This document shows positions 1 to 43,935 of a stretch of DNA of 43,935 nt, piece by piece. The position numbers and the translations under genes were made by a program. The DNA is from Candidatus Omnitrophota bacterium (GTDB taxonomy: Bacteria > Omnitrophota > Gorgyraeia > 1-14-0-20-64-10): assembly GCA_016177405.1 (NCBI GenBank), contig JACOVG010000030.1, forward strand, positions 1-43,935, written 5' to 3'. Within the stretch, counting starts at the first letter, position 1; each line of letters begins with the position of its first letter. The notes beneath the pieces were generated by a model. That model made no database searches. It was not told the origin of the DNA and saw only the letters and a program-made list of their open reading frames with translations.

Positions 1-175
1 CGCGAGGGGATGTCCCGAAGCGCACCTCCCGAGGCTGCCCGGGCATGGTTCCCAGCGAGCCACCCTTCTTGGAGAGGGCAGCCGAGGGCAGAGTGAGAGC
101 GCCACGCTGGGGCGCTCGAACGATGCGCGCAGGGACACCCCGAACGGGGGTTCCGATGCTCCTAAGGTGGGCGGG

Positions 176-592
176 ATGAAGTCTTTTAGGAAGGAGCTGT
201 GGTTCAACACGAAGGAGCGCTGCTGCTTCGTCAACATCACCCCCGACGTCGAGGCGGCCCTGAAGGAAAGCGCAATCCGGGAGGGCCTGTGCCTGGTGAA
301 CGCCATGCACATCACCGCGAGCGTCTTTGTGAATGACGATGAGGAAGGGCTTCACCAGGATTTTATGCTGTTCCTGGAGAAGCTCATCCCCTACGACCTG
401 AAGCGCTACCGCCACAACCTGACCGGCGAGGACAACGGCGACGCCCACCTGCGGCGCGAGTTCCTGGGGCGGGGGGTGACGGCGGCGGTCACCAAGGGAA
501 GGCTCGATTTCGGTCCCTGGGAGCAGATCTTTTACGGCGAATTCGACGGCCGCCGGAAAAAACGGGTCCTCATCAAAATCCTTGGGGAATAA
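176..592 (+). CDS. YjbQ / UPF0047 family protein (secondary thiamine-phosphate synthase-like)
   Basis: ORF 167..592; internal ATG at 176 gives [29 protein letters not shown]...; [46 protein letters not shown] typical of UPF0047. Confidence 0.93.
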
Positions 593-2000
593 AAAGCGCT
601 CGGCCGGCGGTCCCTCCCTGGTGGGCGCCATCGAGGCGCTTCCCGAATCGGTCCTGACCGAGATCCTTTCTTCCCTCCGGGAGGAGGCGAGAAAGAATCA
701 GTTTCTCATCAAGACGGAGCAGGGCGAGGAGGAGCTCGTCCCCGTCGCCTTGACCCCGTGGGTGATTACCCCCTCCTGCGCCCGCTACCTGCAGGGGTTC
801 TTCCGGGGCATCCGGCGGACGGTGAACCGGATCCTGAAGTCGTACTTCGAGGACCCGCGGCTTCAGGCGATCCTCCCCTTGAGGGAGACGGAGCTGGCGT
901 GGCTGAAGGCCAGCTGTCCGGACGGCATCCCGCGGCCCCAGACCGTCTTTGAGCGCTTCGACACGAACCTGGGCCCGCCGGTCGAGGAGAATCTCCGCTC
1001 CTTCCAGGTGATCGAATTCAACGCCGTCGGGGTGGGCTGCGTTCACCTGATGCCGGCCGCCGTCGAGATGCTGGAGGCGCGCCTGCTTCCCAAGCTCCGG
1101 GAGGCCCTGCCGGGGCTTTCGCTGAAACCCCCCTGCGATTACCGGCGGCTCCTTTTGGAGGAGCTGAAGAACCACGCCCGGGCCCTGGAGTCTCCCTCTT
1201 GCCGGATCGGCCTGGTGGAGCGCCGGGAGCCGGTGACCGGCGGGGTGGATGAGTTCAATGAGCTGGCCCGCTATTTCTCGGCCCAGGAGGTTCCTTCGGT
1301 GGTGGGGGATCCGCGCGAGGTGGAGAAGGCCGATGGCCAATTCCGCCTGAAGGGCCAGCCGGTCGACGTGATCTACCGGGATTTCCAGATCGAGGAGGTG
1401 GTCTCCATCCAGACCCACGGCGGATCGGTGGAGGGGATCCAGGAGGCCTTTTCCTCCAACCGGGTGGTCTCGTCGGTCTTCGGGGAGTTCGATCACAAGA
1501 GCCTCTGCGAGCTTCTGACCAACCCGGATTTTTCCGGCTATTTCAGCCCGCAGGAGATCCGGGCGGCCCGCAAACATTTTCCATGGACGCGCCTGGTGGA
1601 GGAGCGCAAGACCACCGACGGCCAAGGCAAGGAGGTGGATCTGACGGAGACGGTCCGAGGGGGGCGGGAACGGCTGGTCCTAAAGCCCAACCGCGGCTAT
1701 GGGGGGGAGGGGGTGATCGTCGGCGAGACCGTGGCCGCCTCGGCATGGGAGGAGGCCCTCGCGCGCGCCCTGCAAAAGCCGAAGAGCTGGGTGGTCCAGG
1801 AAAAGGTGCCGATCTTGAAATCCCAGGTGATGATTCTTCGCGGGCGCGGCAGGCCCAAGGTGGAAGAGTCCTTTGTCACCCTGGGGGTGACCGCCACCGC
1901 GCGGGGGGCCGCCTTCGTGGGGCGATCGTCGGAGGAGCAGGTGGTCAACATCAGCCGGGGCGGGGCGCTGGTTCCGGTTTTCTTGGGAGGGGCGAGGTGA
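582..2000 (+). CDS. Circularly permuted ATP-grasp-like / glutathionylspermidine-synthase-like conserved protein
   Basis: ATP-grasp-like motifs [37 protein letters not shown]; overlaps yjbQ stop. Confidence 0.6.
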
Positions 2001-2650
2001 GCGATTTTCTGAAAACGGTTTCTAGGATGGCTGGGCTGGCGGGTCTGGCGTTTCTTTTGTGCGCGGCCGCGCCGGCGGCCGATTCGCCGGATCCGGAGAG
2101 CTTCGGGGGGCCCCAAGAGGGGGACGAGGTTCCGGACCTGACGCTGAAGGATTTGGACGGAAGGCCGGTCCGCCTGGCCGACTTCAAAAAGAAGAAGCCG
2201 GTGCTCCTGGTGACCGGCAGCTACAGCTGTCCGGTTTACCGCCAGCGGCTGTCCGCCTTGAAGAAGCTCCACGAAAGGCACGGCAGGCGGGCGGCCATCT
2301 TTGTCCTTTACACGGTGGAGGCCCATCCCGTGGGCGAGGCCAGCCCCTACGCGCCGGGCGAATGGTTGACCGAGGAGAATCGCCGCGAAGGCCTGCTCCT
2401 CAAACAGCCCAGGACGTACGAGGGCCGGGCGGCCTTGGCCAGCCGGTGCCAGACCGACTTGAAAAGTCCGGTCCCGGTGCTGGTGGACGGCATGGACAAC
2501 GCCGCCTGGGAGACCTTCGGCAGGGCGCCGAACGCCGCCTACCTCGTGGACTACGCGGGCAAGATTCACCTGCGGCAGGGATGGTTTGAGCCGGTCGCGA
2601 TGGAGGAGGCGCTCCTTGCCCTTCTCTCGGAAGAGCCCCCGAAGTGGTAA
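1997..2650 (+). CDS. Iodothyronine-deiodinase-family thioredoxin-fold secreted protein
   Basis: GTG start in GTGA overlap with upstream stop, in frame with ORF 1583..2650; signal peptide LAGLAFLLCAAAPA; EGDEVPDLTLKDLDGRPVRLADF then GSYSCPVYR matching the deiodinase GSxTUPPF region with Cys. Confidence 0.7.
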   Translation: MSDFLKTVSRMAGLAGLAFLLCAAAPAADSPDPESFGGPQEGDEVPDLTLKDLDGRPVRLADFKKKKPVLLVTGSYSCPVYRQRLSALKKLHERHGRRAAIFVLYTVEAHPVGEASPYAPGEWLTEENRREGLLLKQPRTYEGRAALASRCQTDLKSPVPVLVDGMDNAAWETFGRAPNAAYLVDYAGKIHLRQGWFEPVAMEEALLALLSEEPPKW

Positions 2651-2656
2651 AAAGGG

Positions 2657-2745
2657 GGGACGCTCCATTTTGGGACACACCTTCGTACGGGAGTGTTCCT
2701 GAGGGCTGCACGTGCGAATAAGAGTGTCCCTTTTTGGAGCGTCCC
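2657..2745 (+). repeat. Long imperfect palindrome spanning the start of the 2712 gene
   Basis: GGGACGCTCCA (2657-2667) / TGGAGCGTCCC (2735-2745); nested GGGACAC (2672-2678) / GTGTCCC (2724-2730). Confidence 0.9.
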
Positions 2746-3443
2746 TTTTTTTGCTGGCGGTTGTCTTGGCGGCCGGCGGCGCGGCGGTCTGGGTTCAGTC
2801 GCCCGCGGGGGAGGCGGGGGTATCCCGCTGGCTGACCGCCCGGGTTCAAAAGGAATACCCGGGCACCCGGTTGGCGGTGTCGGCGATCCGGTGGGCGGCT
2901 CCGGAGGCCGTCCGCGCCGGTTCGGTGGCTTGGCTTGAAGAGGGCTCCGGCGCCATCCTGGAGCTGAAGGATGTCAGGTTGACGATCGGCCTGACGCGGA
3001 AGCGGGCGATTTCCTGGAACCTGCGGGGCCGCGTGCAAGGCCTTCACCTGGCCTCGGCCGACCGGCTCTTTTCCGAGGGCCGATGGCAGGCGACCGGCGT
3101 TCTGTCGGGGTGGGTCGAGTTATCCGGTGGAGGCGGGAAGATGGAAGTGGTAGGATTGAAGCTGGAGGCGGGAGAGGACGGGGGAAATCTCAACAACGAG
3201 GTCTTGTCCAACCTTCTCTCCATGCTGCCGGCCGGCGCCGCCGGCCAAGAGAAGATCCTGAAGGCGCTGCGGGCGAAGACCGGTTTCCATTACGCGGTGT
3301 GCAGGCTGGAGGTGGCTGTTTCGTCCGATGACTACCGGATGAATCTTTTGCTGGATGGGGATCATTTACTGGATCTTACCGTTTCCGTGCCCAAAGAGGG
3401 GCTGGGGGATTTGGCGGGTTTATTTCTAAAGGAGGTTCAATGA
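2712..3443 (+). CDS. Short YdbH/AsmA-like envelope protein with N-terminal TM helix
   Basis: GTG start; N-terminal hydrophobic helix; WELSGGGGKMEVVGLKLEAGEDGGNLNNEVLSNLLSMLP; adjacent to YnbE/YdbL-like gene. Confidence 0.4.
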   Translation: MRIRVSLFGASLFLLAVVLAAGGAAVWVQSPAGEAGVSRWLTARVQKEYPGTRLAVSAIRWAAPEAVRAGSVAWLEEGSGAILELKDVRLTIGLTRKRAISWNLRGRVQGLHLASADRLFSEGRWQATGVLSGWVELSGGGGKMEVVGLKLEAGEDGGNLNNEVLSNLLSMLPAGAAGQEKILKALRAKTGFHYAVCRLEVAVSSDDYRMNLLLDGDHLLDLTVSVPKEGLGDLAGLFLKEVQ

Positions 3444-4024
3444 AGTTACCTGTGCTCTTCTTTTGGGTCGGGATGGGGGTTGTTGGGATGGGGGCCCTGT
3501 CGGCCTGCCGGGCGACGGTGGCCGGAGATCCCAACCGGCCGATCAAGATCGAGGCCCACATCACGGTGGATGTGCGGCAGGTGAAGGAGGCCGCCGCCTC
3601 GATTGAGGATTTTGTGAGCGGCAAGAGCCCGGCCCCCGCCAAGCCCAGCTCCCGCTGGGAGGGTCTGGTTTCGCCGGCCTACGCGGAATCGGCCGAGCTC
3701 AAATACACGACCCCGGAGGTCCAGGCGGCCCTGGATTCGCGGCGCAACCGGTTTGAGAAACTGAAGACCTACAAGGCCCAGGGTCTGGTGGGCGAGGATA
3801 ACCAGGGTCATGTGGCGTCCTTCGGCGGAGACGCCAACGTTGCTTCCTTGGTCGAGGCCGAGAACCGGGACCGGGAGGTGGTCTACCAGGCGATCGTTCA
3901 GCAAAACAATTTGGCCCCCGCGGCCATCGAAACGGTCCGCTCCACCTTCGCCCAGGTCCAGAGGGAAAAGGCCGAGCTCGGAGAGAAGATTCAGCAGCCC
4001 TCGGGCGAGTGGGTCACGCAGTAG
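3440..4024 (+). CDS. YnbE-like lipoprotein fused to YdbL-like DUF1318 domain
   Basis: Lipobox-like LSAC; PNRPIKIEAHITVDV (YnbE-like) followed by YAESAELKYTTPEVQAALDSRRNRFEKLKTYKAQGLVGEDNQGHV (YdbL/DUF1318-like). Confidence 0.65.
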   Translation: MKLPVLFFWVGMGVVGMGALSACRATVAGDPNRPIKIEAHITVDVRQVKEAAASIEDFVSGKSPAPAKPSSRWEGLVSPAYAESAELKYTTPEVQAALDSRRNRFEKLKTYKAQGLVGEDNQGHVASFGGDANVASLVEAENRDREVVYQAIVQQNNLAPAAIETVRSTFAQVQREKAELGEKIQQPSGEWVTQ

Positions 4025-5175
4025 TTCTTACCCCGAAAGGGGAACGGTGGCGCCGGAGCCGCCACCCCTGGATCTACCAGGACGATCTTCAAGCCGGCGA
4101 GTCCGGTCTCTCCGGCCGGATCGTTCAGGTGAAATCCCCGCGGGGCCAGCCGCTGGGGCAGGCCTTCTACAACGCCAAATCCAAGATAGCCCTCCGGTGG
4201 CTCACGGACGATCCGGAGATCCCCATCGACAAGGGCTTCTGGGAAAAGCGGCTCCTGGCGGCGATCGAATACCGCCGGCGGATCGCCGCCGGCGCTTCGG
4301 CCTTTCGCCTGATCCATTCCGAAGCGGACGGCTTTCCCGGATTGATCGTGGACCGGTATGGGCCGGTGGTCGTTCTGCAATCCTTGAGTCTAGGCGTCGA
4401 GCAGATCCTCCCCCTCCTGACCGAGCTGATCCTCCAGCACCTGGCTCCGGAGGCGCTGGTGGCGCGCAACGACTCCCAGGTGAGGATTCTGGAGGGCCTG
4501 CCCTCGGAGAAGAAGCTCCTGGCGGGCTCCTCGCCGGGTCTGGTCGAGGTGAAGGAGGGCGAGCGCCGCTACGGCGTGGACGTCTGGGAGGGACACAAAA
4601 CCGGCGCTTATCTTGACCAGCGGGAGAACCGTCTTTGGGCGGGGGAACTCGTTCGGGGAAGGGTGCTGGACGCCTTCGCCTACCAAGGGGGATTCAGCCT
4701 GCAGGCGGCCGCGCGCGCGGGCGAGGTTCTGGCCATCGAGGATTCGGCGCAGGCGGTCACCCGCTTGGGGGAGAATTTGAAGCTGAACGGGATTACCAAC
4801 GTCCGGGTCGCGAAGGAGAACGCCTTTGAGGCCTTGCGCAGGCTCGACAAGCTTGGCGAGCGCTTTGACGCGGTCATCCTGGACCCTCCGGCCTTCGCCA
4901 AGGCCAAGGCGGAGCTTGCCGGCGCGGTCCGCGGCTACCGGGAGATCAACCTTCGGGCCCTGAAGCTCTTGAATCCCGGCGGGGTCCTGATCAGCTGTTC
5001 CTGCTCGTATCAGGTTTCGCAGGAGCTCTTCGTGGAAATCCTGCGCGAGGCCTGCGCCGATTCCGGGCGGGAGGTGCGTCTGCGGGAGATCCGCTCCCAG
5101 GCGAGGGATCATCCGGTTGTTCTGACCCACCCGGAGTCCCGCTATCTGAAATGCGTGGCTCTGGAAGTTGTGTGA
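4009..5175 (+). CDS. rlmI: Class I SAM-dependent rRNA methyltransferase, RlmI family
   Basis: HPWIYQDDL PUA-like N-terminus, GLIVDRYG, VLDAFAYQGGFSL, VILDPPAFAK, SCSCSYQVSQELF. Confidence 0.88.
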   Translation: MGHAVVLTPKGERWRRSRHPWIYQDDLQAGESGLSGRIVQVKSPRGQPLGQAFYNAKSKIALRWLTDDPEIPIDKGFWEKRLLAAIEYRRRIAAGASAFRLIHSEADGFPGLIVDRYGPVVVLQSLSLGVEQILPLLTELILQHLAPEALVARNDSQVRILEGLPSEKKLLAGSSPGLVEVKEGERRYGVDVWEGHKTGAYLDQRENRLWAGELVRGRVLDAFAYQGGFSLQAAARAGEVLAIEDSAQAVTRLGENLKLNGITNVRVAKENAFEALRRLDKLGERFDAVILDPPAFAKAKAELAGAVRGYREINLRALKLLNPGGVLISCSCSYQVSQELFVEILREACADSGREVRLREIRSQARDHPVVLTHPESRYLKCVALEVV

Positions 5176-5184
5176 TTCGCGGGA

Positions 5185-5190
5185 TAGAAT
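5185..5190 (+). promoter_or_regulatory. Candidate -10 hexamer TAGAAT of queF
   Basis: TAGAAT exactly 6 nt upstream of the queF ATG; no good -35 seen. Confidence 0.35.
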
Positions 5191-5196
5191 GAAGCC

Positions 5197-5589
5197 ATGC
5201 CCCACTACACGGCCGCGCACGCCCAGGCAGGTTTAAAGAGCAAGCTTCCGCCCTTGGAGCGCTGGCCCAACCCGTATCCCGGCTACGAGACCACCCTGGA
5301 GGTGCCCGAGTTCACCTCGGTTTGCCCCAAGACCGGACTGCCCGATTTTGGGTTTCTTCGGATTCGCTACCAGCCCAAGCGCTGGTGCGTGGAGTTGAAG
5401 TCTCTGAAGTACTACGTAAACGGCTACCGGAATCTGGGGATCTTCCAGGAGAACGCGGTGAATCGGATCTTGAACGATTTCGTGAAGGCGGTCCGGCCGG
5501 TCTGGGCCGAGGTGACCGGCGAATTCAACGCCCGCGGGGGGATCAAGACCGTGGCGGCGGCCCGGTACCCCAAGAGAGGTCATAGATGA
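5197..5589 (+). CDS. queF: NADPH-dependent 7-cyano-7-deazaguanine reductase
   Basis: EFTSVCPKTGLPDFGFLRIRYQPKRWCVELKSLKYYVNGYRN ... GEFNARGGIKT. Confidence 0.95.
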   Translation: MPHYTAAHAQAGLKSKLPPLERWPNPYPGYETTLEVPEFTSVCPKTGLPDFGFLRIRYQPKRWCVELKSLKYYVNGYRNLGIFQENAVNRILNDFVKAVRPVWAEVTGEFNARGGIKTVAAARYPKRGHR

Positions 5590-6992
5590 AATTCATCACT
5601 CAACCCACAACCTGTCATTGCGAGGCCGCAGGCCGAAGCAATCTCGCCTTTAAGACGAGATCGCCACGCCCGCCAACGTACTTTGGCGGGCTCGCGATGA
5701 CGGTTTTGTTCCTAGCGGGGTGCGCGCCGCTGCATCCGCCGGTTTCGACGCCCCCGGTCTTGGAAGAGGCCAAGGGCCAGATTCACCTGGCCGGCACGAG
5801 CCCTCTCATGGCCGGGATCGCCAAGGTGGAAATCACCCCGCCGGTCGGAACGCCCCTGGCGGGCTACGCCAAGCGCCGGGGCAAGCCCTCCGTCGGCATC
5901 CGGGACCCGCTTTACGCGAGGGTCCTGACCTTGAGCGACGGCCAGGACACGCTCGTTTTCGTCTCGGCCGATCTCTTGATCTTTCCGCCGCCGATGGCGC
6001 GGGCCCTCGCGGAACGGATCGCCAAGGAATCCAAGATTCTCCCCCAGGCCGTGGTCCTGGCGGCCACCCATACCCATTCCGGCGCCGGAGCCATCGCGCC
6101 GGGCTTCCTTTATGAGAAGGTTTTCGGCCGCTACCAGGCGTCGGTGGAGGAGGGGATCGCCGCCCGAATCTCCTGGGCGGTGGGCCAGGCGATCCGCGGC
6201 CAGCAGAGGGCCCACTGGGGGATTCAGGAGGGGCCCTCCCTGGCGGGCCTGACGGAGAACCGGGCGAGCCCGGCAGGATCCGTGGATGCCTCGCTTTCGG
6301 TTCTCTTGATCGCCTCGGACGCGGCCAAGCCGCTGGCCGTCCTCGTGGCCGCCTCGGCGCACCCGACCCTGCTGGACTCGAAGGATCTTCGGTTCAGCGC
6401 CGATTACCCCGGCGAGGTTTGCCGCGCCCTGGAGTCCGCCTACCCCGGGGCCGTGGTTCTTTTTGTGAACGGCTCGGCGGGGGATCTCCGGCCCAAGGAT
6501 CTTTTGGGATCCGATCCGGAGCAGCGCCTGAAACGGTTCGGCTCGGCGGTGGCCGAGGCGGCCGCGGGGTTCGTGAGCGGCATTTCCTTGAGGTCTCACG
6601 CGGACCTGGCCGCCTGGGGCGCCGAGATTCCTCTGCCTCCCCCTCAAATCCATCTGGGCGCGATTCCCCTTCATCCGGCCATCGGAAGGAGGATGCGGCC
6701 CTCGCGGGTCTCCTTGAACCTTTTGAGCCTGGAGGAGACGGTCTTTGTTCCTCTGCCGGTCGAGGCCACCCGCGAGGCTGGCCAGGGGCTCGCGGCCGCG
6801 GTTCGTTCCCAGGGGGTTCAACCCCTTCTGATCGGTTACGCCAACGGCTACCTCGGCTACGCCGTGACCCCGTGGGAGTACCAGCGCCGGACCTACGAGG
6901 CCGGGATGAGCTGGTACGGCCCCTTTTTCGGCGAGGTCCTGGCCGACGGCCTGGCGGCCTTGTCCAACCTCTATCCCAAGAAAAAGAAGTAA
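5586..6992 (+). CDS. Neutral/alkaline ceramidase N-terminal-like lipoprotein (possible restart at ATG 5697)
   Basis: LFLAGCAPL lipobox; MAGIAKVEITPPVGTPLAGYAKR, ATHTHSGAG, NGSAGDLRP. Confidence 0.8.
   Translation: MKFITQPTTCHCEAAGRSNLAFKTRSPRPPTYFGGLAMTVLFLAGCAPLHPPVSTPPVLEEAKGQIHLAGTSPLMAGIAKVEITPPVGTPLAGYAKRRGKPSVGIRDPLYARVLTLSDGQDTLVFVSADLLIFPPPMARALAERIAKESKILPQAVVLAATHTHSGAGAIAPGFLYEKVFGRYQASVEEGIAARISWAVGQAIRGQQRAHWGIQEGPSLAGLTENRASPAGSVDASLSVLLIASDAAKPLAVLVAASAHPTLLDSKDLRFSADYPGEVCRALESAYPGAVVLFVNGSAGDLRPKDLLGSDPEQRLKRFGSAVAEAAAGFVSGISLRSHADLAAWGAEIPLPPPQIHLGAIPLHPAIGRRMRPSRVSLNLLSLEETVFVPLPVEATREAGQGLAAAVRSQGVQPLLIGYANGYLGYAVTPWEYQRRTYEAGMSWYGPFFGEVLADGLAALSNLYPKKKK
5614..5701 (+). 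repeat. Palindromic dispersed-type repeat inside the 5' end of a CDS
   Basis: Ends GTCATTGCGAG (5614-5624) / CTCGCGATGAC (5691-5701), one mismatch; internal hairpins GGCC-GCA-GGCC, ATCTCG/CGAGAT, CCCGCCAA/TTGGCGGG. Confidence 0.85.
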
Positions 6993-8234
6993 GTGAAAGT
7001 TTTAAGGCTTACCGCTTACTGCCTGCTGGTTGCTGCTGTCTTCGCGGGGTGCGCTTCCTCCCACGCCCCCCGCGGTCCCATCCTCGCCACGGTCCCCTCG
7101 GGGAGGATGGAATGGGTCGAGGGCCTTCCGGTTCTGTATCTTTCGGGGTCTCCCTACGAGATCGGCTATCAGCACGGCTCCATGATGCGCGAGCAGGTTC
7201 GCCGGGCGGCCGCCAACGCCTCGGCCTTTGCCGACCGCCAGTCCAAGGTTCCCCTGGTGGGCAAATGGATGGCCCGGGGAAGGCTTGACGCGGCCTGGAA
7301 GCAAATGAGCCCCTTCGTGCCGGGGGATTACCTTCAGGAGATGGAGGGTCTGGCCGACGGAGCAGAAATTTCCCTGAAGGTTCTGCAGCGGATCCACGCC
7401 CTGCCGGAGTTGACCTCCGTCTCCTGCGCCAGCTTTGCCGCCTTTGGCCGGGCGACCGAGGGGGGCAGGCTCATCCAGATCCGGAATCTGGATTGGGCGA
7501 TCCAGTCGGACGTTCAACGCTACGCCGCTGTTTTTGTGGTCCGTCCGGCCGGAAAGAAGGCCTGGGTCGGTTTGGGGTGGCTGGGCTTCATCGGGGCGCT
7601 TTCCGGGATCAACGAAAAGGGAATCTCGGTGGCCGAGATCGGGGCCGCGACCACCGACGCCTCCCTGGAAGGCCTCCCCATGCCCTTTCTGCTTCGCCGC
7701 GTTCTGGAGACGGCGGGAGATTTGGAAGCGGCGGCCCAGATCGTCCGGGATTCACCCCGGACGGTCGGCTACAACTACCTCTTCGCCGACGCCAAGTCCA
7801 AGCAGGCCGTCGCGCTGGAAACCACCCACGGCCGCTTCGCGCTTCACCGGGCCGATCAGGAACCCGGCAATCCCTTCGCCCTCCAGGTGGCCAACGCGAT
7901 CTTCCGCTCCGATTGGGCCCTGGATCCCTCGGTGAGGGAGCTTCAGCGCGCCAGCGGCGGCGACCCCCGGCGCCAGGGGCTGGAGTCTCCCCTGGGTTCG
8001 ACCGCCTACGAGACGCGCTACCGGGGCCAGGGGCTTTTGCTCGTGCGCTTCCACGGCCGGGTCAACCCGGAGATTGCCATGGCCATCGCCCGCGCGATCG
8101 CGCCCGAGAGCAACATCCAGAGCGTGGTGTACGCCTACCCCGAGGTTTGGGTGGCCAACGCGCGGGAGAGAAAGCCGGCGGCCTGGGGCAAATACGTCCG
8201 GCTGGACCTTAAGGAGCTGTTTCAGGAACGGTAG
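6993..8234 (+). CDS. C45 / acyl-CoA:6-APA acyltransferase-like Ntn-hydrolase lipoprotein
   Basis: AVFAGC lipobox; GSPYEIGYQHG; SCASFAAFGRATEGGRLIQIRNLDW; GINEKGISVAEIG. Confidence 0.8.
   Translation: MKVLRLTAYCLLVAAVFAGCASSHAPRGPILATVPSGRMEWVEGLPVLYLSGSPYEIGYQHGSMMREQVRRAAANASAFADRQSKVPLVGKWMARGRLDAAWKQMSPFVPGDYLQEMEGLADGAEISLKVLQRIHALPELTSVSCASFAAFGRATEGGRLIQIRNLDWAIQSDVQRYAAVFVVRPAGKKAWVGLGWLGFIGALSGINEKGISVAEIGAATTDASLEGLPMPFLLRRVLETAGDLEAAAQIVRDSPRTVGYNYLFADAKSKQAVALETTHGRFALHRADQEPGNPFALQVANAIFRSDWALDPSVRELQRASGGDPRRQGLESPLGSTAYETRYRGQGLLLVRFHGRVNPEIAMAIARAIAPESNIQSVVYAYPEVWVANARERKPAAWGKYVRLDLKELFQER
7006..7040 (+). repeat. Degenerate heptanucleotide tandem repeat encoding signal peptide
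   Basis: GGCTTAC CGCTTAC TGCCTGC TGGTTGC TGCTGTC encoding LTAYCLLVAAV. Confidence 0.7.
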
Positions 8235-9682
8235 AAGTTGGGCTTGACCTGCTTTTCGAAGAGGACTCGGCCGTTCAGGTAGCGGGAGCGGTTGCTTTTG
8301 GCCAGGGCGAGCTTGCTCAAGAAATCGGTCAGGAGGGGCTCTCCGCTCACCTCCTGGGCGAGCTGGATCGCCCTTCCCGCGTAGCGCAAAATCAGGATCG
8401 TCTCAAGGCCCGCCAGATCGTCGAAGAACCATCCGCAGCTGGTGAACATGAGCAGGGCGCACCGCTGAAGCTCCAACAGCTTCACGGCGAGCGCGCGCTC
8501 CTTTTCCGCCGGCTCCCGGCATCCCGACTCGGCCAGGAATCTTAAGAGACTCTCCGGCGAGGGATCCTGAAAGATCTCGATCGCCCGGTCCCTCGCGTCC
8601 CAGGGGTCCCGGAAGAGAGCGGCGGCCTTTTCCTCGTAACAGCGGTCCAGCTTGACCTTCAGCTCATCCAGGGCTTCCCTCAAAGGGGCGCGCCAGGCCT
8701 GGTTCCAATTCCGGTGCGAGGCCGCGTGGCAGCCGCAGTCGCTTCTCCAGCGCTCGATCCCGTGCGCGCAGCTCCAGGAGCTCTTCTCCAGGATCCTCAC
8801 CTCCCAGGCGGGCGGGTGCCGGTCGAGAAAGCCGGCGAAGTTCATCAGGCGGACCGTCCCCTGGTTGGCCGCGGCGGAAAGAAGATGTCCCAGCCCTTTT
8901 TCCCCAAAGCGCTGGTGATGCCCGAAGGTCTCTCCGTCGGTGGCGGCGTGGACCAATTGGGGGGTGGGATCTTCGGCTCGGAAGGCCCCCAGAAATCTTC
9001 GCAGGAGATCGTCGCCGTTTTTGAGAAGCCCCTCGAAGGCGATCCCCTTGGAGATGGGGCCGTCGAAGAAAAAGAGGGACAGGCTCTTTCCGGATGGCAG
9101 CGCCGCCCGATAGGCCATTTGCGGAGGGAGGCTGCCGGAAGGGAACTCCTTCCAATCGGGCTCTCCGATCCGCCGGGCGGCCGCGCCCTGATGAGGGGAC
9201 AAAAGGGTGAACCGGATGCCGGCTTCCGCGAGGCTCTCCAGCGTGGGAAGGTCCACCGCGGTTTCCGGAAGCCACATTCCCGCCGGTTCGCGGCGGAAGC
9301 GGCGCTCAAAATCCCTGATCCCCCAGAGGATCAAGGTTTTCCGGTCGCGGGCCCGGGTCAGCGGCAGGATCAGGTGTCCGTACGGCATTGCCATCGCCGA
9401 GCCCTGCCCAAAGAGGGCTTGGCTCTCCTGGTCGGCCGCGAGGATCGCCTGGTAGGTCTTGGGCGATTTTTTCTCAAGCCAGCCCAGGAGGGAAGGGGCG
9501 AAATTGAAGCTCATCCGGGCGTAGTTGTGGAGGTTGGCCTGGTAGCACTCGTGGGCGATCCGCTCGTTCCAGTTCGCGTAGGGGTGGGCGGTGTACTCCG
9601 GCTCAATCTCGCCGGTCCAGGGATTCTCGCGCGGCGGCTGGTAGAAATGCCCGTGGATGGCGAGGTACCGCTCGGACGCCAC
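8222..9682 (-). CDS. Glycoside hydrolase family 57 / DUF3536-type protein
   Basis: IHGHFYQPPRENPWTGEIEPEYTAHPYANWNERIAHECYQANLHNYARMSFNFAPSLLGWL. Confidence 0.85.
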   Translation of the reverse strand: MASERYLAIHGHFYQPPRENPWTGEIEPEYTAHPYANWNERIAHECYQANLHNYARMSFNFAPSLLGWLEKKSPKTYQAILAADQESQALFGQGSAMAMPYGHLILPLTRARDRKTLILWGIRDFERRFRREPAGMWLPETAVDLPTLESLAEAGIRFTLLSPHQGAAARRIGEPDWKEFPSGSLPPQMAYRAALPSGKSLSLFFFDGPISKGIAFEGLLKNGDDLLRRFLGAFRAEDPTPQLVHAATDGETFGHHQRFGEKGLGHLLSAAANQGTVRLMNFAGFLDRHPPAWEVRILEKSSWSCAHGIERWRSDCGCHAASHRNWNQAWRAPLREALDELKVKLDRCYEEKAAALFRDPWDARDRAIEIFQDPSPESLLRFLAESGCREPAEKERALAVKLLELQRCALLMFTSCGWFFDDLAGLETILILRYAGRAIQLAQEVSGEPLLTDFLSKLALAKSNRSRYLNGRVLFEKQVKPNFYRS

Positions 9683-9684
9683 CG

Positions 9685-11568
<1,884 letters not shown>

Positions 11569-11572
11569 GGAG

Positions 11573-12787
11573 TCACCTCCCGGAGGGGGTCTGGGCTTCC
11601 GCTTTCGGGGGGGCCTTGAGGGAGATTTCAGACGGCTCGATCCGATAGACGGAAAGATTCAGATTGAATGGGCGCCTCAAGGATTCCTCGGTCAGGGCGA
11701 AGACCTCCTGGCCGTCCTTCAAGGGGGTCAAGTCCAAGGAAAGGATGAGCTGGTTGGGGTTGAGCAGGCCGAAGGCCCTTTCGGAACCCGAGAGGGTGAC
11801 CCGCGCCTCGGTCGGTTTGGCGCCGCTGACGTACCCCTCCCTGGGGAGGTTGCGGTACTCGATGGGGACCACAAAGGTCCGCTGGATGGTGGCGGGCTGG
11901 TAGGCGAGGACCAGCCACAGGAAGGCCGCCAGGGCCACCGAGAGGCCCTTCAGGCGGAAATCCTCCCTCAAGAGCTGTTTGAAAGGGGTTTCGGTTTTCC
12001 GGGGAAAGCGGCTGCGGTAAAAATGCTCCAGGCGTTCCTTGAGCTCCGCCGCCGAGAGATCGGTGTAAAGGATTCCATTCTCCGCCGCCGAGATCGTCCC
12101 GTATTCCTCGGAGACGACCAGGACCAGGGCGTCGCTCCGCTCCGAGAGGCCCAGGGCCGCCGCGTGGCGGGTTCCCCGGTGCCCGACCAATTTGGCGTTC
12201 TTGGACAGGGGCAGGTGCACGCTGAATTTGACCAGCCGGTCCGCCTCGATCCAGGCGGCCCCATCGTGCCCCGGGGAATGGGGGTCGAAGAGGCTGTAAA
12301 GCAGGGGCTTGCTCAAGCGCCCGCCCAAAAGGACCCCCCCATCCACGTGACGGTCGATCGGCTCTTTCCCCTTGAGGACGATCAGGGCCCCGACCTTTTG
12401 AGAGGCCAGGGTGGAGGCGACCTCGATCAGGGTGTCGATGTTCAAGGGGGAGGCGTAAAGCCGGCGGCGCTCCCGGAAGGTTCCCCAAAGGGCGATCCGT
12501 TCGAAGACCCGCCGGATGTCCTCCTGAAAAACCACCACCAGAACCAGGATGGAGGCCGCCAGGATGGCCTGAAAGAAAAGGGAGGTCAGCACCATCCCGA
12601 AGGTTCGGGCCAGGAAATAGACGAAGACCAGAACCCCCATCCCCAGGAAGGCGAAACGGCTGGCGGTTTGTTTGAACCAGGCGATCGCCGAATAAAGAAA
12701 GACGGAGATGATCACGATATCGAAGAAATCGGCCAGACGAAAACTGCCCGACAGCTCCCTTAAGAAATTGGAAATGGTTTCAGCCAT
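11573..12787 (-). CDS. Membrane diadenylate cyclase (DacA/CdaA-like) fused to YbbR-like domain
   Basis: N-terminal TM helices; [61 protein letters not shown]; second TM segment [18 protein letters not shown]; YbbR-like C-terminus. Confidence 0.85.
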
Positions 12788-13772
12788 GGGGGCCTCCTTC
12801 AGGTTTCAGGTGCCTCACCAAGAAAGAGAAGCTCAAAATCTTCAAATAGGGGGTCGCCAAATAGGCCGTGTAATGCCCCGTGGGCAGAAGGACCAGAGCC
12901 GGCTTGCCCAGGACCCGCCAGAGCTCCAGGGAATTCGTGAGACCCAGGACCCGGTCGAAAAGGCCGGTGATCATCAGGGTTTTCTTGGGGGCAACGGCGG
13001 GGGCGAAGGCCAGCGGCTCGGAGAGGATCACCCGCCTCAACTCGGCCAGGCCCTGGGCCCGGCTCCAGCCCCGGTGTTCCAGGAAGGCCCGCCGCCTCTT
13101 GCGGATGGTCTTGTCCTTGGAGGTCATGATGATCTCGGCCACGTTCGCCGCCGGCAGGGCCAGGACGCTCGCCTTCACCCGGGGCTCGACGGCCGCGAGC
13201 AGGGTGGTGAGGATCGCCCCCATGGAGATGGAGAAGGTCCCGATCCGCTCGGGATCCACCCAGGCGAGGGTTTGAAGCCAGTCGATCACCTGCCGAAGCT
13301 GGATCACCGATTCCCTGAAATGATTCTCGATGTCGGTAAGCTCGCGGTCGGCGGAGAAAACCTCGCGGGGCCGGTAGACGATGACGGCCGCCAGCCCCCG
13401 GGCGGCGTAAAACTTGGCGAACTCATTGATATAGAGGTTGTTGCCCGCGAGGATGGGCGACATCAGAACCACCGGCAGGCGGCCGGGGCGGTTGGGCCGA
13501 TACAGATCCACCCGGATGGGTCTGAAGCCCGGGATTTCCTGGTTGGGAGAGAGCTTGAAGCGCTGGAGCTCATAGCCGGATCGAGGCTCGAGCGAAAGAT
13601 CGCTGGGTTTAAGCGCGACGGGACTGTACCGGTAAAGGGCTTCCAGGGAGGCGGCGAGCGGGGCGGGGCGATGGGCGCGCGCGGCCGCCGGAAGGCTGAT
13701 ACAGCCGGCGAAAACAACAGCAAGCAGCAGGCAATAAGCAGTAAGCAGTAAGCGGTAAGGCGTAAGTTTCAT
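12780..13772 (-). CDS. Alpha/beta-hydrolase lipoprotein
   Basis: VVFAGC lipobox; LPVVLMSPILAGNN; GTFSISMGAIL; LLPTGHYTAY. Confidence 0.7.
   Translation of the reverse strand: MKLTPYRLLLTAYCLLLAVVFAGCISLPAAARAHRPAPLAASLEALYRYSPVALKPSDLSLEPRSGYELQRFKLSPNQEIPGFRPIRVDLYRPNRPGRLPVVLMSPILAGNNLYINEFAKFYAARGLAAVIVYRPREVFSADRELTDIENHFRESVIQLRQVIDWLQTLAWVDPERIGTFSISMGAILTTLLAAVEPRVKASVLALPAANVAEIIMTSKDKTIRKRRRAFLEHRGWSRAQGLAELRRVILSEPLAFAPAVAPKKTLMITGLFDRVLGLTNSLELWRVLGKPALVLLPTGHYTAYLATPYLKILSFSFLVRHLKPEGGPHG
13722..13763 (-). repeat. Heptanucleotide tandem repeat (six units) encoding signal peptide on minus strand
   Basis: Plus strand AAGCAGC AGGCAAT AAGCAGT AAGCAGT AAGCGGT AAGGCGT; sense strand translates as LTPYRLLLTAYCLLL. 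Confidence 0.9.
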
Positions 13773-13820
13773 TCTTCCTCGCTATGATATCATGGTCATG
13801 ATGCCGAGGGCCTTTTTCAG

Positions 13821-14537
13821 ATGGGAGTGACACCAACGCTGATCGCCCATCGGGGCGACCCCCAGCATGCCCCGGAAAACACGCTGGCCTCTTTCCGGTC
13901 GGCCCTCGCCAAGGGGGCCAGGGCCGTCGAGGCGGATCTGCGCCAAACCGCCGACGGCGTCTGGGTGATCTTCCACGATCCCTCCCTGAAAAGGACCACC
14001 GGACGCGACGCCCTCCTGGAACGGACCCCCTGGTCGAGGCTCAAGGGCCTTCAGGCCGGCGGATGGTTCTCCGAAGGCTTCAGGGGTGAGCCGGTCCCCC
14101 GCCTCGCGGATCTGCTGATCTTCTGCCGCGAACAAAAGGTTCGGCTTTTCCTGGATCTGAAGGTGACCGGAGAGGAAGAATCGCTGGCCGGTTTGCTGAA
14201 GGGCTCCGGGTGTCTCAACCGGGTGAGCCTGGGGGTGGGGGAGATTTCCGCTTTCGGCCGGTGGCGGCGGCTCTTAAGGGAGATTCCGCTTTTCTGGGTG
14301 ACCGGCTATGAGGATTCGATCACCCCGGAGAGGATGGCCTTGGCCAAGCGCTGGAGGCTGAACGGTTTTGTGGCGTACCGGCGCTGGGTCACCGCCCGGA
14401 CGGTCAAGGGCCTGCGCGCCCAGGGCCTTGAGATCTATGTCTGGACGATTCGAAACGCCAGGGAGCTGGCGCGCTTTGCCCGCATGGGCGTGGATGGTCT
14501 GATGAGCGAGGTTTGGCCGTGGCCGCCGGCCCGTTAG
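13821..14537 (+). CDS. Glycerophosphodiester phosphodiesterase family protein
   Basis: LIAHRGDPQHAPENTLASFRSALAKGARAVEADLRQTADGVWVIFHDPSLKRTTG. Confidence 0.92.
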   Translation: MGVTPTLIAHRGDPQHAPENTLASFRSALAKGARAVEADLRQTADGVWVIFHDPSLKRTTGRDALLERTPWSRLKGLQAGGWFSEGFRGEPVPRLADLLIFCREQKVRLFLDLKVTGEEESLAGLLKGSGCLNRVSLGVGEISAFGRWRRLLREIPLFWVTGYEDSITPERMALAKRWRLNGFVAYRRWVTARTVKGLRAQGLEIYVWTIRNARELARFARMGVDGLMSEVWPWPPAR

Positions 14538-15937
14538 ATCTTCTGGCGCTGGCCAAGCGCTTGGTGGGGATCAACACCTCCACCTGGAAGGGCAACGCCG
14601 AGGCGGCCGTTTTGGTCGGCGATCTCTCGCGGAAGATCGGCCTGGCGGTCTATTACCAGGAAGAGCGGGCAGGGGAAGAGCTTTTCATGAACGTGGCCGG
14701 CCTGACCCCCGGCAAGGGCAAGCATCCCTTGCTGTTGGCGACCCACCTGGACACCGTGGAGCCCGGCGATCCCGGCCTGTGGACCAAGACAGGGAAAAAC
14801 CCCTGGCGGCTCACGGCTGCCGGCGACAGCCTCTATGGGCTGGGGGCGGCCGACACCAAGCTGGACATTCTATGCAAGCTCTCCGCGCTAAGCCGCCTTC
14901 CGCTGGCTTCCTTGAAGCGTCCGGTCATGATCCTTGGGACTTACGGGGAGGAATCCGGGTTAAGGGGGGCGGCCCGCTTCTGCCAGGGGGATTTTCCGAA
15001 GCCGGAGATGGCCCTGGTGGGAGAGCCGACGGACCTGGCGCTGGTGCACCGGCACAAGGGGTTGGCCGTGGCGGAGTTTCTCTTAAAGGAAAAGGGCCTG
15101 CACCGTCCGGCCGCGGCCGAATGGCAGTACGAGGTCCGCTTCAAGGGCCGCGCCGCCCATTCCAGCACCCCGGGACAGGGCGAGAACGCCCTCCAGGCGA
15201 GCCTTCTCTTCCTGGAAAAGCTGAAGACGCGCTTTCCGAAGGTGGCGGTCCTGGCCTGGGAAGGGGGGACAGCGCTCAACATCATTCCGGAGGCCGCCTC
15301 CCTGCGCTTTTCTTTGGGGGGGCGGCCGAGGGTTTCGTTTCCTTCGGCCAGGGGTTGGAAGGTTCAGGTCAAACGCCTTAAGCCCGGCTGGTACCAGACC
15401 CTTGCCTGGGAGCGGGCCTTGGAGTTGATCCGTTCGCTGGAGGATCTGCTCCTGCCCTTGGCGCGATCCAAGGACAAGAGCTTCGACCCCCCCTCCTTGA
15501 CCTCCAGCTTAACCTGGCTCAAGGAGTCGAAGGAGGGTTGGCAGATCGCCCTGGACGTGAGGTCTTTGCCGGGCCAATCGCTCCACCCGGCCGCGAAGAA
15601 GCTGGAGGCGAGGCTTTGGAAGAGGTTCGGGCCTCCGGGCGCGGCCTGGCATTTCCGGCTGGAGCGGGACAACCCCCCGCTGGATTTGGAAAAGGGCTCG
15701 GCCCTGGTGAAGCTCGCTGCCAAGTCTCTGCGCAAGGCCCGCCTGCCGGTCACGCTCGCGGCCAAGGCCGGCTGTTCGGAGGCCGGGCTCTATTCCAAGG
15801 TGGGGATTCCCTCGCTGGTCTTCGGGCCGGGCCGGTCGGCCGGAAATATCCACCGCCCCAATGAAATGGTCAGCCTTAAGCAGTTGAAGAAGGCGATCCG
15901 CTTTTACGAAGCCTTCATCCGGCAGACATGCTGCTGA
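14513..15937 (+). CDS. M20 family metallopeptidase/deacylase (ArgE/DapE-like)
   Basis: LLLATHLDTVEPGD, YGLGAADTKLDI, GTYGEESGLRGA, LVGEPTDLALVHRHKG. Confidence 0.85.
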   Translation: MAVAAGPLDLLALAKRLVGINTSTWKGNAEAAVLVGDLSRKIGLAVYYQEERAGEELFMNVAGLTPGKGKHPLLLATHLDTVEPGDPGLWTKTGKNPWRLTAAGDSLYGLGAADTKLDILCKLSALSRLPLASLKRPVMILGTYGEESGLRGAARFCQGDFPKPEMALVGEPTDLALVHRHKGLAVAEFLLKEKGLHRPAAAEWQYEVRFKGRAAHSSTPGQGENALQASLLFLEKLKTRFPKVAVLAWEGGTALNIIPEAASLRFSLGGRPRVSFPSARGWKVQVKRLKPGWYQTLAWERALELIRSLEDLLLPLARSKDKSFDPPSLTSSLTWLKESKEGWQIALDVRSLPGQSLHPAAKKLEARLWKRFGPPGAAWHFRLERDNPPLDLEKGSALVKLAAKSLRKARLPVTLAAKAGCSEAGLYSKVGIPSLVFGPGRSAGNIHRPNEMVSLKQLKKAIRFYEAFIRQTCC

Positions 15938-16959
15938 TCCGCCAGGCAGGCCCAAGGGATTTTCAGGGAGTCATCCGGCTGGCGAAGATTCTGGATTCGT
16001 ACAACCTGCCCAACGATCCGCGCTACGTCCGGCAGCTTCTTAAGATCTCCCAGGCCTCCTTCGGCGGCAAGCTCCCCAAGGAAAAGGCCAAGTACCTCTT
16101 CGTCCTGGAAGCGGTACCGGGTACCGAGGGGACAGGTTATGGGAAAATTGTTGGTTGTTCCCTCATCATCGCCAAGCACGGCACCCCGGGCAAGCCCCAC
16201 CTCTGGTTTTCCAGGGACACCGTCACCTTCAGGAGCCGGACGCTTGGGGTGAAGCGCGCCCACCAGGTGCTCCGCCTGGGGTTCACCGAGGACGGCCCCA
16301 CCGAGGTGGGGGGGCTGGTGGTTCTGCCTGGCTGCCGCGGAAGAGCCAGCCGGTGCGGGCTCCAGCTTTCCTTTGTCCGCTTCCTCTATATGGCGATGCA
16401 CCCCGACCGTTTTGAGCCGGAGGTTCTGGCCGAGTACCGGGGCCGCATGGGGCAGGGGGGCGACAGCCCCTTCTGGCGGCGCGTGGGGCACCGGTTCACA
16501 GGGCTTTCCTACAAAAAGGCGGACCGGTTGAGTGTCACCAACAAGGAGTTCATCCTCTCCCTGATGCCCAGGGAGCCGATCTACTGCGCCCTTTTGCCCT
16601 CTTCCGTGCGGAAGGCCATGGGCCAGCTTCATCCGGAGGCCGTCCGCGCCGCCGGGCTTTTGAAACGGATCGGGTTTCGCCCCATGAATCAGATCGAGCC
16701 GTTTGACGGAGGACCTTACTACGCGGCCAGGCGCCGGGAGATCTCCCTGATTCGGCGGACCAGGCGTGTGAAGGTTTTCCTTGATGGGAGGGGTCAGGGG
16801 AGGGAGGCGTTCTTCCTGGCAGGGACCGAAACAAAAGTTGGCTTGCGCGCGGTGCTTACCCGCGGACGCCTGGTCCATGGACGGCTGGGCATCCCCAAGG
16901 ATCAGATGAAACTCATTTCCCTTCAACCCGGTGAGGCGGCCTATGTCTGTCCTTTATAA
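15928..16959 (+). CDS. astA: Arginine N-succinyltransferase-like protein
   Basis: IRQAGPRDFQGVIRLAKI, LPKEKAKYLFVLE, GRASRCGLQLSFVRFLYMAMHPDRFEPEVLAEYRG. Confidence 0.85.
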   Translation: MLLIRQAGPRDFQGVIRLAKILDSYNLPNDPRYVRQLLKISQASFGGKLPKEKAKYLFVLEAVPGTEGTGYGKIVGCSLIIAKHGTPGKPHLWFSRDTVTFRSRTLGVKRAHQVLRLGFTEDGPTEVGGLVVLPGCRGRASRCGLQLSFVRFLYMAMHPDRFEPEVLAEYRGRMGQGGDSPFWRRVGHRFTGLSYKKADRLSVTNKEFILSLMPREPIYCALLPSSVRKAMGQLHPEAVRAAGLLKRIGFRPMNQIEPFDGGPYYAARRREISLIRRTRRVKVFLDGRGQGREAFFLAGTETKVGLRAVLTRGRLVHGRLGIPKDQMKLISLQPGEAAYVCPL

Positions 16960-18433
16960 AGGGAACTACGTTCAGGGCCGGTGGAGCCGGCCCTCCAAGG
17001 GGGTCGAGCTGATCAGCGAGGATCCGGGCGATTTGCTGGTGCCGGTGGGCAAGCTGATTGTTTCGGCCGACGGCGTGGCTCCGGCGGTGGAGGCGGCGGC
17101 CCGGGCCTTTCCCGGGTGGAGCCGTCAGCCCTTGAAGGCGAGGATCAAGAAACTGCTCGATCTCAAGAAGGCTCTGGTTTCCCGGCAGGAGTCCCTCATC
17201 CGGCTGACGGCCCAAGAGGCCGGCAAGCCGTTGGCGGAATCACGCAGGGAGGTGGAGCGCCTGGCCGCCAAGATTGATGAGATGGTCGGGGAGGGCTTGA
17301 GGTTCGTCCGGGATTTCTCCGTGAAGGTCGCCCCCCGGGTGGATGGGCAATGCCGGTACCGGCCCCTTGGGGTTTTGGCCGTCATCGGCCCGTTCAACTT
17401 TCCGGCCCACACCCCGGCCAGCCACATCGTGCCGGCCCTTTTGACCGGGAACACGGTGGTCTTCAAGCCGTCCGAATACACCCCCTTCGTCGGCCAGGCG
17501 ATGGCCGAGGCGCTGGACCAGGCCGGCTTTCCCGCCGGCGTTTTCAACCTGGTGCAGGGGGGCGCCGACGTCGGCCAGCGGCTGGTGGCGCATCCGGGCA
17601 TCGCCGGCGTCCTCTTCACCGGTTCCACCGCGGCAGGCCAGGCGATCCGGAAGGCCATGCTGGAGAGGCCCCGCGTGAACCTGGCCATGGAGATGGGGGG
17701 CAAGAACGCCGCCCTGGTCCTGGCCGACGCCGACCTGGAGCTGGCCGCGCGGGAGACCGCCCTTTCGGCCTTTTCCATGGCCGGCCAGCGCTGTAACGCG
17801 ACCAGCAGGGTCATCGTTCACCGCGGCGTCATCAAACCTTTTCTGGAGAAGTTCCTCTGCGCCGTGGACCGGATCAAGATCGGCTATCCCCTGGAGGAGG
17901 CCGTGGTGATGGGCCCTCTGGTCAGCCACGAAGCGGTGGCCAAGTTCCAGCGCTACATGCGTCTGGCCGAGGAGGAAGGCTTTGAGACCCTTCTGTCGGG
18001 CAAGGCGCTGGGCCGCTGGGAAAAGCGCAAGGGCTACTACGTGACCCCGGCGGTTCATCTTTGCGAAAATCCGTCCAAGAACCGGGGAAGCCATTACCGG
18101 CTGGAGGAGATTTTCGGCCCGGACGCGGCGGTCTATCGGGCCAGGGACGATCAGGAAGCGGTGGCGCTGAACAACGAGGTGCCCTACGGCCTGATCACCG
18201 CGGTTTTCACCCGAAGCTCAAGCCGCTTCGAGAAGATCGCCTCTGCCGTGGATACCGGCATGGTCAACATGAATCGGGGCACCATCTTCTCTTCCGGCCG
18301 GCTTCCCTTCGGCGGCACCAAGGCGAGCGGCTCCTTCAAGCCGGCTGGAATCCTCTCCCCGCTTTACTGCGCCTATCCGGCGGCAATCCTCAAGGACAGG
18401 CGTTCTCTCGCCGAGCGCTCTCTCCCGCTGTAA
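16943..18433 (+). CDS. astD: N-succinylglutamate 5-semialdehyde dehydrogenase (aldehyde dehydrogenase)
   Basis: IGPFNFPAHTPASHIVPALLTGNTVVFKPSEYTPF; FTGSTAAGQAI; MEMGGKNAALVLADADLELA; MAGQRCNATSRVIV. Confidence 0.9.
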   Translation: MSVLYKGNYVQGRWSRPSKGVELISEDPGDLLVPVGKLIVSADGVAPAVEAAARAFPGWSRQPLKARIKKLLDLKKALVSRQESLIRLTAQEAGKPLAESRREVERLAAKIDEMVGEGLRFVRDFSVKVAPRVDGQCRYRPLGVLAVIGPFNFPAHTPASHIVPALLTGNTVVFKPSEYTPFVGQAMAEALDQAGFPAGVFNLVQGGADVGQRLVAHPGIAGVLFTGSTAAGQAIRKAMLERPRVNLAMEMGGKNAALVLADADLELAARETALSAFSMAGQRCNATSRVIVHRGVIKPFLEKFLCAVDRIKIGYPLEEAVVMGPLVSHEAVAKFQRYMRLAEEEGFETLLSGKALGRWEKRKGYYVTPAVHLCENPSKNRGSHYRLEEIFGPDAAVYRARDDQEAVALNNEVPYGLITAVFTRSSSRFEKIASAVDTGMVNMNRGTIFSSGRLPFGGTKASGSFKPAGILSPLYCAYPAAILKDRRSLAERSLPL

Positions 18434-19410
18434 TGCGCCAGACGGTTCTCCTGGGGGATCCCGCCCATTTTCGGATCAAATCGGGCGCCAACCCGCACAC
18501 CCGAACCCGCTGGGGCCGCAGGAAGAAGGTGGACAGCGGCCTTGCCTTGCGCCAGTGGCAGGGCTTGAAAGAGGCGCTGGAAGGTCACGGCATTCAGGTT
18601 CGCGTCCTGCCGGCTGTGAAGGATGAGCCGGGGATGGTTTTTCCGGCGAATGCCGGCTTTCTCTTTGGCAAGAGCTTTTACTTGAGCAATCTGAACCCGG
18701 CCCGGGCAGGGGAGAAGGAGCATTATCGAAGGTTTCTCACCTCCTTAGGCCGCGCGGTGCGCGATCTTCCCTCCGAGTTTTCCTTTGAGGGCCAGGCCGA
18801 CTTCTTCCCGGTGGGGGACCCCTCCGGCGACCCGGAGAAGCAGGTCCATCTCTTTACCCATGGACGGATCGAGACCAGGGTGCCAGGTCTTCGACCTGGC
18901 ACCCGTTTCAGATGGGGCATCCCTCCCTACCGCAGGATCTACGGCTTCCGGTCGGACCGAAAAGTTCTTCCGGTTCTCCAGGCGATTGTCGGAAAAAGGG
19001 AGATTCTTGATCTGGAGCTGATCGTCGAGGCCCATTACCACGGCGACACGGTTCTGTGCCCGTTCGGCCCCCACCGGGAATACCTGCTGGCCTTCCTGGA
19101 GGGTTTGTCGGACGACTCGCGGTCCGCCCTTCGCGCCCGGTTCAAGGACCGGCTGGTTCCCCTCTCCGGCGAGGACGGCCGGCGCTTCGCAGCCAACAGC
19201 TTTCAGGTGGATGCCCCTTATTTTGGCGAGGAGGTTCCGGTTCTTCTGATGCCCGACGGGCTGACGAACGGCCTCTACGAAACCATTCGGGCCAGGGGAG
19301 TGATCCCTTGCCCGGTGGACATCTCGGAATTCCTCGACAAGGGCGGCGGCGCGGTGAAATGCCTCCTGCTTGACCTGACCATTGGGGACCTTGACAGGTT
19401 AACCAAATAG
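18433..19410 (+). CDS. Pentein / amidinotransferase-dimethylargininase-like guanidino-modifying enzyme
   Basis: ATG at 18433 overlaps astD stop (TAATG); MVFPANAGFLFG, PPYRRIYGFRSDRKVLP, EAHYHGDTVLCPFG, FLDKGGGAVKCLLLDL with C-terminal candidate Cys. Confidence 0.75.
   Translation: MRQTVLLGDPAHFRIKSGANPHTRTRWGRRKKVDSGLALRQWQGLKEALEGHGIQVRVLPAVKDEPGMVFPANAGFLFGKSFYLSNLNPARAGEKEHYRRFLTSLGRAVRDLPSEFSFEGQADFFPVGDPSGDPEKQVHLFTHGRIETRVPGLRPGTRFRWGIPPYRRIYGFRSDRKVLPVLQAIVGKREILDLELIVEAHYHGDTVLCPFGPHREYLLAFLEGLSDDSRSALRARFKDRLVPLSGEDGRRFAANSFQVDAPYFGEEVPVLLMPDGLTNGLYETIRARGVIPCPVDISEFLDKGGGAVKCLLLDLTIGDLDRLTK
18878..18904 (+). repeat. Perfect palindromic hairpin repeat inside CDS
   Basis: GGGTGCCAGGTC-TTC-GACCTGGCACCC, 12-bp stem. 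Confidence 0.95.
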
Positions 19411-19477
19411 GAGCCTACTCCATAAATAGACAACCAGACGGGAGTTGAGATCTCACCGGACCGTTGCATAGAAAATA

Positions 19478-19505
19478 TTGTTAAATTGTAGAAATATGGT
19501 ATACT
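19478..19505 (+). promoter_or_regulatory. Candidate promoter of brnTA
   Basis: TTGTTA, 16-nt spacer, TATACT; ATG begins 6 nt after the -10. Confidence 0.55.
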
Positions 19506-19511
19506 TATTGT

Positions 19512-19802
19512 ATGGAATTTGAGTACTTCTCGGAGAAGTCTGCGGCCAATCTCAAGAAACACGGCTTGTCATTAGACCAAGCCAGAAGGCTGTGGGAAGT
19601 TCCGTCGGTCGTTGTCAAGGCCAGGACGGTGGGAGAAGCAAGGTTTATGATCATAGGCCGGTTGGGCGGCAGGTGGTTTTCTTGCATTTACACGATGCGC
19701 GGGGAAACCATCCGGCTCATCTCAACGCGCCGAAGTCACAGAAAGGAGGTGCGGCTCTACCATGAAATCATCCAAAAGATTCGTTCCAGCGGAGGCGTTT
19801 GA
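19512..19802 (+). CDS. brnT: BrnT family toxin
   Basis: MEFEYFSEKSAANLKKHGLSLDQARRLWEVPSVV...ISTRRSHRKEVRLYHE. Confidence 0.9.
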   Translation: MEFEYFSEKSAANLKKHGLSLDQARRLWEVPSVVVKARTVGEARFMIIGRLGGRWFSCIYTMRGETIRLISTRRSHRKEVRLYHEIIQKIRSSGGV

Positions 19803-20013
19803 TAAGGCCTTTGAGAAGGGGAGGGATGTAACCCCCTACCTCGATTTGAAATCTGCCAAGGCCCGGCACCCCATTCAGCGGATCAATGTGGATGTCCCGA
19901 AGGATCTGCTGGAGAAGGTCGATGAGGAGGCTGCTCGCATTGGGGTTCCCCGGACATCCCTGATTAAGATCTGGCTCGCCGAGAAACTGGACCGCTTGAG
20001 CAAAGCGGCCTAA
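19762..20013 (+). CDS. BrnA/CopG-type ribbon-helix-helix antitoxin
   Basis: Overlaps brnT; QRINVDVPKDLLEKVDEEAARIGVPRTSLIKIWLAEKLD. Confidence 0.88.
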   Translation: MKSSKRFVPAEAFDKAFEKGRDVTPYLDLKSAKARHPIQRINVDVPKDLLEKVDEEAARIGVPRTSLIKIWLAEKLDRLSKAA

Positions 20014-20060
20014 GCAAGAACGGCCTTCGATCTTCAGTAAAAATAATGGAGAGTTTGATT

Positions 20061-20091
20061 TTGTAACTTGATTATATTTATATAGTTACAA
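20061..20091 (+). promoter_or_regulatory. AT-rich inverted repeat upstream of the AGLEE protein
   Basis: TTGTAAC (20061-20067) / GTTACAA (20085-20091) flanking TTGATTATATTTATATA. Confidence 0.45.
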
Positions 20092-20160
20092 TTATTTTCA
20101 TTGGAAATATTGTTTTCCCATCCCGTGCCGTGTAGACTTGTGGTATCAACGATCAATCCC

Positions 20161-22974
20161 ATGACTCAACGCCAGTTCAGTTTTTTCGATAGAACCTTAG
20201 CCCTTTTGCTAAGCCTGGGCCTCGCTCTGCCCTCGGTGTCTGACACCTCCCGGGTGTCAGACACCGTTTTGCCTTCCTCTCACCTGCGCCCCCTCAACGC
20301 CGGCCTCGAGGAGCGCAACCCCGTCAACCAAGAGTTGGAGGCGGCCCTCGGCCGCCCCGCTTCTCCCCAACCGCTTCAGGGTTCCGGGCTGGAGGAGGAA
20401 GTTTTCAACTTTGCGCTGGCAGCGCGCGGGCTCGATCTTTCGAAACCGGGGGATGTGGAGATTCTCTTTGCGATTCGTAACTCGCTCCACAGCATTTCTC
20501 CTGAAGCCCTCGGAAAGCTGCCCAAAGCAAGGGTTCCGCCAGCCAAGGATTTAACCGGCCATATTGCCGAATCCTTCCTCGCTGGGCCTGACCCGGATGC
20601 CACCCGGATTCAAGGGATTGCCGCGATCCAGGTGGCTCCTGCGATTTTAAGGGAGCTTCGAGGCCTGCTTGACGTGGAGGATCAGGAATCCGGCCTGCTT
20701 CGGAACCCAGAGATTTCCCGCTTGATCTTTGAGGCTGCTACCCGCGGAGAAAAGAACTACCTTGTTTTTGAAAAAAACCGGTTGACCTTGAATCCTGTTT
20801 TTGTTCGGGAGGTCATGGCCGACGTCGAAACGGCCATCCAAGACTTGCAAGATTCCGATGAGGAAGGGCGAAACGCTGCCGGCATTGCGCTACTGGATGT
20901 GGCAGGTGGTTTCGGGTTTTATGAGCGGGTGCGCGCCGCTCTTGTGGTGGCGGAAACTAAAGCGTCAGAAAGGGGAAAAGAAATTCTGCGTCCCACCGTA
21001 GGTGCCATTGAGCGTATGGCCAAAGACGCCGATTTAAATCTGGATCAGCAGTCCCCAACCACTCCGCCACGACATCGGCTGCCGCCCGGCGCCGGGCTGG
21101 AGGAGCCGAAGGTTGAAATTACAAGTGCCTTCCTATTCCTTATTCCATTACATGAAAGGGATGGATTCACCCAACAAATTAAGGCATTGGCTGTTGATCC
21201 GACCTTAGGGGAGACTCCCCGGGTGATCAAGACGATCGAGACGTTTTACATTTTTGGGGAAGGACATAAACCGTACGAAGCCGGTACGAATAGCTTTCTC
21301 ACTTTACCCGTGAGCGCGGTGAAGGTTCCGGGGGGGAAGCTGATCGTCTACGTTGACGCGGCGCGGCTTGAGAGCATTCTTGGGAACCTAAGCGATCGCG
21401 GAGCTATGGACGGTGCCATGGCGCGAAAGAAGGTGAGCGAGTTTGAATTGAACATGGTTAAGGAGTCATCTTTTTTAAGGAAGTATTTGGGTTTAATGGG
21501 ATTATTTGAATTGGCGGCTGCTTTGCCGGCTCCGAAACGGTCTGTCCCACCCGGTCTTGAGAAATTATTGAGATCCTTGAGAACCGGAAGTTCGCGCTCT
21601 ATCCAAAGGAGGGAGGTTTCTTACGATGGGGGAGAAATAGGACTATCGGCCCAAGAGATAGAAACGGGCTGGAATGCAAAACCGCCTACCCTGAATTGGG
21701 ATGAAGCGTTAGGCAAATTATCCTTCGCGGACCCTCAAGTGTCTGCCGCGGTTACTCGGGCGATGAAGCAGTCGGAACCCGCGGGTTTCGCAGGGATTTT
21801 TTATGTGCATTCCTCCACATCAGGGCAGAAAACCGAAGAGCTCAATCTGGACGATCTCATTCTACAGCTCCTTTCGAGGCAAGTCGTATGGGACGAGACG
21901 TGGGAGGTGTTCAAGAAAGTTCCCGCCGCCGGGCTGGAGGAGGAATGGCGGGAAAGGGCGAAGGCTCTTCTTGAAATGTACGACTTGCTTCCAACGCTTG
22001 GGGAGTCGTTGGGAACCCAGGCAGGTCCGGGAGTGCTTTTGTCTGCCTTACTCGGAGCAGGCCGGCAAACATCTACGGCAGATGTTTTTGAACAATATTG
22101 GAAGGGTCTTGTGTACATCCTCTTTAATATGAAGGGAGATACGCAGGCGCTCTTGAGGCAGCTTCATGAGATGGACCAAAACGCACACATGAGAGGAACT
22201 TCTGCGGGATTAATCGTTTTGATGCGGCTGGTCCTGTTAGGATTTGTAAACAGCGAACCGGACAGCCTTCAACCCTTTTACCGCCAATTGAAGTTGACCT
22301 TGGAAACAATGATCGATCTCCCGGACTCTGCAGTTCAACCGAGCCCTGAAGTTCGGAAGTCTGGAGAGAAGCTTTTGGAAGAGGCATTACCCGCCATCGT
22401 GAAACGAACCGCGCAGATAATCGGGTATCCAAACCCGGACCGTTTCAACCCAACTCCCGACCCCGCCGGGCTGGAGGAGGGGGAGAAGTTTGGGTCGGTA
22501 AGGGAGTTTCTGGACTCACCGGCCGGGAAATGGTTACAGAACCGGGAACCAGGCCTTGCAAAAGCGGCCAATATCCTTGGAGGGGCCGCGTCTCAAATTA
22601 TTGTTGTGGGTGAGAGAGGCGCGCAAGAGGAGAACGTGATTGCCTACCACTACACCGATTGGCCGCGGGAGGTGAGAGCCCAATTGGAAAACAATTTTGT
22701 CCAGCCCGAACCTTATCCAGCGAATGGCAAGCTTGAGGAAGCTCGGACTGTCATCATCCAGCAGGAGGGGAAAGGTCTTCCGTCGGAGCCGAAACCTAAC
22801 AAGGTGCCCCGGATCGTCGTAAAGGGCCCTAAGGCGCTCAAAGGCCTCACGCCAGGTTTCGTCTATACGGTGGCGGTTGATGAAACATTTGCCGGCCAGG
22901 TCATTGGGCCCATCATTGGCGTCATCACCTTTGAGGATGAGCACGGCCGCACCCTCCACGCGGTCTTCGCGTAA
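20161..22974 (+). CDS. Large secreted uncharacterised protein with five [A/S]GLEE-punctuated segments
   Basis: ATG 20161 inside ORF 20101..22974; signal peptide RTLALLLSLGLALPS; AGLEE/SGLEE at 20299-20313, 20383-20397, 21091-21105, 21928-21942, 22465-22479. Confidence 0.85.
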   Translation: MTQRQFSFFDRTLALLLSLGLALPSVSDTSRVSDTVLPSSHLRPLNAGLEERNPVNQELEAALGRPASPQPLQGSGLEEEVFNFALAARGLDLSKPGDVEILFAIRNSLHSISPEALGKLPKARVPPAKDLTGHIAESFLAGPDPDATRIQGIAAIQVAPAILRELRGLLDVEDQESGLLRNPEISRLIFEAATRGEKNYLVFEKNRLTLNPVFVREVMADVETAIQDLQDSDEEGRNAAGIALLDVAGGFGFYERVRAALVVAETKASERGKEILRPTVGAIERMAKDADLNLDQQSPTTPPRHRLPPGAGLEEPKVEITSAFLFLIPLHERDGFTQQIKALAVDPTLGETPRVIKTIETFYIFGEGHKPYEAGTNSFLTLPVSAVKVPGGKLIVYVDAARLESILGNLSDRGAMDGAMARKKVSEFELNMVKESSFLRKYLGLMGLFELAAALPAPKRSVPPGLEKLLRSLRTGSSRSIQRREVSYDGGEIGLSAQEIETGWNAKPPTLNWDEALGKLSFADPQVSAAVTRAMKQSEPAGFAGIFYVHSSTSGQKTEELNLDDLILQLLSRQVVWDETWEVFKKVPAAGLEEEWRERAKALLEMYDLLPTLGESLGTQAGPGVLLSALLGAGRQTSTADVFEQYWKGLVYILFNMKGDTQALLRQLHEMDQNAHMRGTSAGLIVLMRLVLLGFVNSEPDSLQPFYRQLKLTLETMIDLPDSAVQPSPEVRKSGEKLLEEALPAIVKRTAQIIGYPNPDRFNPTPDPAGLEEGEKFGSVREFLDSPAGKWLQNREPGLAKAANILGGAASQIIVVGERGAQEENVIAYHYTDWPREVRAQLENNFVQPEPYPANGKLEEARTVIIQQEGKGLPSEPKPNKVPRIVVKGPKALKGLTPGFVYTVAVDETFAGQVIGPIIGVITFEDEHGRTLHAVFA
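20234..20266 (+). repeat. Perfect palindromic hairpin repeat inside signal-peptide region of CDS
   Basis: CGGTGTCTGACACC-TCCCG-GGTGTCAGACACCG, 14-bp stem, 5-nt loop. Confidence 0.95.
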
Positions 22975-22977
22975 ACG

Positions 22978-24123
22978 CTAAAGGGCGAGATCCTTCAGGA
23001 ACGCTTGCCAGGGGAGAACCTCAACCCCTTCGATCTTCTTGTGAATGTTCCCCAGGTAAACGAGGAGGGGGCGATGCTTCTTTCCATAATACTGCGCGAA
23101 GCTGCGCAGGCCCCGCAGGTCGGTCCCTCCCACGTTGGTGGAGGCCTTCACCTCGACCGCCAGGACTTGGTCTTTGGTTTCAACGATGAAATCCACCTCC
23201 GCGCCATGCTCGGTTCGGTAAGAGGAGATCCGGATCGGCTCGTCCTTGGCTAAGGCGCCGTGGACGAGCTGATTGAAGATGAGATGCTCAAAGAGCGCCC
23301 CGATTCGGTCGCTGGAGGCGGTAAAGTTGTTCAGGAGCCCATTGAGCACGCCGGTGTCGAAGAAGAAGAAACGGGGGCTTTGGACAAGCCGCCTGACTTC
23401 CGATTTCCTGAAGGCCTCGCAGCGCCGAAGGATGAGGGTGTCCTCCAACACCTCGAAGTACCGCAGGGCGGACTGACGCGGTATCTGGGCCAGAGAGGCC
23501 AGCTTGGACAAATCCAGGAACTTGCCGGCCCAGGCGGCGACGACGAAGAGAAACCTGGAGAAGCCCTCGATGTTCCGGGTGAGGGCCTCCGCTTGAATTT
23601 CCTCCTTCAGGTACGTGGCGGCATACGATCTAAGCGTCTTGCATTTTTCGTGGAAGTCGGGTTCCGTCCAGATTCCCGGCAGGGTCCCTGTTTCCAGGGC
23701 TTTCTTGACGTCCATCCGATGGTGGAGCTCGGAGGCCGTCAGAGGACCCAGGTGATAGGTGTGAATCCTTCCTGGAAGAAGGTTGGCGTTTCCCCGCTTG
23801 AGCTTGCTGGCGCTGGAACCGGTCAGAAGGAAGCGAATCGGCGGCCGCCCTTCGTCGATGATGGCCTGCAGGGTGTTGAGCAGACTGGGAAGCCGCTGGA
23901 CCTCGTCGATGAAAACGGTCTTGAACGATTTGGCCGCCAGGCGCTGCTCCAGCGCGGAGGGGTTTCGAGCAAACTCGAGGTAAGTGGGTTCGTGCGCCAG
24001 GTTGATGGTGAGGTCCGGGGCAAGGGAACGGATGAGGGTCGATTTCCCCGTTTGCCTTGGGCCCAAAAGGAGAATGCCCTTTTTGGACCTTTGGATAAGG
24101 GGGCCCAGGGTCCTGGCGATCAT
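22978..24123 (-). CDS. AAA ATPase with DUF4143-type C-terminal domain
   Basis: KGILLLGPRQTGKSTLIRSL, KTVFIDEVQRLPSLLNTLQAIID, FLLTGSSASKLKRGNANLLPGR, DFIVETKDQVLAVEVKAS. Confidence 0.9.
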   Translation of the reverse strand: MIARTLGPLIQRSKKGILLLGPRQTGKSTLIRSLAPDLTINLAHEPTYLEFARNPSALEQRLAAKSFKTVFIDEVQRLPSLLNTLQAIIDEGRPPIRFLLTGSSASKLKRGNANLLPGRIHTYHLGPLTASELHHRMDVKKALETGTLPGIWTEPDFHEKCKTLRSYAATYLKEEIQAEALTRNIEGFSRFLFVVAAWAGKFLDLSKLASLAQIPRQSALRYFEVLEDTLILRRCEAFRKSEVRRLVQSPRFFFFDTGVLNGLLNNFTASSDRIGALFEHLIFNQLVHGALAKDEPIRISSYRTEHGAEVDFIVETKDQVLAVEVKASTNVGGTDLRGLRSFAQYYGKKHRPLLVYLGNIHKKIEGVEVLPWQAFLKDLAL

Positions 24124-24144
24124 GGGAGGGCGGGAGTTGAAAAA

Positions 24145-24189
24145 GTTAACATGTGGTTATTTTACGCGGTATTTTAACCACATGTCAAC
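24145..24189 (-). promoter_or_regulatory. Promoter embedded in a long inverted repeat (candidate operator) of the ATPase gene
   Basis: GTTAACATGTGGTTA ... TAACCACATGTCAAC, 15 bp with one mismatch; minus strand TTGACA - 18 nt - TAAAAT. Confidence 0.7.
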
Positions 24190-24201
24190 AACCATCCGGA
24201 C

Positions 24202-25116
24202 CTAGGCCAGCGGGCGGTAGTGGCGGCGCAGCTTCGGGTTGGGGAAGAGCTTGGGGTGGAGGAGGTGGGCGAGGAGCTCGACCCCGTCCACCAGGCGGGG
24301 CCCGGCGTGATGGAAGAAGGCGCCGTCCACGGCAAAGACCCTGCCATTCTTCACGGCGCTTAAATCCTTCCAGCCGGCGCGTTCGGTCAAACGGCGTTTC
24401 TCCTTCAGGGTCTGCGGGATCGAATAGCTGCAGGGCATGACCAGGATCACCTCGGGGTCGTAAGAGAGGACCCTTTCCCAGGTGGGCCGGGCAGAGCTTT
24501 CCCCGGCGGTGCCCAGGCCGTCGGTACCCCCGGCCAGCGCCACCATCTCCGGAATCCAGTGGCCCGCCGCGATGAGGGGTTCCAGCCACTCACAGCAGAA
24601 GAGCCGCGGACGCGCGTTGGTTTCGGCCAGGGTTTCCCGGATTTTGGTGAGGCGTTTCTCAAACCCGCCGATCAGCTTAAGCGCCTTCTTTTCCCGCCCG
24701 GTGACCTCGCCCAGCCGCTTTAAGTCGGTGAAGACCTCGCTGAACCTCTGCGCCGAGACGGTGACGGTTTTAGGGCGCGGATGGATCTGGGAAAGGGCAG
24801 GGAAAACTTCCGTGTGGCTGGCCGCGCAGACCGAGCAGAGGTTTTGCGTCACCACCAGGTCGGGCTTGAGGCGCTTCAGGGCTTGGACATCGATCACGAA
24901 TTGGTGGACCTTTTGCTGGCGCAGTTTTGAGACGGCCTCGTGGATCGCCTGGGATTCCCGCGGGGCGATCCTTTGAATGCGGCTTTCCACCACAACCGGC
25001 TTCTTTCTGACCTCCGGCGGGTGGCCGCAGTGCTGGCTTCGGCCCACGATCGAACGGCCCAGGCCCAGGGCGTAGAGCATCTCGGTGGCGGTGGGCAGCA
25101 GGGAGGCGATGCGCAC
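24202..25116 (-). CDS. BtuF-like cobalamin/periplasmic-binding family protein
   Basis: MRIASLLPTATEMLYALGLGRSIVGRSQHCGHPPEVRKKPVV; FCCEWLEPLIAAGHWIPEMVALAGG. Confidence 0.85.
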   Translation of the reverse strand: MRIASLLPTATEMLYALGLGRSIVGRSQHCGHPPEVRKKPVVVESRIQRIAPRESQAIHEAVSKLRQQKVHQFVIDVQALKRLKPDLVVTQNLCSVCAASHTEVFPALSQIHPRPKTVTVSAQRFSEVFTDLKRLGEVTGREKKALKLIGGFEKRLTKIRETLAETNARPRLFCCEWLEPLIAAGHWIPEMVALAGGTDGLGTAGESSARPTWERVLSYDPEVILVMPCSYSIPQTLKEKRRLTERAGWKDLSAVKNGRVFAVDGAFFHHAGPRLVDGVELLAHLLHPKLFPNPKLRRHYRPLA

Positions 25117-25117
25117 G

Positions 25118-26149
25118 TTAGGGAATGATCGCCGTTTTCACGCCGTCGGCTTGGGTCAGCATCCGGCGAAGGATTTGAGGCAGATCGTCCAGCGGGGCCT
25201 GGCGGGTGATGAGGGGTTCGGGGCGGACCACCCCTTTGGCCAGAAGGGAGAGGGATTTCCGGATGGCTTCTGGGGTGTGGTGAAAGGTGGAGAGAAGGGT
25301 CAGCTCGTCGTAGTGCATCCGCCGGGTGTCCAGCGGGACCTCGGCGCCGGCGGGGCAGCCGCCAAAAAGAAGCACGCGCCCGCCGGGCCGGACGATCCGC
25401 AGGGCCTGCGACCAGGCGGCCGGACGGCCCACCGCTTCGATCACGAGGTCGGCCCCTCTTTTTTCCGGCGTCTTTTCTTGGGCTGCCTTGACCGGATCGG
25501 AAAGCTGGTCCAGGTCGAGGGCCGCTTCCGCGCCGCAAGCCAGGGCGGCCTTCAACCGACTGTCCCCTTTACCCACCAGGACCACCTTCGCGCCGGTTCC
25601 GCGGACCAACTGGAGGAACATCAAGCCGACCGGCCCAGCCCCCAGGATGACCACGGTTTCGCCGGCGGCAGGCTTTGCCGCCTCCGCGCCCCTTACCACG
25701 CAGGCCAGCGGCTCGGTGAGGGCGGCCGCCTCAAAGGAGAGAGAAGCCGGGATCTCCAGGAGATTCTCCCGGACCAGCCGCGCGGGAAGCAGGAGATACT
25801 CGGCGTAGGCGCCGTTGACAAAAAGGAGATCCTCGCAGAGGTTCGGTTGGCCCTTCCTGCAGAAGAAGCAGGCCCCGCAGGGGGCGGAGTTGGCCCCGAC
25901 CACCCGCTGGCCGGGCTTGAAGGAGGTTACCCCTGGCCCCGCCGCTTCCACCACACCGGCGAATTCGTGGCCGAACGGGGCAGGGGGCTTGATCATGCGG
26001 GCATGGCCGCCGTTTCGGAAGACCTTGAGGTCGGTGCCGCAGGTCAGGGCCGCCTTGATCTTCAGGAGAACCTCGCCCGGGCCTGGGCGCGGGGTAGGTC
26101 TCTGCTCCAGCCGGACGTCCTCTTTGCCGTACAGGACCGCTGTTTTCAT
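25118..26149 (-). CDS. Zinc-dependent medium-chain alcohol dehydrogenase
   Basis: LTCGTDLKVF, GHEFAGVVEAAG, CGACFFCRKGQPNLCEDL, VVILGAGPVGLMFLQL. Confidence 0.9.
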   Translation of the reverse strand: MKTAVLYGKEDVRLEQRPTPRPGPGEVLLKIKAALTCGTDLKVFRNGGHARMIKPPAPFGHEFAGVVEAAGPGVTSFKPGQRVVGANSAPCGACFFCRKGQPNLCEDLLFVNGAYAEYLLLPARLVRENLLEIPASLSFEAAALTEPLACVVRGAEAAKPAAGETVVILGAGPVGLMFLQLVRGTGAKVVLVGKGDSRLKAALACGAEAALDLDQLSDPVKAAQEKTPEKRGADLVIEAVGRPAAWSQALRIVRPGGRVLLFGGCPAGAEVPLDTRRMHYDELTLLSTFHHTPEAIRKSLSLLAKGVVRPEPLITRQAPLDDLPQILRRMLTQADGVKTAIIP

Positions 26150-27180
26150 CGGGTGGAACCGTTTAAGCCAAACCGGATGATCACCTTCAGCGAGCTGGGT
26201 GAAGGATTCAGGGCCACGTGGATCGCCTCGTTGATCTGATCCAGGCCGAAGCGGTGGGTGATGAGCGGCTTCACCTGGATTTGGCGGGTGAAAACCAGAT
26301 CGGCCGATTTGGCCTGAAGGTCCACCGAGGCGCTGTAGCTGCCGATCAGCTCCTTCTCCAGCTTGCCGATCTGGCCCACGTCCACCGGGGCCAAGTCGCC
26401 GACGCGGGTTTGGGCAAAGAGAACGACCCTTCCGGCAGGCCGAACCGCGTCCAGGGCCGAGGGCACCGCTTGGGCGGAGGCGGCCGCCACCAGGGCGATG
26501 TCGAAATGCTCTTTGGGAAGCTGTTCGGGGGAGGTGGTTTCCCGCGCGCCGAGTGCCTTGGCCAAGGTCAGCCGCTCTTGAATGGGATCGGCCACCGAGA
26601 CATCGGCCCCCTTCAAGCGGGCCAGTTGAAGGAGGGTGAGCCCCACCGGACCGGAGCCCAGGATGAGAACCCGGCTGCCAGCTCCGATGCCTGCTTTTTC
26701 GATCCCTTTGAGGCAGGTGTTGACCGGCTCCACGAAGGAGGCCTCTTCATCCTCCACCCCTTCCGGGATCTTCACCAGCCCCTCCCGGACGATCCAATCC
26801 TTCACCTTCACGAACTCGGCAAAGCCGCCGCCCGAGGGCTCGAACCCGGCGGTGGTGCCGACCCGCTTGTACTGGGGGCACTGGGCGTAATTCTTGGCGC
26901 GGCAGAAGGGGCAGTTCCGGCAGGGGATGTGATGAAAGAAGACCGCCCGGTCACCCGGCTTCCAGCCGCGGACAGCCTGGCCCACCGCTTCCACCCGGCC
27001 GGCCACCTCGTGGCCGAAGACGAGGGGCGGGGGCAAGTCGCCGTGGACGATCTTCTTAAGGTCGGTCCCGCAGACCCCGCAGACCGCCACCTTAAGGAGA
27101 AGCTCTCCGGCTTCCAGGGGAGGAACGGGAAGCTCCTCGACCCGGACATCGTTGGCCCCTCGATAAACCGCTGCGCGCAT
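26146..27180 (-). CDS. Zinc-dependent medium-chain alcohol dehydrogenase
   Basis: VCGVCGTDLKK, FGHEVAGRVEAVG, CRNCPFCRAKNYAQCP, VLILGSGPVGLTLLQL. Confidence 0.9.
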   Translation of the reverse strand: MRAAVYRGANDVRVEELPVPPLEAGELLLKVAVCGVCGTDLKKIVHGDLPPPLVFGHEVAGRVEAVGQAVRGWKPGDRAVFFHHIPCRNCPFCRAKNYAQCPQYKRVGTTAGFEPSGGGFAEFVKVKDWIVREGLVKIPEGVEDEEASFVEPVNTCLKGIEKAGIGAGSRVLILGSGPVGLTLLQLARLKGADVSVADPIQERLTLAKALGARETTSPEQLPKEHFDIALVAAASAQAVPSALDAVRPAGRVVLFAQTRVGDLAPVDVGQIGKLEKELIGSYSASVDLQAKSADLVFTRQIQVKPLITHRFGLDQINEAIHVALNPSPSSLKVIIRFGLNGSTR

Positions 27181-27236
27181 GCCATCAGCCTATCACCCGG
27201 TTCCTTCCCCCGTCAATCTCGCCCCCGTCCCATGGG

Positions 27237-27245
27237 TGATATAAT
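27237..27245 (+). promoter_or_regulatory. Extended -10 promoter of the hopanoid operon
   Basis: TGATATAAT (TGn + TATAAT) 12 nt upstream of the hpnC-D ATG at 27258. Confidence 0.6.
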
Positions 27246-27257
27246 GAGCTTCCTGTT

Positions 27258-28970
27258 ATGCCTTCCCTAGAACAAGCGTACCAATATTGCCAGTGGCTGA
27301 CGCGCCGCCACTACGAAAACTTCCCGGTGGCCTCGGGGCTTCTGCCCAAGGCCCTGCGGCCGCACGTGGCGGCGGTCTACGCCTTTGCCCGCTCGGCCGA
27401 CGACTTTGCCGACGAGGAAAGGGATCCCAAAAAAGCGCTGGCGCGGCTGGCGAACTGGAGAGAAATGCTCGGCGCTCGCAATGACACCCATCCGATCTTT
27501 ATCGCCCTGGCCGACACGATCCGCCGGTTTGACCTTCCGCCGCAGCTTTTCCACGATTTGCTGACCGCTTTTGAGCGGGATGTGACGGTGAAGCGCTACG
27601 CCGCGTGGGACGATCTCCTCAACAACTACTGCCGGTATTCGGCCAACCCGGTGGGGCGGCTGGTTCTGCTTCTGTTCGGCCACAAGGAACCGCGCCTGCA
27701 CGAGCTTTCCGACTTTATCTGCACGGCGCTTCAGCTTACCAACTTCTGGCAGGACCTCTCGATGGATCTGGCCAAGGGAAGGATCTACCTGCCGCAGGAG
27801 CTTCTGCGCCGCCATGGGGTGACGGAGGAGTCCCTCTTCCAAGGCAAGCCCTCCGGAAATTTCGCGGCGGCGATGGAAGAGGCCGCCGGTTTCACCGAGG
27901 AGCTTTTCTGGAGGGGAGAGGCGCTTCCCTCTTGGGTGAGCGGCCGGCTCCGGTGGGAGCTTCGGGCGACCTGGCTCGGAGGGATGGCTGTTCTCAAGCG
28001 GACGACAAGGCTTCGGGTTAGAGGAAGCTGTAAGCGCCCGGCCTTGGGATGGAAGGACAAGCTGGCGATCGGCATGACAGCCATCTCCGTCAACGGAGGC
28101 GGCGGCTCGGCGGCTTACTGCCGCCGGGTCGCCGGAAAAAGCGGAAGCCATTTCTATCAGGCCCTGTGGCTTTTGCCGCCGGAGCGCCGGGAGGCGATGT
28201 TTGCCGTCTACAGCTTTTGCCGGGCGGTGGACGACTGCGTGGACGAAGGCAAACCGGCGGATCAAGCCCGCCGGGAGCTTGAGGGATGGAGGAGGGAAGC
28301 GGACGCCTGCTTTGAAGGAAGGCCCACCCATCCGATCACACGCGCCTTGTCTGGCGCGGTGAAGCGCTACAACATTCCCCGCCAGCTTCTATTGGATTTG
28401 ATCGTCGGAATGGAAATGGATCTTGAGAAAAAGCGGTACGCCACCTTTGAGGAGCTTCAGGCCTACTGCTACCACGCGGCCGGGGTGGTGGGTCTGATGG
28501 CGGTGCGGGTCTTCGGCTGCCGCAATCCCAAAAGCGACGAGTTCGCCATCGCGCTCGGCACGGCGTTTCAGCTGACCAACATTCTGCGGGACGCGGCCTC
28601 CGACGCCCAGCGAGGCCGGGTCTACCTCCCCGAGGAGGATCTCAAGCGCTTCGCGAACCCGGCACTCCCGGAAATGGTACCGGAGTTGCTGGCGTTTGAG
28701 TGCGAGAGGGCGCGCGGCTGGTTTGCCAAGGCCTACGCCGCGGTCACGGCCCAAGACCGCTGGGCCCTGACCCCGGCCCTGGCCATGGCCGCGGTCTACC
28801 GCCGGCTCCTGGATCGGATTGAGTCGGCCGGCCCTGCCGCGCTGGCCCAGCCCATCCGGCTTTCCACCGGTGAAAAACTCTCCCTTGCTTTGCGCGGCGC
28901 CTTCTTTTCAACCTCCAACGTCATCTCGAGTCCCGAAGGGACGAGAGATCTCTCACTTCGTTCGAGATGA
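27258..28970 (+). CDS. hpnC-hpnD: HpnC-HpnD fusion (two squalene/phytoene synthase-like domains)
   Basis: N-half AFARSADDFADEERD...TNFWQDLSMDLAKGRIYLP; C-half YSFCRAVDDCVDEGKP...TNILRDAASDAQRGRVYLPEEDL. Confidence 0.93.
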   Translation: MPSLEQAYQYCQWLTRRHYENFPVASGLLPKALRPHVAAVYAFARSADDFADEERDPKKALARLANWREMLGARNDTHPIFIALADTIRRFDLPPQLFHDLLTAFERDVTVKRYAAWDDLLNNYCRYSANPVGRLVLLLFGHKEPRLHELSDFICTALQLTNFWQDLSMDLAKGRIYLPQELLRRHGVTEESLFQGKPSGNFAAAMEEAAGFTEELFWRGEALPSWVSGRLRWELRATWLGGMAVLKRTTRLRVRGSCKRPALGWKDKLAIGMTAISVNGGGGSAAYCRRVAGKSGSHFYQALWLLPPERREAMFAVYSFCRAVDDCVDEGKPADQARRELEGWRREADACFEGRPTHPITRALSGAVKRYNIPRQLLLDLIVGMEMDLEKKRYATFEELQAYCYHAAGVVGLMAVRVFGCRNPKSDEFAIALGTAFQLTNILRDAASDAQRGRVYLPEEDLKRFANPALPEMVPELLAFECERARGWFAKAYAAVTAQDRWALTPALAMAAVYRRLLDRIESAGPAALAQPIRLSTGEKLSLALRGAFFSTSNVISSPEGTRDLSLRSR

Positions 28971-28971
28971 C
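28920..28971 (+). repeat. Palindromic dispersed-type repeat spanning hpnD stop and hpnE start
   Basis: GTCATCTCGA (28920-28929) / TCGAGATGAC (28962-28971) perfect ends; internal GTCCC-GAA-GGGAC. Confidence 0.95.
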
Positions 28972-30319
28972 CCCGGCTCACGTCGTGGTGATCGGCGGGG
29001 GATTCGCGGGGTTGAGAACGGCCGTCTCGCTGGCCGACGCCGGCATCCGGGTCACGGTGCTCGAGGCCCGCGGCAGCCTTGGCGGCAGGGCCCGCTCCTT
29101 CGCCGATCCGGCCACCGGGGAGGTGGTGGACAACGGCCAGCACCTTTTTCTGGCCGGATACGAGGCGACCCTTCGATTCCTCAAGCGCTTAGGCACCCAG
29201 GACCGCCTCATCTTTCAGGACCGGCTTTCGGTGGTTTTTGTGGAGCCCGGCGGCCGGGTGAGCCGGCTGGATTGCCCGCCGCTTCCCGCGCCGTGGCACC
29301 TGGCGGCGGGGGTGGCCGGGCTTTCCTCTCTGTCGCTGGCCGACAAATGGAAATTTATGAGGGTCTTAAAAGCGGTGTCAAGGGAAGAAGATGGTCAGAC
29401 GGTGGAGGAGTGGCTCACCCGGCAGGGTCAATCGGAGGGGAGCCGGCGGATCTTTTGGGATCCTCTCACGATCGCGACCCTGAACGAGATTCCCTCCAGG
29501 GCCTCGGCGTCAGGCTTACGGGCTGTTCTGCGCGTTCTCCTGAAAGGACCCTGGCCCAAGGCCCGGCTGGGAATGCCCAAGGTGGGGCTAAGCGATCTTT
29601 ACACCGAGGCGGCCCGCCGGATCATCGAGGAAAACGGGGGAGAGGTTCGGGTGAACGCGCCGGTGGCAGGGCTCACGCTCGAGGGATCCAGGGTCAGGGC
29701 CGCGCGGCTGGCCAACGGCTCGTCCCTGGAGGCCGAATCGGTGGTGAGCGCCCTGCCGCCCCAGGCCTTAAACCGCCTTCTGCCCGATGGGGTAAGGTCT
29801 TCCGATCCGGCCTTTTCGAACTTGGACCGGTTCTCAAGCTCGCCCATCGTTTCGGTGAACCTGTGGCTGGACCGGCCAGTCACGAAAGCGCTTTTTGTGG
29901 GGCTCATCGGCACCCGATTTCAGTGGCTCTTCAACAAGGAAGCGATCTTGAAGAAAGCGGGGATCGAGGCGCGCTACGTGGCCCTCATCTTGAGCGCGGC
30001 CCAGGCCTACATGGACCAGCCCAACGATGCCCTGGCCGCGATGGCCCTGGAGGATCTCGCGGCCTGTTTTCCTCACCTCGCGGCTGTCAGGCCGATCCGA
30101 TCCCAGGTGGTGAGGGAGCGGGACGCGACCGTTTCGTTGGGGGTCGGAATGGAGCGGTTCAGGCCCAGCGCTCGCACCCGCTTGGAAAACTTCTTCTTGG
30201 CCGGCGATTGGACGGCGACCGGTTTGCCGGCCACCATCGAATCGGCCGTGCTAAGCGGGGAAGAATGCGCTAGCCAGGTCATTTCCCATCTATGTCCTGC
30301 AACCTTGAATCGGCCTTAA
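28967..30319 (+). CDS. hpnE: Hydroxysqualene dehydroxylase / squalene-associated FAD-dependent desaturase
   Basis: HVVVIGGGFAGLRTAVSLADAGIRVTVLEARGSLGGRARSF...EVVDNGQHLFLAGYEATLRFL. Confidence 0.93.
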   Translation: MTPAHVVVIGGGFAGLRTAVSLADAGIRVTVLEARGSLGGRARSFADPATGEVVDNGQHLFLAGYEATLRFLKRLGTQDRLIFQDRLSVVFVEPGGRVSRLDCPPLPAPWHLAAGVAGLSSLSLADKWKFMRVLKAVSREEDGQTVEEWLTRQGQSEGSRRIFWDPLTIATLNEIPSRASASGLRAVLRVLLKGPWPKARLGMPKVGLSDLYTEAARRIIEENGGEVRVNAPVAGLTLEGSRVRAARLANGSSLEAESVVSALPPQALNRLLPDGVRSSDPAFSNLDRFSSSPIVSVNLWLDRPVTKALFVGLIGTRFQWLFNKEAILKKAGIEARYVALILSAAQAYMDQPNDALAAMALEDLAACFPHLAAVRPIRSQVVRERDATVSLGVGMERFRPSARTRLENFFLAGDWTATGLPATIESAVLSGEECASQVISHLCPATLNRP

Positions 30320-30333
30320 CCCTAAGGTAAAAT
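30305..30333 (+). promoter_or_regulatory. Candidate internal promoter before FPP synthase gene
   Basis: TTGAAT - 17 nt - TAAAAT. Confidence 0.4.
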
Positions 30334-30351
30334 AGGCAGTTACGACTTGTC

Positions 30352-31170
30352 ATGAATCTCACCGCTTACCTTAAAAAACGCAAAATTCTGGTCAACTCGG
30401 CGCTGAAGAAATGCCTGCCCGGCGCCCGGGAATTCCCAGGTCAAATCCACCAGGCAATGCGCTACAGCGTCCTGGGGGAGGGTAAAAGGATCCGGCCGAT
30501 CCTGGCCCTGGCCGCCTGCGAGGCGGCGGGGGGAAAGGCCCGGCAAGCCCTGCCGGCCGCCTGCGCCCTGGAGCTGATCCACGCCTACTCCCTGGTTCAC
30601 GACGATCTGCCCGCCATGGACGACGACGACTTCCGTCGGGGAAAACCCTCGTGCCACAAGCGGTTCGGTGAGGCGATCGGCATCCTGGCCGGGGACGCCC
30701 TCTTGACCCACAGCTTCCTTCTCCTTAGCCAGGGGCCTCTGGCGCCCTCGGCGCGCGTTCAAATCATCCGGGAGGTCAGCCAGGCCATCGGCACGCAAGG
30801 GATGATCGGCGGCCAGGTGGCGGACGTGATCTCCGAAAACGGCGCCCGCGCCGCCCAAATCGAGAAGATCCACGCGATGAAAACCGGCGCCCTGATCGCC
30901 GCCTCCGTGCGGGTGGGGGCGCTTTGCGCCGGCGCCTCGGCCAAGCGCTTCAAGGCCCTTTCCGGTTACGGCTCCCGGGTGGGCCTGGTTTTTCAATTGG
31001 TGGATGACCTCCTGGATTCCGACGGAGCGGTGAAGCTTTACGGCCGGCAGGCGGTTCGTCGAAAGGCCGAGCGCCTGACGGCGGAGGCGATCCGATCCCT
31101 TCGGCCGCTGGGCGCCGGGGGCGGCCCTTTAAGCGAGATCGCCCGCTTCATCTTAACGAGGAGCTCCTAG
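30352..31170 (+). CDS. ispA: Polyprenyl synthetase (farnesyl diphosphate synthase)
   Basis: GKRIRPILALAACEAAGG; LVHDDLPAMDDDDFRRGKPSCHKRFGE; VFQLVDDLLD. Confidence 0.93.
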   Translation: MNLTAYLKKRKILVNSALKKCLPGAREFPGQIHQAMRYSVLGEGKRIRPILALAACEAAGGKARQALPAACALELIHAYSLVHDDLPAMDDDDFRRGKPSCHKRFGEAIGILAGDALLTHSFLLLSQGPLAPSARVQIIREVSQAIGTQGMIGGQVADVISENGARAAQIEKIHAMKTGALIAASVRVGALCAGASAKRFKALSGYGSRVGLVFQLVDDLLDSDGAVKLYGRQAVRRKAERLTAEAIRSLRPLGAGGGPLSEIARFILTRSS

Positions 31171-31176
31171 GAAGCG

Positions 31177-33087
31177 ATGCCCAAGCTGATTGACGGGATC
31201 AACGACCCCAAGGAGTTGAGGGCCCTGCCGCAGGCCAGCCTGCCGCGGGTGGCCCAGGAGATCCGCGAGCTCATCATCGACAAGGTTTCGGCCACCGGCG
31301 GCCACCTGGCCGGCCCGTTGGGGGCGGTGGATCTGGTGGTCGCGCTTCACTACGTGTTTCAGACGCCGGAGGATCAGCTCGTCTGGGACGTCGGCTATCA
31401 GGCCTACGCCCACAAGATCCTGACAGGACGCCGCGACCGCTTTGGAACCCTGCGCCAATGGAAGGGCATCTCCGGTTTTCCCCACCGGGAGGAATCGCCC
31501 TATGATCTTTTCACCATCGGCCACGGCGGCACCTCCATCTCCACGGCGCTGGGGCTGGTCCGGGCCCGGGACCATCAGGGCAAGCGCAACAAGGTGGTGG
31601 CGGTCATCGGGGACGGCTCCCTGCCCGAGGGGATGGCGCTGGAGGGCTTGAACCACGCCGGCCACCTGAAGTCCGATCTCCTGGTGATCTTGAACGACAA
31701 CAAGATGGCCATTGCCCCGGCGATCGGCGCCCTGACCCACTACTTCACCCGGATCATCACCGACCCGCTGTACAACCGCTTCCGCCGGGAGGTGGAGAGC
31801 GTGATGTGCCGGGTGCCCCGTTTCGGCTTCAGGATCCTGCGGGCGGGCAAACGGCTGGAGGAGTCGCTCAAGAATCTTCTGGTTCCGGGCATCATCTTTG
31901 AGGAGCTGGGCTTCCGGTACTTCGGGCCGGTGGACGGCCACAATCTGGATGAGATGATCTCCACGCTGAACCACCTGAAGGGCCTGCCGGGACCCAAGTT
32001 CCTCCATGTGAGAACCGTCAAGGGGAAGGGCTACCCGCCGGCCGAGCAGAATCAGTGGAAGTACCACGGGGTGACCCCCTTTGATCCGGCCACCGGCGAG
32101 TTCCTGAAGAAGCCGCAGGCGGAGGGCTTCACCCAGCGGTTCGGCCAGGCGATGATCGGCTTGGGGCGGAAAGACCCCCGGGTGGTCGCCATCACGGCGG
32201 CCATGCCGGATGGGACAGGATTGGTGGAGTTCTCCAAGGCGCTGCCCGGCCAGTTTTACGACGTGGCCATGTGCGAACAGCACGCCGTGGCCTTCGCCGC
32301 GGGGCTGGCCCGCGGCGGGATGCGCCCCGTGGTGGCGATCTATTCCACCTTCCTTCAGCGCGGCTACGACCAGGTGATCCACGACGTCTGCATTCAAAAT
32401 CTGCCGGTTGTCTTCGCGATGGACCGGGCGGGCCTGGTCGGGGACGACGGGATCACCCACCACGGCCTCTTTGATCTGGCGTATCTCGGGGCCTTGCCCC
32501 GGATGACGCTCGCGGCCCCCAAGGATCTGGACGAACTGGAAGCGATGCTGGCCTTTGCCCTGCGCCACAACGGCCCGATCGGCCTCCGGTACCCCAGGGG
32601 CGGGGTCCTCCGGTTTCATCCCGAGTGGGCGATGGATCTTCCCAAGGAGGCGGCCCCCATCGAGCTGGGCAAGGCGGAGATTCTCTCCCAGGGCAGCGAT
32701 CTGGCCCTGGTGGCGCTGGGCTCGATGGTTTATCCGGCCCTGGAGGCGGCCAAGCTTCTGGAAGGGGAAGGGATCTCCACCACGGTGGTCAATGCCCGGT
32801 GGGCCAAGCCGATGGACATGGCCCTGTTTGCCGGCCTGGTGAAGGAGCATCGCGCCCTCCTTGTCGTCGAGGAGGGGGTGGTGAAGGGGGGTTTCGGGGC
32901 GAGTCTCCTGGCGGCGGTTGAAGAGCACCGGTCCAATGGCTTTGCCGTCAAGGTGATGGGGATCCCCGACGCTTTCTTTGAGCATGGAAAACGGGAGATC
33001 CTGCTTGCGCAGGCGGGATTGACCCCGTCGGCGATGGCGGCCTCGGCCAAGGAGCTTCTTTCCAGGAGCCCGGTCTATGCTCGCTAG
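31177..33087 (+). CDS. dxs: 1-deoxy-D-xylulose-5-phosphate synthase
   Basis: GGHLAGPLGAVDLVVALHYVF...WDVGYQAYAHKILTGRRD; VIGDGSLPEGMALEGLNHAG; FFGPVDGHN-like RYFGPVDGHNLD. Confidence 0.96.
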   Translation: MPKLIDGINDPKELRALPQASLPRVAQEIRELIIDKVSATGGHLAGPLGAVDLVVALHYVFQTPEDQLVWDVGYQAYAHKILTGRRDRFGTLRQWKGISGFPHREESPYDLFTIGHGGTSISTALGLVRARDHQGKRNKVVAVIGDGSLPEGMALEGLNHAGHLKSDLLVILNDNKMAIAPAIGALTHYFTRIITDPLYNRFRREVESVMCRVPRFGFRILRAGKRLEESLKNLLVPGIIFEELGFRYFGPVDGHNLDEMISTLNHLKGLPGPKFLHVRTVKGKGYPPAEQNQWKYHGVTPFDPATGEFLKKPQAEGFTQRFGQAMIGLGRKDPRVVAITAAMPDGTGLVEFSKALPGQFYDVAMCEQHAVAFAAGLARGGMRPVVAIYSTFLQRGYDQVIHDVCIQNLPVVFAMDRAGLVGDDGITHHGLFDLAYLGALPRMTLAAPKDLDELEAMLAFALRHNGPIGLRYPRGGVLRFHPEWAMDLPKEAAPIELGKAEILSQGSDLALVALGSMVYPALEAAKLLEGEGISTTVVNARWAKPMDMALFAGLVKEHRALLVVEEGVVKGGFGASLLAAVEEHRSNGFAVKVMGIPDAFFEHGKREILLAQAGLTPSAMAASAKELLSRSPVYAR

Positions 33088-35011
33088 CCCGGCCGCCGAT
33101 TTGCGCCTGACCGACCCCACCGCCACGGTCCCGCCGGCTCTGGCCCGCGCCTGCGAACAGGCCCAGCGGTACCTCCTTTCCAAGCAGGACCCCGAGGGAT
33201 TCTGGGTGGCCGAGCTGGAGGCCGACACCACGCTGGAGTCCGACACGATCAAGCTGATGCATCTCTTGGGAAGGGTGGATCAAGACAAACAGGAGCGCCT
33301 CATCCGGACAATCCTCAAGAATCAACTGCCGGACGGCGGCTGGCCCATCTACGCGCGAGGCCCGGCCGAGCTCAACGCGTCGGTCAAGGCCTACGCGGCC
33401 CTCAAGCTCTCCGGCCGCCCGGCCGACGACCCGGTCCTCGCGGCGGCCCGTAGAACGATTCTGCGCCTGGGGGGTCTGGCGCGGATCAACAGCTTTGAGA
33501 AGGTGTACCTGGCGCTGTTCGGCTGTTATCCCTGGGAAGAGGTCCCGGCCCTCCCGCCGGAGCTTGTCCTTCTTCCGAATTGGTTTTACTTTAACCTGTA
33601 CGAGATCGCCTATTGGTCCCGCACGATTCTCGTTCCTCTGGCCGTGGTCTATGCCACCCGGCCGATGGCGCCGCAGGCGGCCTTGAACCTCGATGAGCTC
33701 TGGACGGACCCCAAGAGCCGGAGGGCCCGGATCACGAACCTCCAAAAAGGGGGAGCCCTCTGGCGGACCTTCTTTCTTTCGGCCGACCGGCTCTTGAAGG
33801 CCTATGAGCGTTCGCCCTTCAAGCCCTTGAGGCGCCTGGCCCTGCGGGAGGCCGACCGGTGGATCACCGACCGGCTGGTTGAAACCGACGGGCTGGGGGC
33901 CATCTTTCCGGCGATGTTGAACGCCGTCTTCGCCCTCAAGGGTTTGGGCTACCAGGATGGGGATCCCCTTTTCGAGAAGCAGATCGAGGAGCTGGCCCGG
34001 TTGGAGCTGGCCGACGGCGATGCCCTGAAGGTTCAGCCCTGTTTCCCTCCGATCTGGGACACGGCCTTGGCCATGTACGCCCTGGGAAAATCCGGCCAGC
34101 GCTCCCCGGAGCAGGAGGGGCTCACCCGGGCCGGCCAATGGCTTCGGTCCAAGGAGATCAGGCAGTGGGGAGACTGGAGGATCAAAAACCCCGAGGGCCG
34201 CCCCGGCGGATGGGCCTTTGAGTTTGACAACCCTTACTACCCGGACGTGGACGACACGGCTCAAGTGCTCCTGGGGCTGGCGCACAGCCGGGCGGCCGCG
34301 GTCTCCGACGGGGTTTTCCGGCGGGGGATGGATTGGGTCTTGAGCATGCAAAACCGGGACGGTGGATTCAGCTCGTTCGATAAAAACAACAACCGCCAGG
34401 CCCTGACCCACTTTCCCTTTGCCGATCACAACGCCATGCTGGATCCCTCCTGCCCGGACATCACCGGGAGGATCCTGGAGCTGATGAGCCTGGCGGGATT
34501 CCGGCGCGGGCATCCGGCCCTGGAAGCCGCGGTGGGCTATCTTCACCGGACCCAGGAGACGGATGGAACCTGGTTTGGGCGCTGGGGAGTGGGCTTTCAT
34601 TATGGCACGTGGCTGGCTTTGCGGGGACTGCGCTCGGTGGGCGAGCCGATGGAGAGCCTGCGCTATCAGAGGGTGGGGCGGTGGTTTGCCACCCGGCAGA
34701 ATCCGGATGGGGGCTGGGGCGAAAGCTGTCGCGCCTACGATGATCCTTCGGTGAAGGGTCAGGGGGAGTCCACCTCCTCCCAAACGGCGTGGGCCCTGAT
34801 GGCCTTGATGAGTCTGGGTCAGGTGGCCGAGCCGGCCTTCCAACGGGGGATCCGCTGGCTGCTCACCCGGCAGGGTCCGGAAGGGGACTGGCCGGAGGGC
34901 CCCTTCACCGGCACCGGATTTCCGCGGGTTTTCTATCTCAAGTACCACTTCTACCGGATCTACTTTCCCTTGCTGGCCTTGACCGAGGCCCGGGAATTCT
35001 TTAAGGAATAG
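33077..35011 (+). CDS. hpnF/shc: Squalene-hopene cyclase
   Basis: GFWVAELEADTTLESD; FEFDNPYYPDVDDTAQV (DxDD); repeated QW-type motifs (QNRDGGFSSF, QNPDGGWGES). Confidence 0.96.
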   Translation: MLASPAADLRLTDPTATVPPALARACEQAQRYLLSKQDPEGFWVAELEADTTLESDTIKLMHLLGRVDQDKQERLIRTILKNQLPDGGWPIYARGPAELNASVKAYAALKLSGRPADDPVLAAARRTILRLGGLARINSFEKVYLALFGCYPWEEVPALPPELVLLPNWFYFNLYEIAYWSRTILVPLAVVYATRPMAPQAALNLDELWTDPKSRRARITNLQKGGALWRTFFLSADRLLKAYERSPFKPLRRLALREADRWITDRLVETDGLGAIFPAMLNAVFALKGLGYQDGDPLFEKQIEELARLELADGDALKVQPCFPPIWDTALAMYALGKSGQRSPEQEGLTRAGQWLRSKEIRQWGDWRIKNPEGRPGGWAFEFDNPYYPDVDDTAQVLLGLAHSRAAAVSDGVFRRGMDWVLSMQNRDGGFSSFDKNNNRQALTHFPFADHNAMLDPSCPDITGRILELMSLAGFRRGHPALEAAVGYLHRTQETDGTWFGRWGVGFHYGTWLALRGLRSVGEPMESLRYQRVGRWFATRQNPDGGWGESCRAYDDPSVKGQGESTSSQTAWALMALMSLGQVAEPAFQRGIRWLLTRQGPEGDWPEGPFTGTGFPRVFYLKYHFYRIYFPLLALTEAREFFKE

Positions 35012-35020
35012 GAGAGCGCA

Positions 35021-36064
35021 ATGGCGGTTTCCATGGGGCAGGGCTTGGCGGTGGCCCGCTACATCCTGGGCCAGAAGCTTAAAGGGGTGAAGCGTTTTCC
35101 GCTCGTTCTGATGCTGGAGCCCCTGTTCCGGTGCAATTTGGAGTGCGCCGGCTGCGGCAAGATCCAGTACCCGGAGGAGATTCTAAAAAAGAGGCTTTCC
35201 GCCCAGGAGTGCGAGGAGGCGGCCCTGGAGTGCGGGGCGCCGGTGGTTTCAATCGCCGGGGGCGAGCCCCTGGTTCATCCCGAGATGCCCGAGATCGCCC
35301 GGAGGCTCGTGGCCAGGCGGAAGTTCGTTTACCTGTGCACCAACGCCATCCTCCTGTCCAAGAGGATCAAGGATTACACCCCCTCGCCCTATTTCCGGTT
35401 CAGCATCCACCTGGACGGTCTGGAGCAGACGCACGACCAGGCGGTCTGCCGCCAGGGGGTCTTTAAGCTCGCGGTGGAGGCGATCCGCCAGGCCAAGGGG
35501 GCCGGCTTCCAGGTTTCCACCAACACCACGATCTTCCTGGGGGCCGATCCCAAGGAGTACCGGAGGATGTTCGACTTCCTGACCGATCTGGGGGTGGACG
35601 GGATGATGATCTCGCCGGGCTACCCCTACGAGAAGGCTCCGGATCAGGAGCATTTCCTCCGCCGCGGCGAGACCCAGGCCCTTTTCCGAAAAATCCTGGA
35701 TCAGGCCGACCCGCGCTGGCGCTTCAACCATTCCTCCTTCTTCCTCGAATTCCTTCAGGGTTACCGGGATTACCAGTGCACCGCTTGGGGCAACCCCACC
35801 CGGAACATCTTCGGCTGGCAGAAACCCTGCTACCTCATGTCGGACGGCTACGCCAAGACCTTCCGGGAGCTTGTTGACGACACCCCCTGGGAGCGGTACG
35901 GCACCGGACGGGATCCCCGGTGCGCCGACTGCATGGTCCACTGCGGCTACGAGCCCTCGGCGGTGGCCGATGCCATGGGTTCCTTCAGGAACATGCGCAA
36001 GGCCTTCGCGAACGACTGGAAAGGGAAAGCGGCTGAAAGAGAGCCTGAAGAAGCACGGGTTTAA
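35021..36064 (+). CDS. hpnH: Adenosyl-hopene transferase HpnH (radical SAM)
   Basis: [64 protein letters not shown]. Confidence 0.95.
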
Positions 36065-36515
36065 TTTCTTCACCGGGGTGGCCGACTCCTTGATCGGCTC
36101 CCTGCTGGAGGAGCTTTCCCGCGAGCCGGAGGGGTACCGCCCGGCCGTGCGCGAAGACATCGCCGTGGGGCTGGCCTCCGGGGCGTACCTGGCCGGCCGG
36201 TGGCCGTGCGTCCTGATGCAGAATTCCGGTTTGGGGTATTGCCTGAACGCCCTGATGAGCCTGAACCTGATCTACCGGATTCCGCTCCTTCTCGTCGTCG
36301 GGCACCGCGGCTACCAAGGCAAGGACGCGCCCGAGCACCTTGTGATCGGCCGGCACGGCGAGGCCATTCTGAAGAAGATCGGGATACCGGTTTTCTCGCC
36401 GGGCGCCAGGGACCTTCCGAGGGCTCTGGGAGCCGCCGACTCGGCGATGCGCCGGAAGAGGATCCCGGCGGCCCTTTTCATCCGGCCCGGGGTGCTGGGA
36501 GGATCGGCGGGGTGA
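36033..36515 (+). CDS. Phosphonopyruvate/sulfopyruvate decarboxylase, alpha (PYR) subunit; start uncertain
   Basis: [64 protein letters not shown]; no good ATG at the expected N-terminus. Confidence 0.8.
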
Positions 36516-37072
36516 CGGCGCGGGAAGCGGTTGCCGTTGTGGCGTCGAGGCTCTCGGACGAGCTGGTCGTCTGCACCACCGGGTACACCTGCAGGGACCT
36601 GCAGGTGGTCCGCGACCGGCCCGGGAATTTCTACATGATCGGTTCGATGGGCCTGGCCGCCTCCCTGGGGCTTGGCCTCGCGATCCACCGGCCCCAAAGA
36701 AGGGTGGTGGTGCTGGATGGGGACGGCTCGGTCCTGATGGGTCTGGGCAACCTTCCCATGGCGGGGGCCTGGGGGCCGGAGAACTTTCTCCATGTGGTGC
36801 TGGACAACGGGGTTTACGCCTCCACCGGAGGCCAGCCCACCCCGGGCGGTCAAGTTTCTCTGGAGCAGGCGGCGAGGGTTTTTGGATACGCGGCGGCGGT
36901 AAAGGCGGCCACGCGGGAAGAGCTCCTCGCGCGATGGGACGAGCTTGAAAAGAAGAAGGGGCCTCGCTTTCTTCTGGTGAAGTGCAGCCCCACGCCCGGC
37001 GCGCCCTCCCCGCGGGTTCGGCTTTCTCCCGATAAAATCACGAAACGATTCAGACAGGCGGTGAAAAAGTGA
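36512..37072 (+). CDS. Phosphonopyruvate/sulfopyruvate decarboxylase, beta (TPP-binding) subunit
   Basis: GTGA overlap; VVVLDGDGSVLMGLGNLPMAG...FLHVVLDNGVYASTGGQPTP. Confidence 0.85.
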   Translation: MTAREAVAVVASRLSDELVVCTTGYTCRDLQVVRDRPGNFYMIGSMGLAASLGLGLAIHRPQRRVVVLDGDGSVLMGLGNLPMAGAWGPENFLHVVLDNGVYASTGGQPTPGGQVSLEQAARVFGYAAAVKAATREELLARWDELEKKKGPRFLLVKCSPTPGAPSPRVRLSPDKITKRFRQAVKK

Positions 37073-38367
37073 AACCAAAGACGAAGATGCTCCGGCTTAA
37101 AAAAGCGCAAGCCCACCGAGGGCGGCAAGCCAGACTCCGGCGAAGGAGGCTGCGGCGAAAGAGATTTCAGAGAGTGGTCCTCGCCAGAAGGATGGAGAAG
37201 CCTCAAGCCAAGCTTCCGGCCGGCGACGCGGCGCCGGCGCCGGTGGAAAGAGCGGCGCGCCCGAAGCGCCAGGTGCTTCTGTGCCCCGGCCCCGTCATGA
37301 CGAGCCTTCACGTGAAGGCGGCCTTGGCCCGCCCGGACGCGTGCCACCGGGAACCGGAGTTCTCCGAGCTTCTGTCCATGGTTCGCGCCAAGCTCCTGCA
37401 CGCGCTGGGCCTGGGCGGGCGCTACACGGCGGCGGTGGTCAACGGCTCTGGAACGGCCGCCCTGGAGTCCGCCGTCCTGGCCGCCTGCGAGCCGCCCCGC
37501 AAGCTCTTGGTGATCAACAACGGCGTCTACGGCTCCCGGATCGCCCGAATCGCGAAGATTCACGGGATTCCCCTCGTGGAGATCCGCTCCCCCATCACGG
37601 AGCGGCCGGATCTGAACCGGGTTTCGGCCGCCCTCAAGAGGGCCCGGGATGTGGGCACGGTGGCCATGGTCCACCACGAAACCTCGACCGGCATCTTGAA
37701 CCCGGTGGAGGAGGTGGGAGCCCTGGCCGAGAAGTACCGCCGGCGTTTTCTGGTGGACGCCATCTCTTCCCTGGGGGCGGAGAAGCTGGATCTGGCGAAG
37801 GCCCATGTGGATTTCTGCGTGGGCTCCGCGGGCAAGGCCCTCCACGGCGCGCCGGGCCTGGCCTTTGTTTTGGCGGCCCAGGAGGAATCGGCCCGGGTGC
37901 TGAAGCTCAAGCCCCGGAGCTTGTATCTGGATCTGGGAACGATGCTCCAGGCCCAGGATGCCGGCGACCCTCCCTTCACGCCGGCCGTTCCATTGATCGC
38001 CGCCTTCCATGCTGCCCTGGATGAGCTGATCCGAGAGGGGGTCAAGGGGCGGACGATCAAATACCGCCAGCGGGCCTTGTTCCTGCGTTCGGGCTTCAAG
38101 AAGCTGGGGCTGGCCTTCGTGCTGGACGAGAAGATCATGTCCAATTCCCTGACCAGCCTCTGGGTTCCCAAGTGGCTCACCTACCAGCAGCTTCACGACC
38201 GTTTGAAGCGCGCCGGCTACGTGATCTACGCGGGGCAGAGCGAATTGAAGGGGAAGATCTTCCGGGTGGCTCACATGGGCGGGCTCCTGCAGAGCGACCT
38301 GGATGGGTTCTTGAAATCCCTGAAGGTGGTGACCGCGCCGCCGGTGGCGGCGGCCAACACCAAATAG
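37069..38367 (+). CDS. PhnW-like class V aminotransferase (2-aminoethylphosphonate-pyruvate transaminase family)
   Basis: VLLCPGPVMTSLHVKAALARPDACHREPEFSELL; VNGSGTAALES; MVHHETSTGILNPVEEVG; VDAISSLGAEKLDL; SAGKALHGAPGL. Confidence 0.85.
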   Translation: MKPKTKMLRLKKAQAHRGRQARLRRRRLRRKRFQRVVLARRMEKPQAKLPAGDAAPAPVERAARPKRQVLLCPGPVMTSLHVKAALARPDACHREPEFSELLSMVRAKLLHALGLGGRYTAAVVNGSGTAALESAVLAACEPPRKLLVINNGVYGSRIARIAKIHGIPLVEIRSPITERPDLNRVSAALKRARDVGTVAMVHHETSTGILNPVEEVGALAEKYRRRFLVDAISSLGAEKLDLAKAHVDFCVGSAGKALHGAPGLAFVLAAQEESARVLKLKPRSLYLDLGTMLQAQDAGDPPFTPAVPLIAAFHAALDELIREGVKGRTIKYRQRALFLRSGFKKLGLAFVLDEKIMSNSLTSLWVPKWLTYQQLHDRLKRAGYVIYAGQSELKGKIFRVAHMGGLLQSDLDGFLKSLKVVTAPPVAAANTK

Positions 38368-38383
38368 TTGGCGCGCTCTTAAG

Positions 38384-39340
38384 ATGCGCTGGGTCCGCGG
38401 CCTGGGCTGGGTGATCGGGATAGGGCTTTTCGGGTGGATCCTGTCCCAGCAGGACCTGCCTTCCTTGAAGGGCCTGCTGGCCCGTTTTCAATGGCGGTTC
38501 GCGCCGATCCTTCTTTTTTACGCCGTGATCTTCGGGCTGGACACCCTGGGCTGGAAATTCGCCTTGAGCCATCCCAGCCGGAGCCGGATCCGCTGGGACC
38601 GCCTCTTCCGAGCCCGCCTGGCCGGCGAGGCGGTGAATTACGTGACCCCCGCCGCCTCGATCGGCGGCGAGCCGGTGAAGGCCCTTTTGCTTCAGCGGCG
38701 CGAAGGAGTTCCCCTGGCCGACGGGGTGGCGTCGGTCGTGGTGGCCAAGACCACCTTCGCGGCGGCGATGATCCTCTTCATCCTGACCGGCCTGGCGGTC
38801 GCGGCAAGGGGCGGCCCGATGCCCGATGCCCTCTCCCGCTGGGTGGGGGTGATCCTGCCGGTCTTGCTGGTTCTGATGGCCCTCTTTCTGGCGGTCCAGT
38901 TCGTCCGTCCCTTCTCCCGGGGCTTGGCCTTATTCAAACGGCTCGCGCCGGGGCGCTTCACCGGCTGGACCGGCAAGATCGAAGCCTGGGACCGGCTGAT
39001 CCTTGAGTTCTACAGGGATTCCCCCCGCGCTCTGGCCTCATCGGTTTTCTTCCATTTCCTGGGGTGGATGGCCGGCGTGGTGGAGGTCTACATGATCCTG
39101 CGGTTCCTGGGGGTGGCGGTTTCCTGGTCCACCGCCTGGACGATTGAAGCGCTGTGGGTTTGCCTGAAGAGCGGAGCCTTTATGATTCCGGCCGGCTTGG
39201 GAGCGAACGAGGGTTTCGCCATCTTGATCTGCGCGGCCAGCGGCATCCAGGCCATCCCGGCCTTGGGGCTCTCGCTTGTCCGGAGGGTCCGCGAGCTGGT
39301 CTGGATGGGGCTGGGGCTGGTGGAGTTCGCGAGGGATTAG
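38384..39340 (+). CDS. hpnL: Lysylphosphatidylglycerol-synthase-TM/flippase-like membrane protein (HpnL-like)
   Basis: Multiple TM helices; ARLAGEAVNYVTPAASIGGEPVKALLLQRREGVPLADGVASVVVAKT. Confidence 0.82.
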   Translation: MRWVRGLGWVIGIGLFGWILSQQDLPSLKGLLARFQWRFAPILLFYAVIFGLDTLGWKFALSHPSRSRIRWDRLFRARLAGEAVNYVTPAASIGGEPVKALLLQRREGVPLADGVASVVVAKTTFAAAMILFILTGLAVAARGGPMPDALSRWVGVILPVLLVLMALFLAVQFVRPFSRGLALFKRLAPGRFTGWTGKIEAWDRLILEFYRDSPRALASSVFFHFLGWMAGVVEVYMILRFLGVAVSWSTAWTIEALWVCLKSGAFMIPAGLGANEGFAILICAASGIQAIPALGLSLVRRVRELVWMGLGLVEFARD

Positions 39341-39346
39341 GCGGCG

Positions 39347-40333
39347 ATGAAACCCGTTCTGGTGACCGGGGCCACCGGATTTGTGGGAAGCCATATAGCG
39401 CGCAAGCTCCTTAAGCGCGGGGAGGCGGTCCGGGTGCTGGTCAGGCGCGAGAGCCCGCCGGGCAACCTCGAGGGGCTGGATGTTGAGCGGGTGGTCGGCG
39501 ACCTGACCGATCCGGGGTCCCTGGCGAAGGCGGTCGCGGGCTGCCGGGCCGTCTTCCACGCGGCCGCCGATTATCGCCTCTGGGCGGCGAACCCGTGGGT
39601 CTTGTACGAAACCAACGTCCAGGGGACCCGGGGCCTGCTTCGGGCGAGCCTCGCGGCGAAGGTGGAGCGGGTGGTCTACACCTCCACGGTGGGCGCCCTG
39701 GGCATTCCGGCCAACGGGCACCCGGGCAACGAGGAAACCCCCTCCACGCTGGCCGACATGGTGGGCCACTACAAGCGCTCGAAATTCCTGGCCGAGGCCG
39801 AGGCCCGCCAGGCGGCGCGGGAGGGGCTGGATGTGGTGATCGTCAATCCCTCCACCCCCGTGGGTTCGCGCGACGTGAAACCCACTCCCACGGGCCAGAT
39901 GATCGTTGATTTCTTGAAGCTCCGCATGCCGGCCTATTTGGATACCGGGCTCAACCTCGTGGACGTGGAGGATGTGGCCGAGGGGCACCTCCTGGCCTGG
40001 GACAAGGGACGCTCCGGCCAGCGGTACATCCTGGGCCATCAAAACCTTGCCTTGAAAGAGATCCTGGATCTCTTGAGCCGGGTAAGCGGCGTCCCCTCGC
40101 CGCGGTGGCGCTTGCCCCGGGCCGCGGCCCTGGGGCTGGCCGTTGTCAGCACCGGTGTGAGCCGCCTCACCGGAAAGCCCCCGCGCGTTCCGCTGGAGGC
40201 CGTCCGGATGGCGGGCAAGAAGATGTTCTTCGATTCCTCCAAGGCGGTTCGTGAGTTGGGGCTTCCGCAAACCCCGGTGGAGGAGGCCCTCCGGAAAGCG
40301 GTGGACTGGTTCAGGGCCCATGGCTACTGCTAA
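39347..40333 (+). CDS. hpnA: Hopanoid-associated sugar epimerase (NAD-dependent SDR)
   Basis: VLVTGATGFVGSHIARKLLKRGEAVRVLVRRESPPGNLEGLDVERVVGDLTDPGSL; VYTSTVGALGIP. Confidence 0.92.
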   Translation: MKPVLVTGATGFVGSHIARKLLKRGEAVRVLVRRESPPGNLEGLDVERVVGDLTDPGSLAKAVAGCRAVFHAAADYRLWAANPWVLYETNVQGTRGLLRASLAAKVERVVYTSTVGALGIPANGHPGNEETPSTLADMVGHYKRSKFLAEAEARQAAREGLDVVIVNPSTPVGSRDVKPTPTGQMIVDFLKLRMPAYLDTGLNLVDVEDVAEGHLLAWDKGRSGQRYILGHQNLALKEILDLLSRVSGVPSPRWRLPRAAALGLAVVSTGVSRLTGKPPRVPLEAVRMAGKKMFFDSSKAVRELGLPQTPVEEALRKAVDWFRAHGYC

Positions 40334-40904
40334 GATTTTGTTGGCGGCGGCCGTACGGCCTGAACTTGCCTCCTTTCCACGAAAACTCCATGCCAAGGTG
40401 GACCTCCTCTTTACCGGGATGGGCAAGCAGGCCCACCGGGCGGCGGCGCGGGCGCTTGCCGCCGAGAGTTACCGCCTGGTGGTGAGCAGCGGCTTCGCGG
40501 CGGGGGCGCGGACCGGCCTGAAAACGGGCGATCTGGTGGCGGCCGAGGAGGTGGTGGACGCTGTCTCGGGAGAGGTCCTGGTTTCTCGGCGCCCGGCCGT
40601 GAACGGCTCCGTGGCCCTGGGGAGGTTTGTGACGGTTCCCCGGGTCATCGCGGGCCCAAGGGGCAAGGAGCAGGCGGGCCGCCGCTGGCAGGCGGCGGCG
40701 ATCGAGATGGAAACCTTCCATGTCGCCCGCGCCGCCAGCCAAGCGGGCGTTCCCTGGGTGGGCCTGCGGGTGATTCTCGATCCGATGGAGGTTTCTTTGT
40801 TAAGGGGCGTCTTGGGTTTTCTTCCGGCGGTCCGTCTGGCGAGCCGCTCGCTCGCCGACGGCTTAGGGAAATTCATTGAGGGAGGCATCGATGGATCTGG
40901 ATAG
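40320..40904 (+). CDS. hpnG: Hopanoid-associated phosphorylase (nucleosidase-like)
   Basis: ATG 40320; VVSSGFAAGARTGLKTGDLVAAEEVVD; AAAIEMETFHVARAASQAGVPWVGLRVILDP. Confidence 0.88.
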   Translation: MATAKILLAAAVRPELASFPRKLHAKVDLLFTGMGKQAHRAAARALAAESYRLVVSSGFAAGARTGLKTGDLVAAEEVVDAVSGEVLVSRRPAVNGSVALGRFVTVPRVIAGPRGKEQAGRRWQAAAIEMETFHVARAASQAGVPWVGLRVILDPMEVSLLRGVLGFLPAVRLASRSLADGLGKFIEGGIDGSG

Positions 40905-41895
40905 GGTGACGGCTTTGATCGAATCGGAATACGGCTTCTTTCAGAGGGAGCGTGCCCGCTGGAGCTTGACGGCCGGCCCCCAGGACATGGAGCTGGTTGC
41001 CCACGCCCTTCGGGTGATCCTTCACATGGGCAAGGCCGAGGAATCTTTGCCGGAGTACCTGGCGCTGGCCGCGGCGCAGCATCCGGACGGGGGCTGGGGC
41101 CGGGAGTCCGCCGAGAAGGAATCGGCCGCCTGGGTTTCCGCCTTCATGGGGCTGATGCTCATCCGCGGCAACGCGGTCCTCAAGCATCCGGTGATCGAGC
41201 AGTCGGTTTTGAAGGCGGTCCGCTATTTTCTTGATTCCCAGAAGCCGGATGGCCGGTGGAAGGACGCCGAGTGGGGCGATCTGGACACGACCTCGCACCC
41301 GGTGAGCTTCTTCAACGTGGTGCTTGCCTTAGGAACCGAGGCGATGAAGGCCCCGGTCCGCCCGGCCTGGCGCAAGGGTCTGCGCTTCATCCTCCAGGGT
41401 CAGTCGGAGGACGGCGGCTGGTACGACCCCGTCTTTCATCCCTCCGGTGTGGAAACGACGGCCCATCTGGTGCAGGACGCGGTGATCGCCTCCCTGTTCC
41501 TGCCGGAGGGCCTGCCGGTCCGGCCCGCCTGCGAGAAGGGGCTTCGCTGGATCCTCAACCACCAGGAGGCCGAGGGCTCCTGGGATGAGAAGAACGTGGA
41601 CCACACCATGGACTGCACCCGGTCGGCCCTGCTCATCTCCCGCTCCTTGAGGCACGAGGTCTTGGCCCGGCCCACGGTGGAGAAGGCGATGGACTGGATC
41701 GCGGCCAGCAAGAACGAGAACGGCTGGCCCGATTTCCCCGGATTGGAAACCAGCCTGGAGCGAACCTGCGACGGCTTGGACACCCTGCTCAAATACCAGG
41801 CGTGGTGCCTGAAGGATCCGCTCGCGACGGCGCGCCGCTGGGGGTATGTGACCGGGGAGACTGCCTTCTTGCCGGCGGTGGAAGCCAAGCTGTAA
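40891..41895 (+). CDS. Short prenyltransferase/squalene-oxidase-repeat protein (terpene-cyclase-like)
   Basis: Repeated alpha-barrel motifs AAAQHPDGGWGRES, DSQKPDGRWKDAEW, QSEDGGWYDP, NHQEAEGSWDE; GDLDTTSHP. Confidence 0.75.
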   Translation: MDLDRVTALIESEYGFFQRERARWSLTAGPQDMELVAHALRVILHMGKAEESLPEYLALAAAQHPDGGWGRESAEKESAAWVSAFMGLMLIRGNAVLKHPVIEQSVLKAVRYFLDSQKPDGRWKDAEWGDLDTTSHPVSFFNVVLALGTEAMKAPVRPAWRKGLRFILQGQSEDGGWYDPVFHPSGVETTAHLVQDAVIASLFLPEGLPVRPACEKGLRWILNHQEAEGSWDEKNVDHTMDCTRSALLISRSLRHEVLARPTVEKAMDWIAASKNENGWPDFPGLETSLERTCDGLDTLLKYQAWCLKDPLATARRWGYVTGETAFLPAVEAKL

Positions 41896-42228
41896 ATGGA
41901 CCGTCCGGGCGTTGCCAAGCCGGAGGAGATCCCGCCGGGCGCCTCGAAGCTGGTGACGGTTGACGGTAAAGAGGTGGCCCTCTTCAACGTGGAGGGATGT
42001 CTCTACGCCCTGGGTAACCGCTGTCCACACCGCGGCGGCCCGCTGGTCCGCGGCCGCCTTGAGAGATTGCCCGATTCCGGGGCTTGGGCGGTGCGCTGTC
42101 CCATTCATGGCTGGCTCTTCGACCTGGCCAGCGGCAAGAACGCCACAGGCCCCCATGCCGGCACACCCTCTTATCCTGTGATTTGCCGGGACGGGGAGGT
42201 TTTTGTGGAGCCGCCCCCTCCGGGATGA
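41896..42228 (+). CDS. Rieske [2Fe-2S] ferredoxin-like protein
   Basis: CPHRGGPL ... CPIHGWLFDLASGK. Confidence 0.92.
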   Translation: MDRPGVAKPEEIPPGASKLVTVDGKEVALFNVEGCLYALGNRCPHRGGPLVRGRLERLPDSGAWAVRCPIHGWLFDLASGKNATGPHAGTPSYPVICRDGEVFVEPPPPG

Positions 42229-43583
42229 CCGCCATCATCCTGGCGGCCGGGGTGGGCAAGCGGATGGGCCCCGGCGCCGGCCCCAAGTGTCTGCTTTCGC
42301 TCGGCGGCAAGACCCTTCTTCAGAGAACCTTCGAATCTCTGCGCTCGGCGGGGGTGAACCGTCTGGTGCTGGTGACGGGCTACCGGAAAGAGGAGGTGGC
42401 GGCCGAGGCCCGGCGGCGCGCCGGTTCCACCGCGCTCACCCTTCTCGTGAACCCCCGCTGCACCGAGGGGGCCATCCTCTCCCTCTGGACCGCGCGCGAA
42501 GCGCTCGCGGACGACGACGTTCTTATCCTCGACGCCGATGTTCTTTGCCCGCCGGCGGCCTTCGAGCGGCTGATCCGTTCGGCCCATCCCAACTGCCTCC
42601 TGGTGGACGGAACCGCCGCCGACACGGGAGAGGAGCAGATGGTTTTGGGCAAGGAGGGCAGGGCCCTGTTCATCACCAAACGTCCCTCGCCGGAGCTCAA
42701 ATCCCGCTTGACCTCCTTGGGCGAGTCGGTGGGCTTCCTCAAGCTCGGCCCCGAAGGGGCCCGGTTCTTGAGATCCTTCTTGGAAAAGAAGGTGGAGACA
42801 GGCCAGGTGAACCTGGAGCATGAACAGGTTTACCCGGCCCTCTTTGAGAGGGTGCCGGTCGGCTTTGAGCGGATGGACGGCCTGGCCTGGACCGAGATCG
42901 ACACGCCGGAGGAATTGAGCAGGGCCCAGCAGGAGATCCTCCCCTCTTGGTCCGGCCCGGGCGAAGAGTGCGTCAACCGGCGGTTGGCCAAGCTGTTTCT
43001 GCCGGCCATCCTGCCTTTGCCGCTTTCCCCGAACGCCTGGACCTTCTTGTCGCTGGTCAGCGGCCTCACGTCGGTGGCGTGGATGGCGCGGGGGAACGGG
43101 GCCTGGGCGGCCTGCTTCTTTCAGCTTTTTTACCTGATCGACTTCTGGGATGGAGAGGTGGCCCGGACCAAGGGGTTAAGCTCCAAATGGGGCGGATGGT
43201 TCGACGTCACCGTGGACGCCCTCGTTCATACCCTGATGCCGCCGGCGCTGGCGCTGGGCCTTTGGCGCGGCGGCGCGCCGGACTGGGTTTGGGTGCTGGG
43301 GCTTCTCGCCGCTTTCGGGATCCTTTTCGATTTCTTGGTGACGATGCGGGCGAAGGCCAGGGGCTTCGGGCCGGCGGTTCATGGAGATTCTTCCGGCCGC
43401 TTGGCCTCGGGAGAAACAGCCCTTCGGCGTTTTGTCAGGGTGAATGGGACTGGCGAGAATTTTTCGTGGCTCGTGGCGGCGGTGCTGGCCTTGGGGCTCG
43501 AGCTGCCGTTTCTGGCGGCGATGGCCGCCGGCACGCAGTTCTACTGGATCTTGTTTCTTTGGCGGGAGCGCCGCCGCCTTTAA
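42225..43583 (+). CDS. LicC/PntC-like nucleotidyltransferase fused to CDP-alcohol phosphatidyltransferase
   Basis: ATG at 42225 in ATGA overlap; MTAIILAAGVGKRMGPGAGPKCLLSLGGKTLLQR; CDP-alcohol motif DFWDGEVARTKGLSSKWGGWFDVTVD fits D-x2-DG-x2-AR-x8-G-x3-D-x3-D. Confidence 0.92.
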   Translation: MTAIILAAGVGKRMGPGAGPKCLLSLGGKTLLQRTFESLRSAGVNRLVLVTGYRKEEVAAEARRRAGSTALTLLVNPRCTEGAILSLWTAREALADDDVLILDADVLCPPAAFERLIRSAHPNCLLVDGTAADTGEEQMVLGKEGRALFITKRPSPELKSRLTSLGESVGFLKLGPEGARFLRSFLEKKVETGQVNLEHEQVYPALFERVPVGFERMDGLAWTEIDTPEELSRAQQEILPSWSGPGEECVNRRLAKLFLPAILPLPLSPNAWTFLSLVSGLTSVAWMARGNGAWAACFFQLFYLIDFWDGEVARTKGLSSKWGGWFDVTVDALVHTLMPPALALGLWRGGAPDWVWVLGLLAAFGILFDFLVTMRAKARGFGPAVHGDSSGRLASGETALRRFVRVNGTGENFSWLVAAVLALGLELPFLAAMAAGTQFYWILFLWRERRRL

Positions 43584-43935
43584 AGCTTAAACCCTCTCCC
43601 TAAGCCTACCCTCGAAGCGTCGCCACCCGCCTCCCCGCAGTACCCCGCCCTTGGTCTTGGGGAGAGGGCTCGCTCCGGAGATCTGGCTGGGTGCTCGGCG
43701 CTCCGCTTGCAGAACCTCGGCGTCCACCCTCGCCCAAATCCAGCGGGGGAGCGGCCAGACCCAAAGGCGCCGTTTCCGCTGCGCTTCGCTCCTGCGCGCC
43801 CTGGTCCTGCGGACCACCGCCAGGATATCCTAAGGGTCGCCCTTCCCCCATCCCCAGGGCGGTGTGCTATCTTACGAAGAGACTGATCGGGGTGTTGGGT
43901 GAGACTGCGGACACGGGTGACGCCGGAGGGAGGAC

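Follow-up and report, generated by a model that had tools for sequence, protein, structure and literature searches.

What does a short peptide word, repeated five times in one protein, mark, and does it belong to that protein or to the genome that encodes it? The question arises from an uninterrupted ORF of 937 aa at positions 20161-22974 (+ strand) of a 43,935-nt stretch of a Candidatus Omnitrophota genome, referred to here as the window. The initial annotation placed [A/S]GLEE at codons 20299, 20383, 21091, 21928 and 22465, and all five positions proved exact; the DNA identity that it noted in four copies was likewise confirmed, with copies 2-5 reading GGGCTGGAGGAG and copy 1 reading GGCCTCGAGGAG. 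From the composition of the protein itself, 0.07 GLEE would be expected against the five found (P(≥5) = 1.7e-8). The reading developed below, which we give about an even chance of being correct, is that [A/S/T]GLEE is a protein-level junction mark of exported polyproteins in one Omnitrophota order, recognised in trans, most likely cut by a protease, and serving in addition as a seam for module exchange.

The ORF, for which an alternative TTG start is possible at 20101, reads as an exported multidomain protein ('polyprotein'), with all features on the + strand. Its N-terminus carries a signal-like hydrophobic segment, TLALLLSLGLAL, by a hydrophobicity test (20194-20229), and an LR dipeptide (in SSHLRP, 20284-20289) stands between this segment and motif 1 (AGLEE, GCCGGCCTCGAGGAG, 20299-20313). 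Motif 2 (SGLEE, TCCGGGCTGGAGGAG, 20383-20397) completes a close first-second pair that is typical of the N-terminus in this family. Module A (231 aa, 20398-21090), motif 3 (AGLEE, preceded by PPG, 21091-21105), module B (274 aa, 21106-21927), motif 4 (AGLEE, 21928-21942) and module C (174 aa, 21943-22464) follow, the three modules having no known homologue. Motif 5 (AGLEE, 22465-22479), whose homologous junction reads AGLEE in genome G002 and AGAEE in G004, precedes module D (164 aa, 22480-22971), which ends in TFEDExGxxxHAxF. Module D is the only module of the ORF with homologues (in G002, G004 and G005), and in G002 and G004 the homology begins at the motif; the remainder of the protein has none, except that the N-terminal signal region resembles two other proteins of the same genome. 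Neither the protein nor its segments had a significant match in Pfam, NCBIfam or PDB, in keeping with the annotator's failure to recognise a described family, and a first scan of the genome contigs with the window protein as query gave no match. The AlphaFold model had a mean pLDDT of 35.5, too low to use.

The AGLEE-coding pattern was counted 121 times across the entire 1.70-Mb genome and its reversed control 12 times. This count is genome-wide, unlike the ORF-level counts, which come from a targeted sample of 617 kb around motif sites that was used for ORF calls. Within these 617 kb, 182 copies of GLEE, against 4.6 expected, fall in 36 ORFs that have two or more each, and single-residue variants of GLEE in the 36 ORFs lie near background. 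Chance or composition as the source of the motif is ruled out by the genome-wide and per-protein counts. The motif thus reaches well beyond the single protein. Of the two findings that the initial annotation named as refutations, absence from other proteins and orthologues is contradicted by the presence of the motif in dozens of other proteins of the genome and in orthologues, and a position inside a single domain by the Pfam comparison below. The residue at -1 is Ala, Ser or Thr in 167 of the 182 copies (A 101, S 38, T 28), and Pro is enriched about threefold at -3, -4 and -7. GLEE ORFs are long (median 1,658 aa; other genes, 384 aa) and comparatively poor in GC (0.592 vs 0.645), as is the stretch around the window ORF (about 0.53-0.57 vs about 0.65). 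With a total of 67.7 kaa, the 36 ORFs account for about 12% of the genome; the longest member seen measures at least 14.8 kb, running off the sampled stretch.

These proteins share an architecture. Of the 29 GLEE ORFs whose 5' end is complete, 27 have a signal-like hydrophobic segment, compared with 28% among other genes; this call, like export itself, is based on a hydrophobicity test and not on a signal-peptide predictor. Between this segment and the first GLEE, 25 of the 29 complete members have LR, often after A-x-A, and the others have FR, VR or LK in its place. One GLEE lies directly after the signal segment and often another 8-25 aa from the C-terminus; there is mostly one per junction, the first-second pair accounting for 10 of the 13 gaps under 40 aa. 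The domains joined in this way are, by their Pfam assignments, members of unrelated families and mostly of cytoplasmic type. They include enzymes (FBPase-GlpX, transaldolase, GH77, GT5, GT2, phosphosugar mutase, PfkB, aminotransferase, GNAT, methyltransferase, ARMT1, metallophosphatase, Fic, NAGPA and PIG-L among the assignments) as well as HTH, sigma-70 regions 2-4, MraZ, WD40, HEAT and TPR domains. In several of these domains catalytic motifs can be recognised; we take RMDH and HDT in GH77, and DDGS...QRTRW in GT2, to be examples. No GlpX-type FBPase was found in the genome other than one inside a GLEE protein, and ARMT1, fused in a GLEE protein here, is free-standing in the class outgroups and in G009. 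An AlphaFold model of an FBPase-bearing relative, built from a two-sequence alignment, reached a mean pLDDT of 34.8 and was too low to use. Among individual members, L038:4830-7835 is a signal-bearing GLEE protein in which sigma-70 regions 2, 3 and 4 precede several HTH domains; it resembles a transcription factor and is apparently exported. One of the short members is a GNAT protein of 417 aa (L038:9001-10251).

The mark lies between domains rather than inside them, as the initial annotation had supposed. In the 19 GLEE proteins with Pfam matches, 1 of 114 GLEE falls within a Pfam span, at its very end, where 19.9 would be expected (P = 6e-9). A comparison of 80 motif proteins from nine genomes, paralogues and orthologues, gave 86 homologous blocks; 78 of the 261 internal block ends fall within 10 aa of a motif, compared with 14.2 at random (maximum 25 in 200 trials). 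In the FBPase protein of G001 an extra 382 aa sits exactly between two AGLEE, and that of G007 retains the first and last modules alone. Among orthologues of the window genome, G001 and G007 (52-58% identity), GLEE positions persist while linker lengths change. Relatives of the FBPase module confirmed by Tblastn are Candidatus Omnitrophota MAGs (JAHFFF01, JACPXU01). These comparisons indicate that the GLEE word is also the place where modules are gained, lost, duplicated or swapped, and we suggest that the presence of one short word at all junctions lets it act as a seam.

Homology breakpoints at the motif would also be produced by a seam at the DNA level alone, that is, a linker cassette spread by copying or microhomology recombination and having no role in the protein. 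Several site pairs are consistent with this: at L058 (59/683/1233), L062 (415/625/1034) and the pair L039-1017 and L059-3651, 18-30 nt upstream and the GLEE codons are common and the sequences then diverge immediately, and at L054 (667/2022) the downstream side alone is common, corresponding to a duplicated module bounded by motifs. The codons are also biased beyond background (CTG for Leu in 73% vs 31%), although this bias may be partly due to descent. Against such a cassette, most site pairs have no flanking DNA in common: among 16,471 pairs, six share at least 20 nt upstream and two share at least 20 nt downstream, with two mismatches allowed. In-frame one-base neighbours of GGGCTGGAGGAG comprise 65 synonymous cases (of nine possible kinds) but only 7 non-synonymous ones (of 25 kinds), the latter at chance level, and all 63 exact 12-mers lie in frame 0 of GLEE ORFs, with none elsewhere in the sampled genes. 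Since the codons vary and the residues stay constant, selection acts on the peptide. Between genera whose proteins are 50-60% identical, moreover, the motifs stay in place although the linkers diverge. We therefore regard an exclusively DNA-level origin as distinctly unlikely, and a DNA-only repeat was rejected as the sole cause of GLEE. Among the three functions first proposed (linker, cleavage or sorting mark, DNA seam), the junction mark and the shuffling seam are upheld, and the purely DNA-level explanation falls away; a cleavage or sorting role would suit the findings best. Within single proteins (L058, L062, L054), pre-GLEE linkers are homogenised, GPPHDR[RQ][TA]GLEE and GQGAGLEE each occurring three times, and DNA identity stops right after the GLEE codons.

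The same codons raise the question of whether GGAGGAG acts in the coding DNA as an internal Shine-Dalgarno-like pause, timing the folding or export of each domain. This heptamer stands at the end of 122 of the 182 GLEE sites, compared with 20 of the 70 remaining LEE of these proteins, but it is also found at 45 of 93 LEE in other proteins; a pause would require neither a fixed frame nor fixed residues, yet the 12-mer never occurs in other frames or in other sampled genes. We consider such a pause highly improbable.

How the mark is spelled in other genomes bears on who reads it. In a survey of 285 genomes of the phylum, none outside the order of the window genome stood clear of its control. 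Within that order, represented by eleven genomes, G003, seemingly GLEE-negative, has long signal-bearing proteins with GLEA (29), GLES (11), GLET (7) and GLEE (1), and G004 uses GQEE (24), GLEE (14) and GAEE (13). Homologous junctions pair GLEE in the window genome with GAEE or GQEE, for instance at both ends of a GNAT module that is 62% identical. A conserved C-terminal domain with three GLEE/GMEE at fixed positions (L073:3784-14040, residues 3226-3419; L045:3315-9581, residues 1894-2089; L138 in G004) has not switched to GQEE in G004, suggesting that not every GLEE need be functional.

A structural role, in which GLEE ends a linker or caps a helix N-terminus and so spaces neighbouring domains, would fit the Pro/Ala/Gly-rich upstream side and the spacing of S/T and E, which is like that of the capping box, the [S/T]xxE helix N-cap. 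Ala, however, is a poor N-cap, yet it occupies -1 more often than any other residue (101 of 182), the chemically similar GIEE, GMEE and GVEE are at background, and a cap would leave the genome-wide change to GQEE or GLEA unexplained, all of which makes a structural role very unlikely.

The exactness of the motif, its position, selection at the peptide level and the concerted respelling together argue for a trans-acting reader. According to the model that we favour, Sec export of the chain would come first, and a trans-acting factor dedicated to this task, most likely a protease, would then read the motif and cut the chain into separate units, the N-terminal tag first and then each domain; an altered specificity of the reader would result in a whole-genome switch to GQEE/GAEE or GLE[A/S/T], and modules could be exchanged at the short word that all junctions have in common. 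It is from the sequences that we infer cleavage, a recogniser and a destination for the GLEE proteins. A motif that is exact, recurs along one chain and changes its spelling in concert would fit any trans-acting reader, binder as well as cutter, and GLEE could instead be a recognised but uncut tag, providing repeated docking sites for a binding partner, a chaperone or a surface scaffold that holds the exported chain. One copy per junction, one after the signal segment and many at 8-25 aa from the C-terminus suit cutting better than docking, and on these grounds we favour a protease acting after export and think an uncut tag unlikely.

Several findings weigh against this model: no cognate protease or other recogniser of GLEE was identified, a few motifs within one conserved C-terminal domain kept their spelling in G004, and comparable giant ORFs of other Omnitrophota families have no such word. 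The S8 subtilases, a subtilase being also what PatA of the cyanobactins is, were rejected as the cognate protease as their distribution does not track the motif across motif-bearing genomes: PF00082 had no match in G002, G003, G007 and G009, which carry the motif (genomes 80-95% complete). In its fullest form, to which we assign somewhat less than an even chance, our proposal is that some 40 exported polyproteins, which take up about 12% of the genome, are read at [A/S/T]G[L/Q/A]E[E/A/S/T] by one factor specific to the order, probably a new protease. Dozens of enzymes, with sugar-metabolism, glycogen and sigma-factor-like domains among them, would in this way be set free outside the cytoplasm and perhaps in another cell, code and reader having co-evolved to different spellings in sister lineages.

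Giant ORFs occur in other Omnitrophota families as well: 9,919 aa in G017 (C70; L174, L175), 2,676 aa in G016 (C5; L176) and 8,868 aa in G024 (C37; L177, L178). All three contain GH77, and that of G017 also contains beta-CASP and sigma-70 region 4, but no recurrent tetrapeptide comparable to GLEE was found in them. This suggests that the long multidomain format predates the mark or is more widespread, the mark itself having apparently been added in this order. A candidate counterpart in a G020 giant ORF was dismissed as an ordinary YNLG-type repeat. At the N-terminus of the G017 giant ORF, NTLQVPS follows a signal-like segment and is reminiscent of the LR signature. Giant ORFs of more than 20 kb with few annotated domains, proposed to mediate contact with other cells, have been described in Omnitrophota (Seymour et al., 2023, PMC10066038); a term search of that text for linker, polyprotein and signal peptide gave no match. 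The GLEE proteins come from the same phylum and are likewise very long ORFs with few annotated domains, but the window ORF, at 2.8 kb, falls short of 20 kb, and the longest member seen, incomplete in the sampled stretch, measures at least 14.8 kb.

Other systems resemble the GLEE proteins in part. In Euglena, RBCS and LHCP are made as signal-bearing polyprotein precursors whose units are separated by decapeptide linkers that are excised after transport (PMC4938576). Both arrangements place several units in one ORF with a conserved short linker peptide between them (here 182 GLEE in 36 ORFs); in contrast to the repeats of one domain in a eukaryotic plastid, the units between GLEE match unrelated Pfam families, the word is common to about 40 bacterial genes, and its cutting is something that we infer. 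The cyanobactin precursor recognition sequence GLEAS is cut by PatA (PMC4282754), a case of cleavage following a G-L-E-x peptide in a precursor, and GLEA and GLES of G003 are close to it in letters; those precursors, however, are short RiPP precursors and S8 genes do not follow GLEE, and the likeness may be a coincidence. Sorting signals such as LPXTG and PEP-CTERM are short exact motifs on exported proteins whose spelling varies with lineage, as GLEE is, but they are single, C-terminal and accompanied by a membrane anchor, whereas GLEE is internal and present in several copies per protein. Rickettsia palindromic elements, about 100-150 nt of palindromic DNA within ORFs, are similarly repeated in-frame in many genes, but the DNA shared between GLEE sites is 12 nt, to which related pairs add no more than about 30 nt upstream. 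No published description of a 'GLEE motif' or of a comparable punctuation system was found in the open-access PMC literature, nor did we find there an account from bacteria in which a single exact tetrapeptide, specific to a lineage, sets unrelated domains apart in dozens of exported proteins.

For a phylum of uncultured, ultra-small bacteria, GLEE indicates where largely unannotated giant proteins can be divided into domains, and it provides an example of a very short repeated word acting as a module-exchange seam. If it is a cleavage site, it would represent a polyprotein strategy that spans a bacterial genome and relies on one reader, a counterpart of the linker-cut polyproteins, and the GLEE, GQEE and GLEA lineages would form a natural experiment in motif-reader co-evolution. 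The presence of normally cytoplasmic types among the apparently exported domains poses the question of their site of action, be it the periplasm, the surface or a partner cell.

Several observations concern the surroundings and relationships of individual genes. Two head-to-tail GLEE giants, L056:1-10254 and L056:10293-16979, lie about 39 nt apart and carry the same C-terminal module, as if duplicated, and the C-termini of about 76 residues in L041 (C24) and L066 (C17:1-8000), on different contigs, are 85% identical, including two GLEE sites. The neighbours of the window ORF are dehydrogenase and hopanoid-type genes. An AAA_14/DUF4143 ATPase gene (22978-24123, - strand) is convergent with it at a distance of 3 nt, and nearby in the window a hopanoid-type cluster (27258-36064) comprises squalene/phytoene synthase, amine oxidoreductase-type, DXP synthase, squalene-hopene cyclase and radical SAM-DUF3463 genes.
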